In this document: positions 1 through 64,000 of the stretch, one piece after another
Layout of the letters: each line of letters begins with the position of its first letter
Position numbering within the stretch: position 1 is the stretch's first letter
Origin: an uncultured Aquimarina sp.
GTDB taxonomy: Bacteria; Bacteroidota; Bacteroidia; Flavobacteriales; Flavobacteriaceae
Reading direction: 5' to 3'
Length of the DNA: 64,000 bases
Assembly: GCA_947498595.1 (NCBI GenBank)
Contig: CANMKX010000002.1
Location: 124,001-188,000, forward strand
The notes under the pieces: generated by a model
Database searches by the model: none
Told to the model about the DNA's origin: nothing
The model's input: only the letters and a program-made list of their open reading frames with translations
Position numbers and translations under genes: made by a program

Positions 1-279
1 TTTTCTACCGCAAAAATGTTAATCGGTTCTGAATATACGCCTTATGTAAAACAAGGCATCAAAATCTTAGAAAAAAACCTTGAATACCAAGAAAGCTTAC
101 CTAAGCAAGATAAATATAGCAAAGTATATCTTGAATTAGGAAAATACTACTACACAATAAAAGACGATACCAAAGCAACTATGTATTTAAAACGTGGTTT
201 AAAACTTTATCCTACAGATCCTGATATTGCTCAAAGTTTATATAGTGATGGTAAAATACAGAAAAAAGAACTAAATTAA
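1..279 (+). CDS. TPR-repeat protein, 3' part (5' end outside window)
   Basis: Frame is open from base 1; TPR-like helical repeat 'YLELGKYYYTIKDDTKATMYLKRGLKLYP'. Confidence 0.6.
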   Translation, partial: FSTAKMLIGSEYTPYVKQGIKILEKNLEYQESLPKQDKYSKVYLELGKYYYTIKDDTKATMYLKRGLKLYPTDPDIAQSLYSDGKIQKKELN

Positions 280-352
280 TCTTAACTATTAATCAATTTT
301 GTAAGTATTAATATTTTATAGATACTATTATTATAATCTATCCTTTTATATC

Positions 353-877
353 ATGAAAAAAATCGCACTATTTTTATTTATAGCTATATTAAGTCATTAT
401 ACTTTTTCGCAACAAGTTATTATTCCGTCTAAATCTAAAGCAGATTTTGTTATTAGCAATTTAGGTGCTAAAACAAAAGGAAGTATCCGAGGTATGTATG
501 GTGAATTAAAAATAGCTATTAATCATTTAGAAAATAGTTATATTATTGCTTCTCTTGATCCTAAAGCTGTTCGTACTGGAAACGAAAAAAGAGATAAACA
601 TTTAATCAACGAAGATTTCTTTGATATAAAGCTTTATCCATCTATGATTTTTAAATCTACTGCAATTAAAATGGAAAACAATCAATTAGTTGCTTTCGGA
701 AATTTAACGATTAAAGATATCACAAAGTCTATTAGAGTTCCCATTACGTTTGAAAACAATATATTAAAAGGAAATTTCAATATTAACCGTAAAGATTATC
801 ATGTGCATAACAATAGTTTTCTAACTAAAGGTATCGGCAAAAATGTAGCTATCAGTTTTATTGCTGTAGTTAAATAA
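353..877 (+). CDS. YceI-like family protein
   Basis: Signal peptide; 'SKADFVISNLGAKTKGSIRGMYGELKIAI...NEDFFDIKLYPSMIFKST' matches YceI pattern. Confidence 0.8.
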   Translation: MKKIALFLFIAILSHYTFSQQVIIPSKSKADFVISNLGAKTKGSIRGMYGELKIAINHLENSYIIASLDPKAVRTGNEKRDKHLINEDFFDIKLYPSMIFKSTAIKMENNQLVAFGNLTIKDITKSIRVPITFENNILKGNFNINRKDYHVHNNSFLTKGIGKNVAISFIAVVK

Positions 878-883
878 TCACAT

Positions 884-915
884 AAGCACCTCTTATTTAA
901 AGATAAGAGGTGCTT
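884..915. terminator. Stem-loop after yceI-like gene
   Basis: 13-bp perfect stem AAGCACCTCTTAT/ATAAGAGGTGCTT, loop ttaaag; only a weak T-run. Confidence 0.5.
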
Positions 916-1001
916 CATCATTTTATCAATAATACCATTCAGAATAATCGTTATCTATCATTATTCTATTTGATTTTATCTATAATTATTTAAAATATAT
1001 G

Positions 1002-1409
1002 CTAGAACCACATTAGTTGAGGTATTGTACCTTTTTCTCCATAAACTACTGCATTTTGTTCATATTTTACAGCTAGTTTTTCTACTTGACTTTTGGTTAA
1101 ATTCCATACAAAAAAACTTTCTTCTGGCTTCCAGTTTATATCTTCGGGAATTCCTTTGGCATTAAAAAAGGATAGCTTCTCTTTTTTTAAGTCTTTTTTT
1201 AACTCCTCGTTTCGATTTTTATTTTCATCATCAGAGTACTCTTTTGAATATGGATTAAATGCTGTAATAATCATCCAATTTTCAATATTTTTATCTTCAT
1301 TATATTTTACAAACCGTTGATTATTCTTTCCTATTTTTAGAATTATGATTTCCTTTTCTAATTGGATTTGATATGCTGTTTCTGAATAAGCTTCTTCTAA
1401 TGTTTTCAT
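1002..1409 (-). CDS. Hypothetical protein
   Basis: 135-aa ORF, 3 bp from the upstream gene 1413-2267. Confidence 0.6.
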   Translation of the reverse strand: MKTLEEAYSETAYQIQLEKEIIILKIGKNNQRFVKYNEDKNIENWMIITAFNPYSKEYSDDENKNRNEELKKDLKKEKLSFFNAKGIPEDINWKPEESFFVWNLTKSQVEKLAVKYEQNAVVYGEKGTIPQLMWF

Positions 1410-1412
1410 CTT

Positions 1413-2267
1413 TTACGCGTAGATTACGTTTAAAAAAGGGTTCCAGTTTTTAACCGTTGTTACCTTTATATTATTACCTTCTTCTATTACCTTAACTCCA
1501 CTTATTTCTTCTGGTAGTAACACCATTTTTTGTTCTGCAAATGGTCTTTTTTCTGGAGCAAGCCATCCTTTATCGTTTTTACGAAAAACCTCTCCTGTTT
1601 CTCTTCTTAAATGCTTTCCGTAATTAACCCAGCAATTTTGACCTCTAGTCTCTGTTGTTAGAGCTGCTCGTGCCAATGGCGTAAACATTTTACAGTGTGT
1701 CATCCATGCCAAATCTTCTCCTATTGGCCCAAAACTATATCCATATGCTGCATGTCCAAAAACATCGTGTACTATCCTAAACAAATCATTTATCGTTAAT
1801 TCATAGTCGTTTACAAAATGTCCCGTTTTACACAACATAATATTATCTTCATTACAGTTAGTCTCTCCAAAACCATTATCAGTTTTAAAAAAATACATAT
1901 GATATTGATGTAAATCCATCAGCATTTCGTAACTATTTTTATAAGGTTCTCCTGTTCCGGTATAAGGTTCAAATTGAATTTTCATCTCGCTTTTTTGTAA
2001 AAACTCGAACTGTTGTACCACTTCTTTTCCTAATTGTTCATATGCTGCAACTACACTTTTATTTTGTATTGTGTGCTTCTTATTTTCAAAGGCATCAGCT
2101 ATTTTTACCCCTATAGTTTCGTTCATCTTACCTTCATACAAAAAACTGTAATGTGGTATTTTAAATTCATTTTTATATTCGGATTCTAATTGCGTAAAAA
2201 CAGGACATTTTCCTCCATGTATAATTTTAACATTGCAATATTTTATCAGGTCTTTCAACTTCTTCAT
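1413..2267 (-). CDS. Aromatic amino acid hydroxylase-like (putative non-haem iron) protein
   Basis: Motif 'IVHDVFGHA' (HxxxxH as in PAH HELLGH/HDVFGH) followed 34 residues later by 'LTTETRGQ' as candidate third ligand. Confidence 0.5.
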   Translation of the reverse strand: MKKLKDLIKYCNVKIIHGGKCPVFTQLESEYKNEFKIPHYSFLYEGKMNETIGVKIADAFENKKHTIQNKSVVAAYEQLGKEVVQQFEFLQKSEMKIQFEPYTGTGEPYKNSYEMLMDLHQYHMYFFKTDNGFGETNCNEDNIMLCKTGHFVNDYELTINDLFRIVHDVFGHAAYGYSFGPIGEDLAWMTHCKMFTPLARAALTTETRGQNCWVNYGKHLRRETGEVFRKNDKGWLAPEKRPFAEQKMVLLPEEISGVKVIEEGNNIKVTTVKNWNPFLNVIYA

Positions 2268-3322
2268 ACCACCTCTTGCATTTCATTAAAAATAGTTTCC
2301 CAAGTTGCTACTACTTCGTCTGATATATATGCTGGAAAAGGGTGTAATCCATTTTCTAAATTAGAATACATTAGTATATCTACTCCCATATTATGTGCAT
2401 AAAAAACTGGATCTAGATATCTCATTAATGTAGGTTTATCTATAAAAAAATTAATCGGTTTCTTTTTACACATCACTGCTGTTTCTTCAAAAGCGTATCC
2501 AAATTCGTCTTCACCTCCCATATTAGCGAGGTATTTATCTTTAAAGAAATTTACATCGTAATTTTTTGAAACTACATCTTTTATTCCTGTTGCTGTTACG
2601 ATAGCAAACATTGAGGATGCTCTTTTTTCTATTTCTTTGGTATTAGTTGCTATTAATGTAGCAAAACCTCTTTTTCTTGCAGTATTTAAATGTTCCTTAT
2701 CTACATCAATTATTGTTATTTTGGAGGTATATTTTTCTAAATATTGAGCAATTCCTTTGCCTACTTTCCCATAGCCAAAAATCATAAACTCACGATCTTT
2801 TATATCTTCTTGAGCTAATTCTTTAAAGGCTCTTACAAATGCTTCTCCAGTTCCTAAAACCCCTTCTAAGTTTTTTATTTTACTTTGATCAACTGAGATT
2901 ACTGGATATGCTGTTTTTGCTTTACTATATTTATTGGTTCCAGTCCCTGTTATTTCAACGGTTCCTATTTTAGGTTTTCCTATATCTAATAATTCTCCAG
3001 CGCAATCTAGATAAATATCATATTCATTATTTTCAACCTCTATTTCTTTTTGCCAATGACCGCCTGCTTCAACAAACTGCTCTAATAGTTTAATATCTAC
3101 ATCCATAAAGCTAGGAGAAGTAACTACTATCTCTGCTCCTCCTGCATATAGTATTTCTAACTTTATGATTGTTTCTCGTGTAAAAGGAATATTATGTAAT
3201 ATTTTTATTCCTTTATAAGGTTGGTTTTTTACAACTCGTTCTAGTTGTTTTTGAAGAAATGGAAATTGTGTTCTATCATATTCTTTTTTAATAGAATTGA
3301 TAAATTCAATCATCTTTTTCAT
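2264..3322 (-). CDS. Adenosylhomocysteinase-like NAD-binding protein
   Basis: Rossmann signature 'FMIFGYGKVGKGIAQYL'; SAHH-like 'HNIPFTRETIIKLEILYAGGAEIVVTS'; ATGA overlap with downstream gene. Confidence 0.6.
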   Translation of the reverse strand: MKKMIEFINSIKKEYDRTQFPFLQKQLERVVKNQPYKGIKILHNIPFTRETIIKLEILYAGGAEIVVTSPSFMDVDIKLLEQFVEAGGHWQKEIEVENNEYDIYLDCAGELLDIGKPKIGTVEITGTGTNKYSKAKTAYPVISVDQSKIKNLEGVLGTGEAFVRAFKELAQEDIKDREFMIFGYGKVGKGIAQYLEKYTSKITIIDVDKEHLNTARKRGFATLIATNTKEIEKRASSMFAIVTATGIKDVVSKNYDVNFFKDKYLANMGGEDEFGYAFEETAVMCKKKPINFFIDKPTLMRYLDPVFYAHNMGVDILMYSNLENGLHPFPAYISDEVVATWETIFNEMQEVV

Positions 3323-3466
3323 AGCCGATAAGTTTAATTTGTGTATCTCAAATATATCGACGTTTTTTTTTGATATTCTTTTCTGCGTATTCTTTTAACC
3401 AATAACCATATAAATTATTCCTATAAACATCACATATCGCAATTCATTAAATTTATAGCTTTACAA

Positions 3467-4030
3467 TTATTTCCCTCGTATTCTACTTAATGTTTCTTGA
3501 GAAATTCCTAGCATAGATGCTACATGTCCTAAATTAGCTATTAATGTAACATTAGGGAAAAAGCCTAAAAGCAGTTCGTATTTCTCTTTAGCTGTCATAA
3601 AATAATATCCTTTATAGAAATCATCGATTAGTGCCATTTGTTCTTCTAACAAAACCCGTCCAAATCGTTCTAGTTCTGGGTATTGCTGATAAAGTTCTTG
3701 CCATTGATCATATGTCAATGAATAAACTTTGGTATCCTCTTCAATTACTTCTATATATTCAGATGCTGGTTTTCTTAAAATATAACTATGCCAAGATGTT
3801 ATTACACTGTTTTCTGGATAAATCCAATTGGTTATATCTTTTCCTTTTTGATAATAAAAAGTACGTATCGTGCCTTTGGCTATAAAATAGAGTCTTTTAC
3901 AAGTTTTACCTACTTCCAGAATCTGATCATTTTTAGAGAACACTTCTTCTTTCATAAGTATTAGCATCTCATTTTCAGCCTCTGGGCTCAATAATATATA
4001 TTTTTTTATATAATCTATTAATGGATTCAA
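3467..4030 (-). CDS. Crp/Fnr-family transcriptional regulator (cNMP-binding)
   Basis: cNMP-binding fold pattern and C-terminal 'LGISQETLSRIRGK' HTH. Confidence 0.8.
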   Translation of the reverse strand: MNPLIDYIKKYILLSPEAENEMLILMKEEVFSKNDQILEVGKTCKRLYFIAKGTIRTFYYQKGKDITNWIYPENSVITSWHSYILRKPASEYIEVIEEDTKVYSLTYDQWQELYQQYPELERFGRVLLEEQMALIDDFYKGYYFMTAKEKYELLLGFFPNVTLIANLGHVASMLGISQETLSRIRGK

Positions 4031-4325
4031 AATGTTTGTTTATAGAATTTTAAAGATATAAATTATAGCATACTCTTCATCTATTTTAGGTTGTTTTTTT
4101 TAACATCTACAAATTTCACTTTTGATACTAAAAGATATTTTTTATTATGAATCTCTTATCTTTTTAAGACAATATACTACACTTTTTACAAGTTGTTTTA
4201 AGCACGCATATAGCACTAGCTCTTTTCTTTTTATTTGTTTGCTTTTAAAAAAAGTGGTTAATTTGTTAGTACACTTATCATTCTAAACTATATCTTTTTA
4301 CTTTTATTATCTTATTACCAATACT

Positions 4326-4796
4326 ATGAAGGGAAATTTCTTAAAAGAAAAAATTAAAAATTCTGGATTTCAACAAGCCAGTGTTGCTGCAAAATTGGGT
4401 ATTACTCCTCAAAGTCTTGAGAGTAAATTAAAATCTAAAGATATTAAAGTTAGTTTTTTATTAGAAGTTGCAAAGGCTATCAATAAAAATGTCTATTATT
4501 TTTTTGATGAATTGAATCATGATTATTTTGTTTCAGAATATAATCCTTCTAATAGGAAAGAGGAAGTTGCTGAACCTATTGCAGAAGTTACTCAACTTAA
4601 AGATAATGAGTTTTTAAACAAAGTTTCTGAAACTATAGAAGCAAAACTAACACCTATTCTTAACGATACTGATAATCATATTAACCTTCTTGCAGAGGCA
4701 CAAGCTAGAACACTTGTTAATCAAAGTGAAATATTAGACAAACTAGATTTAATACTATCCGAATATAAAAAATCGTCAAAAAATAATAAAGGTTAG
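4326..4796 (+). CDS. XRE-like HTH regulator
   Basis: 'LKEKIKNSGFQQASVAAKLGITPQSLESKLKSKD'; near-identical N-terminus to 5574-6026. Confidence 0.75.
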   Translation: MKGNFLKEKIKNSGFQQASVAAKLGITPQSLESKLKSKDIKVSFLLEVAKAINKNVYYFFDELNHDYFVSEYNPSNRKEEVAEPIAEVTQLKDNEFLNKVSETIEAKLTPILNDTDNHINLLAEAQARTLVNQSEILDKLDLILSEYKKSSKNNKG

Positions 4797-4824
4797 AGAG
4801 TTATATAAACTCTCTAAATTACAC

Positions 4825-5022
4825 CTAATAACTCATTCTATTAATCATCATGTATAAAGCATCAATACGTTGATCATTAATTTTTCTATTGTATTTCAAA
4901 AATTTTTGTATACTTCCTTCTGCAATACCTATTTGTCGATCTATCGCATGACTATTTAAAATCTCTTTGTGATTATGGAGCCAGGTTTCTACTTTTTCTC
5001 TTCTAGCATTGTTTGTTTCCAT
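4825..5022 (-). CDS. Small HTH-like protein (65 aa), paralog of 36071-36271
   Basis: 'IDRQIGIAEGSIQKFLKYNRKINDQRI' aligns to 'LEEKLKFPLGTIQKFVTNERGLKKERI'. Confidence 0.6.
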   Translation of the reverse strand: METNNARREKVETWLHNHKEILNSHAIDRQIGIAEGSIQKFLKYNRKINDQRIDALYMMINRMSY

Positions 5023-5034
5023 TAATTCTTTTTA

Positions 5035-5277
5035 TTAATTGTCTTTATTCATTTTACTAGCTTGTATATAATAAAAGCGCCTTGCTTTGTTTATTAATAA
5101 CAAAGCCTCTTGTATTTTTGTTTTTTTATTGTACAATTTATTGATCCAATTGTTAAGCATTGTTTCGTATCGCATATTATCATTTACTCCATCAATGAAG
5201 CTATACCAATCAATATTCAATCCTTGCACTATTTTTTTTGTAAATTCTACGTTTTTACAGCTATTCTTATCATTCAT
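5035..5277 (-). CDS. Small protein (80 aa), paralog of 35660-35935
   Basis: 'YETMLNNWINKLYNKKTKIQEALLLI' aligns to 'YEVMLYQWVDRFYNKEINKQEALERI'. Confidence 0.6.
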   Translation of the reverse strand: MNDKNSCKNVEFTKKIVQGLNIDWYSFIDGVNDNMRYETMLNNWINKLYNKKTKIQEALLLINKARRFYYIQASKMNKDN

Positions 5278-5573
5278 AGCATTCAGATTATTTATAAGCT
5301 TTTTAGGGTAAAAAATCTCTCCTTTCTAGAGGTTTTACCTTTTACCATTTTATCGCATGCCAATCTTATAATCTTACTTTTTTGTTTTCCCTTTAAATAC
5401 TTTAATTATTGTTTCTAATACAGTTTTAGTCGTAAAAAAATGACATTTCTCAACTTATTTTATGCTCTTTTTTTTATTTGTTTACTGCTTAAAAATTTGT
5501 TTACTTTGTTAATGTACTTCGAAAACAAATATAAACATATTTGTTTATTATAAACAGATTTATTCATAAAATA

Positions 5574-6026
5574 ATGAAAGGTGATTTTCTTAAAGAAAAA
5601 ATTAAAAATTCCGGTTTCCAGCAATCTGAGGTAGCTAGCAAGTTAGGAATAACGCCTCAAGGCTTGGAAAGTAAATTAAAATCAAAAGATATTAAAGTTA
5701 GTTTTCTTCTTAAAGTAGCCAAAGCAATAAACAAAAACGTTTATTATTTTTTTGATGAATTAAATCATGATTATTTCGTTTCTAATTATGAAACTTCTTC
5801 TAAGGATTCTCAGAAAAAGATCGAACCTTCAGAAAGTGATCAGCAATTTTTACATGTGATTTCTGAAACGCTAACAAATAAACTTTCTCCATTATTAGAT
5901 GATACTGAAAATCATGTAAATCTTCTTGCTGAAGCGCAAGCAAGATCTTTGGTTAATCAAAGTGAAATATTAGATAAACTTGATCAAATAATTGTTAATT
6001 ACAAAAAGTCTTCTAAAAATAAATAA
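5574..6026 (+). CDS. XRE-like HTH regulator (paralog of 4326-4796)
   Basis: 'MKGDFLKEKIKNSGFQQSEVASKLGITPQGLESKLKSKDIKVSFLLKVAKAINKNVYYFFDELNHDYF'; start moved in from listed ORF start 5541. Confidence 0.75.
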   Translation: MKGDFLKEKIKNSGFQQSEVASKLGITPQGLESKLKSKDIKVSFLLKVAKAINKNVYYFFDELNHDYFVSNYETSSKDSQKKIEPSESDQQFLHVISETLTNKLSPLLDDTENHVNLLAEAQARSLVNQSEILDKLDQIIVNYKKSSKNK

Positions 6027-6561
6027 CGTTATTTTTTCTCTTTTTTAACTTCTACATTCTCTAGAATATTATCGATCACTTTTCTTGAATCTTTACGTAT
6101 TTCGTTTCTAATTTTTTCTCGTTCTTCTTTTGATAAATCTTTCCCAAAATCGTCTAACAATATCGCATTTCGTAAATTCTTGATTCCCATACTATTTTTT
6201 TTTCACTAAACTCTATTGCTTTTCTTGTGGTACTTTCAACATTACAGTACCAACATACAACCTCATCAGAAAATAAACGTTATTATTTATAAATATAAAT
6301 TCTTTTGTTTACAATTAGCAATATCTAAAGTTTTATTGAAAAAACATTACGGTTTTACCATAAAATAATTACGGTACAGTGTTAAATTTTAAATTGCTAT
6401 TCAGCTACCTCCTTTGAATTTCACTTCATGTGTTATTCAAAATGCATTAATACTAGTTTTTCTTGCTACAATATACTTAATCATTTTCTCTAATTTTGAA
6501 GAAAATTAATTACCTTAAACCTCATAAACATTTATTTTACTTAATAAAACTCCTAGTCATT

Positions 6562-7017
6562 ATGAAACATGCTATCATTAATTTGTATAATAGAGATATT
6601 GATAAATTAATATCTGAAATTAATCTTTTTCCATCTGATGCCTCATTGTGGTTATTAAAAGGTACTGTTACAAACTCTGCTGGTACTCTTGGGTTGCATC
6701 TCGTAGGAAACCTAAATCATTTTATTGGTGCTGTTCTTGGTAAAACTGGTTATATTAGAGAAAGAGAGCTAGAGTTTTCGACAAGAAATGTTTCTAAATC
6801 TGATTTAATAGCATTAATAAATGATACTAAAAACATTGTTAATACAACACTTAATAACCTTATAGAGAGTGAGCTTTTATCTGAATATCCTCTTGAATCT
6901 CCTTCGCAATCCAATAAAGGTAGTGTTACTACAGATTTTATGTTAATGCATTTATTAGCACACCTTAATTATCATCTTGGCCAAATAAATTACCACCGAA
7001 GATTATTACAAGAATAA
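6562..7017 (+). CDS. DinB-like family protein
   Basis: 'LHLVGNLNHFIGAVLG' and 'HLLAHLNYHLGQINYHRRLL' histidine pattern; start placed at internal Met. Confidence 0.55.
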   Translation: MKHAIINLYNRDIDKLISEINLFPSDASLWLLKGTVTNSAGTLGLHLVGNLNHFIGAVLGKTGYIRERELEFSTRNVSKSDLIALINDTKNIVNTTLNNLIESELLSEYPLESPSQSNKGSVTTDFMLMHLLAHLNYHLGQINYHRRLLQE

Positions 7018-7031
7018 ATTATATTAAATCA

Positions 7032-7496
7032 TTAAGATCTAGGTTTATCAATACCACGATCATACATTATAATACTACCTGCAACTGCCACATTAAGACT
7101 TAATGTAGATTTAAATTTGATTAAATGATGAGATTTTTCTATTGCTTTTTTAGATAATCCGTGATCTTCTGCTCCTAATAAGTAGACGCATCTCCTTGGA
7201 TGGTGAAAAGTTTCTAGAGGCACTGCTTGATCCGTAAGTTCTACACCTACTAGCATTGCTCCTTTTGGTAAATGCGCATAAAAATCATCAAAAGTATCAT
7301 AATGAAAATATGGCATTGCCCCTACTGCTTTATGGGTATCACAAGCTTGTTTTGCATATCTATTACCGATACTAAAAATAAAACTGGCTCCCATATTTTG
7401 TGCAGAACGCCATAGTACTCCTAAGTTTTCTGGGGTTTTTCCATTTTGTATTCCTATTCCAAAAAAACCTTGCTCTAATGTATCTATCAATGACAT
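7032..7496 (-). CDS. SpoU/TrmH-like RNA methyltransferase
   Basis: 'NLGVLWRSAQNMGASFIFSIG', 'LLGAEDHGLSKKAIE', 'LSLNVAVAGSIIMYD'. Confidence 0.85.
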   Translation of the reverse strand: MSLIDTLEQGFFGIGIQNGKTPENLGVLWRSAQNMGASFIFSIGNRYAKQACDTHKAVGAMPYFHYDTFDDFYAHLPKGAMLVGVELTDQAVPLETFHHPRRCVYLLGAEDHGLSKKAIEKSHHLIKFKSTLSLNVAVAGSIIMYDRGIDKPRS

Positions 7497-7569
7497 TTTA
7501 ATTATTTTTTAATCACTGACAAACTTATTAATTTTACTACAATCCTTATTTATAGATCTCTTTTGATTT

Positions 7570-8931
7570 TTAAAAATTATTCAAAGGTTCTTTTACAGAA
7601 TTATGTCGCTTCAATTTTTTAATTCGTTTAGCCGAAAAGTAATTGGTGTTTAATGGTGCTATTTGTTTAAACATATAGATATCATCTCCTCCTTTTCCTC
7701 CTTTTCTATTACTCGAAAAATATCCCATTTTATTTTCTTCATTAATTATGAATGTAAAATCATCTTCTGGGCTATTAATTGGTTTACCAACATTGTATGG
7801 GATAAAAACACCATCTCTATTGGGAGCTGCCATAAACACATCTAATCCTCCCAAACCTACATGTCCATCGCTTGCAAAAAATAGCTTTCCTTTATCACTA
7901 ATGTATGGAAATGTTTCTCGTCCAGGTGTATTGATTTTATCTCCTAAATTTTTTGGAGAGCTGAAAGTTCCATTTTCATATATTTTAACTACATATAAAT
8001 CTGATTTACCATAACTTCCAGGCATATCACTTGCAAAATATAAACGTTTTCCATCTTCGGATAAAGCAGGATGAGAAACTGAATATTCATCACTATTAAA
8101 AGGTAACTCTTCTATATCTTTCCATTTTTTACCATCAAAGGTAGCTTTGTATAGCTTTAATAAAATTGTTCCTTTTTTATTTTCTCCTATTTTTCTTTTT
8201 GTATAATTATTACGTGTAAAATATGCAGTCTTTCCATCTTTTGTAAACGTTATTGAGGATTCATGAAACTTTGTATTTATTCTTCCTCGTAAACGGTGTA
8301 AATCTTCTGTAGAAGATTTTTTAGCTTCAATTGTTGTTGTGTATAAATCTAAAAAAGGTTGGTTATTCCATCCATGTACTACTGATCTTGCATGATTATT
8401 AACTCTAGAAGAAGCAAAAACTAATTTATTTTCATAAAAACTTGGAGCGTAATCTGAGTATTCTGAATTAATACTCAATGTATCAACAATAAATTTACCT
8501 GATTGTTCTTCAATAAACTCCAGATAATCTTCTCTTTTTAAGTCTATTATTTTAGGATTATATTCTTTTGTTCTTTTAATGATTTTAGTTACTGCATCTG
8601 CTTCTGCATAATGCTCTATACTTTTTAAACTCATCACATATCTAAATAAATACTCTGATTTTACTTTTGTCGTGTATTTATCTATTAGTTTTTTATACCA
8701 TACTGCTGCTGATTCATTATCTGAATTATAATAATACGAATCACCTAATCTCTCATATAATTCTATTGACTCATATCCTTTATCTAATAATTCTAAATAT
8801 ATAGCTCTTGCATCTATATATGCATATTCTTCAAAAGCTTGATGAGCTTTTTCTAATTGTTTTTCTTGAGAAAAAACCATACAAAAGAATAACGATAACA
8901 CTATTGTGCTCGGATACTTCTTTAAAACCAT
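7570..8931 (-). CDS. PD40/WD40-like beta-propeller protein lacking a C-terminal OmpA domain
   Basis: Repeats 'ALSEDGKRLYFASDMPGSYGKSDLY', 'FFASDGHVGLGGLDVF'; co-linear with 14400-16349 but truncated. Confidence 0.75.
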   Translation of the reverse strand: MVLKKYPSTIVLSLFFCMVFSQEKQLEKAHQAFEEYAYIDARAIYLELLDKGYESIELYERLGDSYYYNSDNESAAVWYKKLIDKYTTKVKSEYLFRYVMSLKSIEHYAEADAVTKIIKRTKEYNPKIIDLKREDYLEFIEEQSGKFIVDTLSINSEYSDYAPSFYENKLVFASSRVNNHARSVVHGWNNQPFLDLYTTTIEAKKSSTEDLHRLRGRINTKFHESSITFTKDGKTAYFTRNNYTKRKIGENKKGTILLKLYKATFDGKKWKDIEELPFNSDEYSVSHPALSEDGKRLYFASDMPGSYGKSDLYVVKIYENGTFSSPKNLGDKINTPGRETFPYISDKGKLFFASDGHVGLGGLDVFMAAPNRDGVFIPYNVGKPINSPEDDFTFIINEENKMGYFSSNRKGGKGGDDIYMFKQIAPLNTNYFSAKRIKKLKRHNSVKEPLNNF

Positions 8932-9192
8932 TTTTTGTTTTTTAAAAAGACACTAATAATTATAATATGTTACCCCCTTCAAATTAATTTCCTATTTTGT
9001 AATCCCATTACAATATTAAAAGGTGTTCTATAGAGTTTGTCAATTTGCTAAATCACTAAATTCTAATAGTATAATCACGTTAATCTTTTATTAATTTCCA
9101 TTTTCAACTTGCTGATAGCTAAGTCGATCCTCTATAATAAAACTTGCAAAAAACAAGTGTTAAATTTTTTAACATTTGTTTTTCTAACAAAA

Positions 9193-9217
9193 AAGCTGCT
9201 CTATTATAGAGCAGCTT
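9193..9217 (-). terminator. Rho-independent terminator of M36 peptidase gene
   Basis: 11-bp perfect stem AAGCTGCTCTA/TAGAGCAGCTT, loop tta; T-run on minus strand. Confidence 0.75.
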
Positions 9218-9240
9218 CTTGAATTAGAATTCAAAAAATA

Positions 9241-12200
9241 TTATTCAATAATAAATCGCTTAATGATACTTTGATTCTCTCCTTGAACTTTAAGTATATA
9301 CATTCCAGTTTCTAAGCTGTTCATTTGTATAGCTTTATTTGTTACATCACCAGCTTGTACTATTTGCCCAACAATATTCAACACTTGATATGTTGCTTTT
9401 GTCGGTCCTACATTATTAATAGAAATATTAAGTACTTCACCTCTTTTTAATGGATTTGGATATATCGCTACTTCAAAATTATTTTCTCCTAAAGTTGCTA
9501 CTTCTTCTCCTCCAAATGAACTCAATGCTGTTCCACATTGTCCCAAGTTAGTCCATCCTGTACTTGTTCTCTCATATAGTGTACCTTGATATGTTACTCT
9601 TGTACCTACTTGATATGTTGCGCTTGTACTGTATTCTGCTATTCCATCACAAATATCTGCTGATGAACCAGTTTCTGTAAGTTTCACATCATCTATCACG
9701 ATATCTCCTTGCCAGCTAGTACCTGTTACAACATTAAATCTTAATTGTACACCTGCTCCTATATATGATGCTAAATCAATAGTTGCAGTATTCCAGTTAC
9801 TTCCTTGACTTCCTGATATATTAAATACACTTGTCCAAGATCCTCCATTATTTGTACTCGCTTCAACATCTAATGTTCCTACAGCGTTTCCTAGCATATG
9901 ATATTGGAAACTAAAATTAGCTGCTGATAAATTGCTTAAATCAAAACATGGTGAATTAAGAATAGCTCTTTTATTTGGGTATCCTGTTCCATTTCCTGAT
10001 GCCTCTACATAAATATAAGAACTTCCTTCTACTGCTCCACTAGGTCCTGTCCCATTTGATGGTGTTCCATTTGCATCTACAGTCCAATTTAGGTCATCAC
10101 CAGTACCTTGACTCCAAGCTCCTGTTGATCCTTCAAATCCTTCTGCATATGGGAAACTAGCAATACCACCTGTACATCCTGTTGGTGTTGTAGCTCCTTC
10201 TTCAATACTCAATCCATCAATAGCTACATCACCTTGCCAGCTAGATCCTGTTACTGTATTAAGTCTTAATTGTACGCTTGCATTTCCTACATAAGATGCT
10301 AAATCTACTGTTGCTGCTGTCCAATCACTACCTTGTGCTCCTGTTCTTGTAAAAATAGTTGCCCAAGCTCCATCATTATTTGTTCTTGCTTCTACTACAA
10401 ATGTACCGATAGCATCTCCTGTCATATGATATTGGAAGTTAAGATTTGCTGAAGCAACTCCACTTAAGTCTAAACATGGTGAATTAAGTATTGCTCTTTT
10501 ATTTGGATATCCTGTTCCATTTCCTGATGCCTCTACATAAATATAAGAATTTCCTTCTACTGCTCCACTAGGTCCTGTTCCATTTGATGGTGTACCTGCT
10601 GTATTTACTGTCCAATCTAAATCATCTCCTACATCTTGTGTCCATGCACCTGTTGATCCTTCAAATCCTTCGTTATAAGGGAAACTAGATACATCCCCAG
10701 AACATCCTTGGTTTCCACCATCACATCCATTCACGAATGATACTGTTTGATCTGTTTTTCCATTAGATCCTCCATTATTATTTTCATTTGCTCCTAAACC
10801 AACACCTCTAGCAGAGAATACTGTCCAGATTAAACAGTTATATTGTCCTCCATATAAGTCTTGATCTGCTTGTAAGATTCCATCTCTCCCTGATACATAT
10901 CCTGGATTATTAGCTGTATTTTTTAATCCTTCGATTACTAAAGCCATAGCTATATTATTTCCTCCTGTTCCATTATATAAATCAGCATCAAATCCTTCTT
11001 GATCTACTAATGCCCATGTTAAGTCCCAAAGAATTGTTGCAAATCCATATCCAACTCCGTGTGGAGCTGCTAATGTATTTACATCGCTATAATCTGTTCC
11101 GTTTACCGATGTATCTGTAGAATATGGTGTTGGACGAATTCCTCCTCCATTAGGTCCTTGACCTATTACATAACTACCAACTCCTCTAGAATCTGTTCCT
11201 GCATCTCCTGCTTTCATTGTTAACATTAATCCAAACCAGTCAGACCATCCTTCACCCATTTGCTCTGATCCTCCTAAACCATTTGTAGAAGGTCCTCCTA
11301 CTAAACGGATAGAAATACCATGTCCATACTCATGTGCTATAACTACGTTATCAAAATCACCATCAATTTGTGGGTTTCCGTTCCATAAAAACATTTGCAT
11401 CCTTGGGTTTCCTCCATCTGGTGGTGTTGAAAAATTCGCGTTATTAGACCCTGATCCATCTTGTGCATCTGCATTTACTGAATCACTTCCTACTCCACCA
11501 TTTCCATAGTTATTTTCTTGAAAATTCCCACTTGCTTCATTAAATCCATATTGATACCATACATCATGCATAATATTATTCCAATAAAATAAATTTGTTG
11601 TTGCTGCATCTAAATATGTACTTGGTGCTTGATTTAAATTTAAAGAAAAATCAAATTCTAGAGCTGCTCCTCCATTAGGGGATGCTCCAGTTCCATTATT
11701 TCCGTTTGCATCGTCTTGAGCCCATACATTATTTCCTCTTGTAATTGTATATTCTGCTCCTGCTGCTCCATTAGTATCATGCCATCCATAAGGAGATGCT
11801 ACAGTATTTGCAGGATCTGTTACTATAGAACGACTTCCATGATTAGGACTTTCAACTGGGATTGGATATACATTATATTTCTCTCCTGCTAAAGTTGCCG
11901 TTGGTATCTCAGCTACTTTTACAGGTGGAGTTGTAAATAAGTCAATTGTTTCATTAGTTGCATGATTATGAGCTGCATGATTAGGTGTTCCAAAATTACA
12001 ATGTAATACCCAATCTTCAGTTTCTAATATTTTTCCAGTATTTGCATCTATATTTACATTCCACCAATGTTCTCCATTTTTTTGATATAGACTTACGTTC
12101 CAAGCTAATTTCAATTTATCTCCTATCAATTGATATACTTGTTTTACTTCGATCGGCTCTAATGATATTCCCGAATCCTTATAAATATACTTTCCATTGG

Positions 12201-12615
12201 TTTTAGCTTGAGAAGTCGCTAAGCTTTTTGGTGTACTTAGACGATGTTCTGCTACTACTTTTAGTATTGCAGCTTCTGGAGTCAATGCTGCTTTACTCAT
12301 TTCTACTTTATCTTGTATACCTTTTACAAAATGATTTATTTCCCAAGTTACCTCAGCATTTTTTACAGTTAATTTATATACTGCATCTTGTACCTCAATA
12401 CCTTGGTAATATTGATTTACATAAACGTGTTGAATGTCTGGATTAAGTGATGGCACTATATCCTTAATTTTCCATTCAGAAAAATCTTTAGAATTGAATT
12501 CTGATTTTGCAGCAGCTCCATCCAAATACCCTTGAACGATACCTTCTACACTTTGTGCGAACATTGCCTGTCCTAAAAAGAGAGCTAGAAAGACAATTGT
12601 GTACATTTTTTTCAT
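9241..12615 (-). CDS. M36 (fungalysin-like) metallopeptidase with T9SS type A sorting domain
   Basis: 'VVIAHEYGHGISIRL' (HExxH), 'EQMGEGWSDWFGLML'; two MAM-like repeats; C-terminal 'YPNPLKRGEVLNISI...GMYILKV..IIKRFIIE'. Confidence 0.88.
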   Translation of the reverse strand: MKKMYTIVFLALFLGQAMFAQSVEGIVQGYLDGAAAKSEFNSKDFSEWKIKDIVPSLNPDIQHVYVNQYYQGIEVQDAVYKLTVKNAEVTWEINHFVKGIQDKVEMSKAALTPEAAILKVVAEHRLSTPKSLATSQAKTNGKYIYKDSGISLEPIEVKQVYQLIGDKLKLAWNVSLYQKNGEHWWNVNIDANTGKILETEDWVLHCNFGTPNHAAHNHATNETIDLFTTPPVKVAEIPTATLAGEKYNVYPIPVESPNHGSRSIVTDPANTVASPYGWHDTNGAAGAEYTITRGNNVWAQDDANGNNGTGASPNGGAALEFDFSLNLNQAPSTYLDAATTNLFYWNNIMHDVWYQYGFNEASGNFQENNYGNGGVGSDSVNADAQDGSGSNNANFSTPPDGGNPRMQMFLWNGNPQIDGDFDNVVIAHEYGHGISIRLVGGPSTNGLGGSEQMGEGWSDWFGLMLTMKAGDAGTDSRGVGSYVIGQGPNGGGIRPTPYSTDTSVNGTDYSDVNTLAAPHGVGYGFATILWDLTWALVDQEGFDADLYNGTGGNNIAMALVIEGLKNTANNPGYVSGRDGILQADQDLYGGQYNCLIWTVFSARGVGLGANENNNGGSNGKTDQTVSFVNGCDGGNQGCSGDVSSFPYNEGFEGSTGAWTQDVGDDLDWTVNTAGTPSNGTGPSGAVEGNSYIYVEASGNGTGYPNKRAILNSPCLDLSGVASANLNFQYHMTGDAIGTFVVEARTNNDGAWATIFTRTGAQGSDWTAATVDLASYVGNASVQLRLNTVTGSSWQGDVAIDGLSIEEGATTPTGCTGGIASFPYAEGFEGSTGAWSQGTGDDLNWTVDANGTPSNGTGPSGAVEGSSYIYVEASGNGTGYPNKRAILNSPCFDLSNLSAANFSFQYHMLGNAVGTLDVEASTNNGGSWTSVFNISGSQGSNWNTATIDLASYIGAGVQLRFNVVTGTSWQGDIVIDDVKLTETGSSADICDGIAEYSTSATYQVGTRVTYQGTLYERTSTGWTNLGQCGTALSSFGGEEVATLGENNFEVAIYPNPLKRGEVLNISINNVGPTKATYQVLNIVGQIVQAGDVTNKAIQMNSLETGMYILKVQGENQSIIKRFIIE

Positions 12616-13174
12616 AATTATATAAAGTTTTGAATTTGTGTACTCTTAAATTACAAAAAATACTATAAATCAACACTTTACACACAATAAAAACATTTCT
12701 ACAATTAAACCGTAAATATCTTATTTAAAAAACAGTGTCTATTTATTTTGTATTATTTCTTTAAATTTTATTCATATTGTGCATTTTTAAAGAGCTTATT
12801 CAAAAAATTAAAAATATTTATTACTTATTTTTACGGTTATACCGTATTATATCTTCTCTTATAATTTCAAACTATTTATTTAAAAAACACCTTTTTTATT
12901 TTATCTAAATCTATCAAAAACATCAAAAAAGGCATCCCTCACTATTTATTTTATCATTTATTTATTTTTTTTCACCATTCCTTTTTTAATATAAAAAACG
13001 AAAATAATCCATCTTTCCTCTAAATTATAGCTCGATTAACTTCATTTTTCTCTAAATATCAGGTAATCTTTTTCTTACATAATTATTTCAGTCAGCTCAA
13101 AATTTTCAAGCATCAAATATGCTTCATTACATTCATATTAATGGTATATTAATTGCAATCGTTACTATTAAAAA

Positions 13175-13206
13175 ACAAAACTCTGCAAATTAAAAATTTA
13201 CAGAGT
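13175..13206 (-). terminator. Stem-loop downstream of OmpA-family gene
   Basis: AACTCTG..AAATT / AATTT..CAGAGTT inverted repeat. Confidence 0.4.
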
Positions 13207-13263
13207 TGAATTCTATTTAAACAAAAAATTAAAAGTATCTATCAATTTTTCAACATATTATAT

Positions 13264-14373
13264 TTAATTATTAATTAATCTAAATTCTGTTCTACGGTTT
13301 GCTGCATGCTCTCTTTCTGTACATGAAATACCATCAGCACATCGGTTTTTTAATTGTTTTTCTCCATAGCCATTTGCTACCAATCTACTATTATTAATTC
13401 CTTTTGAAATTAAATAATTAACTACTGATTGAGCTCTTCTTTCTGAGAGTTCTTGATTATTAACTTTAGATCCTCTCGAGTCGGTATGAGAAGCTATTTC
13501 CATCTTCGCTCCTGGATTATTTTTCAACACGGCCATTAATCGAGTATCAATTAGTGTTCTTGCCTGAGCTGTTAATTTTGCACTTCCTAAATTCCAATTA
13601 ATAGGTAAAGCCGAATATTCTACTAAGGCACATTCTACAGCTTTCCACTCTGTTAATCCTCCTTTTTTAATTAAAACTTCTTTTGATATTGTTTTAAATT
13701 TTGCAGGTACTATAACCTCTTCGGTATATGCATCTTTTACTAATACCGTTTTCACTACTGTAGCATATTCTGCTGGTATTTCTTCTTCTATTACTTTTGC
13801 AGGTTCTTTTACCACTAATTTTTTATACGTAGCTGTTTTTTCATTTATTTCGTTTTTTACAGTATTTGCATCATTTTTTAAAACTCTTGTAGGTATAGAG
13901 ACATATTCTGCTGGATAGCCTTTATAACACCAATATCTACAATCATCTGGATTACTAGATTCACAATCTGGAGCGGGTGAACCTAACTCCCATTGTGCAA
14001 ATGCAGGTTTTATTTCTACAACTTCTGATCCATTACCTAATGATGCTGGTATTATTCTTAAACTAGAAGCTGTTTGCTTTTTAATATAAGTTACTGTAGT
14101 TGTTTCGTATTTTGCAGGAACAATTCGCAATTTTTTAGTTCCTTCTTTTACTAACACTTTTTCTTTTACAGTTTCATATACTGCTGGAAAAGTTTTTAGT
14201 TTTTTATACTCAGGTGCAATTTTAACTTGAACTTCTTTATTTTCATAGACATCTGGTGTTGTACATCGGATATAACATTCCCCAGGTTTAGGATTTGATG
14301 GTAAATCTTGAGCATACAAATTCCCTCCGATTCCTAATAAAATTATTAATCCTATTAATTTTTTCATATTCAA
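13264..14373 (-). CDS. OmpA-family protein with internal VxPAxY repeats
   Basis: C-terminal 'HTDSRGSKVNNQELSERRAQSVVNYLISKGI' OmpA peptidoglycan-binding motif. Confidence 0.85.
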   Translation of the reverse strand: MNMKKLIGLIILLGIGGNLYAQDLPSNPKPGECYIRCTTPDVYENKEVQVKIAPEYKKLKTFPAVYETVKEKVLVKEGTKKLRIVPAKYETTTVTYIKKQTASSLRIIPASLGNGSEVVEIKPAFAQWELGSPAPDCESSNPDDCRYWCYKGYPAEYVSIPTRVLKNDANTVKNEINEKTATYKKLVVKEPAKVIEEEIPAEYATVVKTVLVKDAYTEEVIVPAKFKTISKEVLIKKGGLTEWKAVECALVEYSALPINWNLGSAKLTAQARTLIDTRLMAVLKNNPGAKMEIASHTDSRGSKVNNQELSERRAQSVVNYLISKGINNSRLVANGYGEKQLKNRCADGISCTEREHAANRRTEFRLINN

Positions 14374-14399
14374 AATGAGTTAATAATGGTTAGTAATTC

Positions 14400-16349
14400 T
14401 TATTGTATTATTATAAATTCACTTCTTCTATTTAATTGATGCTCGATTTCTGAGCAGTCTACTCCATCTTTACATTTATTCAATAATGTCGATTCTCCAT
14501 ATCCTCTACCTGTTATACGTTTCTTATCTATTCCTCCTTTTTTTATTATATAAGAAATCGTACTTCTGGCTCTTCGTTCACTAAGATTCTTGTTATAACT
14601 ACTATTTGCTCGACTATCGGTATGAGATCGTACGTCTATTTTTAGTGATGGATATTTTTGTAATGCTGCTATGATTTTTTGTAATTCTATCGCTGCATCC
14701 GGACGGATTTTTGATTTATTTAAATCAAAATAAATAATTTCTAATTTTAATATTTTAGATAAATCATCTCCTGGTATTGCTGTTCTATTAGTTAAGTTAT
14801 CTTTCCCTAATTTTAAGGGAATATTAAACTCGTGTTCTAATATCTCATTGGAACTTAAGCGTTCTTCTGTAAATCCATAAGTTATTTCACTTGCTCTTAT
14901 TACATAATCTTGATTGCATTCTATATTAAATCGATATGTTCCTGCTGTAGTTGTTGTTGTTCGTTCTAACTCCTTATTTGAACCATCCATTAGGATCACC
15001 GTTGCATTGGTTAACTTTTTTCCTGTGTTTTTATCTGTTACTGTTCCACTTAAGTATTGCTTACAGCCCGTGATCAAAGGGGACAATTGTTTGAATTTGT
15101 AGATATCATCACTTCCCATTCCTCCTTTTCGATTGCTCGAAAAATATCCGGTTTTACTTTCTTCGTCTATTATAAAGGTAAAATCATCATCTGAGCTATT
15201 GATCGGCCTTCCTACATTATAAGGATTGGTTAATTCTCCTTCTTCTTGTACTGATACAAAAACATCCAATCCTCCTAAGCCTGTATGACCATCACTTGCA
15301 AAAAATAGTTGATTGGATGCACTAATAAATGGAAAAGTCTCTCTTCCTTCGGTATTAATATTGTCTCCTAAATTCTCTGGCTTTCCAAAACTCCCATCTC
15401 TGGCTATTGCTACTTTAAAAATATCTGACTCTCCAATGCTTCCTGGCATATTACTCGCAAAATATAATGTTTTTCCATCTGAAGATAAACTAGGGTGTGC
15501 TACTGAGTATTCATCGCTATTAAATGGTAATTCGATCACATCTTGCCATTTTTTTCCATTAAAAACTGCTCGGTATAACTTTAATAATGTTGTTCCTTGT
15601 TCATTACTCTTTAATGATCTCTTGGTGTAATTATTTCTTGTAAAATAAACAGTATCTCCTGTCTTATTAAAGGTTGCTGAGGATTCGTGGAATTTTGTGT
15701 TTATTCTTCCTTTTAGTTTCCTTGGTTTTACTTCTTCTTGTTCTTGTGGTATCGTAAATAAATCTAAAAATGGCATTTCATTCCATTCATGAATAATACG
15801 TTTTGAGGTGTTTCCTTTTCGTGATGAAGCAAAAACAAGCGCATCATTATGAAAGCTTGGTCCATAATCTGAATATTTTGAATTTATTGCCATCTTTGCT
15901 AATTCAAACTTTCCTGATTGAATTTCTATAAAATTTAAATAATCTCTAGTTTTCATGAAAGTCTTTCCTCGATTGTCGGAGCTTTTTTGGATATTAAATT
16001 TCTCCATCACCTTATCCGCTGCTTCATACTTTTTTATGCTTTTTAAGCTTTGTGCGTATCTAAATAGGTATTCATTCTTTACTTCTGATGGATATTCTTT
16101 TAACAATGCTTCATACCATTTTACTGATTTTTCTAATTCTGCATTAAAATAATAGGAGTCTCCTAATTTTTCGTACAACGATGCTGAGGTGTATCCTTTT
16201 GAAGCTACATCTAGATAGATTGCTCTTGCATCTATATAAGCATACTGAGCAAAGTTTTTATCTGCTTTGGCTATTCGTTTTTCTTGCGACATGACCAAAC
16301 AAGTAAATAGTAATAATATTGCTGTACTTATGTGTTTCGTTATACTCAT
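14400..16349 (-). CDS. PD40 beta-propeller / carboxypeptidase-regulatory-like / OmpA protein (PorE-like architecture)
   Basis: PD40 repeats, 'GTVTDKNTGKKLTNATVILMDG', C-terminal 'RSHTDSRANSSYNKNLSERRARSTISYI'. Confidence 0.85.
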   Translation of the reverse strand: MSITKHISTAILLLFTCLVMSQEKRIAKADKNFAQYAYIDARAIYLDVASKGYTSASLYEKLGDSYYFNAELEKSVKWYEALLKEYPSEVKNEYLFRYAQSLKSIKKYEAADKVMEKFNIQKSSDNRGKTFMKTRDYLNFIEIQSGKFELAKMAINSKYSDYGPSFHNDALVFASSRKGNTSKRIIHEWNEMPFLDLFTIPQEQEEVKPRKLKGRINTKFHESSATFNKTGDTVYFTRNNYTKRSLKSNEQGTTLLKLYRAVFNGKKWQDVIELPFNSDEYSVAHPSLSSDGKTLYFASNMPGSIGESDIFKVAIARDGSFGKPENLGDNINTEGRETFPFISASNQLFFASDGHTGLGGLDVFVSVQEEGELTNPYNVGRPINSSDDDFTFIIDEESKTGYFSSNRKGGMGSDDIYKFKQLSPLITGCKQYLSGTVTDKNTGKKLTNATVILMDGSNKELERTTTTTAGTYRFNIECNQDYVIRASEITYGFTEERLSSNEILEHEFNIPLKLGKDNLTNRTAIPGDDLSKILKLEIIYFDLNKSKIRPDAAIELQKIIAALQKYPSLKIDVRSHTDSRANSSYNKNLSERRARSTISYIIKKGGIDKKRITGRGYGESTLLNKCKDGVDCSEIEHQLNRRSEFIIIQ

Positions 16350-16365
16350 AATATTCCCTTTGATG

Positions 16366-17370
16366 TTAAAAGAATCGTGGTGTAATCATTCTATTGTATT
16401 TCTTGAAAAATTCGTAGCGAATTAAAACCTCATAACTACCGTCATTAAAACTCGTATTTCCTAATTCTGTCGTTTCTCTATCATATGCAAAACCGATGAG
16501 CATCGAATCTGATAATTGAAAACCTAATATTCCGCTTACTGCGGCATCCCATCTATACCCTCCTCCGATTATAAATTTATCATACAATAATAAACTTGCT
16601 GATACGTCTACTTGCAATGGTGCTCCTGAAACGGCTTTGGCTAACAATGCTGGTTTTAATTTAACTTCTGTACTCAAATCAAAAGCATACCCCATGATCA
16701 AATAATAATTAATCCGCTCTCTTGCGATAAAACTTGATGAATTTGAACTCGTTGTTGTTGCACTTTCATCAAAATGATCCGTTTCTAATAAATTTGGGGC
16801 ACTAAGTCCTATATAAAATTTATTGGTATGATAATACAGTCCTACTCCTACATTTGGGCTAAATTTATTCTCTATTGAATTCTCAAAATTAGGATCGTTT
16901 ATATCAAATCGTGTTAGTTTATTAAAATCTACATCCAATAAATGTCCTCCTGCTTTGAGTCCAAAACTTAATTTTCCTATTTCGGAAGTTTGTATTGTGT
17001 ATGAAAAGTCTATATCCAAGTATGTTTCTTGTGTAGGGCCTATCTCATCTCTCACTAATGAAATTCCTATTCCTACTTGATTTTTACCTCCTAATGGCGT
17101 GTGTCCTGATAAGGTTAATGATCTAGGGGCACCATCTAATCCAACCCACTGACTCCTATGCAACCCTACAATACTTAAAACTCCTCTACTTCCAGCATAG
17201 GCTGGATTTATACTTATAGTATTGTACATGTATTGTGTATACTGTGCATCTTGTTGACCGTAACTAAATCCTGAGAATATAAAACTCAATCCAATCACTA
17301 TATTTTTTAATCGTATTGTTTTCATAACAGTCTTGCTTATTTGTATACTTATAGTTTCAGTACATCTCAC
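16366..17370 (-). CDS. PorP/SprF family type IX secretion/gliding membrane protein
   Basis: 'QDAQYTQYMYNTISINPAYAGSRGVLSIVGLHRSQWVGLDGAPRSLTLSGHTPL'. Confidence 0.9.
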   Translation of the reverse strand: MRCTETISIQISKTVMKTIRLKNIVIGLSFIFSGFSYGQQDAQYTQYMYNTISINPAYAGSRGVLSIVGLHRSQWVGLDGAPRSLTLSGHTPLGGKNQVGIGISLVRDEIGPTQETYLDIDFSYTIQTSEIGKLSFGLKAGGHLLDVDFNKLTRFDINDPNFENSIENKFSPNVGVGLYYHTNKFYIGLSAPNLLETDHFDESATTTSSNSSSFIARERINYYLIMGYAFDLSTEVKLKPALLAKAVSGAPLQVDVSASLLLYDKFIIGGGYRWDAAVSGILGFQLSDSMLIGFAYDRETTELGNTSFNDGSYEVLIRYEFFKKYNRMITPRFF

Positions 17371-17743
17371 GAATACCTATTTATATTATCTAAGTAAGTA
17401 TTCATACTACGAAAATGAGAAAGGAAATAATCTTTGATATTTTTAGAACTTAGAAACCTATTGGATTTAATCATTTTTACTAAAAACCATTCTTTTATAC
17501 GATCTGATTTTTAATGCTTGATAATACCTTTTAATCTATGGTTTAAGTGTATTCTTATATTGTATCAACTATGTTGTAAATTAACCTCCCCAGTTATATT
17601 AAGTAATTTTTAACATTATAAATCTAGTTATATTTTCTTAAAACAACTTATTGAATACACTCAAAAAAAATACATTAAAACCTCATAATCAACAATTTAA
17701 ACTACAATACATTTTACACAACCATAACAATTGCTCTTGATTC

Positions 17744-17879
17744 AAAATAATCATCAAGCATTAATCAATTTGTTTTTGGTATGTTTTAGAAGAGAAACAA
17801 AAAAAGCTTCATATTTCTATGAAGCTTTTTCTTAGTAGCGGGAACTGGACTCGAACCAGTGACCTTCGGGTTATGAGCC
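17744..17879. repeat. attL plus extended tRNA-flank repeat
   Basis: Matches 54884-55023 with a few mismatches; last 47 bp identical. Confidence 0.85.
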
Positions 17880-18048
17880 TTGTCTTTATTGTATTTAAAT
17901 ATTCATAAAGCACATAAATACAGCCATTTGATATAAAATCAATTCCATTAAAGTACATTTTAAACCATGTAAAAAGTAAAAATGTTTTAGGAATGTTTTA
18001 GGTAATTTTATTCCTGTTTTATAACTTTACCATATCAAAAAAACATCT

Positions 18049-19389
18049 ATGGCATCAGTAAAGATAATACTTTGGAAGCATGATAAGAAAAAAGATGGTT
18101 CTTGTCCTTTAGCTCTGAGAATTACCAAAAATAGAAAACCGAGATATATTTTTACAGGAGAATATATTTTTGAGAAGGATTGGGATACAAAAGCAAGTAA
18201 AGTAAAAAAGTCTCATCCCAATTCTACTCGCCTTAATAATTTGCTACTAAAAAAGCTCAGTGAAGCCCATGCAACACTATTAGAGACAGAAATAAGGGAC
18301 GAAAACTTAACCACTAAACAAATACAAACAAAAGTTAAAAGAAAAGGCTCTAATGTCTCCTTTTTTCAACTAGCATCGGATAGAATTAAAGATAAGTACG
18401 AAAAAGGAACTTTTTCAGTAGCAAGAGCTGAACTTTCTATACTTCATAACATACAAGAATTTTTAATATATAATCCTGCTGATCCTAAATTATTGGTTAT
18501 AGATAAAATTAGAGAACGACGAAAAAATCGTATTTCTAAGGCTCGTAAATATCAAAATTCTGTTACTGATGAAATAAGGTTTTTTTCAAAGAATAAAAAC
18601 TTATTATTTCAAGATATTAATAATAGTTTTATTAATAAATACAAAATTTTTTGTTCTTCTTATTTAGAGCAAAAAACAAGAACTATAACGAATCAATTAA
18701 TATTTATACGCACGCTTTATAATTCAGCGATAAAAGAGGGGATAGCAAATAAAAAAGATTATCCTTTTGCGGGAGAAAACGAAAAAATAAAAATCAAATC
18801 GAGTAATAAAATTGGGCTTACTAAACGAGAAATAGAAAAAATAGAAAATTTGCAATTAGAGCCAAACACTCCAATCTGGCATACAAAAAACGTATTCTTA
18901 TTTTCATACTATTTTGCAGGAGTTCGTATTTCTGATGTATTAGAGCTTAAATGGTTCAACTTTGTAGATGGTAGACTTTACTATGAAATGAATAAAAATG
19001 AAAAACCTGTGAGCTTAAAAATTCCTGAGAAAGCATTAGGCATACTATCTTTGTATGCAAAAAGTAAAGAAAATAACGCTGATTATGTTTTTCCGTTTCT
19101 CAAAAAAGCAGATCAAAACAACAAAGAAGATATTTTTATAAAAACTCGCAACGCATCTAAGCTTTTTAATAAGTACCTGAAGCGAATTGCAGAAAAATGC
19201 AACATAGAAAAAAACCTATCAAACCATATAGCTCGTCATACATTCGGAAACATTGCTGGTGATAAAATAAACCCTTTGATGCTTCAAAAGCTATATCGCC
19301 ATAGTAATCTAAAAACTACTATAAACTATCAAGCTAATTTTATTCATAAAGAAGCGGATGATGCTTTGGACATGGTTTTAAATTCTTAA
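18049..19389 (+). CDS. Tyrosine-type site-specific integrase
   Basis: Catalytic pattern 'AGVRISDVLELKWF', 'NHIARHTFGNIAGDK', 'LYRHSNLKTTINYQ'. Confidence 0.92.
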   Translation: MASVKIILWKHDKKKDGSCPLALRITKNRKPRYIFTGEYIFEKDWDTKASKVKKSHPNSTRLNNLLLKKLSEAHATLLETEIRDENLTTKQIQTKVKRKGSNVSFFQLASDRIKDKYEKGTFSVARAELSILHNIQEFLIYNPADPKLLVIDKIRERRKNRISKARKYQNSVTDEIRFFSKNKNLLFQDINNSFINKYKIFCSSYLEQKTRTITNQLIFIRTLYNSAIKEGIANKKDYPFAGENEKIKIKSSNKIGLTKREIEKIENLQLEPNTPIWHTKNVFLFSYYFAGVRISDVLELKWFNFVDGRLYYEMNKNEKPVSLKIPEKALGILSLYAKSKENNADYVFPFLKKADQNNKEDIFIKTRNASKLFNKYLKRIAEKCNIEKNLSNHIARHTFGNIAGDKINPLMLQKLYRHSNLKTTINYQANFIHKEADDALDMVLNS

Positions 19390-19489
19390 AGCTTATCATA
19401 ATCCATTAATGAACAAGAGATACTATATTGTTTTTCAACAATACTGGTTTTGAGAGAATTCTTGGTCAAAGCTAATCTTCACAGAAAAC

Positions 19490-19521
19490 AACACGGATTT
19501 TCTCTGTAATTCCTCCGTGTT
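19490..19521 (+). terminator. Stem-loop after integrase gene
   Basis: AACACGGA / TCCGTGTT inverted repeat followed by tttat. Confidence 0.4.
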
Positions 19522-19581
19522 TTATTTCTGTTTTAAAGATTGCTGGAATGCCAAAGAATATAAATCAAAACTTAAGGCATT

Positions 19582-20046
19582 ATGGAAAATTCAAAAGCTC
19601 TATCGCAATTCACTATTGGAGAAATAGAATTATCGTACAGAAAGAAAATCAAAACACCATTTCAGAAGATTACAAACTCTCAAACGGCTAATGAATGCAT
19701 AAGAAAGGTGTTCCCAGTAACGCAAATCAATTACCGAGAACACTTTTATGTAGTATATCTAAATAATTCGAATGAGATTCTTGGGTATCAGTTAATAAGT
19801 GTTGGCGGTATCACGGCAACAATGGTAGATATCAGAATCGTTTTTCAAGGAGCGTTACTAGCCCATGCAACAGCAATAATTCTATGTCATAATCATCCAA
19901 GTGGCTCAGTGAAAGTTTCTCGTCCAGATAAAGAGCTGACGGAAAAAATTCAAGCCGCAGGAGAACTGTTAGATATTAAAATTTTAGATCATATAATAAT
20001 TACTGAAAACAACTATTACAGCTTTGCTGATGATGGAAACCTCTAA
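19582..20046 (+). CDS. RadC-like JAB-domain protein
   Basis: 'AIILCHNHPSGSVKVSRPDKELTEKIQAAGELLDIKILDHIIIT'. Confidence 0.88.
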   Translation: MENSKALSQFTIGEIELSYRKKIKTPFQKITNSQTANECIRKVFPVTQINYREHFYVVYLNNSNEILGYQLISVGGITATMVDIRIVFQGALLAHATAIILCHNHPSGSVKVSRPDKELTEKIQAAGELLDIKILDHIIITENNYYSFADDGNL

Positions 20047-20070
20047 GAATTAAAAAATATGTTTAGAGGA

Positions 20071-20097
20071 AACCGAGTTTAATGCTCGGTTTTTTTG
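20071..20097 (+). terminator. Rho-independent terminator
   Basis: AACCGAG / CTCGGTT stem then T-run. Confidence 0.7.
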
Positions 20098-20297
20098 TGT
20101 TTCATGTTGTCCTTACGAGCTTCTTGGAATGAAAGAATATCTTTTTTGAGAAATATTTTCCCAGCAGAAGTAGTTACAAAAGGAACTTTATAGTTCTTCA
20201 TAAGAATATGAGTACGATTTTTAGATATATTTAAAAATGTAGCTATATCGCCGATAGCCCAAAGTTCAAGCGTTTTTATATCTAAAGAGTTCATCAA
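20079..20297 (-). CDS. Excisionase-like HTH protein
   Basis: 'WAIGDIATFLNISKNRTHILMKNYKVPFVTTSAGKIFLKKDI'. Confidence 0.6.
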   Translation of the reverse strand: MMNSLDIKTLELWAIGDIATFLNISKNRTHILMKNYKVPFVTTSAGKIFLKKDILSFQEARKDNMKHKKTEH

Positions 20298-20332
20298 AAA
20301 AAGTATCTCTTTTTTTAGTCTCCTGAACAGAT

Positions 20333-20542
20333 GTGTATTATAATCTGTATGAGGTACGTTTAATTATAATGAAATATCCATATCGGTATCGTTTATCTTT
20401 TCAAGAAGTGACCTATGATTTTATTGTTTTTGAAGATATAGAACAGATTATAGTAGAGAAAGATCAATTAGAGTTGTACAATATGACTTTTGAAGAAGCA
20501 AGAATATTGATTTCTCAGTTAAAAAGTATTATTAAAACTTAG
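20333..20542 (+). CDS. Hypothetical protein; likely start at internal Met
   Basis: 69-aa ORF; 'MKYPYRYRLSFQEVTYDFIVFEDIEQIIVEKD'. Confidence 0.45.
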   Translation: MYYNLYEVRLIIMKYPYRYRLSFQEVTYDFIVFEDIEQIIVEKDQLELYNMTFEEARILISQLKSIIKT

Positions 20543-20577
20543 AAAGTATAAAATCTTTTCGGGTATTATAAAATCTT

Positions 20578-20610
20578 AGTTATAAGAGAAATCTACTTTC
20601 TCTTATAACT
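20578..20610. repeat. Perfect 14-bp inverted repeat
   Basis: AGTTATAAGAGAAA-tctac-TTTCTCTTATAACT. Confidence 0.8.
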
Positions 20611-20612
20611 CA

Positions 20613-20777
20613 ATGAACGTGCTACCTCAAAAAGCAGCCACAGAATTAAAAAAATTATTCTATAAACATTATTCAGTAGAATTATTAGATGAAGAATGTG
20701 AGCAAGAGATGTATGAATTATTATACATCTATGCCTTTTCTCAAGGCAAGCAACACCTATTAAAACCTATTTATTAA
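20613..20777 (+). CDS. Small hypothetical protein (54 aa) upstream of serine recombinase
   Basis: Unlisted ORF MNVLPQKAATELKKLFYKHYSVELLDEECEQEMYELLYIYAFSQGKQHLLKPIY, ends 10 bp before 20788. Confidence 0.5.
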   Translation: MNVLPQKAATELKKLFYKHYSVELLDEECEQEMYELLYIYAFSQGKQHLLKPIY

Positions 20778-20787
20778 CTAGTTATAT

Positions 20788-22446
20788 ATGTATCAAGATA
20801 AGCCCTATGAAAATCTTCGTTTTGGACTTTATGCTCGTAAATCAGAAGAAGATAAAAAACGACAAATACAATCTATAGAATCACAAATAGATGTTTTAAA
20901 TGAATGTGCAGAAAGAGAGGGGATTAAAATAGTTAAACGATATGAAGATTGTGCATCAGCTCATAAGCCAAATAATAGGAAAAATTTTAGCCAGATGTTA
21001 CAAGATATAAATGATAAAAAAATTGATGCTATTTTGTGTTGGAAGGCAGACCGATTAGCAAGAAATCATATAGAAGGTGGAATGGTAATGCATTGTTTAG
21101 AGAAAAGTATTATTAAGATGATTAAAACGCCTTATAAAACTTTTTTACCTATAGATAATAATTTGCCATTAACGATAGAATTCGGGATGGCAAATCAATA
21201 CAGTCGAGATTTATCAGTAAACATAAAAAGAGGGAATTCAACAAAAGTAAAAAACGGAGGATGGTGTCATGTTGCTCCATACGGTTATATTAATAACCGA
21301 TTAGAAAAAACGATAGAAAAAGACCCAGAGAGATTTGAAATGATCAGAAAGATGTGGGATTTGCTTTTAACTGGAGAATATTCAATGAAAAAGATATGTG
21401 ATATAGCTAATAATGATTGGGGATACAGAAGTAGAAAAAATAGACCAATGACAACGGGATCAATTCATGCATTGTTCAACAAGCCTTTTTATTACGGATA
21501 TATTAAATCTGGAGAAAATTCAGGATGGGGGAATCATCAACCTATGATCACATACGAAGAATTTCATAAAGCCCAAGAAATCATGAAAGCAAAAGGCAGA
21601 AAAGCTCATACTAATGATAAAGAATATACTTTTTCAGGAATAATGAGGTGTGGTGAATGTGATGCTGCTATTACAGCAGAGACGAAAGTAAAATATAACT
21701 GCCCTAAATGTAATAAGAAACAAACAGCTAAACATCCTAAAAAATGTATTTGTGGTTATGAACTCACGTATAGTGATGTCGCAAAAGGTAAATTTTACAC
21801 TTATTATTTGTGTTCCAATGGAAAAACTCCTTGTAGTCAAAAAGTTTCACGAAAAGAAGATTTAACAGATCAGTTCGAAGCTATCATAAAACAAATAACA
21901 ATTAATCATTCTTTTGTTGAGTGGGCTAAAAAATGGTTGGATTTTACAGAGTCATACGCAATAGAGGATCGTATGAAAAAACAAAAGCGCAAAGAGAAAG
22001 AGAAAAAAACGTTAGAGCTACAACGTTCAAACCTTATTGATATGCGAATGAAAAATGAAATAGATGGAATATTATTTAAAGAAAAAAAAGATACGTTAGA
22101 ATATAAAATAGAGCAAATAGAATGCTCATTAAGAGAAAAAAGTAATGCAATAGAGAAAACAAAAGAGTGTATCGAATTTATAGAAGGATTAAACAATCGT
22201 TACAAAATGGCTTCAAGTAAGTCTAAAAAACATATACTTCTAAAATTATTATCGAACCCCATTTTAATGGACAAGAAGGTGCATGGGAAAGCCAAAAAGA
22301 TATATATCGAATTGAAATCATTCAATATCCATGAAATAAGCGTTATCGAACCCCCAAAAAGCCTTTCTATGAAAGACTTAGAAGCCAAACAAGAAGAGTT
22401 GTTTCAGAGATGGTGCTACATCTCAAGTTTAACCGAAAAAATGTAA
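20788..22446 (+). CDS. Large serine recombinase (resolvase domain, recombinase domain, zinc ribbon)
   Basis: 'GLYARKSEEDKKRQIQSIESQ', 'DAILCWKADRLARNHIEGG', Cys-rich 'MRCGECDAAI...YNCPKCNKK'. Confidence 0.92.
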   Translation: MYQDKPYENLRFGLYARKSEEDKKRQIQSIESQIDVLNECAEREGIKIVKRYEDCASAHKPNNRKNFSQMLQDINDKKIDAILCWKADRLARNHIEGGMVMHCLEKSIIKMIKTPYKTFLPIDNNLPLTIEFGMANQYSRDLSVNIKRGNSTKVKNGGWCHVAPYGYINNRLEKTIEKDPERFEMIRKMWDLLLTGEYSMKKICDIANNDWGYRSRKNRPMTTGSIHALFNKPFYYGYIKSGENSGWGNHQPMITYEEFHKAQEIMKAKGRKAHTNDKEYTFSGIMRCGECDAAITAETKVKYNCPKCNKKQTAKHPKKCICGYELTYSDVAKGKFYTYYLCSNGKTPCSQKVSRKEDLTDQFEAIIKQITINHSFVEWAKKWLDFTESYAIEDRMKKQKRKEKEKKTLELQRSNLIDMRMKNEIDGILFKEKKDTLEYKIEQIECSLREKSNAIEKTKECIEFIEGLNNRYKMASSKSKKHILLKLLSNPILMDKKVHGKAKKIYIELKSFNIHEISVIEPPKSLSMKDLEAKQEELFQRWCYISSLTEKM

Positions 22447-22448
22447 GA

Positions 22449-24461
22449 TTATTCTATTTGTAACTTTTGAAAAAATATTTTATTCCTCTGTGTGGCATCA
22501 TTTAAAAGTTTTTTAAAACTAATAATTTCTAAATATATCTTATAACCAGAATGATATCCAAAGTACCCCTCACCGTCAGGACTAGGGACTAACTGATGAT
22601 TAGTAGCAAAATCTTTAATTTTATCAGTAATATCTGCTATTACATACCCATAAACAGGAGTATTATCGTTTACTTTAATTACCTCTAATCCATCAGGCAT
22701 TTCATATTTTCCTTCTCGTATTTTTTTGACATATTTACCTATTTGTAAAACAGGGTCATCCTTATCTTGATAATTTTTTCTTTTAGGCCTTTTGAATTCA
22801 AATATAGTTAGAGGGTTACTAAATTCATTTTCTCCATTTCTAAAAGATTTTTTTTGATCAAAAACAACTAGATCTGGTTCGTCTAAAGCATCTTTTTTGG
22901 AAGAAATTTTTTCGTCAGAAGAGATAAAATTAGAAAAAACTAATCGTTCATCTAAAATCCATAAATTATGATCTTCGTAAGGCGTATCCTCTGAATTTTT
23001 TCGCATAGGATAAATTAAATTATGAATTTCTTCTTCAAGATGACTAGATCCATCTTCTTTTCTTTTAAGTATTTCTTTCATAGCCTTCAAAATGCATTTT
23101 CTATTAAATACATAATGAGCAAGATCTGTTTTACCTATTTCCGAAATATCTGAAATTATTTTAGTCATTGATGGTTTTTCCTCTTGTGGGATAGTTACAT
23201 CAAAAAAATGATTAAATTTAGTTCTAACTTCAATTTCTTTAGCGTGTTTTACTTTATGTAAAGCTATTTCTATATCTAAGTCGGTTAAATTATAACTAAC
23301 AGAGTTGAGATCTAAATCTTTGATATATTGTTTATGCCAAGGAGCTGAATTATTTACGTAGTCATTGATTTTAGTTTCTTTTTTTTCTTTTCTTGATGAA
23401 ACATCATCGGGGAATAACTCCACAGTTTTTAAGGCAGCTTTATATTCTATTTCATGTTGACAAAAAGGATAATAGCTATCGGATTTATCTTTTCCAAAAT
23501 CAAAATGCTCTCGCTCTAGAGATACATTATTATCAAGGTAATCTCCTAGAATATAAGTTTTAACGATATAATTACGTTTATTAGTTTTATCTTCTTGGTT
23601 ATCATAAAATTCATCTTCAAATTCAGGAATATGTTTATGTAAGTTTGATTCGGTTACAGCTCTATTGTGTCCTGTTAAAATTATTTTACTTTTTTGATTT
23701 CTAGGAGAATAAATTTTAAAAACTTTCCCATTAAATTTTTCTTTTAGACTATTTTGTTGTAGTTCAAATTCAATGTTTGAAATAAATTTAATATCAGACC
23801 CATTCTTCAGATAATTATTCAAAATAATAGAATCAGAAGAATCAGCTTCTTTAATAGTTATGATCGGACATTCAAAGGTGTCATTAATAAAATATATTAA
23901 TAATTTTTCTAATAGTTTTTTAGCTATTGTGTCTAAATTTTTATCAAATGAATGAGTTTCATATAAGTGTTTTAGAGTTATACAGGAATAAGTTTCTATA
24001 TTATTAGTAGTTGAGATTTTCTCATCTACAATAATTTCATATTGTTTACCAAAATTAAATTCTCTTTTTTTGAAGCTTGAATTTTCATCAAAAAATACAC
24101 TCTCAACACTTACATTATTAAAATATTTAATAAACATAAATCTACCATAACCTTTTCCACCAATATTCTTTTTGTGTTCACTATAAAAAGTATCGAATGA
24201 TTCTCTATTTTTATTATTAAACCCCGTACCATTGTCAGTAATAGATATAGAGTGAATTTTAGGTATTTGAGTGTCGAAAGCTAAAGTTTGATCTCTATGA
24301 ATTGTTATATCAATTTTGCCTTTAAAGGTATTACTCTGAGATTCTTTTTGCTTATGCGTAATTGATTGTATTGAATTAACAATAGCTTCAATAATAGGTG
24401 TATACACATTAGATTTACTCTTAATGTTATTTATGGTTCCTTGTATGTTAATTCTACTCAT
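22449..24461 (-). CDS. GHKL (HATPase)-type ATPase with C-terminal PD-(D/E)xK-like motif
   Basis: N-term 'EAIVNSIQSI', 'ITDNGTGFN', 'GGKGYGRFMFIKYF'; C-term 'EPDLVVFDQ...NPLTIFEFKRPKR'. Confidence 0.7.
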   Translation of the reverse strand: MSRINIQGTINNIKSKSNVYTPIIEAIVNSIQSITHKQKESQSNTFKGKIDITIHRDQTLAFDTQIPKIHSISITDNGTGFNNKNRESFDTFYSEHKKNIGGKGYGRFMFIKYFNNVSVESVFFDENSSFKKREFNFGKQYEIIVDEKISTTNNIETYSCITLKHLYETHSFDKNLDTIAKKLLEKLLIYFINDTFECPIITIKEADSSDSIILNNYLKNGSDIKFISNIEFELQQNSLKEKFNGKVFKIYSPRNQKSKIILTGHNRAVTESNLHKHIPEFEDEFYDNQEDKTNKRNYIVKTYILGDYLDNNVSLEREHFDFGKDKSDSYYPFCQHEIEYKAALKTVELFPDDVSSRKEKKETKINDYVNNSAPWHKQYIKDLDLNSVSYNLTDLDIEIALHKVKHAKEIEVRTKFNHFFDVTIPQEEKPSMTKIISDISEIGKTDLAHYVFNRKCILKAMKEILKRKEDGSSHLEEEIHNLIYPMRKNSEDTPYEDHNLWILDERLVFSNFISSDEKISSKKDALDEPDLVVFDQKKSFRNGENEFSNPLTIFEFKRPKRKNYQDKDDPVLQIGKYVKKIREGKYEMPDGLEVIKVNDNTPVYGYVIADITDKIKDFATNHQLVPSPDGEGYFGYHSGYKIYLEIISFKKLLNDATQRNKIFFQKLQIE

Positions 24462-24550
24462 AGTTTTATAAGATAATGTGTGGCTTTATTATAAGTACAA
24501 AAATGTAATATGAAAGAATAAATATATTAACTAATTTAATTTTAAAACAA

Positions 24551-26314
24551 TTATATGTATTCAATGTGAAAATAATTAGAGAGTTTGTTTTTGTTTTCTT
24601 CTGTTAAAGAAGGAATGGAAATGGCTAGATTGTTTTTTGCTCTACTCACAGCTACATAATAAATACGATGTTCTTCGTTACCTTGAATATTAGGAGTAAT
24701 TAAGAAATTTATATCTTCTGGTTTTTTTAAAACCAATAGAACATTTTGAAACTCGTCCCCTTTTGCCTTATGAATGGTTTTATGTAAGCTCAAGTCTTCA
24801 GGGATTGAAACACAAATTAACATTTGTGTTAGAGAATGATTTTCATAGAATGTTTTTACTTTACCTGAACTAACTTTCGGAAGTTGAAAATCAAAATTAT
24901 CTCGAATATACTCAGAAAATTCTATTAAAGAGGAATCTTCATATGAATTAAAATCATTTAATAATTTTGACAAATAGACTAAAGACTTGCGTTTTTTTTC
25001 CATTTTATCGTACTCATTAGAAAAACATTTCTCTAATATTTTGAATGCATCTTTAAATTTGTTTTCATGGGCGTAAGCGATAGCTTTAATGCTAAAATAC
25101 ATTATATATTTTCTTGCTCGGTTTGAGTCTGTATTAAGTAAGTTTTCTAATGCTTTTTGATCTAACTCACTGCCATCAACGTTAGCTTTAAGTATATTAG
25201 ACGTAAAATTATTTCTAGAAAGAGTTTGAATTTCCATCTCATTAAACTCTTTTTTTATTGTCTCCAGAGCAATTATCATATCTCCTACATATATAATAGG
25301 CTTATTGATAGAAATATTTCTATAATTTATTTGTTCTATGTCTGTTCTAATAGATTTAAGGACATCAATAATTTCATTACTACTACGTCTGTTTTCATTA
25401 AAAGTATAATGTTGAATATTTGGTAAAGTAAAATTATTTATTTGATTATAGTTAGCTCCTTGAAATTCGTAAATAGATTGGGCTGGATCACCAATTACAC
25501 CTGTGATTATATTATTTAAACCAAGCTTTTTAAAAATATCTATTTGAATAGGATTGCTATCTTGGAATTCATCAACAAAGAAGTAAGGGAATTTATGTGA
25601 TAAAACTTCTATGATATATGGAAATTGAGTTAACAATTGATAGCTAAAAAAAAGTATATCATCATGAGAAATTTTTCCTTTTTCCCAATAGAGTTTCTTA
25701 TAGTCTATTAAGTTTTCATTTAAAGCAGATAAGCATTTATTATTCAAGTATCTTCTAGACCCATTATCCATATAGAATGCTTTTGAATTATCAAGAGAGA
25801 GGGTTATATTGTTTGTTGTCAACTCGTAAGATATAGAATCTAACCAATTTATAAGGGCAGTTTTGTTGTTTGGTAGTCTTGTTAATTGATTAATACTATA
25901 AGGATGTGATAATTGATTTTTGTTTGGATGATTGTTTATCCACTCATTTACTATTTGAAAATTGGTTTTTATTTCATCATGACCATCTATTTTAGAGATA
26001 TCAATAGAATATGCATCTGAAATAAATGATATATAAGGCTTAATTATATGTTTATATAAAAAACTATGTATCGTTGAAACTTCCACTTGTGATATGGCAC
26101 TACCTAATCTTTTTTGAATAGTCTCTACAGCTATATTAGTATAAGTAATACACGCTACTTTTCTTGTAGAAGAAAGTTTATTTGAATTATTTAACACATG
26201 TTTAATATGGTTGGCAAGCCAATGGGTTTTTCCTGATCCTGGTCCTGCTGATATTTTGAAATGCTGATCAATAATATCAATTTTATGATCTGAGTTTGTT
26301 TCGATTACTGGCAT
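24551..26314 (-). CDS. UvrD-like helicase (GajB-like)
   Basis: Walker A '[17 protein letters not shown]', '[17 protein letters not shown]', '[13 protein letters not shown]', '[15 protein letters not shown]'; 10-bp overlap with 26305-28359. Confidence 0.82.
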
Positions 26315-28359
26315 AGCTCTGTGATTGCGTTTTGTATATATGGAGGAATAATAAAATCTATAAACTCATCAGTACCTTTTTTCTTAAGGTTTTCAGATAA
26401 ATTATAGGCTAGTTCTAATGCATTTTCTCCTTTTCCAATTGAATTTAAATATCTAGAAGCTATGATATGACGCTTCTTTTCATCTTCATTATAATTACTG
26501 TTAGCCTGTATACTGGTTTTTATACGAGTATTCTCTTTGCTATCTCTTAATACATTTAATAAATCATCAACTGTAGAACTAGAATCTTTGTATAAAGTCA
26601 TTAATTCTTGTATTTCTTCTTTATTACTCATGGAATCAGTAATTAATATATTTGAAGATGGATTATTTAATACTAAATCATATTCAAATGTCTTCCCTTT
26701 ATCATTTTGGCTAAAAAAAGTAATATTAGGATGTTTTTTATGCTCATATTTTTGATCAAAAATATTAAACTTATAATCATATTTATCTGTATCTAGATTA
26801 TATTCAAAAGGGTAGCACTTTTTATATTTACTATTTGCTTTTCCTTTACTTTCAGGATCTCTGTCGGTAATACACACTACTTTTTTATGAATAGTATTTT
26901 CTTGAGAACTATCGAATAAATATAAAAAATGATCAAAATATCGGCCTCCAATATTTATAGTAGCGATATGATTATCAGCCAGAGATACATCTAAATAATC
27001 TGCTAAAATAGAAAGCAATAATTGTTCAGCTATTCCTTCTACGAGCAGGATTTTTTGAGCAAATAACATATCAGATTTCGTAGCATCTAAAAATCGTTGA
27101 ACATACTTTTGGCTTTGTAAAGTAGGAAATACTTTAGAAGGATATCCTATAGTAGTTTGACTATTCTCATTATGTAAACAAATAATCTCATCCAAAGACA
27201 CAGCAGATGTAATATGTGTAGAGTGAGTAGTAATAAAAATTTGTCTCACTTTTTTATCTTTCTTGTTTTCATTAAGAAACTTGAGAAATTTGTATTGCAT
27301 TGCTGGGTGTAAATGAGCCTCTGGTTCTTCTATAGCTAATGTCGTAAATATTTTGGCATTAGAATCTAAGTAATCAACATCCGCATTAATTTGCATTTTT
27401 GCTAATAACAACGACATGAAAATTAAATTATTGTATCCCAGTCCATTATGAGTTGCAGGTATTTTGATTCCAGATTCATATTCGATGATTAATTTTAATA
27501 CAGAATACATTTCATCTTCTGAAATAGTACCATCAAAATCAGGAGACGCTTTGTTGAATGATGCTCCTGTGTTTTTAGCATAAGAGAGTATTTGTTCCTT
27601 ACCAAGCTTAATCCGTTTGTTTAATTCATCTATAAGAACTTGTGCTTTTTCTGAAAATTCATTTCTTCGTTCTTTTATTTCAGTATATTTTTCATCAGGA
27701 GTTTTCTCTGTATTTATTTTAATGTCATAATCCATAAAAAAATCGAGGACTTCACGTAGAAGAGTATTACGACCTGTTAGCATATCTCTTTCAACGTCAC
27801 GTATTGCATCTAAAAATTGAAAATCAATTTTTTGTAATGATTCACTATCAGCTACTGCTTTATTATTTATATTTCCTCCCCATAATTTGTGCATATAGAA
27901 TCTAAGGAACTCATGTTTGATTAATTTCCATGCTTTATCAAGTGCTTTAGGATCTGTATTGTCTATAGAATCAAGTGCTTTTATATAAGCATCTTGTTTC
28001 TTTTCAGGTAAGAAGAATTCATAAGTTAATAGAGCCTCATAGTTATTATCTAATTTGGTTAACCAATTAGAAATAACTACTAAATCATCTGGGGTTTCTT
28101 CTTTTCCTTTGTTAATAGTTAGCGAAATACTAATTTTTGGTGGAGTTGTTTTTAAAGTTTGTATTTCAATATTTTTATTGAAATCATCGACATTTAATTT
28201 TTTAGATTGATTACTATCGATAACAAGAGAGATGGCCTTTATAAGATTTGTTTTACCAGCATTATTATGACCAATAATGACATTTATACCATCATTAAAA
28301 CTTATTTCTTGGTTTTTGAAATTCCTGAAATTTGTTAATTGAATTTTTGAGATGTACAT
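26305..28359 (-). CDS. OLD-family ATPase/TOPRIM nuclease (GajA-like)
   Basis: '[22 protein letters not shown]', '[22 protein letters not shown]', TOPRIM '[14 protein letters not shown]' and '[14 protein letters not shown]'. Confidence 0.85.
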
Positions 28360-28495
28360 AGTAAGCGATTAGAAGTGATTTTTTACGAAACTAAAGCTAA
28401 TCAATTAATCCTTTTTACGGAAACTCGTAATACAAGTAAAAAAAAATAATTTATTAACAACTATATTATAATTAATGCTTAGAGAACTTCAATAA

Positions 28496-28786
28496 TCAAT
28501 ATGCTATTGATTTCCCCATATGCCAAACAGACCAAATCAAGATTTGATCGTCTCGTAGTTCGTAGTGTATTCCATACGGAAAATCAGAGAGAAACTTAAT
28601 TCGAGTTTCTCTATAAATTAATTGAGATCCTTTGGGATAGCGTTTTATAAAATCAAGATGCCTATCCAAAGACTGTAAAAATGCCTGAGCTAGATCAGCA
28701 TTGATACTAAAGTAATAAGCCATAGCCATGTCTATATCATTACTAGCAGATGGCTTAACGACAAACTTACGCAGCATATTTTGCAC
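28496..28786 (-). CDS. ParE/RelE-family toxin
   Basis: 'AFLQSLDRHLDFIKRYPKGSQLIYRETRIKFLSDFPYGIHYELRDDQILIWSVWH'. Confidence 0.8.
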   Translation of the reverse strand: MQNMLRKFVVKPSASNDIDMAMAYYFSINADLAQAFLQSLDRHLDFIKRYPKGSQLIYRETRIKFLSDFPYGIHYELRDDQILIWSVWHMGKSIAY

Positions 28787-28985
28787 TAAGTTCAGCTTTT
28801 ATACTTTCCCAAGATTGCCCTTGATCTTGTTCTGCTGCCATTCGTTGATCAAGTAATCTTTTATGTTCTTCAGGCATCACATAATTCTTTTGCTCTGTTA
28901 AAGAGATTTCCAGTCTCAATTCATCAAAATTCTTGAAATGCGTTTTAGAAAGTTTTAAATCCGAATCCACAACAATATGTACCAT
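28767..28985 (-). CDS. Antitoxin of ParE-type module
   Basis: 72-aa ORF overlapping toxin start; addiction-module-like 'RLLDQRMAAEQDQGQSWESIKAELSAKY'. Confidence 0.7.
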   Translation of the reverse strand: MVHIVVDSDLKLSKTHFKNFDELRLEISLTEQKNYVMPEEHKRLLDQRMAAEQDQGQSWESIKAELSAKYAA

Positions 28986-29184
28986 ATTTCTATTATAGAA
29001 AGGTTTATGTCTTAGGTAAAGTTTTTATAGATAAAATACTTCATGTGCTTTTCACCCAAAGTTCTTAAATACCCTCAAAGCTATTCCATCATCAAGAGAA
29101 AAACAAGGATATTCCTGTGAGTTGCTCCTTGTTTTTTCTGGATATCTGGAAGTGTCGCAGAGTGTATTTAATAACACTTTTAGG

Positions 29185-29553
29185 ATGAAAAAATCACAAG
29201 ACACTTCGTATCAAAATCAATTAGAAACTATCATTAACGACAACCCAAACAGTATAGAATCTGCCGTAGCTCAAACTGCTTTAGTGTATAACGAAGACGA
29301 CGATATCTATAACTTTTTCCAAAATCTACTCCAATACGGATGCATTTCTGGAATGGTTTCAGAACTTGTATACTACTGCGATACCCACACGTTTTACGAT
29401 TTACATTATGCCCAAATAGAAGAAATTCGTAGAAGCTATGAGCAAGAAACAGGAATGCCGATTCATACCGAAAACGATTACAAGAATCACATGGCATGGT
29501 TTACGTATGAATATGTAGCGTATCAGATAGCACAAAAGCTTGGGGTATGGTGA
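29185..29553 (+). CDS. DUF7222-like small protein, intact copy
   Basis: Start at MKKSQDTSYQ rather than listed 29122; C-terminal part duplicated at 32685-32812. Confidence 0.6.
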   Translation: MKKSQDTSYQNQLETIINDNPNSIESAVAQTALVYNEDDDIYNFFQNLLQYGCISGMVSELVYYCDTHTFYDLHYAQIEEIRRSYEQETGMPIHTENDYKNHMAWFTYEYVAYQIAQKLGVW

Positions 29554-29762
29554 TGCCCCAGTTTTTTATATGAAGATGCTGTGATCTAAGTGAATTACAC
29601 TTTTGACAGTGTTGGAGTAATTTTTAAAGAGGAACTCTTTCTCCGTTCAACGAAAAGTTTCATTCAATTGGGGTGTTTATAGCTCTTTTTTATTCTCCAG
29701 AAGATGCTGTTTTTATGATCTTTTTTAATCCAAAATGATTTTAAAAAAATGAGAAGAGACAC

Positions 29763-29927
29763 CTCCTATACACAGGCAAAGATAGCCTTACCCCCTATGC
29801 GAGCAAGACCAAGCGAGAATCATAATATTTTTTGGATTTCATCTGCAAAAAATATCGCGCCTGTCTTGCTTTTTCCTTTCTGTGGCTACAAAAAGCCCGT
29901 TATAGGAGCAACATCAATCTCGCTCCT
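29763..29927 (+). ncRNA. Candidate structured RNA/DNA element, copy 1
   Basis: CTCCTATA(29763-29770)/TATAGGAG(29901-29908); AGCAAGAC/GTCTTGCT; ATATTTTTTG/CAAAAAATAT; alternative AGGAGC/GCTCCT (29904-29909/29922-29927). Confidence 0.55.
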
Positions 29928-29966
29928 CTTTAAGAAACAATATATATAATTTAAAATGTTAGAATT

Positions 29967-30364
29967 ATGGCAACAGCAGTAAAAAACGGAAGTACAAAAA
30001 AGGCTACAATGGCAAATGCTCAACTGAAAGAAAAATTAGCTGAAGAAGCCACGGAAACAGTATCAAAAGCGACTCCACAACCGCCAAAAGAAGCAGTAAT
30101 AACGCTGGATGAAAGAATCGCAAAGTTTAAGAAACTACAAGGACTCAACAATCAAAGAGACCGTTTAGTGAGTACATTAGAGAGCTTGCAAACTTTAATC
30201 TCAACCAAGACTTCTCATCTACATTTTTGCTTAGAGATTCTGCGGGATTGGAATTTAAGGCAAACAATTCGAATCTGATACAAATTGTAGCTACGGGTTT
30301 ACAAAGAACATTAGAACAACGTAAAAATGAGTTAGAAAAGCAGATTTTAGAATTTGTGCTTTAA
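29967..30364 (+). pseudogene. Frameshifted paralog of 33231-33641
   Basis: MATAVKNGSTKK... matches intact copy until a 1-nt deletion near 30195; the other frame then encodes NFNLNQDFSSTFLLRDSAGLEFKANNSNLIQ...LEKQILEFVL. Confidence 0.8.
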
Positions 30365-30483
30365 ACCAATTTAACTCAAAAATGAGTCCTTTATGGAAAA
30401 CTATAAAGGACTCGTTTATATTAAAACCAGAATAAGATTCCTCATAAGGTAATCTATATAATAATTTTTTAAGATACTTTTCT

Positions 30484-31611
30484 TTAGAAACCTTTTAAAT
30501 ATTCTATATAATTATTATATATTTTAGTTTTTTCTTTCTCTAAAAGATTAAGAAGTTTTTTTTTGACTTTTCTTTTATCGGATGAAGGAATATTATTTTT
30601 TAAATTAAAAGAACCAATATTAATTTCAAATTCAGCTTTATTTCCAATTTTTTCAAAATATGGAAATCCAAAATTTACAGAAAGATTACCTTCCGCGAGT
30701 TCGTAATTAAAATTAAATTTCACTTCCATTCCCCAACATTTAATATATTTATGGTACTTTTTCTCTTTAAAAAAGAAATCTTTTTGAATGCCTTTTCCTT
30801 TAAAGATTAAAGTATCTTTATCTGACATCCAATCAATTTCTTTAGGAAGATCAGAATCTTCATCTGCTTTAAAATGAACATCAATTATATCGTCAAAATT
30901 AAAGAAAGAATTATTCATTTTATTTGATAATCTAAGAAAAAAAATTATCCTTGTTTCATTGTTGAAGTCTCCGAAATAAATCTTTTTTATTTCCTCTTTT
31001 GGAGCTATTGAATTAGTTTTTTTAAAATGATCTAATACAATGTTTTCAATAACATTGGCAACCTTTAAAGTTTCTTGAGAGGTATACTCTTTGATTATTT
31101 TAATAGAAGAGCCACCTTCTTGTTTTTCTATAATTAAATTACCAGAAAATAAATTACTAGATTCATACCAACTTTTATTAAAGTCTTGTCGTATTATTTC
31201 AAAATTTAAGACAACTTTATCATTCAGTTTAGATTCCTTATAAAAGGGAGATAATTTATTAACTTTGAAATTGATTAAATTAAAATCAATTTTATCATTA
31301 ATATTGATTGTATCTGGAACTATATTAATTAATTCTTCTTGAGAGTTGAATGATATTGTACCTGTTGAAGATTTTGTATTATCTTCTTTTGTATTTAATT
31401 GATCTTTTAAAAATTCAAACTCATTTGGACTTAACAATATGGTACTAAGGAAAGGGACATATTTTTCTTTTGAATTATGATTAAAAAAAACACCTCTCTT
31501 GCGTAATATTTCTTTTAAATCCGATTTAGAAAGTAGAGATTGATTAACAAATCCTCTTAAAAACTCACCTTGTGGTAATATTTTATCTATATGTTTATAT
31601 GGATCTATCAT
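30484..31611 (-). CDS. GapS4b-like protein of candidate two-gene antiphage system
   Basis: 'ILPQGEFLRGFVNQSLLSKSDLKEILRKRGVFFNHNSKEKYVPFLSTILLSPNEFEFL'; 4-nt overlap with upstream gene; family recalled from memory. Confidence 0.5.
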   Translation of the reverse strand: MIDPYKHIDKILPQGEFLRGFVNQSLLSKSDLKEILRKRGVFFNHNSKEKYVPFLSTILLSPNEFEFLKDQLNTKEDNTKSSTGTISFNSQEELINIVPDTININDKIDFNLINFKVNKLSPFYKESKLNDKVVLNFEIIRQDFNKSWYESSNLFSGNLIIEKQEGGSSIKIIKEYTSQETLKVANVIENIVLDHFKKTNSIAPKEEIKKIYFGDFNNETRIIFFLRLSNKMNNSFFNFDDIIDVHFKADEDSDLPKEIDWMSDKDTLIFKGKGIQKDFFFKEKKYHKYIKCWGMEVKFNFNYELAEGNLSVNFGFPYFEKIGNKAEFEINIGSFNLKNNIPSSDKRKVKKKLLNLLEKEKTKIYNNYIEYLKGF

Positions 31612-32522
31612 CTCAAATAAGAAAAAAGTTTAATATTAGATTTTGCATAACTTTCATTGAATGAAAGTAAGGCTGTGTGTATCATGTTTTTATGCCTCAA
31701 TTCATTATAATCGGGAAAACCTATGAAAGTTTTTGAAGCCCATCCTTGTGATATTTCAAGGGAAAGCCCTACTAACCTTTTAAAATCAGATACATTGAAA
31801 TTATCTTTTGTACATATATATAAGTTAGATTGATTATTATTAATTATTTCTTTAAAAACTAAAATATTAGAGGTTAAAAATTCTACAGGCATAATATTAC
31901 CAGAAAATTGTCTTTCATTTGGATTTAAATTTTTACCAGTTGAAGGATAGTAGAATTCTAATTTGTTAGAACCTATTTTAAGTTTAATAGCATCAATACT
32001 TCTTTTAATGAAATAATATGAACTATTACTGAACACTAAAATTTTTTCAAAATTTAAATCTTCTGTAAATCTAGTCGTAGAAATCTCATTTAATAAACTA
32101 TCATCTTTTTCCGAAGGAGAATTACTTAGCCAAACTAATATTCCTAATGTATTTATATTATTGTAATAATCAAAACCAGAAATTAAATTTGATCTAACTT
32201 GAGATTTTTTGTAGCACTCTAAACTATTTGCTAAATCAACAAAAAATGGTTTAAAAGTACCTCTAGGAGCATCGGGATATTCTTTATCACTATATTTGAC
32301 AGAAATAAAAATATCAACGAGTTCTCCTTCAACTAGAGGTGATTTATATATAAAACCAAGATCTAAACCATGAGTTCCTCTTTCAAGACTTTTTTTATGA
32401 TTCGAAGGAGTAACACAGTCGATAGTCATTCCTTCATTTAAAACGTCCCATCCAACTTTATTAAAAAAATCTAAAGTGATTTTTTCACCATATTCACCAA
32501 TTTTTTTGGCTAATTCACCCAT
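31608..32522 (-). CDS. GapS4a-like putative PD-(D/E)xK nuclease
   Basis: 'GEYGEKITLDFFNKVGWDVLNEGMTIDC...THGLDLGFIYKSPLVEGELVDIFISVKYSDKEYP' (D..xVK nuclease-like core). Confidence 0.5.
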   Translation of the reverse strand: MGELAKKIGEYGEKITLDFFNKVGWDVLNEGMTIDCVTPSNHKKSLERGTHGLDLGFIYKSPLVEGELVDIFISVKYSDKEYPDAPRGTFKPFFVDLANSLECYKKSQVRSNLISGFDYYNNINTLGILVWLSNSPSEKDDSLLNEISTTRFTEDLNFEKILVFSNSSYYFIKRSIDAIKLKIGSNKLEFYYPSTGKNLNPNERQFSGNIMPVEFLTSNILVFKEIINNNQSNLYICTKDNFNVSDFKRLVGLSLEISQGWASKTFIGFPDYNELRHKNMIHTALLSFNESYAKSNIKLFSYLR

Positions 32523-32684
32523 AGTTTATGATTTTAATGATTAATAGATTAGATTATTTATATCAATGATTTAATCTATAGGGCAATGATATAAATAGAA
32601 TTGTAAAATGTAATTTAGAAATCGAATATACTAAAAAAAACACTTGTATTATTGAAAAGAAACTATGCTTGCATAAAATCAAAA

Positions 32685-32812
32685 ATTCGTAGAAGCTATG
32701 AGCAAGAAACAGGAATGCCGATTCATACCGAAAACGACTACAAAAATCACATGGCATGGTTTGCGTATGAATATGTAGCGTATCAAATAGTACAAAAGCT
32801 TGGAGTATTTTA
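32685..32812 (+). pseudogene. 5'-truncated copy of the DUF7222-like gene
   Basis: aattcgtagaagctatgagcaagaaacaggaatgccgattcatacc... nearly identical to 29426-29553, no N-terminal part. Confidence 0.85.
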
Positions 32813-33027
32813 ATACTCTGAGTTTTAAAAGATGAAGATTCGAAGATATAAGCATAATGAACTTTTAGCAGTCCTAGAGAGTAAATCAAAGAGGGGATTT
32901 GCCCTTTATTAAACAAGATGTTTCATTTTAATAGCGTGTAGTTACGAATTATTTCCTCTTCCGTTTTATAAGCCTGTTTCGTGTCTTTTTTATAAATACA
33001 TGATAGACCAAGAATGATGAAAGATAA

Positions 33028-33192
33028 CTCCCATACACAGGCAAAGATAGCCTGCGCCAACCGCATGGGCAAGACCAAGCGAGAGTCACGCTATTTTTTG
33101 GATTTCATCCGCAAAAAATAGCGCGCCTGTCTTGCTTTTTCCTTTCTACGGCAACAAAAAGCCTGTTATGGGAGCAATATCAACATCGCTCC
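33028..33192 (+). ncRNA. Candidate structured RNA/DNA element, copy 2
   Basis: CTCCCATA(33028-33035)/TATGGGAG(33167-33174); GCAAGAC(33069-33075)/GTCTTGC(33129-33135); CGCTATTTTTTG(33089-33100)/CAAAAAATAGCG(33112-33123); alternative GGAGC/GCTCC (33171-33175/33188-33192). Confidence 0.55.
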
Positions 33193-33230
33193 TAATAGAT
33201 AATCAAGTATAACTTATAAAAGAGACCATT

Positions 33231-33641
33231 ATGGCAACAGCAGTAAAAAACGGAAGAGGAAAAAAGGAAACAGCAACGGCAAACACGCAATTAAAAGAAA
33301 AATTAGCACAACAAGCCGTAGGCGCATCAACCAAAACGCTTCCAACACCCGTAGAACAGCCAAAAGAGCCTGTAATAACCTTAGACGATAGAATTGCAAA
33401 ATTCAAGAAACTACAGGGATTAAATAACCAAAGAGAGCGTTTGGTAGAAACTTTGGAGAACCTATCTAATTTTAATCTCAACCAAGATTTTTCATCTACA
33501 TTTTTGTTAAGGGATTCTGGAGGATTAGAATTTAAAACTAACAATTCCAACTTGATACAATTGGTGACGAATCAATTACAAACGACGCTAGAACATCGCA
33601 GAGCGGAATTGGAAAAGCAGATTCTCGAATTTAATCTATAA
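33231..33641 (+). CDS. Small conserved protein downstream of structured element (136 aa)
   Basis: Intact copy; 'ITLDDRIAKFKKLQGLNNQRERLVETLENLSNFNLNQDFSSTFLLRDSGGLEFKTNNSNLI'. Confidence 0.75.
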   Translation: MATAVKNGRGKKETATANTQLKEKLAQQAVGASTKTLPTPVEQPKEPVITLDDRIAKFKKLQGLNNQRERLVETLENLSNFNLNQDFSSTFLLRDSGGLEFKTNNSNLIQLVTNQLQTTLEHRRAELEKQILEFNL

Positions 33642-33654
33642 AAACAGAAACAAG

Positions 33655-33685
33655 AAAGAGAAGCTTTTACAGCTTCTCTTTTCTA
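33655..33685 (+). terminator. Rho-independent terminator
   Basis: AAAGAGAAGCT / AGCTTCTCTTT stem, 11 bp. Confidence 0.65.
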
Positions 33686-33763
33686 TTCAAATGAGGAACA
33701 AATAATTGCTTTATTGCGCTTAGTTGAGTGTGATATAAAGCAAAGTACTATTAATATATTAAA

Positions 33764-33794
33764 AGGTAAAACCGTAGCGTATTTACGGTTTTTA
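33764..33794 (+). terminator. Stem-loop with T-run
   Basis: AACCGTA gcgtatt TACGGTT TTT. Confidence 0.5.
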
Positions 33795-34063
33795 TATATC
33801 TGATTTATAATTGATTATAGGTAAATATAGCATTTTTTTGAACTCTGAAATCAAAATCTGACGTTTTGAGAAAAAACTTGGGTGAAAACACGGACATTAT
33901 TTAGTTGATTTTGGTATAAAATGGCACAAAAGTACCTCGAAAATAATTGATTTTCACTCTATTATTTTCAGAAAGATAGGTTTAGTTTTGGGCTATAAAT
34001 CAAGTGCTTAAAGCAATAAAGACAAAGAATATAATCTAACAATAATTAAGAAAATATTACACC

Positions 34064-34273
34064 ATGAAAGTAAAAACGTTTTTTTACAGCATTCTTTTTT
34101 TATTTTTAGCAACACCACTTTTTATAGGTTGTGAAGCCGAAAATATAAATGACGAAATACAAAAGGATGAAACACTTAACAGAACCACAGAATACATCAA
34201 CTCAATCAGACCAGACGAAGTTGAAGACCCAGGAAGTCGAGGGAATGGAGACATCTGGGCAGACGAAGAATAA
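34064..34273 (+). CDS. Small lipoprotein
   Basis: Signal peptide with lipobox 'FIGCEAE'; acidic C-terminus 'DPGSRGNGDIWADEE'. Confidence 0.6.
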   Translation: MKVKTFFYSILFLFLATPLFIGCEAENINDEIQKDETLNRTTEYINSIRPDEVEDPGSRGNGDIWADEE

Positions 34274-34913
34274 AATACTATTATATATCATTATTATAGG
34301 TGCTGTACTTGGTAGTATAGCACCTTTTGTTCATATTATTCTCCCAGCCAACCCTCCAGAGCTTATTGAACTTCGAAAAGAGTATAAAAATAAAGAAATC
34401 TCAAAAAAAGAATACAATATAAAAAAAGACGTATTGAAAGAAAAGTATCAAGTATATGGTTTTTCTACAATGAGAGCGTTTCTTTTTGCGATAGGATTTC
34501 CGATAGCTCTTTTTATATGCTCCTTATTTATACTTTATTTATCCTATCATATAAGCGATGATCACATTAAGAAAGGAGCAGAAATATTTAGTATTGCAAC
34601 CCTTATTACTGGATTATTTTTTCTTTTATGGACTCGATTTGGTTATGGGTTTGATGAAAAAGATTTTAGCGAAGAAATATATTATTTTATTATGGTAGTA
34701 ATATCATTAATAATAACCTTTTCTATTTTTAAAATATCAAGAACTGCTAATAAAAATAAACATAAGATAAGAGAACTTATAAGTTTTATAATCCATTCTA
34801 GAACAAAGTTTTTCTCTCTTTTAGAGAAACACGAATCTCAAGAAGTCATTCGAACTGAAAAAGAAGATTTTGATGATTCAATGTATGAGACTTTTGAAAA
34901 AATAATTGATTAA
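34245..34913 (+). CDS. Predicted multi-pass membrane protein
   Basis: Start METSGQTKNK in frame with listed ORF 34149-34913; about four hydrophobic segments; overlaps lipoprotein gene by 29 nt. Confidence 0.6.
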   Translation: METSGQTKNKILLYIIIIGAVLGSIAPFVHIILPANPPELIELRKEYKNKEISKKEYNIKKDVLKEKYQVYGFSTMRAFLFAIGFPIALFICSLFILYLSYHISDDHIKKGAEIFSIATLITGLFFLLWTRFGYGFDEKDFSEEIYYFIMVVISLIITFSIFKISRTANKNKHKIRELISFIIHSRTKFFSLLEKHESQEVIRTEKEDFDDSMYETFEKIID

Positions 34914-34934
34914 CAGAAATCTGCTGCTTTAGTT

Positions 34935-35144
34935 ATGAAAAATCAAAAACGTCTTAAATTAATACAAAAGTTAAAAGATTCTAATCATATAACCTTAGAA
35001 GATGCCTACTTACTCGAAAGCGAATTAGAATCTAAATTAAATCTAACTGTTAAGGATAAAAAACAAGAGTTAGATAACCTTAAAAAAGAACGAGATGAGT
35101 TAAGATCTCAATTATTTACTTTGTTGAATTTATCGACTCTGTAA
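34935..35144 (+). CDS. Small coiled-coil protein
   Basis: 69-aa Lys/Glu/Leu-rich ORF; 3' end overlaps 35116-35544. Confidence 0.45.
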   Translation: MKNQKRLKLIQKLKDSNHITLEDAYLLESELESKLNLTVKDKKQELDNLKKERDELRSQLFTLLNLSTL

Positions 35145-35544
35145 TTTCCCGCATTTGATCCTTAAGAGCTTTTATTTCGTTTTTAACTTTGGTGATATCA
35201 TCATCTACTTGAAAAGATTGAAAAAGTAAATGAAAGCTTTTAATTTTCTTGAATTCTTCTAAATGTTCTGAGATATAATTGATTATTTCAATGGCATTAA
35301 CATTACTTAAATCAGGTTTAGCATCCTCTTCAGTTAAAAGCATGTTTCCTTTACCAGTCATTAACCAAACAGGATTCAAATCATTATAAAGAGTAAGAAT
35401 ATTTTCTATTACAGTAGATCCAATACTTTTTTGTTCTTTAACAGCTTTGGAAATACTCCCTCTACTTGCTTTAATGCTATTCTCAAAAGCATAATAACTG
35501 ATTTCTTTTGAACTAATGTAAATACCTAATCTATCTGATACCAT
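35116..35544 (-). CDS. XRE/CI-like HTH regulator
   Basis: 'LNPVWLMTGKGNMLL' motif of Bacteroidota XRE regulators; divergent from 35660. Confidence 0.65.
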   Translation of the reverse strand: MVSDRLGIYISSKEISYYAFENSIKASRGSISKAVKEQKSIGSTVIENILTLYNDLNPVWLMTGKGNMLLTEEDAKPDLSNVNAIEIINYISEHLEEFKKIKSFHLLFQSFQVDDDITKVKNEIKALKDQMREITESINSTK

Positions 35545-35659
35545 AAGAAAAAAATCTTCGTTTTGTTTTCTGTAATAGAAAATAATCTTATATTTGAAGT
35601 GTTTTAGAACTGATTATATGATTATTTTCTAATAAACTATTAAAATAATGTACTAAGAT

Positions 35660-35935
35660 ATGAATTTAAGCACGGAGAAAAGCAGAGAGTATGAGATAAA
35701 TCTGATAAAGAAAAAAGAAGCCTACTTAAGTTATATCGTAGAGGCAATAGGGATGGATTCGTTAGAGTTTTTACAAAACCTATTAAGAAACCAACCGTAT
35801 GAGGTTATGCTCTATCAGTGGGTAGACAGATTTTATAATAAAGAAATAAACAAGCAGGAAGCTTTGGAAAGGATTCTTAAGCTACTTAACAGGTATATGC
35901 GTAAGATGATCCAGCTAGATAAAGAATACCGTTAG
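35660..35935 (+). CDS. Small protein (91 aa), paralog of 5035-5277
   Basis: See 5035-5277 alignment. Confidence 0.65.
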   Translation: MNLSTEKSREYEINLIKKKEAYLSYIVEAIGMDSLEFLQNLLRNQPYEVMLYQWVDRFYNKEINKQEALERILKLLNRYMRKMIQLDKEYR

Positions 35936-35996
35936 TCGGTAAGATTCCCCATTTTTTGAGTGCGCAGCGTAAACATTAAAGATGTATTGATTGCGA

Positions 35997-36053
35997 AAAA
36001 GGAGCAGCTAATTACTGATGATTCGGGGAGTATTTTCGGTGGTTGCTCCTTTT
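35997..36053. repeat. Stem-loop between the two small cassette genes
   Basis: AAAAGGAGCA (35997-36006) / TGCTCCTTTT (36044-36053). Confidence 0.5.
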
Positions 36054-36070
36054 AAAAAGAATGAATATAT

Positions 36071-36271
36071 ATGACACAAGAAGCAAAACGTAGTCTAGTA
36101 GAACAGTGGCTAAAAGCCAATCGTTCGGTATTGAAAATAAAAGCCTTAGAAGAGAAATTGAAATTTCCATTAGGAACAATTCAAAAATTTGTGACAAATG
36201 AACGAGGTCTAAAAAAAGAACGGATACAGATATTGTATGATTTTATACATAAAGAAATTTGTAAAAAATAG
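36071..36271 (+). CDS. Small HTH-like protein (66 aa), paralog of 4825-5022
   Basis: See 4825-5022 alignment. Confidence 0.65.
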   Translation: MTQEAKRSLVEQWLKANRSVLKIKALEEKLKFPLGTIQKFVTNERGLKKERIQILYDFIHKEICKK

Positions 36272-36417
36272 TATCAAGAGATAAGTAGTTTGATGTTTGT
36301 GTTTTAAGTATTTATTTTTTTAATGAAAACCGATGCCCCAAAACCATAATTTCACCGTGGGAAGTGAATCGCAGTAATTGAGTTTTTTATTGATTTGGTA
36401 GTTGGTTTTACCCCCGA

Positions 36418-36450
36418 GCGGTTCTTGAAAAAGAGCCGCTTTTTTTGTGC
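36418..36450 (+). terminator. Rho-independent terminator
   Basis: AGCGGTTCTT gaaa AAGAGCCGCT (one G-T pair) then TTTTTTT. Confidence 0.75.
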
Positions 36451-36481
36451 TCAAAAATCATCGAGTACCATCCCGTTACGG

Positions 36482-36502
36482 CTTATACATTAAATGTATA
36501 AG
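36482..36502. promoter_or_regulatory. Near-perfect palindrome upstream of vgrG-like gene
   Basis: CTTATACATT a AATGTATAAG. Confidence 0.5.
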
Positions 36503-36733
36503 GACTTACCACGTATTTACGGTGAAAGGTTATTTCTAAGACATTGCGCGTGTTTTTTAATAGTACATTTAAGTACAAAATAACATTGAGCATTGCTCCT
36601 CATCTTTATATAAGAGTAGTTCATTTTTTGAGGCGTATATAGTATGACATTATTTGAATGTCTACAATATATAGTATGAAATGCTAGGTGTTGTTTATAA
36701 AAAAATCAAAAAACAGCATCTAAACTTTGCACT

Positions 36734-38572
36734 ATGATACACCCAAAAACAAGATTGAGTATAGACGGAAAAAACATACCCTATTTTGATGCGATCTCGC
36801 TGACTCAAAGTATGAATGATCATCATTCATTTAGGATTCAATTAGATAATGATGTGATTGAGAAAACAGGCAGTCATACGATAGATGCTTCTAGAAATTG
36901 GTTAGGAAAAGTGGTTATTATAACCTTTGATGAGACTGATTTTTTAGGCATTATCACCGAGATTAATCTCGCGAATGATAATGGGCATCATGGCAATCTG
37001 ATTCTCGAAGGATATTCGCCAACAATATTATTAGAAGGAGGCGAAGATATGCGCTCATGGAAAGAGAAACGTCTGGAGCAAATCGTAAAAGAAATCTTGG
37101 GGGTATTAACGATAAAAAAGAAAATAGCACCAAGATTTAAAGACAAAATGCCGTATCAGGTGCAATACAAAGAGCATCATTTTCAGTTCTTACAACGGCT
37201 TGCCAAGCAGTATAACGAGTGGTTTTATTACGATGGGTTGAGTATAGTTTTTGGAGCACCAAAATGGCGGGATGCGGTAACGGTAGAATATGGACGAGAG
37301 ATTGATGAGTTGTATTTACAAATGCGAGTGAAAGATCATACGCAGCAGATGTACAGCTATAATGCTATGGATAATAGAGTTGTAAATGCAAAGTCAAAAA
37401 ATGCGGTTGCAGGCTTAAATGAACTAGGAATGCATGCTTTTCAGGCATCAAGTAAATTGTATGTAAATCGGAAAAATAGCTTTAGCGATATAGATGCTAA
37501 AGACAAATATTTGATAGATGGCGTAGCCGAAAGGAAGCAAGCGCAAGCAGCGGCAAGACTGCATGTATTGAGAGGAAAAGGACATAAACAAGGATTAACT
37601 ATCGGATCTGTTATTAAAGTAGATTCTGCGAAAAACGAAGGCAAAAAATTATTTAAAATACAGAGTTATGGAAAATATGTAATAACAAGCATTACGCATA
37701 CAGTTAGTAAAGAAAATAGCTATAGTAATAGCTTTGAGGCTATTCCTTCCGAAATTAAAATTCCAGAAGAGCCCAAAGTAGCATTGCCTAAAGCTGCACC
37801 ACAATTGGCAACGGTAGTAGCTAATAAAGACGAAAAAAGCAAAGGGCGTATAAAAGTAAAAATGCAATGGCAGCTTGGGGATATGGAAACGCCATGGTTA
37901 CGAGTAATGACTCCAGATGCGGGACAAACCGATGATCATAAAGAGATCCGAGGTAATGTGGTGATTCCAGAATTAGGGGATCAAGTAATGATTGGGTTTG
38001 AGTACAATGACCCAAACAGGCCTTTTGTAATGGGGAGTATGTATCACGGGATGAACATCACCAAGGGGATGGAAAACCGAAACAGTTTAATAAGCCGTAC
38101 AGGAAGCCGTATGATAATGGATGATAATGACGGAAGTTTACAACTTACCGACAAGGGCGGTGTAGATATGAAATTTGATGGAAAGGGGAATGCAACGGCA
38201 AAAGTTAATAAAAATAATACGGTAAATACTGGAACAATAAATACATTCAATACAGGAGCAGAACAGATAATCAATGTAGGGGCAACAAAAGACAGTCCTC
38301 CTAAATCAGTTTTGAGAATGGATAAAGAGGGGAACATTATCTTAGAAAGTGATACTAGTATAGTATTTAAAGTTGGAGAAAGTATTATAAAAATTACTGA
38401 ATCGGAAATAAAAACGATGATCGCAAATGGTAATATGACTACCGAAGCAACAAACGGAGAACATAAAATAATAGCAAAAGGGTTAGATATTACATCAAAA
38501 ACAAAGTGCCGTGTAACGTCTAAAAGTACGATGGAAATTAAAGGAAGTGAGGTAGAAATAAATAAAGGCTAA
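36734..38572 (+). CDS. vgrG: Type VI secretion VgrG-like protein
   Basis: 'HHFQFLQRLAKQYNEWFYYDG', 'DEKSKGRIKVKMQWQLGDMETPWLRVMTPDAG', 'GNVVIPELGDQVMIGFEYNDPNRPFVMGSMYHG'. Confidence 0.88.
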   Translation: MIHPKTRLSIDGKNIPYFDAISLTQSMNDHHSFRIQLDNDVIEKTGSHTIDASRNWLGKVVIITFDETDFLGIITEINLANDNGHHGNLILEGYSPTILLEGGEDMRSWKEKRLEQIVKEILGVLTIKKKIAPRFKDKMPYQVQYKEHHFQFLQRLAKQYNEWFYYDGLSIVFGAPKWRDAVTVEYGREIDELYLQMRVKDHTQQMYSYNAMDNRVVNAKSKNAVAGLNELGMHAFQASSKLYVNRKNSFSDIDAKDKYLIDGVAERKQAQAAARLHVLRGKGHKQGLTIGSVIKVDSAKNEGKKLFKIQSYGKYVITSITHTVSKENSYSNSFEAIPSEIKIPEEPKVALPKAAPQLATVVANKDEKSKGRIKVKMQWQLGDMETPWLRVMTPDAGQTDDHKEIRGNVVIPELGDQVMIGFEYNDPNRPFVMGSMYHGMNITKGMENRNSLISRTGSRMIMDDNDGSLQLTDKGGVDMKFDGKGNATAKVNKNNTVNTGTINTFNTGAEQIINVGATKDSPPKSVLRMDKEGNIILESDTSIVFKVGESIIKITESEIKTMIANGNMTTEATNGEHKIIAKGLDITSKTKCRVTSKSTMEIKGSEVEINKG

Positions 38573-39423
38573 TGAAAAACGCAATTACATTAGTACTCAG
38601 TCCTACCTTTAAAAAGAAGACCTATAAAATACTAAGACAAGAAAAGCATTTTTTTCAAGGAATTCATAGCGAAAATGCTATTGAAATAATAGTAATCGTT
38701 GAATTCTTAAAGCAGCTGTCAAATGGTAATAATCAGTTTAGAGTTATACAAAAAGAATACCAGCAAAGCAATCAAAAGGGAATGTATGCATGGGCAAAAG
38801 CTATGTCTCCAATTCATAAAGAATTTATTGTAAACATAGATAAAAATGGAATGTTAACAGAGATAGTGAATCACGATCTGATAACAATTACATGGGGAGA
38901 ATTAAAATATGATTTGAAAAAGAAATTTAGAAAATCAGATTATAAAAATCAAATGATTATTGGGATAAATAATGTTTTAAAAAATAAAATACTATTTCAC
39001 GAACTAATGAAAGATCATTATGTTTTTATGCTTTTATTCCCAACAATTTACAATGAATGTCTAAAAAAAGAAGGGGATTTAAAAACACAAAAAACACTAC
39101 ACAATTTTATTGGAAGTCGAAAAGTTCCCATTATCACCAAAAACAAATTAAAAGCAGTAGATACAGAAAATAATACGGTCGAAATAGAAGCAATTGGAGA
39201 GGTTGATAATAAAACCTTTCGACAAGATCAAGTAACAAGTATGATCAAAATGTTAAAAAACAGACCTCGTGTGCCTACTACACTACGTTTTAATCATACA
39301 GAGCGATATCTACTTGATAAGGATCATTCACCTATACAGGCTATGATGCTAAGCCTATTACGTATTCCAGGGACATTATATCGAGAAGAAAAAACAATGA
39401 TAAAGCAGATCGACGAGATATGA
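38572..39423 (+). CDS. Hypothetical protein in T6SS effector operon (possible adaptor/chaperone)
   Basis: Start overlaps vgrG stop; co-directional. Confidence 0.6.
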   Translation: MKNAITLVLSPTFKKKTYKILRQEKHFFQGIHSENAIEIIVIVEFLKQLSNGNNQFRVIQKEYQQSNQKGMYAWAKAMSPIHKEFIVNIDKNGMLTEIVNHDLITITWGELKYDLKKKFRKSDYKNQMIIGINNVLKNKILFHELMKDHYVFMLLFPTIYNECLKKEGDLKTQKTLHNFIGSRKVPIITKNKLKAVDTENNTVEIEAIGEVDNKTFRQDQVTSMIKMLKNRPRVPTTLRFNHTERYLLDKDHSPIQAMMLSLLRIPGTLYREEKTMIKQIDEI

Positions 39424-39689
39424 AAATACCTATAGAAAATATAGTGAATAATCATAGGCGGTATTTTATTTTGATTGATTCAAAAATAAAAATACCAAAA
39501 GAAGTAAAATATAAGACGAGAGGTAAAATAATATCTGATACTACATCAATAGTGGTAACAGTGAAATTATTTAAGCCCTATAAAATACAAGGAGAACTAT
39601 CGTGGATTCTAGAGAGTGATGCAGATTTATCATCATTAATAGGATATCCATTTGAAGAGCATAATGTGTTTTTGGCACTAGAAGTTTAA
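39420..39689 (+). CDS. Hypothetical protein in T6SS effector operon
   Basis: ATGA overlap with 38572-39423. Confidence 0.55.
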   Translation: MKIPIENIVNNHRRYFILIDSKIKIPKEVKYKTRGKIISDTTSIVVTVKLFKPYKIQGELSWILESDADLSSLIGYPFEEHNVFLALEV

Positions 39690-39722
39690 GAGTAACCAAG
39701 GAATCATAAAAATGAAAAACAA

Positions 39723-41276
39723 ATGGCAAAGAAATATGTGCCAGATGGAGTGTTTTTGGCGTGTGATAAAGGCACATGTCCATCAACTTTCAAAGTAACC
39801 AATCATAAAAAAACGACAATATATAATTCTCCTATGGCAACAGAAGGAGACTTATTTCCGTTTTTTAATATTAAGCCTATGGGATTTTGTACAAATCCTG
39901 CAAAAATATTAGCTACAGGTGCTATGTGCACTCCAGTAGTATTACAATGGGAAAAACCTAAAGATGGAGTCACGATTGATGGTAAAAGACTATTATTAGA
40001 AGATTCTACGTGTAAATGTACTCTTGGTGGTGGTGAAATATCAATACATTTTGATATAGCCTCAGCGAATACGATAGCAGTATGGGGCGGCATGAAGATG
40101 CCAACTGAATATATAAAAGAAGGTTTTGATTGGGCGTTTGCAACGATTGAAGAATCGAGAGCCGAGAGAAATAAGTATTTGCCCGAATGGATGGAGCCAG
40201 TGGCAGATGTCCATGATTGGTTTGATGATATGACCTTAGCGTTATTAGAAGGAGCAGTTACAGGTGTAGTTGGATTAGGAGAAGTAGTATATCAAGTAGC
40301 GCAAGACCCAGTTGGAATGGGCGAAGCTCTTTATGATATGGCAGAAGAAGCGTATCAGTGGCAAGATCAGAAGAAAATGGAAGCTCTTTTATGGATGAGT
40401 AAGAAGGAAAATTGGGAAGCTACAGGTGATGCCACATGGGATTGGCTAACGGAAGAAGGGAGTTTATCAAGTACTGCAAAAGAAGCTTGGGAAGGAGTAG
40501 AAAATGCAGTATCTTCGGGTACAGATTGGCTTGCTAAGAACCCACGAAAGCTAGGAACAGTTGTAGGCGAATTTGTTCCTGATGCAGTAGGTGCAGCATA
40601 CACAGGAGGTGCTACAGTAGCCTTGACGGCAGGAAAGAAAATAGTAAAAGAAGTAGGCGAAGAAATTGTAGAAGAAGTAGTAGAGAAAGTTGCAAAAGAA
40701 GCTGTAGAAGAAGCCAGCGAAGCTGCGAGTAAAAAGGCGATAAAAGAAGTAGCAGAAGAAGTAGTCGAGGAAACAGGAAAAGATCTTCCGAAGGTGGTTA
40801 CGAAGGATGCGGATGAGGTGGCTGAATTAAAAATGCTACCTCCTCCAAAAGTAACTACCAAAAAGACATTAAAGCAAGTAAGAAATTTAAGAGGTAGAAA
40901 AAAATGGGAAGCTGGAGAGGAGTATGTTCAAGATCTATATGGTTCTAATGGGCAAAAACATTATACAGTTCCTAAAGACGGTGAAATAACAGGTACTGGA
41001 GGGCGTCATGTCGATGCACCTGTAGAAATACTAAATAATGGTATTCTCGCTATTGAAGTAAAAACGTATAATAGATATATTACTGTAGAAGGAGCGGTTA
41101 AAGTAAATGAAGTACCTTTAAGTAATTCTATCAAACAACAAATATTAAAAGATGTTTGGCTAAGAGATAACATAAATGGATACGATCCTAGATGGATATT
41201 TTTAGATGCACCACCAAGTTCTCAATTATCTGATTTTTTGCAACAAAAAAATATAATATCTATAATATATAATTAA
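39723..41276 (+). CDS. PAAR-like (DUF4280) polymorphic toxin with C-terminal PD-(D/E)xK-like nuclease domain
   Basis: N-term 'VPDGVFLACDKGTCPSTFKV...MGFCTNPAKILATGAMCTPVV'; C-term 'GGRHVDAPVEILNNGILAIEVKTYNRY'. Confidence 0.8.
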   Translation: MAKKYVPDGVFLACDKGTCPSTFKVTNHKKTTIYNSPMATEGDLFPFFNIKPMGFCTNPAKILATGAMCTPVVLQWEKPKDGVTIDGKRLLLEDSTCKCTLGGGEISIHFDIASANTIAVWGGMKMPTEYIKEGFDWAFATIEESRAERNKYLPEWMEPVADVHDWFDDMTLALLEGAVTGVVGLGEVVYQVAQDPVGMGEALYDMAEEAYQWQDQKKMEALLWMSKKENWEATGDATWDWLTEEGSLSSTAKEAWEGVENAVSSGTDWLAKNPRKLGTVVGEFVPDAVGAAYTGGATVALTAGKKIVKEVGEEIVEEVVEKVAKEAVEEASEAASKKAIKEVAEEVVEETGKDLPKVVTKDADEVAELKMLPPPKVTTKKTLKQVRNLRGRKKWEAGEEYVQDLYGSNGQKHYTVPKDGEITGTGGRHVDAPVEILNNGILAIEVKTYNRYITVEGAVKVNEVPLSNSIKQQILKDVWLRDNINGYDPRWIFLDAPPSSQLSDFLQQKNIISIIYN

Positions 41277-41284
41277 AAACATAA

Positions 41285-41752
41285 ATGGATTTAACACCAG
41301 AACAACAAAGAATAATTCATGAAAGAGAAGTGAAATTTGAAGCCTTTTTAGAATCAAGATTTTCTGCATTAAAAAATTTTGCAGAAGACCTAGGATTTGA
41401 TAATCCACATGAAATATTATTAGAGGCAGAAAAATTTTTACACCCTATAAGTGAATACTTAAAAGACCAAGAAATAGATGATGAAGATAGAAATTGGATT
41501 ACAACTATTATAGGTTATTTTATTGGTGAGTTATTTGCTCAAAAATATAATGGTGCTTGGCTTATTGAAAAAAATGGCACATCATCAAAATTTGGAAGAT
41601 ACATCATTGGGCAAATGAGCGATCAAGGAAGACAAATACATGGCACAGTGGATTCTTTTGAGATTGCTCGTACGTATTTATTAGAGCCAATAAACAGGGA
41701 CTTAGAAAAAATAGTATTGAAAGAAAGAGATCAATTATATGTTTCGGAATAA
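41285..41752 (+). CDS. Candidate immunity protein 1
   Basis: Immediately follows the toxin (8 bp); acidic small protein. Confidence 0.6.
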   Translation: MDLTPEQQRIIHEREVKFEAFLESRFSALKNFAEDLGFDNPHEILLEAEKFLHPISEYLKDQEIDDEDRNWITTIIGYFIGELFAQKYNGAWLIEKNGTSSKFGRYIIGQMSDQGRQIHGTVDSFEIARTYLLEPINRDLEKIVLKERDQLYVSE

Positions 41753-41830
41753 AATTTCATAAAAAATATAGTAGATATACAGAATAACAGCTTAGCCTAC
41801 TTATGAATAAAAAATTAACCTCTCAAAGTA

Positions 41831-42565
41831 ATGACCGTACGAGACACACGAAACACCATAGAAGGATATAAAGAGATTCAAGCGTTTAACGAAGAGGCTA
41901 TTGATGAATGTTATGAAGAAATAGATGAGCTAAGATTGGATGAAACAAATGAGGTTCAAAAATATCCAAAACCAAACAAAGAAATAATAGCTTCCACCTA
42001 TAAAGCGGTTTTTGATTACCAATATAAGAACTTAATTCTTTCATATTCGCTTGGAGAAGATACAGAGAAAGTGCGAAAGGAGTATGTAAAGACGGTAAAG
42101 ATGATCGCAGGGGTATGGAAAATGAGCTCGGGGTACGTGCAAATGCTGACACTAGTTTCTTTGGGGATTTTATTAGAAGTAGAGAACGAAGTCTTTTTTG
42201 ACTTACAAAAACTGGTAGAAGAATCTGAAGAGCAAGATGCTTTACTGAATTATATGATAGGGTTTAGAGAGAATAAAAAAGTACCAGGTAGTAAAGTTTT
42301 ATGGGATAAGCCGTACAAAAAACTAATACCTCTTATAGCGGAAGAAGGCGAGTTGTCGGATGCCGAAAAAGTTGATATTTTAGCAGAATATTTACAAAAG
42401 CATTGGTATAGAAACTTTGACGGGAAAGACACTCATAATACCAAATGGAACATACATATTGGCTATTGGAGTTTTGAGAGTGGAGCTTTGGTAAAAATAT
42501 TAGGTTTAGATGATACCAAACTGAAAGATCTGTCGTATTACCCATATGATTTGGTGCATAAGTAA
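41831..42565 (+). CDS. DUF1910/DUF1911-like (PoNi-like) immunity protein
   Basis: N-term 'MTVRDTRNTIEGYKEIQAFNEEAI'; C-term 'IGYWSFESGALVKILGLDDTKLKDLSYYPYDLVH'. Confidence 0.7.
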   Translation: MTVRDTRNTIEGYKEIQAFNEEAIDECYEEIDELRLDETNEVQKYPKPNKEIIASTYKAVFDYQYKNLILSYSLGEDTEKVRKEYVKTVKMIAGVWKMSSGYVQMLTLVSLGILLEVENEVFFDLQKLVEESEEQDALLNYMIGFRENKKVPGSKVLWDKPYKKLIPLIAEEGELSDAEKVDILAEYLQKHWYRNFDGKDTHNTKWNIHIGYWSFESGALVKILGLDDTKLKDLSYYPYDLVHK

Positions 42566-42572
42566 AAAACAC

Positions 42573-42605
42573 ATTCAGAGCTATTTTCGGTAGCTCTGAA
42601 TTTTT
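42573..42605 (+). terminator. Rho-independent terminator of T6SS effector operon
   Basis: ATTCAGAGCTA ttttcgg TAGCTCTGAAT TTTT, 11-bp perfect stem. Confidence 0.8.
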
Positions 42606-42823
42606 CGGATAATAATGTGGTATAACCAGCTTATTATCAATGGAATTAGAATATATATTATTATCAAAATAAGTTCTTCATCTATATCTAATATCTCATT
42701 AATGTGATCAGAGTGTTTGTCATAAAGTTTGAATATTGTACGAATAATTTTCATCCTTGATTTTACTATTTTTTTTACTATTTTTTTTACTGTGCATTTT
42801 GCATTATTTGTATTTTTTTCCAT
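42581..42823 (-). CDS. Small predicted membrane protein
   Basis: 80-aa ORF, one hydrophobic segment 'ELILIIIYILIPLIISWLYHIII'; overlaps the terminator. Confidence 0.35.
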   Translation of the reverse strand: MEKNTNNAKCTVKKIVKKIVKSRMKIIRTIFKLYDKHSDHINEILDIDEELILIIIYILIPLIISWLYHIIIRKIQSYRK

Positions 42824-43003
42824 ATAAATTGTTTAATGGTTTCTATACTTTATATATGGTTTGCACTTATTTTTTGGCTGTTTTAATGAATAATCATGAT
42901 GATATTTTTTGAGTGAATTTCACACAAGTACCTGTCTTCCAAATATCTAACCTAATTCATTCTATTGAGTTTTTATGCGTTTAGGGAGGTATATCGTAGT
43001 ACG

Positions 43004-43113
43004 ATAGCCTACTATATTGAGCGAAGTAATATATATACGGAGTAGGCTATGCAAGATAGCCTGTTGTATTTAACACTTGCTTTGCAAGTTAAAATACGGA
43101 CACAGGCATCTTG
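43004..43113. other. Structured non-coding region
   Basis: ATAGCCTACT(43004-43013)/AGTAGGCTAT(43041-43050); GTATTTAACACTTGC/GCAAGTTAAAATAC (43066-43097) inside GCCTGT/ACAGGC. Confidence 0.5.
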
Positions 43114-43158
43114 GAAAAGGGAATTTCACTCCCTCTTCACTCCCTCAAATAAAGAAAG

Positions 43159-43202
43159 CAAAAAAACACACATTGTGTATATGCACAATGTGTGTTTTTT
43201 TG
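43159..43202. terminator. Bidirectional terminator
   Basis: 19-bp perfect stem CAAAAAAACACACATTGTG/CACAATGTGTGTTTTTTTG, loop tatatg. Confidence 0.85.
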
Positions 43203-43231
43203 GCTGAAGTTTATATCAATTTTTGTGACGT

Positions 43232-44920
43232 TTACACGATCTCAAAAATCCTTTCTATTTCTAATAGTAATTTAGAATATCTATCTTCTACAGATTCTGC
43301 ATTCCATAGTGGATAATCGTCTAGTATATTTTTTGTCAAATTAAATGACGTTTTCCCATCAATTCCTTTTCCATAATTCCCATTGTAAATACCTCTTTTC
43401 GCTTCATAATTACGATTACTCGCCTGAATATTCTTGTGTCCAGACAACAATGTTAAATTCCCCAAACTATTGAGTTTTGGAGAAACCTCTTCTTCTGTAA
43501 AATGGGTGTTCCAATTTAATTCCTCTCTGTTCCATTCCACAGGCAAAATATGTTCGATATGTAATTCTCTAGTAATAGAAATAAACTCTTTATTATCTTC
43601 TTGAAAATACTCTAAAGAAAGTAATAATGGTTTAAGCCATTTAGTCCAATAAACATTTTCCAGACCAATAAAACCTTTATAATTCTCGTATTTATGAAGA
43701 TTTTCTATTACTAAATCTTTGATTTCTGATATATCTGCATCAGCTTTTATCTTTTTCAAGATGTTAAAAGAAGTTTGCTTTATTCTATTGGATGTTCCAT
43801 TAGCTATCCAACTTTGATAATAGTATTTCGTTATAATTTCTTTCAATTCATCATAACTTCTATAATTTACTTGTTTTGCAGTCGTTAAAATTGCTTTCCA
43901 ATAAATAGATTGTCTCAAATATTTCAGCATTGAAATATATTTATCTCGATTTTGGGATTGAATATCAAAAAGATGCTGTGCGAATTTTTCTATATCCAAT
44001 ATAACCTTCTGAGGATTTCCATTCTTGAATTGCTCCTTTAGTTCATCTTGTAAAGCCCTTCTAGGATTTTCTCCTTTCAGATAATACAAGTAAAGATTAA
44101 ATACTCCTTGTAAACTTTCTCCAGACAATCTGGCCGTATTTTCTATTCTTTTCCAAACTTCAATAAAACTAGGTCTTTTCGTTTCATCTAAATTTTGTAA
44201 AAGGTAAGCCTTTATAATATCAGCAGGCGATAAATCCAACCCTCTATCATTAAGCACAGTAAATAATTTGATGGCAAAACCTTCATCATAACAAACAATC
44301 TTAATCATGGTTGTTTTGTTAAACAAGTAATCCACGAAACCTTTCATGTCTTTAATATAATCGTCTGTTTCTTCTGGATTTTGAGATTTTTCTATAAGTT
44401 TCTTAAAATAAAAAGCAGTTTGTAAAAATCTGTTTTCTGATATTTCTTTTTTAGTCGTACTAAAATTTATTCCTTTTATAATGGATTCTTCAAAAAAAGC
44501 CTGGTTATTGAGGTGTGTAGTCAACTTTAAGCGTTCTTTTCCTTCTAAAAAATCAGTAATACTATTAGATATAACATTTTGCTGTTTCTTTTCTAAATCA
44601 AGTTTAATATCTCGTAATACACAAAACAGAATTGTAAGTGTAGTTAATCTTTGTTGACCATCTACCACTTCAAAAGCATCATCTTTTTTTACTACAACTA
44701 CAGAACCAAGAAAATAATTAGGGTCTAATGTTTCATCCTGCTTGTTATTCTTATAAGCCTCTAAAATATCATACCATAGTTGCTCAACTCTCTCCTTATC
44801 CCAAGAATAAGGTCGTTGATAACTTGGCATTTGATAAAAAGCATCTGTATTACCAAATATCTTTTTTAAACTCTGGTTTTCTGGTTTAAATATTTCTTCT
44901 ACACTCATAAGGTTGTTCAA
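43232..44920 (-). CDS. DUF262/DUF1524 (GmrSD-like) protein
   Basis: 'VVDGQQRLTTLTILFCVLRDI', 'LTVLNDRGLDLSPADIIKAYLL'-type motif, 'ELHIEHILPVEWN' HNH-like. Confidence 0.85.
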   Translation of the reverse strand: MNNLMSVEEIFKPENQSLKKIFGNTDAFYQMPSYQRPYSWDKERVEQLWYDILEAYKNNKQDETLDPNYFLGSVVVVKKDDAFEVVDGQQRLTTLTILFCVLRDIKLDLEKKQQNVISNSITDFLEGKERLKLTTHLNNQAFFEESIIKGINFSTTKKEISENRFLQTAFYFKKLIEKSQNPEETDDYIKDMKGFVDYLFNKTTMIKIVCYDEGFAIKLFTVLNDRGLDLSPADIIKAYLLQNLDETKRPSFIEVWKRIENTARLSGESLQGVFNLYLYYLKGENPRRALQDELKEQFKNGNPQKVILDIEKFAQHLFDIQSQNRDKYISMLKYLRQSIYWKAILTTAKQVNYRSYDELKEIITKYYYQSWIANGTSNRIKQTSFNILKKIKADADISEIKDLVIENLHKYENYKGFIGLENVYWTKWLKPLLLSLEYFQEDNKEFISITRELHIEHILPVEWNREELNWNTHFTEEEVSPKLNSLGNLTLLSGHKNIQASNRNYEAKRGIYNGNYGKGIDGKTSFNLTKNILDDYPLWNAESVEDRYSKLLLEIERIFEIV

Positions 44921-45541
44921 TTAGATGATTGTTAAATTTTCAAAATCATACACTTCTTCTTGTTTATTTAAAAGTTCTCGTAACCTTCTTGTATTTATTC
45001 TCACCTCTCCTTCTACAATTATAATTACACTAGTAAATTCATGCAGTAAATAATGAATCTGCGAAAAATTTGAAATATTTCCCTTTAAATAATTTTTTAT
45101 ATCTTCTCCCATAAATATTCTATAACATACAGAATCTTCCCTTTTTGTAATTCGTCCATTAAAATTATTGGAGAATACTTTGGAATTAATGACATCTAGA
45201 AAACTCTCAATATTTTCTTTTAATTTATAAATCAAATAATAAAAAAGTGCTGTTGAAAACTCACAATGAACTCCTAAGAAATCTTCATTTTTAACAACAC
45301 AATTACCATTAACAAAAGGAGGTCTCATAATTTCTTTTTTTAAATAATCCTCTTTAAAAAGAGAAACAAAGGGTTTCTCTAAGAATTGATTCAGCACTTC
45401 TAACTCATGAGGTCTAACATCAAATATTGATTTATCAAAAGCTTTAAAATAACCTTCAAAAGTGTGATAATTATCTGTAATTCTTCTATTCGTAAGAGTG
45501 CTTAGTGTAAATTGTATCTTATCATATAATTGCGGATTCAT
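44921..45541 (-). CDS. Hypothetical partner of DUF262 protein
   Basis: 206-aa ORF abutting 44920; same strand. Confidence 0.6.
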   Translation of the reverse strand: MNPQLYDKIQFTLSTLTNRRITDNYHTFEGYFKAFDKSIFDVRPHELEVLNQFLEKPFVSLFKEDYLKKEIMRPPFVNGNCVVKNEDFLGVHCEFSTALFYYLIYKLKENIESFLDVINSKVFSNNFNGRITKREDSVCYRIFMGEDIKNYLKGNISNFSQIHYLLHEFTSVIIIVEGEVRINTRRLRELLNKQEEVYDFENLTII

Positions 45542-45587
45542 AATTTTGATTTTTTAGATTTAAATGATTAATTACAAGTTAATATAA

Positions 45588-45610
45588 TAAAAAACCTGCT
45601 AAAAGCAGGC
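45588..45610 (-). terminator. Terminator of mobilization operon
   Basis: Minus strand CCTGCT ttt AGCAGG TTTTTT. Confidence 0.75.
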
Positions 45611-45635
45611 ATTTTACAAATATTAGAAGCTAATC

Positions 45636-45959
45636 TTACTCGTCAGGATCTCGTAAGAGATCGAGGAGTTTTCGGAGTATGTCAGCGAAGAATGCGACGA
45701 TCTTTTCTAATATGAATACAAGCCATTTAAAGAGGATTTTAAGCAATAAGAATAGTTTTTCTATTAACCACTTCAAAACAGGTTTTAAGGCGCTATAAAT
45801 GCCTTTAAAGAGCTTTGGAATCCATCCAAAGGGAATCCAGTCATTCTTGATACTAAAGATCAAAGATAGCATCCAAATGATGAGTACGGCAAGAAGAAAA
45901 TACGTGACGATATTTCCAACAAGATTTATGATCTGGTATTTTAAAATTTCTAATGTCAT
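45636..45959 (-). CDS. Small hydrophobic protein in mobilization operon
   Basis: 107-aa, hydrophobic segments, 4 bp after coupling-protein gene. Confidence 0.55.
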   Translation of the reverse strand: MTLEILKYQIINLVGNIVTYFLLAVLIIWMLSLIFSIKNDWIPFGWIPKLFKGIYSALKPVLKWLIEKLFLLLKILFKWLVFILEKIVAFFADILRKLLDLLRDPDE

Positions 45960-45962
45960 AAT

Positions 45963-47309
45963 TTATAGGATTTTTGAAGTTAAATCTGCTTTTTTGTAGA
46001 GTTTTGATGTTTTTTTAAACCAAGGCGAAATCTTAAGCTGAATAGCATCCAGCCCATTGATATAAAGGCAGGTGAATTTGGGCATGCCAACAATCTCATC
46101 CGCACGCATGAGCGGCATTGGGCGCAACGCCCCATTAATTTCTTCGGTTTTTGTACCTAAAAGGGTTTCTACTTGTACGGCTTGTTCACGGCGTAAATTG
46201 CCAAAATAGACCTGGTTGAGCATGTTGGCTAAAATGGTTTTTGCTGCGGTTTTACCGTAGTTATTTTCTATTTGTGCAATCTCCTGAACGTAGATAAAAA
46301 GGGCTACTTTGTACTTTCGAAGTACGCTTACCATTTGAGGGAATTGAGAAATGGAATACGTTGGAAACTCGTCCAAAAACATAAAAATAGGCTTGAATTC
46401 TTTGCCTTTTTGGGGCTTTTCAAGCGCCATTTCCATCATTTGAGTATTGAAGATTGACAGCAAAAAACGGTAGTATTTTTCCTTCCCTTCCTCTATACGA
46501 AGAAACAACGCTTTTTTGTGGGTTCTAAGTGAAGATAGTTCAAGAGAATCTGTAGAAGTAAGCTGTTGTATACTTTTGCTTTTAAGCTTGCTAAGTGGTG
46601 CTTTAGCACTGGCAAGAATATTACTTTTAAGCTTAGGGTCTAAGCCCATAAACGCAGCAAAATCCATAAAGATTTCTTCAGGTATATGCTGTTCTATAAA
46701 GAGGATCGCTTCTTGAGGTTTTACGGTAATAAGATTGATTAAATGGTATAATCCCAAAAGATTCTTCTTTGTTTCATCTTGTTGACTCTCGGCCAATAAG
46801 GCGGTAAGAAGGGTTTCTACAAGTGAAATAGCGGATTGTTCCCAAAACGTTTTGGTAGTTTTAGTTTCTGGGCAGATCAATAGCTCGGCGAGTTCTTGAA
46901 TCCCGTTTTCGTTTCGTATAGTTCGTTTAAGTGGATTATACGTATCACTTTCGCTTGGATTTGAGAGGTCTAATCGAGAGATAGAATAGCCTACATTTTT
47001 TAAATGTTTACCACAGATGGATTCTAATTCGCCCGAAACATCGAGCAAAAACAGACTATAATCGTCTTTTTTTGTAATACTTAAAAGATGATTGATGATA
47101 GTGGTACTCTTGCCTGAGCCTGTTGGAGCGCAATATAATGTATGATTATACAGGTGCTTTTCGAGCAGGAAGTTTTTCCCGTCGATGCAGAATCCATTTT
47201 GAGTTGTGGTTTTAAAATATTTGTTTTTGGTACGACGGCTCATAAAGTGAGCATTTCCAAATTGGGTGTTTTCGTTTTGGTTGTTTCCAAATAATAAATC
47301 GTAGAGCAT
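45963..47309 (-). CDS. VirD4/TraG-like type IV coupling protein
   Basis: Walker A 'YCAPTGSGKSTTIINHLL', 'FMFLDEFPTYSISQFPQMVSVLRKYKVALFIYVQEIAQIENNYG'. Confidence 0.85.
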   Translation of the reverse strand: MLYDLLFGNNQNENTQFGNAHFMSRRTKNKYFKTTTQNGFCIDGKNFLLEKHLYNHTLYCAPTGSGKSTTIINHLLSITKKDDYSLFLLDVSGELESICGKHLKNVGYSISRLDLSNPSESDTYNPLKRTIRNENGIQELAELLICPETKTTKTFWEQSAISLVETLLTALLAESQQDETKKNLLGLYHLINLITVKPQEAILFIEQHIPEEIFMDFAAFMGLDPKLKSNILASAKAPLSKLKSKSIQQLTSTDSLELSSLRTHKKALFLRIEEGKEKYYRFLLSIFNTQMMEMALEKPQKGKEFKPIFMFLDEFPTYSISQFPQMVSVLRKYKVALFIYVQEIAQIENNYGKTAAKTILANMLNQVYFGNLRREQAVQVETLLGTKTEEINGALRPMPLMRADEIVGMPKFTCLYINGLDAIQLKISPWFKKTSKLYKKADLTSKIL

Positions 47310-47320
47310 AATGGTATTTT

Positions 47321-48151
47321 TTAAAGGGTTTGCGATTGATCTCGGTCATATTCTTGTTCGCTTCTTTCCATAACTTCACGGAGGAGTTCAAGACGTTCGA
47401 GTGAGGAATAGCGTTCTGGTGTAATCAGCTTTTTAAGGCGATATTTTCGGTTGTTCTTCCAAAGAACCCCGTAGTACTTGGTATTTCCTCTTGAATACGG
47501 TTCTAGTTCTGGATGTTCTTCCAAAAGTTGATGTAGATGTTGTAGGTTAACAGCCGTATCAGCTAATTGATTTACAAGCTCTATAAGTGCATTAGTGTGC
47601 GTGTGTGCTTCTGATGTTTGATAGCGCTCCTGTTCTTTGTTTTTCTCTTTTAAAAACACAATACTATCGTGAAGCTCTGGAAAGTTTTTTTGCTGGTACA
47701 TCTCCAGATCTTTGTTCTGATCTATAAATTCTTTTTTTGAAATACGAACAGATTTTGCTTGTAAAAAAAGGTTTTGACTTACAGCGAGATGAATATGAAG
47801 GCAGCCAGAACTGGGTTCTGCGTGACATTTGCCAAAAACTACACAGCGATCCATTCCGCGAAGCCGAAGAAACTCATTGGTGAGTTTCCAAAGGGCTTCT
47901 GGGCTTGGATTTGACTTGTAATGATACGATAAGATTATGTGCTGGCAGCGAGTTCGTATTTTATTGCCTCGGTACTTATCGTTTTGGATGAAGGAGTTCA
48001 CGACCGTATTACGATCCACTCCACCAGATATATTTTTAAAAATAGTAAAGTCTTGTTCGCCGTTTTGTTTATCGGTAGATCCTCGTAGAATATAGTCTAT
48101 AAGCGTCTCATATCGACCCTTGAAAGGCAGCTGTTTAACAATCATAACCAA
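47321..48151 (-). CDS. Relaxase/mobilization nuclease
   Basis: 'HIILSYHYKSNPSPEALWKLTNEFLRLRG...HAEPSSGCLHIHLAVS' HxH relaxase metal motif. Confidence 0.8.
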   Translation of the reverse strand: MVMIVKQLPFKGRYETLIDYILRGSTDKQNGEQDFTIFKNISGGVDRNTVVNSFIQNDKYRGNKIRTRCQHIILSYHYKSNPSPEALWKLTNEFLRLRGMDRCVVFGKCHAEPSSGCLHIHLAVSQNLFLQAKSVRISKKEFIDQNKDLEMYQQKNFPELHDSIVFLKEKNKEQERYQTSEAHTHTNALIELVNQLADTAVNLQHLHQLLEEHPELEPYSRGNTKYYGVLWKNNRKYRLKKLITPERYSSLERLELLREVMERSEQEYDRDQSQTL

Positions 48152-48680
48152 GGTGCTTAAAATCGTTGATTATGCGCTGTAAATGGTCTAAAAACCTTGG
48201 GGTTTTCTTCATTTCACTTCGGATATAATCCTCTAAATGAAGCGGACGATATTGGGCTATTGTAGCGTTCTCAATTTTGATAAAAAGCTCCTGTACGACT
48301 TTAATATCGCTGGTATCTGCAAATCGCTTTTTATTCACCTTGTAGGCTACCTGATTAAGCAGTGTACCGAGCTTGCGGTATTGTACAATTAAGGCATAAA
48401 GTACTTTTTCATCTGGTAAAACATAGCTTTGATTACGCTGTGCTTTGATAACCTGTTTGATAAAATTGGTAACTTTAAGGTTCAGCTTTTTTGCGTCTTC
48501 AGAAATGATTTCATATTCTGATTTTTCAAACCAGATTTGTATAAGTTTCTGCTGTTTTTTCCTAGCGAGATGACGCTCTCGCATGTACTTTTTTCGGTAT
48601 ACCTTAAACAGTTTATCTTTTTCTTCTTGAGTGCTATTAAGGCAGTTTTGTTCTCGTAAAAAATCTTGAAAATTAGACAT
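48135..48680 (-). CDS. MobC-like relaxosome protein
   Basis: Start at MSNFQDFLREQ; 'YALIVQYRKLGTLLNQVAYKVNKKRF' resembles MobC 'RelGNNLNQIA'. Confidence 0.65.
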   Translation of the reverse strand: MSNFQDFLREQNCLNSTQEEKDKLFKVYRKKYMRERHLARKKQQKLIQIWFEKSEYEIISEDAKKLNLKVTNFIKQVIKAQRNQSYVLPDEKVLYALIVQYRKLGTLLNQVAYKVNKKRFADTSDIKVVQELFIKIENATIAQYRPLHLEDYIRSEMKKTPRFLDHLQRIINDFKHLGYDC

Positions 48681-48754
48681 AGGTATGTTGGGATGAGAGG
48701 GGCGTACCCTAACACCGACTTGTTTTTTTGGTGAATTTTTTTGTTCTCTGAAAA

Positions 48755-48779
48755 AAAGGGCATACCTCCTATGCCCTTT
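48755..48779. repeat. Inverted repeat in mob intergenic region (terminator or oriT part)
   Basis: AAAGGGCATA cctcc TATGCCCTTT. Confidence 0.5.
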
Positions 48780-48796
48780 ATGGTTTTTTGAAGTGT

Positions 48797-49099
48797 TTAC
48801 AAATCCATCTCCATATCGTTCTCTTGTTCCCACGTTTTGGGAATAGAATCAATAAGTTTTTGGAGTGGTGAAAGTCTTTTTTTCGCTTTTTGGAGCGATA
48901 ATCCACGATCTTTTATCGCGGTGTCATATCCGAGAGATAAAGCTCTGTACTTGAAATAATTCTTCGAATTTTTATCTAGTGCTTTCAGCGCAAGCTGTTT
49001 TTGTAATAAGCTATATTCTGCTGGAGGGATCATTTTTCCAATATTGTATCCTTTGGAAAAATATTCTCGTATAATCGCTATTTCTTTCTGCTTTTCCAT
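48797..49099 (-). CDS. Hypothetical protein in mobilization region
   Basis: 100-aa ORF, 1-bp overlap with 49099-49383. Confidence 0.55.
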   Translation of the reverse strand: MEKQKEIAIIREYFSKGYNIGKMIPPAEYSLLQKQLALKALDKNSKNYFKYRALSLGYDTAIKDRGLSLQKAKKRLSPLQKLIDSIPKTWEQENDMEMDL

Positions 49100-49383
49100 C
49101 AGAATCCATGTACTTTATATGATTCTATAAACTGTACTACTTCGCTTCGCTTGTAGAGGATGACTCTTCTGCCTATTTGATAATAGGGAAGTCCGTTGCT
49201 TCTATACTGAAACAATGTTGATTTACTAGAAATACCCAGTAATTTCATCGTTTCTTTTTCCGTCATATATTCGTCTTTTTCTTCGGCTTTGATCTGCTTA
49301 TAAAACCTGTTGAGCAACTCAAAGAGCGTCTCCTCATCACTTAAGATGAGGGTACGCATATTATTGAAATCTGGGTGTTTCAT
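49099..49383 (-). CDS. Excisionase/HTH_17-like DNA-binding protein
   Basis: 'MTEKETMKLLGISSKSTLFQYRSNGLPYYQIGRRVILYKRSEVVQFI'. Confidence 0.8.
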   Translation of the reverse strand: MKHPDFNNMRTLILSDEETLFELLNRFYKQIKAEEKDEYMTEKETMKLLGISSKSTLFQYRSNGLPYYQIGRRVILYKRSEVVQFIESYKVHGF

Positions 49384-50108
49384 AATCGTTCAAAGTGTAC
49401 GTTAATGTTAAATGACTTAAAACACGTTCTCCAATAGCTTTCTAAATATAAGTATAATGGATTATTGGTGTTTTGTGCTACGGGCATTAAACAGGTAAGT
49501 TCTATGTTTTGAAGCTCATCTGGAATAATAAATGTATCCTGTAACGCTTTTACATTTTCTTTTGCCAAAGCCACCATTTCTGTTTCTTTATGAATATTTG
49601 CTTTGGTAATGTCGGCAAGAGCTGATTCTTGAATCATATCGCTGATGACTATCACTTTTGACGGATGTTTTAGCTTTGATAATGGTACTAATATTTCTAA
49701 TATCTCGGTGCGGTGAGCCGTTCCTTCTAATTCGGTAATAAAATTCACTATTTTGGTAATAAAGAGCAATTTATTTTGTTGTGCTCGTGCTTTGTGCAAT
49801 TTACTCTGCATTACTCGTTTGTCTGGTTCATACATAGCTGCCTCAAAGCTAGGCATAAGTCTATACGTAAACTTTGTTGAATTCGCAATACTTGCCGTGT
49901 TATCGAATATCAATTTTACATCTACCGTGGTGGTGTTATCTTCGGTAAGATACTCCGCCAAAGCTTGGCGAAGGTATCTTGTAAGTACTTTTTTGTCTAT
50001 CTGTACCGATGAAGATTGATCTACAAAAATGGTACAGTATTTTTCTTGTGCACTACATGATTGTAATGTCAATACGGATATTAAAAATATACATGCTATT
50101 TTTTTCAT
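49380..50108 (-). CDS. VWA-like lipoprotein
   Basis: Lipobox 'LQSCSAQ'; 'CTIFVDQSSSVQ' and 'VIVISDMIQES'. Confidence 0.6.
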   Translation of the reverse strand: MKKIACIFLISVLTLQSCSAQEKYCTIFVDQSSSVQIDKKVLTRYLRQALAEYLTEDNTTTVDVKLIFDNTASIANSTKFTYRLMPSFEAAMYEPDKRVMQSKLHKARAQQNKLLFITKIVNFITELEGTAHRTEILEILVPLSKLKHPSKVIVISDMIQESALADITKANIHKETEMVALAKENVKALQDTFIIPDELQNIELTCLMPVAQNTNNPLYLYLESYWRTCFKSFNINVHFERL

Positions 50109-50128
50109 TTTGTTCTGTTTTTGTTGGG

Positions 50129-51532
50129 TTAGAGATTAAAATCTTTATCATCAGGATCTTGTAGTAGTAATTGTTCACACGCATGTTTCTTACAAACCAG
50201 ATAAATTAGTTCGTTGCGTAATACATAGGCATCTTCTAGTTTTTTGTACCAAACCTCGTAATCCCTTTTGAGGATATCTGCTTGTTTGCTATATTTATCT
50301 GCCATAAATCGCAGATAAACAACTTTTCCGCCTAACATGATCACTATCTTTAGAATGATTGAGCACAGTAGTAAACTCATACCAAAAAGGCTTAAAGCTA
50401 CATAGCGTAGTATTTCAATCAACAATGGTTCTGGTTTTTGATCTATAGCTTTGATTTGCTCTTGTAGGTCTGCTATTTCTTGTTTGAGTTCTTGATTCTC
50501 TGGCTCAAGAAAAGCTTGATATTGCTTTTTGCTTAGCTGCGTAGTAAGGCGTTCTGCTTTTTTGATCTCTTCTTTTTTATTGGTATGAAACGCAGAAAGT
50601 ACCCCAAAAGAGAGTATAACAATACTCGCAACAGCTACAGCCATTTTCAAAATCATAGGTACACGTGCCGTGGTTCGTATGTAGAGTTCTATTTTTTTGA
50701 AAAATAACAGTACCAGAGTAAATACCACCACCATTGTTCCAAAAGCCAATAAAATTGAATTTATATCTCCTAAATGCATTACATTTTTTCCTGTGATGTT
50801 CCAAATAATGGCTTCTATGATAATTCCTATTGCTACAGCAATGATATAGCTCAGGAGAGAGATCGTTTTAAAATAGTACAGTATGTTAAACGTATTTGGA
50901 GTTACATTTTCTGCTAGTATCGCTTCTGGAAAAGCAGGTTTTTCTAGGTGCTGAAAATTGTCTCTATAGGGCTTTGCTAAAGCATGCGCTGTTTCATCAA
51001 TTTCTTCATTCAAATTACGATTAAACTCGATAATCTTAAACCTACTAGGTTTTGTGGATGCCTGGTATTTTGGTATATGAATACCATCCAGTATAACTTT
51101 TGGTGGTACTTTCGACTCTACAAAAATTACTTTGTTGTCTTCAATCTCTTCGAGTTGATCTGGTTCTATGAGTTCGGACTCGTCTTTGAGCATGGTTAGG
51201 TGTGTTAATGCTCTTTTTTTCTGAAAGCTTTTTTCTACGGCTTTTTTGTACTCTGCTACACCGCTAGAAATTTTCTTCGAAAATTCACTAATGGCTGAAT
51301 TAAAATATCCGATAATACTTTCTAACCAAATTGTGCCACTTCCTAAGAAATCTGGCGCTTTACTTTCTAGGGTACGAAAGTAATCCAGTCCTTTATTAAT
51401 GAGAATATTTGCCGTAGATTCCCATATTCCTTCGATGCTACTTTTCGCTCGATTCTTCTTCCCAAATGATATTTTCTTACGTCTAATTTTTGAAAACTTT
51501 ATTTTCATATTTCTATCTTTTAATATCCCCAC
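50129..51532 (-). CDS. Multi-pass membrane protein with coiled coil
   Basis: Several hydrophobic segments, 'EELKQEIADLQEQIKAIDQ'-type coiled coil; likely start at MKIKFSKIRRKK. Confidence 0.6.
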   Translation of the reverse strand: MGILKDRNMKIKFSKIRRKKISFGKKNRAKSSIEGIWESTANILINKGLDYFRTLESKAPDFLGSGTIWLESIIGYFNSAISEFSKKISSGVAEYKKAVEKSFQKKRALTHLTMLKDESELIEPDQLEEIEDNKVIFVESKVPPKVILDGIHIPKYQASTKPSRFKIIEFNRNLNEEIDETAHALAKPYRDNFQHLEKPAFPEAILAENVTPNTFNILYYFKTISLLSYIIAVAIGIIIEAIIWNITGKNVMHLGDINSILLAFGTMVVVFTLVLLFFKKIELYIRTTARVPMILKMAVAVASIVILSFGVLSAFHTNKKEEIKKAERLTTQLSKKQYQAFLEPENQELKQEIADLQEQIKAIDQKPEPLLIEILRYVALSLFGMSLLLCSIILKIVIMLGGKVVYLRFMADKYSKQADILKRDYEVWYKKLEDAYVLRNELIYLVCKKHACEQLLLQDPDDKDFNL

Positions 51533-51575
51533 AAGTGTCTACTTGTGAGGATTTTTGATTCAACATTTTGTTTCA

Positions 51576-51773
51576 TTACCTCCAGAAATAATGATCTTCA
51601 AAAAATGAACCTCCAAGATTCAATGGCTCTTCATTATTTTTATATGTAATCATATATAATCTTGCATTCATTTGATTTTTAAATTTTATAATAGTCCCGT
51701 CTGGATATGTAGCTTGAAATACCCCTTCTTTATAAAAAAGAGTCCAATTACCTAGTTGTTTTACTACTTTCAT
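51576..51773 (-). CDS. Hypothetical small protein
   Basis: 65-aa ORF. Confidence 0.4.
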   Translation of the reverse strand: MKVVKQLGNWTLFYKEGVFQATYPDGTIIKFKNQMNARLYMITYKNNEEPLNLGGSFFEDHYFWR

Positions 51774-51801
51774 AATCTGTTATTTTATGTACTTAAAAAA
51801 A

Positions 51802-51862
51802 GCACTGTTAAAAATGATGTTGATTAGACAAGCGTACCATGGATTGTTGAATTCAACAGTGC
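51802..51862. repeat. Inverted repeat with palindrome
   Basis: GCACTGTT(51802-51809)/AACAGTGC(51855-51862); palindrome TGTTGAATTCAACA 51845-51858. Confidence 0.6.
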
Positions 51863-51945
51863 AACAATACTCCGAACAGGATAAAAAGAGTATTTAAAGA
51901 TGATTTAAAGATTGATTTAAGTTTAGATAAAGTTTAAAAACAGGT

Positions 51946-52368
51946 CTAAGGGTGCGTATTTATTGACCATATGCCCTTTCTGATTAATTTAGCAACTTCT
52001 GCATCTGATGGTGTATGATCTTTTTCGAATAACGAAATATCAACCTCTTTATCTACTTCGATGACATAATCATCTCCGTTTTCATATCGATTTATTTCAC
52101 TCATAACTTTAATCGCTATTCGTTCTTTTAGATCAAAAAATCGTTGATAGTAATGCATTCCATAATATTGAAGTTCTTCATCTCCATGAAGCTCTTTTCT
52201 CATGTCGATATATTTTTTGAGCCTACTATCAATAAAGTCAACTCCTTCTTCTCCTATAATATCAAGAATTTCTTGATCAGGAATAGGAACACCGTCAAAG
52301 GAATTAACACCTTCAGCTTTTGTAGGAGCATATATAATTCTCGATTCCAAATTTTGTATATTCATCAA
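51946..52368 (-). CDS. Hypothetical protein
   Basis: 140-aa ORF divergent from 52396. Confidence 0.5.
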   Translation of the reverse strand: MMNIQNLESRIIYAPTKAEGVNSFDGVPIPDQEILDIIGEEGVDFIDSRLKKYIDMRKELHGDEELQYYGMHYYQRFFDLKERIAIKVMSEINRYENGDDYVIEVDKEVDISLFEKDHTPSDAEVAKLIRKGIWSINTHP

Positions 52369-54883
52369 TGGTAATCATAAAATAATCAAAACAATATGTC
52401 AATATCTTTTTGGAGTAGACAAAAAACATCTATAAACCATCCGTATAGTCATCAAATACAAGAAGATTTCAAAAAAAAGATACGCTCTATTAAAGAGAAT
52501 AAAAGAGCAGAAGAAACACGAAAAGTTGTTCACGATTCATTATTAAAAATGAAAAATGAATTCGATGAAAAATATCTTTTTCAAAAAGGAAGCTTTTCTA
52601 AAAAAAGGCAATCAGCATTAAAAAAAATAACCTCGAACTTTGCTTCTCAAGAGTTTAAAGATGTATTCAACAACAATGGACAAAATTCTCAGGAAACTAT
52701 CGAAGATAGTATAGGAAAGTGTACAATTTCTACTGGCACAATTGCAAATTTTTTAAAAAAAAATTTTATAAATAATGATTCAATAAATTTTGTAGGTAAA
52801 ACTCACGATTATATTGCAGTATACCTCAATTACAAAGGATTTAATCATGCTAAAATAACTATAGAAAAAAAAAGAAAAACTAATTCTTTTTTTGCAACTT
52901 ATGGTATTAGCATTTTAATAATTGCTATACTTCTTTTTGGTTATTATTCATTTCCCTCTCTAATGAATGATTATACTAATAAAGAAACACCTATACCTAA
53001 GTCCAAAGAAAGAAAAATTCAGGCTTTTTCCACTCCATCACCAAAAGATTCCTTGAGAGTTTTAATTACTAGATTCGGAAGCGATAATACTTTTGGCGAA
53101 GCTATAAAAAACCGTATTCATGAAGTAGCAGAAAGAGATAGCTTACCAATAAAGGCTATTTATTTAAAAAGTATACTTTCTCCTAATTCTATAAAAGGAG
53201 AAACAAAGCCTATTATAAAAAAATATAATGTTGATTTATTACTTTATGGAAAGATCTCGGAGTTTAATGCAACAATACAAAAAGCAAAAGGTTATTTGAA
53301 ATATGAAGTTTCAGATACATTACATAATCTTTTAAGTGCATATGAAAAAGAAAAGTTAAAAGAACGAAGAGGTGCCAAAATTAATAACATTATAGAAACT
53401 ATAGAAGAACAAAAAGAGGTTATTTATAACGAATCTTTTGATGCTTGGTTAAAAGGAGTTGCATCTTATAAACTAGGAAAGCAAAATGATGAGTTTTTTT
53501 ATATTAATCCCGATCTCTCCCCTAAAGAAAGAGCAAAGAAATTATATGACAGAGCCACTTTAATTAAAGGGTATTATACAAAGCAAGCTTATAATGATTT
53601 AATCGAAGCAGCTGAACTCGATACTATTAATTTGGCAGTAAATCAGGATTTATGTAAAAGATTTATTTTTCAAAATAAAAAAGGAATAAAATACTGTGAT
53701 AGATTAGTAAAACTTCAGCCAACAGCAGAAAATTATATTGCAAGAGGGGTTTATCAAAGATTTAACTCTTCGAGTGATAAAAATGGGATTGTCTATTTTG
53801 AAGATAATTATAAAGAAAACGTATTATCTAATTTTCATAAAGCTTTAGAATTAGATCCCAACAACCCAAAGATATATTTATGCGCCATTAAATATCTTAG
53901 TTCTGGAAGTATTTATGCAGGGTTTGCAGAGGATATTAGAGATGATGCTACTATGATGGCAGGTATATATGTAAACAAAGGACTTAGACTAGCTAAAAAA
54001 CAGTTTGATAGGAGTTTGACTTCACGCAAAATTTTAGCGGAATTATATGATGCTAGGGCTTATTATAATTCTTTTATAGCTTACAAACAACAAGATACTA
54101 TTACTGCTATTAGTGATTTACTTAATGCTATAAAGTTTGATCCTCAAAACAATAGGTATAAAAAAAACCTTTTGAGAATTTATAAAAAACAGAAAAAAAA
54201 TAATAGAGTTATAGGACTTTATAATTCAATGATAAGAAGTGAGCCCTTAAACATAAAACTCTATAAAGAGAAAGCTATATTTTTCAAAAACTTAAAAAGT
54301 AAAGATAGTATTATTGAAACTTATAAAAAGGCGGTAGCTCTAAAATTAGAAGAAGGGCATTATTTACTCGGAGTATCTTATTTAGAGTTTAAAGATTCTA
54401 TCCATGACCTACTAGCTTTAAAAAATTTTAATGAAGCTATAAAAAAAGATAGTTCTAAGCCTTATTATTACACTAAAAGAATAGAGGTTTATGAACGATT
54501 GAAACGACTAAAGAAAAAAGAAAGAGAGGAAATAAACTGCTTAATCTTTAAAGATTATAAAAAAAAGTTTTTGTTACAAAATTATAAGGGACTACATCAT
54601 AATATAAATTTTTATAGATTTTCCCAGAATTATGACGAAGCAATTAATATTTGTGAAGAGGCTATTTTAAAACACCCTTTTAATTACGAAGGCTATAATT
54701 GTAAGATAAAATTTCATGAACAAAAAAAGGAATATTCTAAAGCTATAAATGTATGCAAACAAGCTTTGGAGCTTCAAATTAATGATGTTTTTTTCTATGA
54801 AAAAATAATCAAATTATGTTTAAAAAATAAAGATACTCTTAAAGGGCAAAAGTATTATAAGGATTTTATTAAACTAGATATGA

Positions 54884-55052
<169 letters not shown>

Positions 55053-55166
55053 ATATTGGATTGCAAATATACAACCTAATTCCGGTTTGGCAATATTTTT
55101 TTTATGTTTTTTTTACATTTCCACAAAACAACACCTAAATAGCTGACTATCAGTTAATAAACATTG

Positions 55167-56528
55167 TTATTTTGTATCTAATAGTTTTCCTGAAAGTTGT
55201 AGTAGTTGAATTTCAGCGTTTTTAGCTTCATATTTAGCACTACTTAAGCTTAATTCTGCATTTAATAAGTCTACTTGTGCTTGTCTATAGTTTATAGAAT
55301 TTATTTGCCCCAACTTATATCGTTCGTTTGTTAATTCAAAATTACGCTTATTAGTATCTCTGTTTCTTTCTTGTACTTTTAAGGTATATAATCTATTTTG
55401 ATACGTTTCCCAAGCATTATTTATGTCTCTATCTAACTGTTGTTCTAATTGTTCTTTATTAATTTCACGAGAATCTACAGCTATTTTTGCGTTTTGAACT
55501 CTGTTTCTAGTTGTTCCTCCGTCAAAAATATTCCATGATAAAGAAACTCCTCCATTAATTCCTTGTTGAGTTGAAGTAGCTGGAGAAAACTGATTGACAG
55601 GTTCGTTATTAGAACTATTCCATGAATACCCTCCATTAACTCCTACAGTTGGCATCCATCCTGCTCTATTTATCTTTATATCATATTTACTTAATTCAAT
55701 ATTTTTTTGAGCTTGTAATAATCCTACATTATTTAACTTCCCAGCTTCAACAAGTTTTTCTCTTTCTATATCAATCTTATAATCGACGGCCGTATCAACT
55801 TTAAAGTCAGTTGTAACATTTCTTCCCATTAATACGTTAAGATCTCTTTTTGCATTTGCTAACTGTCTATTAACTTCTAAATAAGTAACGCTATCATTAT
55901 TTACAATCACTTCAGCATTTAACACATCTAGTTTGGTATTTTGTCCGTATTCAAAATTATACTCGGTTCGTTTCATCCGCTCTTTTGAAACTTCTAAAAT
56001 CTCTTGTTGATTTTTCTGATTTTCTGTCAACCTAGCTATTTCATAATACGACGTATACAATTGTACAACTGTATTCTCTAGTATTTGTCTTGCTTGTAAC
56101 TCTGTTAAGTTTTTTGTTTCCTGCAATCGTTTTAATGTATATTTTCGATTAAATCCATCAAATAATGTATAATCTAATCTAACAGATGCATTATACGATC
56201 TTGATTCGGCTCCATTAACTTCATTACTGTCTCCGCTAGCAAAGGTTGTTTCGCTATCATTCTTATTATAGTTTGCTCCTGCACTACTCGATACTCGTGG
56301 TAAATATCCACTATTAAGAATTCCTTTATTATTATCTGCTACGGCAATATCATTATGAGATACTTTAATATCATAATTATTAGTCATCGCAATATTAATA
56401 GCCTCTTCTTTTGTTAATAGTTCTTGTGCATTTAATTTCACACTTCCTATTGTCATAAGGATTACTCCTATTATATATACTCTTAATTGCATATTCTCCC
56501 TATGATTAAATATTCCCTTCTTTTTCAT
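55167..56528 (-). CDS. TolC-like outer-membrane efflux protein
   Basis: 'LTKEEAINIAMTNNYDIKVSHNDIAVADNNKGILNSGYLPRVS'; long coiled segments. Confidence 0.88.
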   Translation of the reverse strand: MKKKGIFNHRENMQLRVYIIGVILMTIGSVKLNAQELLTKEEAINIAMTNNYDIKVSHNDIAVADNNKGILNSGYLPRVSSSAGANYNKNDSETTFASGDSNEVNGAESRSYNASVRLDYTLFDGFNRKYTLKRLQETKNLTELQARQILENTVVQLYTSYYEIARLTENQKNQQEILEVSKERMKRTEYNFEYGQNTKLDVLNAEVIVNNDSVTYLEVNRQLANAKRDLNVLMGRNVTTDFKVDTAVDYKIDIEREKLVEAGKLNNVGLLQAQKNIELSKYDIKINRAGWMPTVGVNGGYSWNSSNNEPVNQFSPATSTQQGINGGVSLSWNIFDGGTTRNRVQNAKIAVDSREINKEQLEQQLDRDINNAWETYQNRLYTLKVQERNRDTNKRNFELTNERYKLGQINSINYRQAQVDLLNAELSLSSAKYEAKNAEIQLLQLSGKLLDTK

Positions 56529-59500
56529 CTGCCTCTGATTTCAATTCTATTATTGCGCGCTCAACTTGCTCTTTATTTGGTTTCTTTCCATCCATTAACC
56601 ATTTAAAATTCACTTTAAATCCGTTTGATATAGATAATAAAACGGGTAATGTAAGTAAGGTTAATAAGGTAGCAATACTAATTCCATACGCTATTGATAT
56701 AGCCATTGGTATTAGGAATTGTGCTTGACGGCTTGTTTCTAAAATTAATGGTGCTAAACCTGCTACTGTAGTTATTGTCGTTAAAAAGATAGCTCTAAAA
56801 CGTGATTTCCCAGCTTCAAATAAGGCTTCCTCATATTTCATCCCTTCTTTGAGGTATGTATTAAATTTACTAATCAATACAAGGCCATCATTTACCATAA
56901 TTCCTATCAAAGCAATGATTCCTAGCATTGATAATATATTTACAGCAAATCCATGTAACCAATGTCCCCATGCTACACCTATCAAACTAAATGGTACCAT
57001 AATCAAAAGCATGAAAGGTTGTCCATAAGATCTAAATGTGAATACAATTACGATATAAATTAGTAATAGTATTACTGGGCCAACCACAGCTGCAGATCCA
57101 GATACTTTGGAAGCCTCTCGATTTTGACCTTCGTATAATGCTGTAACAGATGGATATTTACCTACAATCTCAGGCATTATTCTACTTTTAATATCTGCTA
57201 ATACGTCTGTTGCGCTTGCTTTGCGATCTTTCATATCTGCATCCACTCTAATTTCTCGTTGTCCATTTAGGTGATTGATCGATATTTCTCCTCTTTCGAT
57301 TTCATAAGTCGCAATTTCAGATAAAGGAACTCTATCTCCTGTTGCTGTTGCAATACGCATTTCGTCTAAATTCTTAATAGATGATCGTTCTTTTTTATCA
57401 TAACGAACCCATACTTTTATTTCATCTTGTCCTCGTTGAAAACGTTGTACTTGCAATCCAAAGAATCCGCTTCGTACTTGTGACATCACCTCATTAAGTG
57501 TCAATCCTAAAGTATATGCATTATTCTTTAGTTTAATTTTAATTTCTTTAATTCCTGAAGGGTCATTATCCGCAACATCTTTTAGCTCTATGTTTTTACT
57601 GAGTTCTTCTTTCAGTTCTATTTTAGCCGCTTTTAACTCTTTAATATTATTACTTAGTAAAGAGACAGATACAGGTTTTCCTCCAAAATTACCTCCGGAA
57701 CCAAATGTCAATGTTTCTACACCATAAATTTTACCCGCTTTATCTCTAATTGCATTGGTAACTTCTCCTGATGTAAAATCTCTTCTTTCTCCTGGTAATA
57801 AATTAATATTTAATGAAGCCGAAGCACTTCCTGGCCCAATTCTTTTTATTACATTTTTAACGACATTTTCATCTCCTGTTTGTTTTTCTGAAAACTCTTC
57901 ATTTACTTCCCAAGCAGCAGTTTCAATCAACGAAATAATAGAATCTGTTATTACCTCATTTGTTCCTTGTGGCATTTTTAAGTTAATAGAAATTCTATCA
58001 CTTGCAATTGATGGAAAAAATGTTCCTCTAATAATACCTCCTTGGAATGCTCCAAGAGTTATCACTAATAATGCTATCGGAATAACTAATCCAAAAAATT
58101 TATTTTGTAATACAAATCGTAATGCTGGTGCATATAGCTTATCTCGCATATAATCCATAAAACGCTCTGCATATATATTGAATTTATATATTTTCTGCCC
58201 TCTTTTTAATGCTTTAGAATGTGCTACATGGGCTGGTAAAATAATTAGTGCTTCAACCAATGAAATCACTAAGGTAAGTGTTACTACTGTTGAAACTTCT
58301 CCAAAAAAGTCTCCAATATTACCGTCTAAGAAAAAGAATACAGAAAAAGCTAATACAGTAGTTGTTATTGCTGATATAATTGGTGGAACAACTTCCATAG
58401 TACCATCAATTGCTGCTTGTATAGGATTTTTACCTTTCTCATAATGATGGTATATATTTTCTGAAATTACAATTCCATCATCAACAAGAATACCGATTAC
58501 AATAATCATCCCAAATAGTGATAATACATTTATCGTTACATCAAAATAACCTGCTAGCATGAACATTCCAAAAAAGGCTACTGGTAACCCTGCTGCAACC
58601 CAAAAAGCTAGTCTCGGTCTTAAAAATAACGACAAAAACAATAACACTAATAGCATTCCTTGCCATGCATTTTTAAACAATAACTGTGTACGTTCTCTTA
58701 ATGTAATAGAAGAATCTCTTGTTATTTCTAACTGAATATTATCTCTTTGACTATTAAATTTCTCTATATATTCATTGATCTTTTCTGCTGAGCTTAATAA
58801 ATCTTCATTATTGGTATTACTTACTTGTATACGAACAGCTATATTACCGTTAAAATAACTACGGTTGGGTGTTTCATTCCATCGATCTACAACTGTTGCA
58901 ATATCTTTTAGTCTAATTATATTTCCTGAAGCATCTGCTCTTACTACTAAATTGTCTAATTCATCACCATAATAAGATCTATTATTCGCTCTTATTAAAT
59001 ATTCTTCGGCTTCTGTTTTTATAGATCCTCCTGTTGTAAGTAGGTTTGAGTTTGCTACTGCATTTGCTACTTGACGAAATGTTAGATTGTATATTTTTAA
59101 ATCTTGTTCTCTTACGGCTATTTCTATTTCTTCTTCTGGATATCCTGAAATGGTAATTTGAGAAATCCCATCTATTCTCCGTAAATCATTTTCAACTTCT
59201 CTACCTATTTGTTTTAGTGTTTTTAAAGGAATTTGTTCTCCTGTTACAACAAAACTTATTGTCTCCGCAACACTTTCTACTTTTGCAATAACAGCTGGTT
59301 CCATACCTGTAGGGAAATTAGGAACTTTATCTACTGCATTTTTCACATCGGCTAAAACAACATCTATGTCGTATCCTTTTAATGTTTCTACAGTTAAACT
59401 TGCCGCATTTTCTGAAGAAGTAGACGTCACCCTATCAACACCTAGCAATCCTTTAAGATTATCTTCTATTTTTAAAATTACCCCCTCTTCTATTTCCTGA

Positions 59501-59670
59501 GGAGAAGCCCCTGGGTAAATTACATTTATCGTTATAAACTTTGAATCTACCAATGGAAAAAAGGAAGATCTCAATGTTGAATATCCCATATATCCTAATA
59601 TCACAAATGCAATGATTACGATATTTACTGCTACGGGATATTTTATAAAATATGATATGATTTTTTTCAA
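56506..59670 (-). CDS. Efflux RND transporter permease
   Basis: 1054 aa; 'VYPGASPQEIEEGVILKIEDNLKGLLGVDRVTS', 'LLSLFGMIIVIGILVDDGIVISENIYHH'. Confidence 0.93.
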   Translation of the reverse strand: MKKIISYFIKYPVAVNIVIIAFVILGYMGYSTLRSSFFPLVDSKFITINVIYPGASPQEIEEGVILKIEDNLKGLLGVDRVTSTSSENAASLTVETLKGYDIDVVLADVKNAVDKVPNFPTGMEPAVIAKVESVAETISFVVTGEQIPLKTLKQIGREVENDLRRIDGISQITISGYPEEEIEIAVREQDLKIYNLTFRQVANAVANSNLLTTGGSIKTEAEEYLIRANNRSYYGDELDNLVVRADASGNIIRLKDIATVVDRWNETPNRSYFNGNIAVRIQVSNTNNEDLLSSAEKINEYIEKFNSQRDNIQLEITRDSSITLRERTQLLFKNAWQGMLLVLLFLSLFLRPRLAFWVAAGLPVAFFGMFMLAGYFDVTINVLSLFGMIIVIGILVDDGIVISENIYHHYEKGKNPIQAAIDGTMEVVPPIISAITTTVLAFSVFFFLDGNIGDFFGEVSTVVTLTLVISLVEALIILPAHVAHSKALKRGQKIYKFNIYAERFMDYMRDKLYAPALRFVLQNKFFGLVIPIALLVITLGAFQGGIIRGTFFPSIASDRISINLKMPQGTNEVITDSIISLIETAAWEVNEEFSEKQTGDENVVKNVIKRIGPGSASASLNINLLPGERRDFTSGEVTNAIRDKAGKIYGVETLTFGSGGNFGGKPVSVSLLSNNIKELKAAKIELKEELSKNIELKDVADNDPSGIKEIKIKLKNNAYTLGLTLNEVMSQVRSGFFGLQVQRFQRGQDEIKVWVRYDKKERSSIKNLDEMRIATATGDRVPLSEIATYEIERGEISINHLNGQREIRVDADMKDRKASATDVLADIKSRIMPEIVGKYPSVTALYEGQNREASKVSGSAAVVGPVILLLIYIVIVFTFRSYGQPFMLLIMVPFSLIGVAWGHWLHGFAVNILSMLGIIALIGIMVNDGLVLISKFNTYLKEGMKYEEALFEAGKSRFRAIFLTTITTVAGLAPLILETSRQAQFLIPMAISIAYGISIATLLTLLTLPVLLSISNGFKVNFKWLMDGKKPNKEQVERAIIELKSEADEKEGNI

Positions 59671-59694
59671 AATTTCTTTCTTTTAATGCTTTCC

Positions 59695-60813
59695 TTATTT
59701 ATTTTCTGAAATCATTCTCACCTTCATTCCCGAATATCCTCCAGAAATTGGTTTATTAACTAGTTGTGTACCATCATTAAGTCCTCTAACTATTACCGTA
59801 TTTTCATTAAAGTAAATTGGTTTTATTTCTACTAAATCTAATACTGAGTCTTTTACAACGTATACAGATTTATTTTCTACCAATAATTTTCTTGAGATTT
59901 CATAAACGTTTGTTTCACTTTTTGCAGGTACTTTTGCTTCTAGATACATTCCTTCTCTTAAGTCTTTCCCTTTTACGTTTATATATACTTTTACCGTTTG
60001 TGTATTTTGATCTATTCGTCCGTTAATACGACTTACTGTTCCAGTCCAATTTTGCGTTTTTTCTAAGTCTTGTAATATTACTTCCTTCCCTTTTGAAAGA
60101 ATATTTACATATGCTGCATTGATAGACACTTCTAATTCGTATATGTTCGGATTTATAAATTCTCCCATTTTTTGACCAGCTCTAACTAAGGTTCCTTGTG
60201 TAACCAATACTTCTGTTAGTATACCGCTAAATGGTGCTCTTATGTTATATTTCAACAATCTAGCCTCTAAGTTTTTTATATTATAATAGGTAGCGTATAT
60301 ATTTTTTCCTGTTACAAAATACTTTTCTTTATCAGATGAGGTTTCTGGCAATTTTTGGACACTTTTATTAATGTCAAAATTCTGTAAGTATTGGTTCCAT
60401 TTGTCAAATGCTTCTGGATAATCTAATCTCATATCAGGCATTATGGATACAATTAGGTTTTGCAATGAGCTTTTTTGAGCTTGAAGAGTTGCGTAATGTT
60501 CTTCATTGTTAATTCTCAACAATGTTTCTCCTTTTCTATAATTAACTCCTGCTCTAAACTCTTTTCCTGTTGCCTGTAATACTCCTTGTACTTCTGTAAA
60601 TAACTCTACCTTATTTTTTGCAACCAAATTTCCATCTGCTGTAATCACAATAGGGATTTCATTATTTTTTATTGTTTCGGTAAATACAACTTTTTCGTTT
60701 TTTGAAATACTCTTAGGTGGCTGTTTTTTACTATTTTTAAAAAAGGTAGATAATCCAAAAGCTCCTACTAATATCAATATTCCGATTCCTGTTATAACTA
60801 TTTTCCTCATCAC
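59695..60813 (-). CDS. Efflux RND periplasmic adaptor (membrane-fusion protein)
   Basis: 'IRAPFSGILTEVLVTQGTLVRAGQKMGEFINPNIYELEVSI'. Confidence 0.9.
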   Translation of the reverse strand: MMRKIVITGIGILILVGAFGLSTFFKNSKKQPPKSISKNEKVVFTETIKNNEIPIVITADGNLVAKNKVELFTEVQGVLQATGKEFRAGVNYRKGETLLRINNEEHYATLQAQKSSLQNLIVSIMPDMRLDYPEAFDKWNQYLQNFDINKSVQKLPETSSDKEKYFVTGKNIYATYYNIKNLEARLLKYNIRAPFSGILTEVLVTQGTLVRAGQKMGEFINPNIYELEVSINAAYVNILSKGKEVILQDLEKTQNWTGTVSRINGRIDQNTQTVKVYINVKGKDLREGMYLEAKVPAKSETNVYEISRKLLVENKSVYVVKDSVLDLVEIKPIYFNENTVIVRGLNDGTQLVNKPISGGYSGMKVRMISENK

Positions 60814-60827
60814 TTTATTTTTGGCTG

Positions 60828-61280
60828 CTATAATGCTAGTTCTCTATTATGTTTTAAATTTTGCTGTATTCTTTGTAGTACAACTACAGCTGTTTCTATC
60901 TCTTCTATAGAAATTCCTTGTTGAAAGCTTGATACTATTTTTTTCATAATCGGTAGTGTCGATTGAAAAATTCTTCTTCCTTCTTCTGTAAGATAGATTA
61001 GCTTGATACGCTTATCTTCTTTTGAAGCTGTTCTTTTTACTAGTCCTTTTTTTTCCATTGTGTTCACTAATCGTGTTAAAGAGGTTTTATCTCTATTTGT
61101 TAAAAAGGCTAACTCTTGTTGTGCTCTACCATCTTGATTATTCAATATCTTTAAAAACACCCATTGAATTTTTGATAATTTAATTTGATGTTCTTGAAAT
61201 ACATCTTGAATGTATAGATCAATCATTTTTGTAGTCGTTCCCAACCAGTAGCCTAATGTTTTTTCAAAATTGGCTTCCAT
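60828..61280 (-). CDS. MarR-family regulator
   Basis: 'LTNRDKTSLTRLVNTMEKKGLVKRTASKEDKRIKLIYLTEEG'. Confidence 0.9.
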   Translation of the reverse strand: MEANFEKTLGYWLGTTTKMIDLYIQDVFQEHQIKLSKIQWVFLKILNNQDGRAQQELAFLTNRDKTSLTRLVNTMEKKGLVKRTASKEDKRIKLIYLTEEGRRIFQSTLPIMKKIVSSFQQGISIEEIETAVVVLQRIQQNLKHNRELAL

Positions 61281-61403
61281 CTTGTATTTTTTCCGTTTAC
61301 AAATGTAACAACATACTTATAATAGTTGCAGGTGCAACTATTATAAATTCATGTTAAATATTTATTTCATTCTGTGAGTTACATCACAAACTATTTGAAA
61401 ATC

Positions 61404-61438
61404 AAAAAGGGAGTTGTTTTTTAAACAACTCCCTTTTT
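61404..61438. terminator. Bidirectional terminator
   Basis: AAAAAGGGAGTTGTTT ttt AAACAACTCCCTTTTT. Confidence 0.8.
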
Positions 61439-61477
61439 GATTTTATAACGCTATTTCAAGACGTCATTCTTGTAAAT

Positions 61478-61933
61478 TTATTTTGCTAAATCTTCTATCT
61501 TAACTTTCATTTTCTTTAGCGCCTTTATTACGATTTCTAATTCTTCTGGCTCAAGGCTTTCTTGTACTTTAGGAATCAGGTCAAACATAATTGGTCTTAC
61601 TTTACCTATAATTTCTTTTCCAAAATCGGTTACATAAATCCTATTAACTCTTCGATCTTTCTCATCACTTATTCTTTCTACTAGATTTTTTGCTTCCATA
61701 GCATTTACTAGTCTAGTCATTGATGTTTTATCTCTGTGTGTTATAAAAGCTAGATCATTTTGAGGTTGCCCATCTTTAACATCTAATCGTTTTAACACAC
61801 TCCATTGCTCTTTTGTGATGTCTAATCCTTGTTCTTTAAATGCTTTTTGCACTAAAAATCCAAAATCATAATGTATTTTCCCTACCCATGATAATGCATG
61901 TGCATTTAAATCTATTTCTTTTGGGTTTTCCAT
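61478..61933 (-). CDS. MarR-family regulator
   Basis: 'ITHRDKTSMTRLVNAMEAKNLVERISDEKDRRVNRIYVTDFG'. Confidence 0.9.
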   Translation of the reverse strand: MENPKEIDLNAHALSWVGKIHYDFGFLVQKAFKEQGLDITKEQWSVLKRLDVKDGQPQNDLAFITHRDKTSMTRLVNAMEAKNLVERISDEKDRRVNRIYVTDFGKEIIGKVRPIMFDLIPKVQESLEPEELEIVIKALKKMKVKIEDLAK

Positions 61934-61945
61934 GTTTCCTCTTTA

Positions 61946-63904
61946 TTATATTCTGTTCTCTAATGACTCTATCTGCTCTTGCAAGGATTCCCAATCTTCC
62001 ATTGCTTCATCCAATTGATCTTTTTTACCTTGATAATTTTCAAAAAAATTAGGAGTGGCTATTGTTTTATCATAATCACTTGCTAATTCGTCATCTATCT
62101 TTTTAATTTCTTTTTCTAATTTACTAACCTTTGCTTCTATATTGCTTAGTTTATTATTCAGTGATTTCAGTTTCTTCTGTTCCTGATATGATAATTTTGC
62201 TTCTGTTTTTTCTGTAGTTATCGTTTTTGCTTCTTTATCTCTTTTTTCAACTTCTCTTAGATTTGCTACTTTTCGCTCTTCTAGATAAAAATCTATATCT
62301 CCTAAATACTCTTTTATTTTTCTATCCTTAAACTCATATACAGTTGTAGTTAGGCCTTGTAAAAAATCTCTATCATGAGATACTAATAATAGTGTTCCTT
62401 CAAAATTATTAAGAGCTTCTTTTAATACATTTTTTGATTTGATATCAAGATGGTTTGTTGGTTCATCCATTACCAAAACGTTAAAAGGTTGTAATAACAT
62501 TTTACATAATGCTAAACGATTACGCTCCCCTCCAGATAATACTTTTACCTTTTTATCAACTTCATCTCCTCTAAATAAAAATGATCCTAGCATATCACGA
62601 ACTTTACTTCTTGTTTTTTCGTTAGCAGCATGAATCATTGTCTCTTCTATAGTTAGTTCTCCATCTAGATATTCTGCCTGATTTTGAGCAAAATATCCTA
62701 TTTCTACATTATGCCCTAACTTAAGATTTCCTGTATGAGAAATTTCATCTATAATAATTTTGGCTAAGGTTGATTTCCCTTGCCCATTTTGTCCTACAAA
62801 TGCTATCTTTGAACCTCTTTCAACTAAAAGATCTATTTCTTTAAGAATTTCTTTATCTCCGTAATTTTTACCAATGTTTTCTGCTTCTACAACTACTTTT
62901 CCAGGTTGTATACTAATAGGAAACGTTATATTCATTACAGCATTATCATCTTCATCTACTTGAATTCGCTCAACCTTATCTAATTTTTTGATTAGTGATT
63001 GCGCCATAGAAGCTTTTGTTGCTTTAGCTCTAAATTTCTCTATTAATTTTTCTGTTTGTTCTATTTGCTTAGCTTGATTTTTTTGTGCTGCCAACTGTTG
63101 TTCTCGCATTTCTTCTCGCAAGATCAAATACTTTGAATAAGGTTTATTGTAATCGTATATTCTTCCTAATGATATTTCAATAGTACGGTTTGTTACATTA
63201 TCCAAAAACATCTTATCATGAGATACTATTACAACAGCTCCCGAATAGTTTTTTAAAAAATTTTCTAACCATATGATTGATTCTATATCTAAATGGTTTG
63301 TAGGCTCATCTAATAATAGAATATCATTATTTTGTAGTAATAGTTTAGCCAATTCTATACGCATACGCCATCCACCAGAAAAAGTATCTGTCAATCGATC
63401 AAAATCATCTGCTGTAAAACCTAGCCCTTGTAACACTCGTTCAGTTTCCCCTTTATAGTTATACCCTCCTAGAACTTCGTAACGTTGTGTAAAATCACTC
63501 AAATCAGCTATCAGTTTACTATAACTATCGCTTTCATAATCGGTTCTTGTTGCTAATTGTTCATTAATTGCATCAATATCTCTTTCGATTTTTTTAATTT
63601 CTACAAAAGCTTCATAGGATTCTTCTAATACTGTACGTCCTTGAATAAAATCAATGTCTTGTTTTAGAAAACCTATACTTATTTCTTTATCTAATGCTAT
63701 TTGTCCAGAATCTGGCTCTTGTTCTTTAGATAAAATTTTTAACATTGTAGATTTACCTGCTCCATTCTTTCCTATAAGTCCTACTCGATCTCCAGCTCCT
63801 AATCTAAAAGTGATATCTTCAAATAAATATTCTCCTCCAAATGAAATTGATAAGTTATGTATATTTAGCATTCTTATGATTCTTATTTCTGCAAAGATGC
63901 TCAA
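61946..63904 (-). CDS. ABC-F family ATP-binding protein; likely start at MLNIHNLSISFGG
   Basis: Two ABC domains, 'GLIGKNGAGKSTMLKIL' and 'AFVGQNGQGKSTLAKII', 'LLDEPTNHLDIESI', 'VMDEPTNHLDIKS', C-terminal coiled coil. Confidence 0.93.
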   Translation of the reverse strand: MSIFAEIRIIRMLNIHNLSISFGGEYLFEDITFRLGAGDRVGLIGKNGAGKSTMLKILSKEQEPDSGQIALDKEISIGFLKQDIDFIQGRTVLEESYEAFVEIKKIERDIDAINEQLATRTDYESDSYSKLIADLSDFTQRYEVLGGYNYKGETERVLQGLGFTADDFDRLTDTFSGGWRMRIELAKLLLQNNDILLLDEPTNHLDIESIIWLENFLKNYSGAVVIVSHDKMFLDNVTNRTIEISLGRIYDYNKPYSKYLILREEMREQQLAAQKNQAKQIEQTEKLIEKFRAKATKASMAQSLIKKLDKVERIQVDEDDNAVMNITFPISIQPGKVVVEAENIGKNYGDKEILKEIDLLVERGSKIAFVGQNGQGKSTLAKIIIDEISHTGNLKLGHNVEIGYFAQNQAEYLDGELTIEETMIHAANEKTRSKVRDMLGSFLFRGDEVDKKVKVLSGGERNRLALCKMLLQPFNVLVMDEPTNHLDIKSKNVLKEALNNFEGTLLLVSHDRDFLQGLTTTVYEFKDRKIKEYLGDIDFYLEERKVANLREVEKRDKEAKTITTEKTEAKLSYQEQKKLKSLNNKLSNIEAKVSKLEKEIKKIDDELASDYDKTIATPNFFENYQGKKDQLDEAMEDWESLQEQIESLENRI

Positions 63905-64000
63905 TTTTAAACGATCTTAAAAACGTCTTTAAACTTAGTCTAATAAATCTTTTCTTTATTCGGTTATTTTTGCTTAAATCCCGATATTTGTAATACAAAT

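Follow-up and report, generated by a model that had tools for sequence, protein, structure and literature searches.

ParaMORC3 proteins were defined by Iyer, Abhiman and Aravind in 2008 by a GHKL ATPase combined with a C-terminal E-D-ExK nuclease domain (PMC2292703). They are prevalent in proteobacteria and bacteroidetes, and one subset is stand-alone, without conserved neighbours (PMC2292703). VcSduA of Vibrio cholerae is a single-gene system with the GHKL and nuclease architecture that restricts phages (Nat Microbiol 2025, PMC12137116). It was active against all T1-like Drexlerviridae tested and protected cultures at every multiplicity tested (PMC12137116). The E27A or K557A mutation abolished its activity, showing that the ATPase and nuclease residues are both required, and protection needed no R-M genes (PMC12137116). 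VcSduA was classed by its authors as Shedu type I-D; similarly organised proteins had earlier been named paraMORC3 (PMC12137116).

The Gabija pair and the adjoining gene

The window analysed here is a stretch of 64,000 nucleotides from an uncultured Aquimarina sp. Its minus strand carries gajA, gajB and a gene for a 670-aa protein in this order, and all three are co-directional. The features of this part of the window were as follows.

26305..28359, minus strand: gajA, OLD-family ATPase with TOPRIM domain, 684 aa (PADLOC PDLC00069; Pfam AAA_15 and OLD-like_TOPRIM)
24551..26314, minus strand: gajB, UvrD-like helicase, 587 aa (PADLOC PDLC00119; Pfam UvrD-helicase)
24462..24550, minus strand: 89-nt gap separating gajB from the GHKL-nuclease gene (promoter/terminator scan)
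22449..24461, minus strand: predicted single-gene protein of paraMORC3/VcSduA type, 670 aa, with GHKL ATPase and C-terminal PD-(D/E)xK nuclease domain (conserved residues, HATPase_c in homologues, profile comparison, literature)

GajA matched PADLOC PDLC00069 over its full length (residues 1–684, E = 1.3e-300), and GajB matched PDLC00119 over residues 4–585 (E = 1.3e-215). The pair thus has both features by which Gabija is recognised: a GajA with OLD-type ATPase and TOPRIM, and an adjoining UvrD-like GajB. According to the ORF coordinates, the two genes overlap by 10 nt (26305–26314), and PADLOC and Pfam agreed with the sequence-only reading, which had described an OLD-TOPRIM GajA-like and a UvrD GajB-like gene with this overlap. 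Full-length model matches, gene order and overlapping genes are all as in Gabija, and no difference was found within gajA and gajB; the unusual part is the neighbouring third gene only. By these matches, the window gajAB is a complete, ordinary two-gene Gabija, and complex formation and anti-phage activity are predicted for it.

The third gene had been placed 90 nt downstream on the same strand. Strand and order were correct, and the gap is 89 nt. The promoter/terminator scan detected no terminator-like site in the gap (24462–24550), and promoter-like sites around it were at chance level for the region. Given the shared strand, the short gap and the lack of a terminator-like site, co-transcription of gajA, gajB and the 670-aa gene is possible.

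Domains of the 670-aa protein

The gene is present in a single copy in its own genome, and its product matched no PADLOC and no NCBIfam model. The GHKL motifs lie within about residues 22–108. Pfam HATPase_c matched the window protein only below threshold (E = 8.2e-5), and it matched 17 of 19 homologues. In 49 aligned sequences, E25, N29, D76, G78, G80, G101, G104, G106 and R107 of GHKL motifs I–III were invariant. The presumed motif IV reads SCITL, while many homologues have Gly-Thr at this place; because of this difference, ATPase activity of the window protein is not certain. No solved relative was found by sequence. For the S5 domain between ATPase and nuclease, the one sign was a weak match to the Mlh1 profile from the PDB (E = 0.92).

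The C-terminal PD-(D/E)xK nuclease domain covers about residues 440–670. Its residues E476, D530, E555 and K557 (E-D-ExK) were invariant in the 49 aligned sequences. The GHKL and nuclease motifs are not chance occurrences, since HATPase_c matches 17 of the 19 homologues and the catalytic residues are invariant throughout the alignment. The Hsp90/MORC-type ATPase N-terminus (ITDNGTGFN, GGKGYGRFMF) and the C-terminal nuclease-like motif (EPDLVVF...TIFEFKRP) read earlier from the letters are present and were borne out by these residues.

Region 440–670 was compared profile-to-profile with three collected PD-(D/E)xK families: SduA_C, HSDR_N and Mrr_cat. SduA_C (Shedu) gave a probability of 80 with the first family alignment and of 87 over 131 columns with a broader alignment. 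HSDR_N gave a probability of 93 over 108 columns, and Mrr_cat gave 0.2. For the N-terminal region, there was no match to any of the three families. The profile matches and the conserved residues support a PD-(D/E)xK nuclease fold. Because HSDR_N scores as well as SduA_C, Shedu and HsdR-type PD-(D/E)xK are not separated, and the profiles by themselves gave no assignment to Shedu. The SduA_C Pfam model (DUF4263) had no direct match in 19 aligned members, nor in the genome of the window, which leaves Shedu membership on weaker ground than the fold.

The protein was compared with the described systems. Like paraMORC3, it has an N-terminal GHKL ATPase and a C-terminal E-D-ExK domain, comes from a bacteroidetes host and is stand-alone; no difference from paraMORC3 was found in these features. 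With VcSduA it shares domain order, length class and the setting of a single gene among other defence genes. E25 and K557 would be the counterparts of VcSduA E27 and K557; this placement is indirect and runs through a homologue on a Vibrio fluvialis plasmid, in which E27 and K556 align with them. That homologue, with its matching E27, is 31% identical to the 670-aa protein, so the latter is probably a distant branch. On domain order and conserved residues, the 670-aa protein belongs to an already described architecture (paraMORC3, 2008; VcSduA, 2025).

Distribution and neighbourhoods of the two families

Homologues of the 670-aa protein were mostly full length, and the family was widespread and patchy. 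It was found in 445 candidate stretches of species-representative genomes, in 56 plasmid records and in 10 of 395 genomes of the phylum. In the genus search, the gene was in no other of 66 genomes. A search of viral contigs with the 670-aa protein gave no match. A phage record (ON245412.1, 40028–41998) holds a 30.6% identical GHKL-nuclease homologue where the annotation gives an amidase.

For 86 homologues (80 genome loci and 6 plasmid loci), the surrounding genes were examined over up to 10 kb on either side; in 49 of the 86, both flanks measured 8 kb or more. Gabija was sought with GajA and GajB of the window and of three other subfamilies, with PADLOC confirmation, a screen by which more divergent pairs could be missed. 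A Gabija pair lay within about 10 kb in only three of the 86 loci, in three different arrangements. In L076, the pair followed immediately downstream on the same strand, giving the order GHKL-gajA-gajB. The other two loci had it on the opposite strand, 5–6 genes off in L058 and 2–3 genes off in L017, where GajA is short. The best PADLOC GajA models in L076, L058 and L017 were PDLC00086, PDLC00090 and PDLC04168, respectively, against PDLC00069 in the window. None of the 15 closest homologues (L021–L035, 49–61% identity), several with short flanks, had a Gabija pair nearby.

OLD-like ATPase genes were also seen beside the family. A 593-aa one, without GajB, lies directly downstream of the 59% identical homologue in L022, and another adjoins the homologue in L057.

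In the opposite direction, GajA relatives were sought in 395 genomes of the phylum and 395 of the order. Five were read, at 61% (L111), 55% (L107), 51% (L112), 44% (L108) and 42% (L109). gajB adjoined gajA in all five. No GHKL gene was found beside the pair in the stretch read of any of them; the L112 contig ends soon after gajB. In L107, gajB is apparently split into two reading frames (6058–7813), and the adjoining gajA is intact. One genome, G012, holds both families on different contigs.

From the surveys in both directions and from G012, Gabija and the GHKL-nuclease each occur without the other, and the two units are inherited independently. A conserved third Gabija gene is rejected on the basis of the 3 of 86 loci, the 0 of 15 closest homologues and the five GajAB relatives without a GHKL gene. 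The headline of the sequence-only reading, a Gabija extended by a third gene, was therefore not upheld. That reading had named as decisive against itself that the gene is never next to GajAB elsewhere. This is so in substance and not to the letter, as L076 has the genes adjacent in another order.

Other neighbours recurred. An operon of an MmeI-type IIG enzyme, an SF2 helicase, a T5orf172/MUG113 (GIY-YIG-like) protein and the GHKL-nuclease was found in about 14 loci, mostly alphaproteobacterial (for example, L044:3138–12000). Further homologues adjoin type I, III or IIG R-M genes. These R-M neighbours agree with the 2008 paraMORC3 paper (PMC2292703). At the end of a type I R-M operon on a V. 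fluvialis plasmid (L135:6610–10004), a classical SduA (Shedu) gene and a GHKL-nuclease gene overlap by 4 nt.

Setting of the locus and its interpretation

The surroundings of the three genes in the window contain the following features.

20788..22446, plus strand: large serine recombinase, context, part of neither system (Pfam Resolvase, Recombinase, Zn_ribbon_recom)
28496–28985, minus strand: ParE-like toxin and, overlapping it upstream, a 72-aa ORF for its possible antitoxin
30484–32522, minus strand: GapS4a and GapS4b, a pair scoring above the NCBIfam cut-offs
36734–41276, plus strand: possible type VI secretion cassette with a VgrG-like baseplate protein and a DUF4280 protein of 517 aa
43232–44920, minus strand: GmrSD-like restriction protein (GmrSD_N and GmrSD_C; PADLOC HEC-06/Orf5 matches)

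The serine recombinase gene is convergent with the GHKL-nuclease gene, their stop codons being 2 nt apart, and RadC and a tyrosine integrase lie beyond it. GapS4a and GapS4b are 2–4 kb beyond gajA in the same island; they had no match in PADLOC-DB 2.0.0. The GmrSD-like gene sits about 15 kb away. The recombinases, GapS4, the GmrSD-like gene and a GHKL gene confined to this genome in the genus search would fit a laterally acquired defence island.

The locus very probably holds two independent anti-phage systems side by side in this island: a two-gene Gabija and a single-gene GHKL-nuclease of paraMORC3/VcSduA type. Since relatives show independent inheritance, the locus counts as an ordinary defence island, not as a three-gene Gabija of a new kind. 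Two systems side by side was the last alternative offered by the sequence-only reading, which named a one-gene defence system separate from the neighbouring Gabija, and independent inheritance together with the published architecture makes it the best supported. The GHKL ATPase module may form a dimer clamp. ATP binding or hydrolysis by the module would control the protein's own C-terminal PD-(D/E)xK nuclease, and the nuclease so controlled would cut phage DNA. By analogy, we infer that the window copy would work like VcSduA and would need no Gabija component.

The same strand, the 89-nt gap without a terminator-like site and the one other adjacent case, L076, would also suit a GHKL-nuclease made from the same transcript as a third subunit, effector or regulator, acting with GajAB. 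However, the association is not conserved in either direction, L076 has the GHKL gene first and a GajA of another subfamily, and VcSduA protects as a single gene (PMC12137116); this explanation is very unlikely. It is highly doubtful that in this lineage the GHKL-nuclease was captured into one GajAB transcription unit, with two nucleases cooperating against phage, while relatives keep them apart.

Many paraMORC3 genes are accessories of R-M systems, and in other bacteria the family recurs beside MmeI-type IIG enzymes, SF2 helicases and R-M genes of type I or III, so the gene could be an accessory of an R-M system located elsewhere in the genome and stranded here. This is highly improbable, because the annotated neighbours of the locus include no R-M methylase or R-M helicase, a stand-alone paraMORC3 subset exists in bacteroidetes (PMC2292703), and VcSduA needs no R-M genes (PMC12137116). 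A decayed or inactive passenger of a recombinase-bearing element would be consistent with the deviating presumed motif IV (SCITL) and the adjoining serine recombinase gene, but the 670-aa frame is intact and all nuclease residues and GHKL motifs I–III are conserved, which makes such a passenger extremely unlikely.

The candidate 'extended Gabija' is struck from the list, and a gene left unnamed by PADLOC and NCBIfam models is now placed in a published defence architecture. As the family is common (the 445 candidate stretches), a separate system should be considered before a new subunit where GHKL-nuclease genes lie beside other systems.

Follow-up and report, generated by a model that had tools for sequence, protein, structure and literature searches.

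A duplicated hairpin-MATAV module around a GapS4 gene pair in a mobilizable element of an uncultured Aquimarina sp.

Introduction

Related integrated elements, such as IMEs and ICE-derived islands, combine with each other, lose parts, and leave remnant duplicates (PMC5704250). In the Bacteroidetes, IMEs of the NBU1/Tn4555 type carry a MobP-type relaxase (PMC5704250). Defence hotspots are known in genomic islands, for example PAPI/PAGI of Pseudomonas (PMC12629846), and the proteins GapS4a and GapS4b are represented by the NCBIfam models NF047933 and NF047934.

Here, we describe a locus that resembles each of these systems in part. The window, that is, the whole stretch of 64,000 nucleotides analysed, derives from a draft assembly (296 contigs) of an uncultured Aquimarina sp. 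and contains an integrated mobilizable element of ~37 kb (17,833-55,023) sited in tRNA-Met. Like NBU1 and Tn4555, this element is integrated and has its own relaxase, and by eye we recognised no mating pore in it; unlike them, it has its own VirD4-type coupling protein, and neither the MATAV gene nor the hairpin treated below was found in descriptions of NBU1/Tn4555-type IMEs. It shares combined elements, partial loss, and remnant duplicates with the accretion and deletion of IMEs and ICE-derived islands, but accretion there uses att sites (PMC5704250), whereas the window has no internal att copy and the repeat is internal core sequence. As in the PAPI/PAGI hotspots (PMC12629846), variable defence genes lie beside conserved island genes; what sets our locus apart, as a single case, is that the conserved unit at the border is present twice and encloses one cargo. 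Finally, both GapS4 proteins match the two models over their full length and above the cut-offs, here in a mobilizable element of the Flavobacteriaceae and between two core units. The whole case is one of ordinary modular evolution in mobile elements; what is newer is the conserved hairpin-MATAV unit. The locus offers a readable case of how a defence gene pair may enter a mobilizable element, with a block exchanged between distant relatives and a scar left behind, and the unit, apparently undescribed, gives a handle for locating such elements throughout the Flavobacteriaceae and comparing them.

The element and its GapS4 cargo

The element is bounded by a 47-bp direct repeat of the 3' part of tRNA-Met: attL (17833-17879) is identical to attR (54977-55023), which lies inside the tRNA-Met gene (54979-55052, minus strand). 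A tyrosine integrase with Arm-DNA-bind_5 and Phage_integrase domains is encoded next to attL (18049-19389, plus strand). The mobilization genes comprise a MobA/VirD2-type relaxase (47321-48151, PF03432) and the VirD4-type coupling protein (45963-47309, T4SS-DNA_transf); judging the ORF lists by eye, we recognised no mating-pore genes in the element. It contains no third att copy. The likeness of attL and attR runs ~90 nt past the 47-bp repeat (17744-17879 and 54884-55023), which may be the trace of an earlier integration.

Besides the GapS4 pair, the cargo includes a Gabija pair (GajA, PDLC00069, 1e-300; GajB, PDLC00119, 1e-215) and a ParE-type toxin, the neighbour gene of which resembles an antitoxin. 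The region 36734-42565, encoding a VgrG-like protein (by inspection), a DUF4280 protein, and possible immunity genes, appears to be additional cargo, and the product of 43232-44920 matches the PADLOC models HEC-06 (1e-55) and Orf5 (4e-49) and could represent an extra defence gene.

The GapS4 genes are intact, adjacent, and both on the minus strand: gapS4b at 30484-31611 (NF047934, 1.7e-105, 353 bits against a cut-off of 300) and gapS4a at 31608-32522 (NF047933, 2e-96, 323 bits against 270). With the NCBIfam cut-offs exceeded by both full-length proteins, the two genes are predicted to be the GapS4a/GapS4b anti-phage pair. Their GC content is 24%, compared with 31-48% in the flanking modules. 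GapS4a is present in two of 397 genomes of the family, the second case not adjoining MATAV; none of these genomes supplied a donor that has GapS4 next to MATAV, nor was GapS4a found in viral contigs. A transposon-like insertion of the pair was considered and rejected, there being no inverted 9-mers at the cassette ends, and a 9-bp direct match at the cassette, TAATCTATA, fits chance in AT-rich DNA and was dismissed as an insertion sign.

Layout and ancestry of the two module copies

On either side of the intact GapS4 pair lies a module in which a DUF7222 gene is followed by a hairpin element (~150 nt) and then by a gene for a 136-aa protein that we call MATAV after its first residues. This twofold order, noted in the initial annotation, takes the form of direct repeats set 3260-3277 nt apart, an almost uniform distance. 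Identity is 95% between 29423-29548 and 32683-32808, 86% between 29803-29940 and 33069-33206, and 75-89% along the MATAV stretches; the intergenic sequence is colinear between the copies, including a terminator-like hairpin 3' of DUF7222. All features of both modules are on the plus strand.

The state of each copy was also read correctly from the start. In the left module, the DUF7222 gene is intact (29185-29553; PF23864, 6e-21; 88% amino acid identity to the relative RhTr2) and is followed by the hairpin element (29760-29912; folding z-score -3.4 against shuffled sequences, with pairs kept by compensatory changes). MATAV (29967-30363) is frameshifted here by the loss of one base near 30185, which is present both in the right copy and in RhTr2, so that its C-terminal half is readable in another frame only; a terminator-like hairpin follows at 30384-30413. 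In the right module, only the last ~43 codons of DUF7222 remain, running from an abrupt start at 32683 to the stop codon (32683-32815), whereas the hairpin element (33026-33178; z-score -4.4) is followed by an intact MATAV (33231-33641) with relatives at 22 other loci. Position 29426, previously taken as the module start, is close to the start of the repeated part, but the left module itself begins at 29185.

The initial annotation had proposed a search among relatives for elements with one intact module and no cargo. Such an element exists in RhTr2, a member of the same genus: its locus (L019) has a single intact module without GapS4, followed by the same backbone flank. Our comparison is with this one genome. 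A block of 1.57 kb (28858-30422), reaching from the start of ParD through DUF7222 and the hairpin to the MATAV terminator, is common to both elements with 87% DNA identity, fairly even along its length and similar in coding and non-coding sequence; homology stops at ~30422. The syntenic transfer genes share 25-37% amino acid identity only, indicating an anciently diverged backbone, so the left block must have been shared between the old backbones long after their split. The right MATAV (75% DNA identity to RhTr2) and the backbone flank (33850-34135, plus strand, 70%) are about equally distant from RhTr2, as if they had been inherited together. Part of this flank (33850-33990, corresponding to 8562-8660 of L019) is a conserved non-coding stretch with AATGGCACAAAAGTACC, found among the fetched loci in the window and RhTr2 elements only and possibly a regulatory or transfer-origin site. 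The cargo region of RhTr2 (L019, 4028-5822) carries a convergent pair of tyrosine-recombinase-like genes whose 3' ends overlap, upstream of the point where the RhTr2 ParD gene is cut.

The two copies differ in ancestry. A FastTree phylogeny of MATAV DNA gives (right,(RhTr2,left)) with a support of 0.987, the branch of the frameshifted left copy being longer: the left copy is RhTr2-type, while the right one lies outside this pair. Together with the identity pattern, this tree contradicts a recent in-place duplication, which we rule out. The DUF7222 remnant of the right copy, in contrast, is left-like rather than RhTr2-like at 18 of 21 informative sites (18 vs 3), compared with 37 of 199 sites (37 vs 162) downstream of it (Fisher's test, 1e-9). 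The maximum chi-square switch point falls at 32789-32791 (permutation p<0.0005), so that the right unit is a joined piece, with left-like DNA to the DUF7222 end and diverged DNA beyond. The differing ancestries and the sharp switch within the right copy support that recombination took place at the module. A single crossover is insufficient because DUF7222 (left with right) and MATAV (left with RhTr2) disagree on the nearest relative.

Origin of the arrangement

These observations are probably best explained by an RhTr2-type block that recombined in beside a resident hairpin-MATAV, with GapS4 ending up between the two and reciprocal decay following. The modules would then be differently descended copies of a core unit of the family (hairpin and MATAV, here with DUF7222). 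A ParDE-DUF7222-hairpin-MATAV block of the RhTr2 type would have been acquired from a related element through recombination and joined next to the resident hairpin-MATAV without replacing it, and one copy of each gene would have decayed later because the other sufficed. Gene conversion between the copies, or an earlier exchange, would be needed on top of a single crossover, and the cut at 32683 would be an additional, non-homologous event. We infer that the joining was done by homologous recombination and that the newly arrived piece is the left block. The position and low GC content (24%) of GapS4 make it plausible that this step, or one beside it, also brought in the pair. The original suggestion that the defence cassette entered by homologous recombination between modules is supported in part, by the cargo-free RhTr2 element, the differing histories of the copies, and the sharp switch; that GapS4 itself came in this way is an inference. 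Against our explanation stand the missing GapS4-MATAV donor, the extra event at 32683, the conflict between DUF7222 and MATAV, and the lack of any other tandem MATAV.

The direct order of the copies and their colinear intergenic sequence, down to the terminator-like hairpin 3' of DUF7222, would be expected from an old tandem duplication in one element lineage that predates its divergence from RhTr2. The latter would then have lost the right copy, GapS4 would have inserted later and non-homologously between the copies, cutting the right DUF7222, and conversion would have made the remnant left-like, which agrees with a left-like tract that stops at the gene end. We consider this history rather unlikely: it requires a clean loss in RhTr2 and does not account for a left block at 87% DNA identity to RhTr2 when the backbone is at 25-37% amino acid identity. 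Accretion followed by deletion, known from IMEs (PMC5704250), would place left-like DUF7222 sequence before the switch and different sequence after it, as observed; in this scenario, a circular element would have entered a resident relative by crossover and the second element would then have been largely deleted, so that hairpin-MATAV-GapS4 survives from one and the DUF7222 remnant-hairpin-MATAV from the other. The absence of an internal att copy excludes the site-specific form of this process, and since the left DUF7222 should be of the resident type, yet is 95% like the remnant, accretion in general seems unlikely to us. We give very little credence to the hairpin serving as the recombination substrate that brought in the cargo. 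It is conserved with compensatory changes and precedes MATAV in many elements with differing nearby cargo, but all visible junctions (30422, 32683, and 32790) lie outside it.

Distribution of the hairpin-MATAV unit

MATAV occurs in 14 of 299 genomes of the family, the window's own counted, and in six of 52 in the genus; the genomes are an evenly drawn subset of the family, and several relatives are on short contigs. In mobilizable elements of the Flavobacteriaceae, it belongs to the core genes. Neighbouring genes in several loci are SSB-like (by inspection), RadC homologues, DUF932, and a TraG-type gene, with the relaxase position occupied by a DUF5712 protein in several. No MATAV was detected in plasmids, and viral contigs gave a partial match only (36%). 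DUF7222 is rare: besides the window and RhTr2, the 397 family genomes gave two distant matches only, viral contigs none, and phages distant proteins only. Given 22 other MATAV loci and the near-absence of DUF7222, the common core unit is hairpin and MATAV only, to which DUF7222 does not belong.

Where an integrase gene precedes MATAV in the same orientation, the gap between the two is 0.19, 0.20, 0.36, 0.39, 1.9, about 5, 6.4, or 13.8 kb, which implies that the unit borders a variable cargo region. Defence and toxin-antitoxin genes near MATAV include AbiE with a helicase, a type IIG restriction gene, AbiEii with PDC-S49, NACHT-like, HipA, and ParE; with the varied distances, these differing neighbours indicate that cargo varies on both sides of the unit. 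Different cargo between two modules, the other arrangement to be looked for in relatives, was not encountered: MATAV is single-copy at all 22 other loci, none having it in tandem, so a duplicated unit is not the normal way in which cargo is held. Of the proposal that the module is a cargo-exchange site, the bordering of varying cargo by hairpin and MATAV stands; the near-absence of DUF7222, the lack of a double MATAV at 22 loci, and the lack of a second cargo case speak against the rest. The window is one unusual case within an ordinary variable region. That, in a wide family of Flavobacteriaceae mobilizable elements, the unit is dedicated to bordering the cargo region and offers a homology or even a folded single-strand site through which elements swap defence cargo, with the window as an unresolved intermediate, strikes us as quite improbable.

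A long imperfect hairpin lies 5' of MATAV in most loci. The element matches no known RNA family in Rfam, and the hairpin of locus L033 has no match in plasmids. For a class of 11 loci, RNAalifold gave 21 pairs, five of them with both-sided changes that keep the pair; their consensus energy, at -3.2 kcal/mol, is weak owing to an inner arm that varies among subtypes. In the window's class, eight of 40 pairs show both-sided compensatory changes. The hairpins at 29760-29912 and 33026-33178 and those of L026-L039 and L064-L066 are conserved and may represent an undescribed structured element.

Follow-up and report, generated by a model that had tools for sequence, protein, structure and literature searches.

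A duplicated structured element of a Bacteroidota island as a candidate single-stranded-DNA promoter

A mobilizable island with two copies of a structured element

The 64,000-nt stretch of an uncultured Aquimarina sp. genome analysed here (the window) contains a complete 37-kb mobilizable island (17833-55023) bounded by 47-bp att direct repeats that correspond to a tRNA end. Its genes include those for a tyrosine integrase (at 18049), a RadC-like protein (19582) and a serine recombinase (20788), as well as a mobilization operon (Table 1). Defensive and offensive functions occur together in the cargo, which comprises Gabija, GapS4, a VgrG with a PoNi immunity gene and GmrSD; near the VgrG gene and before the PoNi immunity gene, positions 39723-41276 encode a protein of 517 aa that has a DUF4280 domain at its N terminus and is probably type VI effector cargo, and strong nested inverted repeats occupy the gap before GmrSD (42990-43113). 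The GapS4a/GapS4b anti-phage pair (NCBIfam; 30484-32522), beside which lies a truncated DUF7222 copy (32683-32813), is located exactly between the two copies of the element that is the subject of this report, and these flanking repeats could allow the cassette to be lost by recombination. A related island in a genome of the same genus (G1091) shares the order DUF7222, element, small gene and mob operon.

The element is 146-147 nt in length and, as the earlier note on this DNA had claimed, is present in two copies, each 5' of one copy of the same small gene; the two are 86% identical over a 138-nt block (D2) and are the only ones in the genome, and the gene that follows copy 1 is frameshifted. 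A covariance model for which both were training members matches them at 29764-29908 (121.8 bits) and 33029-33174 (121.6 bits). The stems are all present as previously described, including the pairs that differ between the copies: the outer stem, P1, pairs as CTCCTATA/TATAGGAG in copy 1 versus CTCCCATA/TATGGGAG in copy 2, the middle stem, P3, is GCAAGAC/GTCTTGC in both and the inner hairpin is ATATTTTTTG/CAAAAAATAT versus CTATTTTTTG/CAAAAAATAG. Two details of that description need amendment. The loop GGATTTCATC is indeed nearly constant, but in copy 2 it is able to form a small hairpin of its own rather than being unpaired; and of the extent originally given (29763-29927 and 33028-33192) the core stands as an element of about 146 nt, whereas the tail is a separate hairpin (GGAGC...GCTCC) in which the 3' strand of P1 takes part a second time.

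The fold of the + strand as RNA has z-scores of -4.8 for copy 2 and -3.9 for copy 1, values that none of 200 shuffles equalled. Energies discriminate poorly between the strands: in a four-way comparison, those of the + and - strands differ little, and the z-scores of copy 2 against dinucleotide shuffles include -4.8 for + strand RNA, -3.4 for - strand RNA and -5.6 for + strand DNA. Several of the related elements, folded singly, are no better than shuffles. The comparison with Rfam that had been proposed earlier, carried out with release 15 on the window and six related loci, yielded no family above the gathering threshold and nothing relevant.

Table 1. Positions in the window of the two elements, their parts and associated features.
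Feature	Position	Strand	Remarks
Left att repeat, 47 bp	17833..17879		right copy 54977-55023, in tRNA gene
Element copy 1	29763..29908	- (presumed folding strand; template of + strand gene)	covariance model, fold z
P1 outer stem arm 1, copy 1	29763..29777		partner 29895-29908; swap test and both-side changes
-7 box TATCTTTG (+ strand CAAAGATA), copy 1	29777..29784	-	match to TAnnTTTG consensus
P3 arm GCAAGAC, copy 1	29803..29809		partner 29863-29869 GTCTTGC; fold and alignment
Candidate -33 TTG, copy 1	29804..29806	-	within P3, spacer 19
P4 A/T-rich hairpin (UP-like tract), copy 1	29825..29855		folds
Putative mRNA 5'-end hairpin (AGGAGC...GCTCCT), copy 1	29904..29927	+	start predicted from box, near 29900
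Small gene copy 1, frameshifted	29967..30361 (end approximate)	+	
Element copy 2, 147 nt	33028..33174	-	covariance model, fold z
P1 outer stem arm 1, copy 2	33028..33042		partner 33161-33174; swap test and both-side changes
-7 box TATCTTTG, copy 2	33042..33049	-	consensus TAnnTTTG from PMC9723704
P3 arm GCAAGAC, copy 2	33069..33075		partner 33129-33135 GTCTTGC; fold and alignment
Candidate -33 TTG, copy 2	33070..33072	-	within P3, spacer 20
P4 A/T-rich hairpin, copy 2	33089..33123		folds
Putative mRNA 5'-end hairpin (GGGAGC...GCTCC), copy 2	33170..33192	+	start predicted from box, near 33166
Small gene copy 2, intact, 136 aa, no family match	33231..33641	+	
Inverted repeat, candidate origin of transfer	43052..43113		tentative
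Coupling protein, relaxase (47321-48151), NikA-like gene (48135-48833)	45963..48833	-	

The small gene, its relatives and covariation of the element

The small gene matches no family in Pfam, NCBIfam, PHROGs or PDB sequences. Its product represents an undescribed protein family with a K-rich N terminus and a conserved EFKTTNSNLI motif, which occurs in several bacterial families: homologues were found in 15 of the 301 genomes of the host family (its own included), in more genomes of the genus and in other families. Where the surroundings are readable, the gene is often the first in a run of DUF932, SSB, RadC, ArdB/KlcA-type antirestriction, ArdC-N or ParB genes, and such runs commonly lie near an integrase, one group being accompanied by a DUF5712 gene and a coupling protein. 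These neighbours (SSB, ArdB, ArdC-like, DUF932, ParB and RadC) are typical leading-region genes, and the leading region of F, used as a positive control, contains the same kinds of genes, which suggests that the runs themselves occupy a leading position. A leader peptide was considered and rejected: the open frame of copy 1 (29749-29949) is lost in copy 2 through a 1-nt shift.

As a rule, a structured element lies upstream of the small gene, and these elements fall into at least two sequence classes. Class A comprises the two window copies, G1091, L017, L018, L068/L071, L069, L070, L072, L054 and L056. A covariance model built from twelve class A sequences found further copies, three in G740 preceding small-gene homologues and one in G888 preceding a different small gene; G740 is a single genome with four copies of element and gene (contigs C7, C8, C23 and C28). 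In a class-wide sample of 139 genomes the model matched only the two already known, and it is thus specific. In all class A cases, including the one that precedes a different gene, the distance from element to start codon is fixed at about 55-80 nt. On contig L044, the element before the small gene is of class A and that before a DUF932 gene is of class B, both with the TAnnTTTG box discussed below; the latter element (reverse strand, about 10483-10640) has a perfect TACCTTTG box, and two unrelated folds thus occur within one island. Queried with the element or the gene, collections of phages, plasmids and viruses yielded no true relatives; viral contigs gave four weak protein matches. Matches to the second-class motif AACGTCGCAAAATATTT in viral contigs were discarded, being accompanied neither by the element nor by a following gene, as were pattern matches among genome contigs, which belonged to unrelated taxa.

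The alignment of homologues and the covariation test suggested by the earlier note revealed strong covariation in 15 sequences, some of them from other families, and extend its claim of selection on the fold beyond the two copies of the window. The covariation score is 0.312, against 0.165 +/- 0.016 for shuffled alignments (0 of 500 shuffles reach 0.312) and at most 0.145 for slid controls; helix cells changed on both sides number 71, against 28.9 expected, and in P1 both-side changes affect 11 of the 12 pairs. This alignment was fitted to the model and leans towards its structure, hence the importance of a swap test of P1 that requires no alignment. In that test, arms combined with their own partners average -18.4 kcal/mol versus -7.9 kcal/mol with partners from other families, and 9 of the 11 own pairs outperform every cross combination. 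The fold of the element is real and under selection. The alternative downstream pairing of the 3' arm of P1 is good in the window, L017, L018 and L070/L072, and weak in L069, L054 and L056.

The presumed folding strand and its promoter box

The near-invariant columns at the 5' end of the alignment read GCAAAnnTA, the reverse complement of TAnnTTTGC, and the -7 box of flavobacterial sigma-A promoters, located at -12 to -5, is TAnnTTTG (PMC9723704). On the - strand, TAnnTTTG is found in 11 of the 15 aligned members and GAnnTTTG in the other four, which include the G740 copies, whereas most members of the second class have TAnnTTTC. Among 33 leaders, a - strand -7 box at 150-215 nt occurs in 12, compared with 1.6 expected by chance; on the + strand near the gene, the box shows no excess over chance in the same leaders. 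In 9 of the 15 members, G1091 not among them, the box has a TTG at a distance of 19-22 nt; of the remainder, the G740 copies have a -33 spacing of 15-16, and that of L068 is ambiguous.

The wobble pairs identify the same strand. Read on the + strand, helix cells of wobble type with Watson-Crick neighbours comprise 17 A.C and a single G.T (that is, 17 G.T on the - strand), under an alignment model that itself favours + strand wobble, and the reverse of the G.U tolerance expected on the sense strand of an mRNA leader; the count includes relatives and drops to roughly 10:1 when these are collapsed. Folds based on Watson-Crick pairs only gave 7 versus 0, again with G.T on the - strand, and the second element class, albeit with little power, 3 G.T versus 0 A.C on that strand. 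Because the sense-strand wobble cells are A.C rather than G.T, the fold is assigned to the template strand of the gene. When this strand is folded, TTG and TAnnTTTG both lie on the 3' arm and are aimed at the gene, with the box just above P1, whereas in double-stranded DNA the same -7 box is directed out of the element, opposite to the direction of the gene. The stretch from P3 to P2 constitutes an unequal internal loop, and the rebuilt duplex is therefore not continuous.

A proposed promoter of the entering strand

We propose that each element is probably a single-stranded-DNA promoter, similar to Frpo and ssi, but suited to the sigma factor of Bacteroidota. In conjugation, the recipient would receive the template strand of the small gene, which would fold, with P1, P3 and P4 bringing complementary stretches together. 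The 3' arm would then carry the -33 TTG and, within an internal loop that is partly open, the -7 TAnnTTTG, with the A/T tract of P4 at the place expected for an UP element. The RNA polymerase of the host may load on this fold, start within P1 and, passing the hairpin base, continue into the 5' flank, which would be the single-stranded template of the small gene, such that mRNA could be made before a second strand exists. One strand of P1 would be re-used in this mRNA as a 5'-end hairpin: a start near 33166 would yield a 65-nt leader opening with GGAGC...GCTCC, which might explain why one arm of P1 is complementary to two partners. Once the second strand had been made, the fold would be lost, the box would face away and the gene would fall silent.

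The closest parallel is provided by Frpo, in which single-stranded DNA folds, reconstitutes promoter boxes and drives early transient expression in recipient cells (PMC9849209, PMC11541004), and which the papers found describe in F, ColIb-P9 and related plasmids, along with sigma-70-based candidates. With F Frpo1/Frpo2 and the ColIb-P9 ssi, the elements share a long template-strand hairpin with an apical A/T hairpin (PMC9849209) and promoter boxes on the 3' arm, directed towards the gene, directly 5' of genes of the leading region; F Frpo, too, occurs as two similar copies separated by a few kb. On the T-strand, the F Frpo blocks form a long stem with an A/T hairpin at its apex, resembling P4, with a similar order of folds and the same sign of wobble (G.T on the folding strand). 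There are also differences: the element is about 146 nt long compared with a block of about 460 nt in F, its boxes are the Bacteroidota TTG/TAnnTTTG instead of those of sigma-70, promoter and start codon are separated by about 57-66 nt rather than about 20 nt, and the elements reside on integrated islands. The covariance model found no match up to E = 10 in the 20-kb F leading region. The element probably works like Frpo, with no detectable homology to it.

Samuel et al. (2024) searched for Frpo-like candidates in leading regions using known Frpo sequences and the TTGACA/TATAAT consensus, a strategy which would miss elements of the present kind; their candidates are likewise structured, T-strand elements 5' of anti-defence and SSB genes, and their main text makes no mention of Bacteroid* (PMC11541004). 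A literature search, in which subscription journals were thinly covered, returned no report of single-stranded-DNA promoters in Bacteroidota. The sso origins of rolling-circle plasmids are also folded single-stranded DNA recognized by RNA polymerase, as proposed here, but make short primers and, unlike these elements, are not known to be tied to early-gene start codons.

Of the three readings offered by the earlier note, a single-stranded DNA structure used in transfer is the best supported, as a promoter and not as an origin of transfer. A trans-acting RNA finds no support, the conserved features being a promoter box and its flanking stems, with the box facing out in the duplex. A cis-regulatory mRNA leader, in which + strand RNA would fold and the 3' strand of P1 would switch partners to control transcription or translation of the small gene, could account for the invariable position of the element sense-upstream of the gene, for mutually exclusive helices in several families and for the good fold of + strand RNA; we consider it unlikely, given that the wobble asymmetry is the wrong way round for + strand RNA and that the -7 box, which is conserved more than any other motif, lies on the opposite strand. 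In addition, the + strand carries no box above chance near the gene, leaving room for a start further upstream, and the downstream hairpin, about 40 nt from the start codon, has no U-run, for which reason an intrinsic terminator was rejected as well. Also discarded was a retron, there being no reverse transcriptase among the annotated genes.

An ssi/sso-like initiation site, where polymerase on the folded - strand would make only a short primer and the gene would be incidental, would need the same fold and box, and Frpo is, to go by the title of the founding paper (cited in PMC11541004), also able to prime DNA synthesis. Nevertheless, the fixed spacing before the start codon in every class A case and a transcript with a 5'-end hairpin, which suits an mRNA better than a primer, render this reading very unlikely. 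Least probable, with only a slim chance of being correct, is duplex DNA carrying either a conventional promoter for an antisense transcript that leaves the gene or an att site or oriT whose inverted repeats bind proteins. TAnnTTTG with a TTG at 19-22 nt would be usable in a duplex too, and inverted repeats are typical of oriT, but a transcript from the box would exit the element at once, leaving the covarying upstream P2-P4 without a role, and protein-binding repeats would not yield the wobble asymmetry. Furthermore, the att repeats of the island map to 17833 and 54977, which rules out an att site here, and a better oriT candidate is present at 43052.

The main weak point of the single-stranded promoter is the polarity of transfer. 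In the DUF5712 islands, the small gene and the mob genes are co-directional, as expected of a leading region. In the window and in the G740 islands, the small gene and the relaxase operon are convergent, three of the four G740 copies residing in islands whose relaxase operon points toward the gene, so that the model needs an origin between the two with the - strand being transferred. In the window, this polarity would depend on the tentative origin at 43052-43113; three G740 islands have similar inverted repeats on the far side of the relaxase operon. On the - strand, the repeats end in ATCTTG or ATCTGG followed by C, and the MOBP nic motif is YATCCTG^Y, a resemblance that makes these repeats candidate origins but is suggestive only.

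With slightly less confidence than for the individual elements, we would regard them as the first class of single-stranded-DNA promoters in Bacteroidota, in which TTG/TAnnTTTG would be rebuilt only while the island is single-stranded, and which, distributed over unrelated island families and at least two unrelated sequence classes, would serve early anti-restriction and SSB operons in the recipient. The combination of G.T versus A.C asymmetry and box orientation provides a general sequence test of whether the molecule that folds is a DNA strand or an RNA. Single-stranded promoters account for the expression of anti-defence genes from plasmids whose DNA is not yet double-stranded, and the examples found all use sigma-70 boxes. 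If the present proposal is true, the Bacteroidota version, with another box, another sequence and a smaller size, would be a trick evolved or rebuilt for a different transcription machinery, and would aid the search for early genes on the Bacteroidota islands, by which defence systems are spread.
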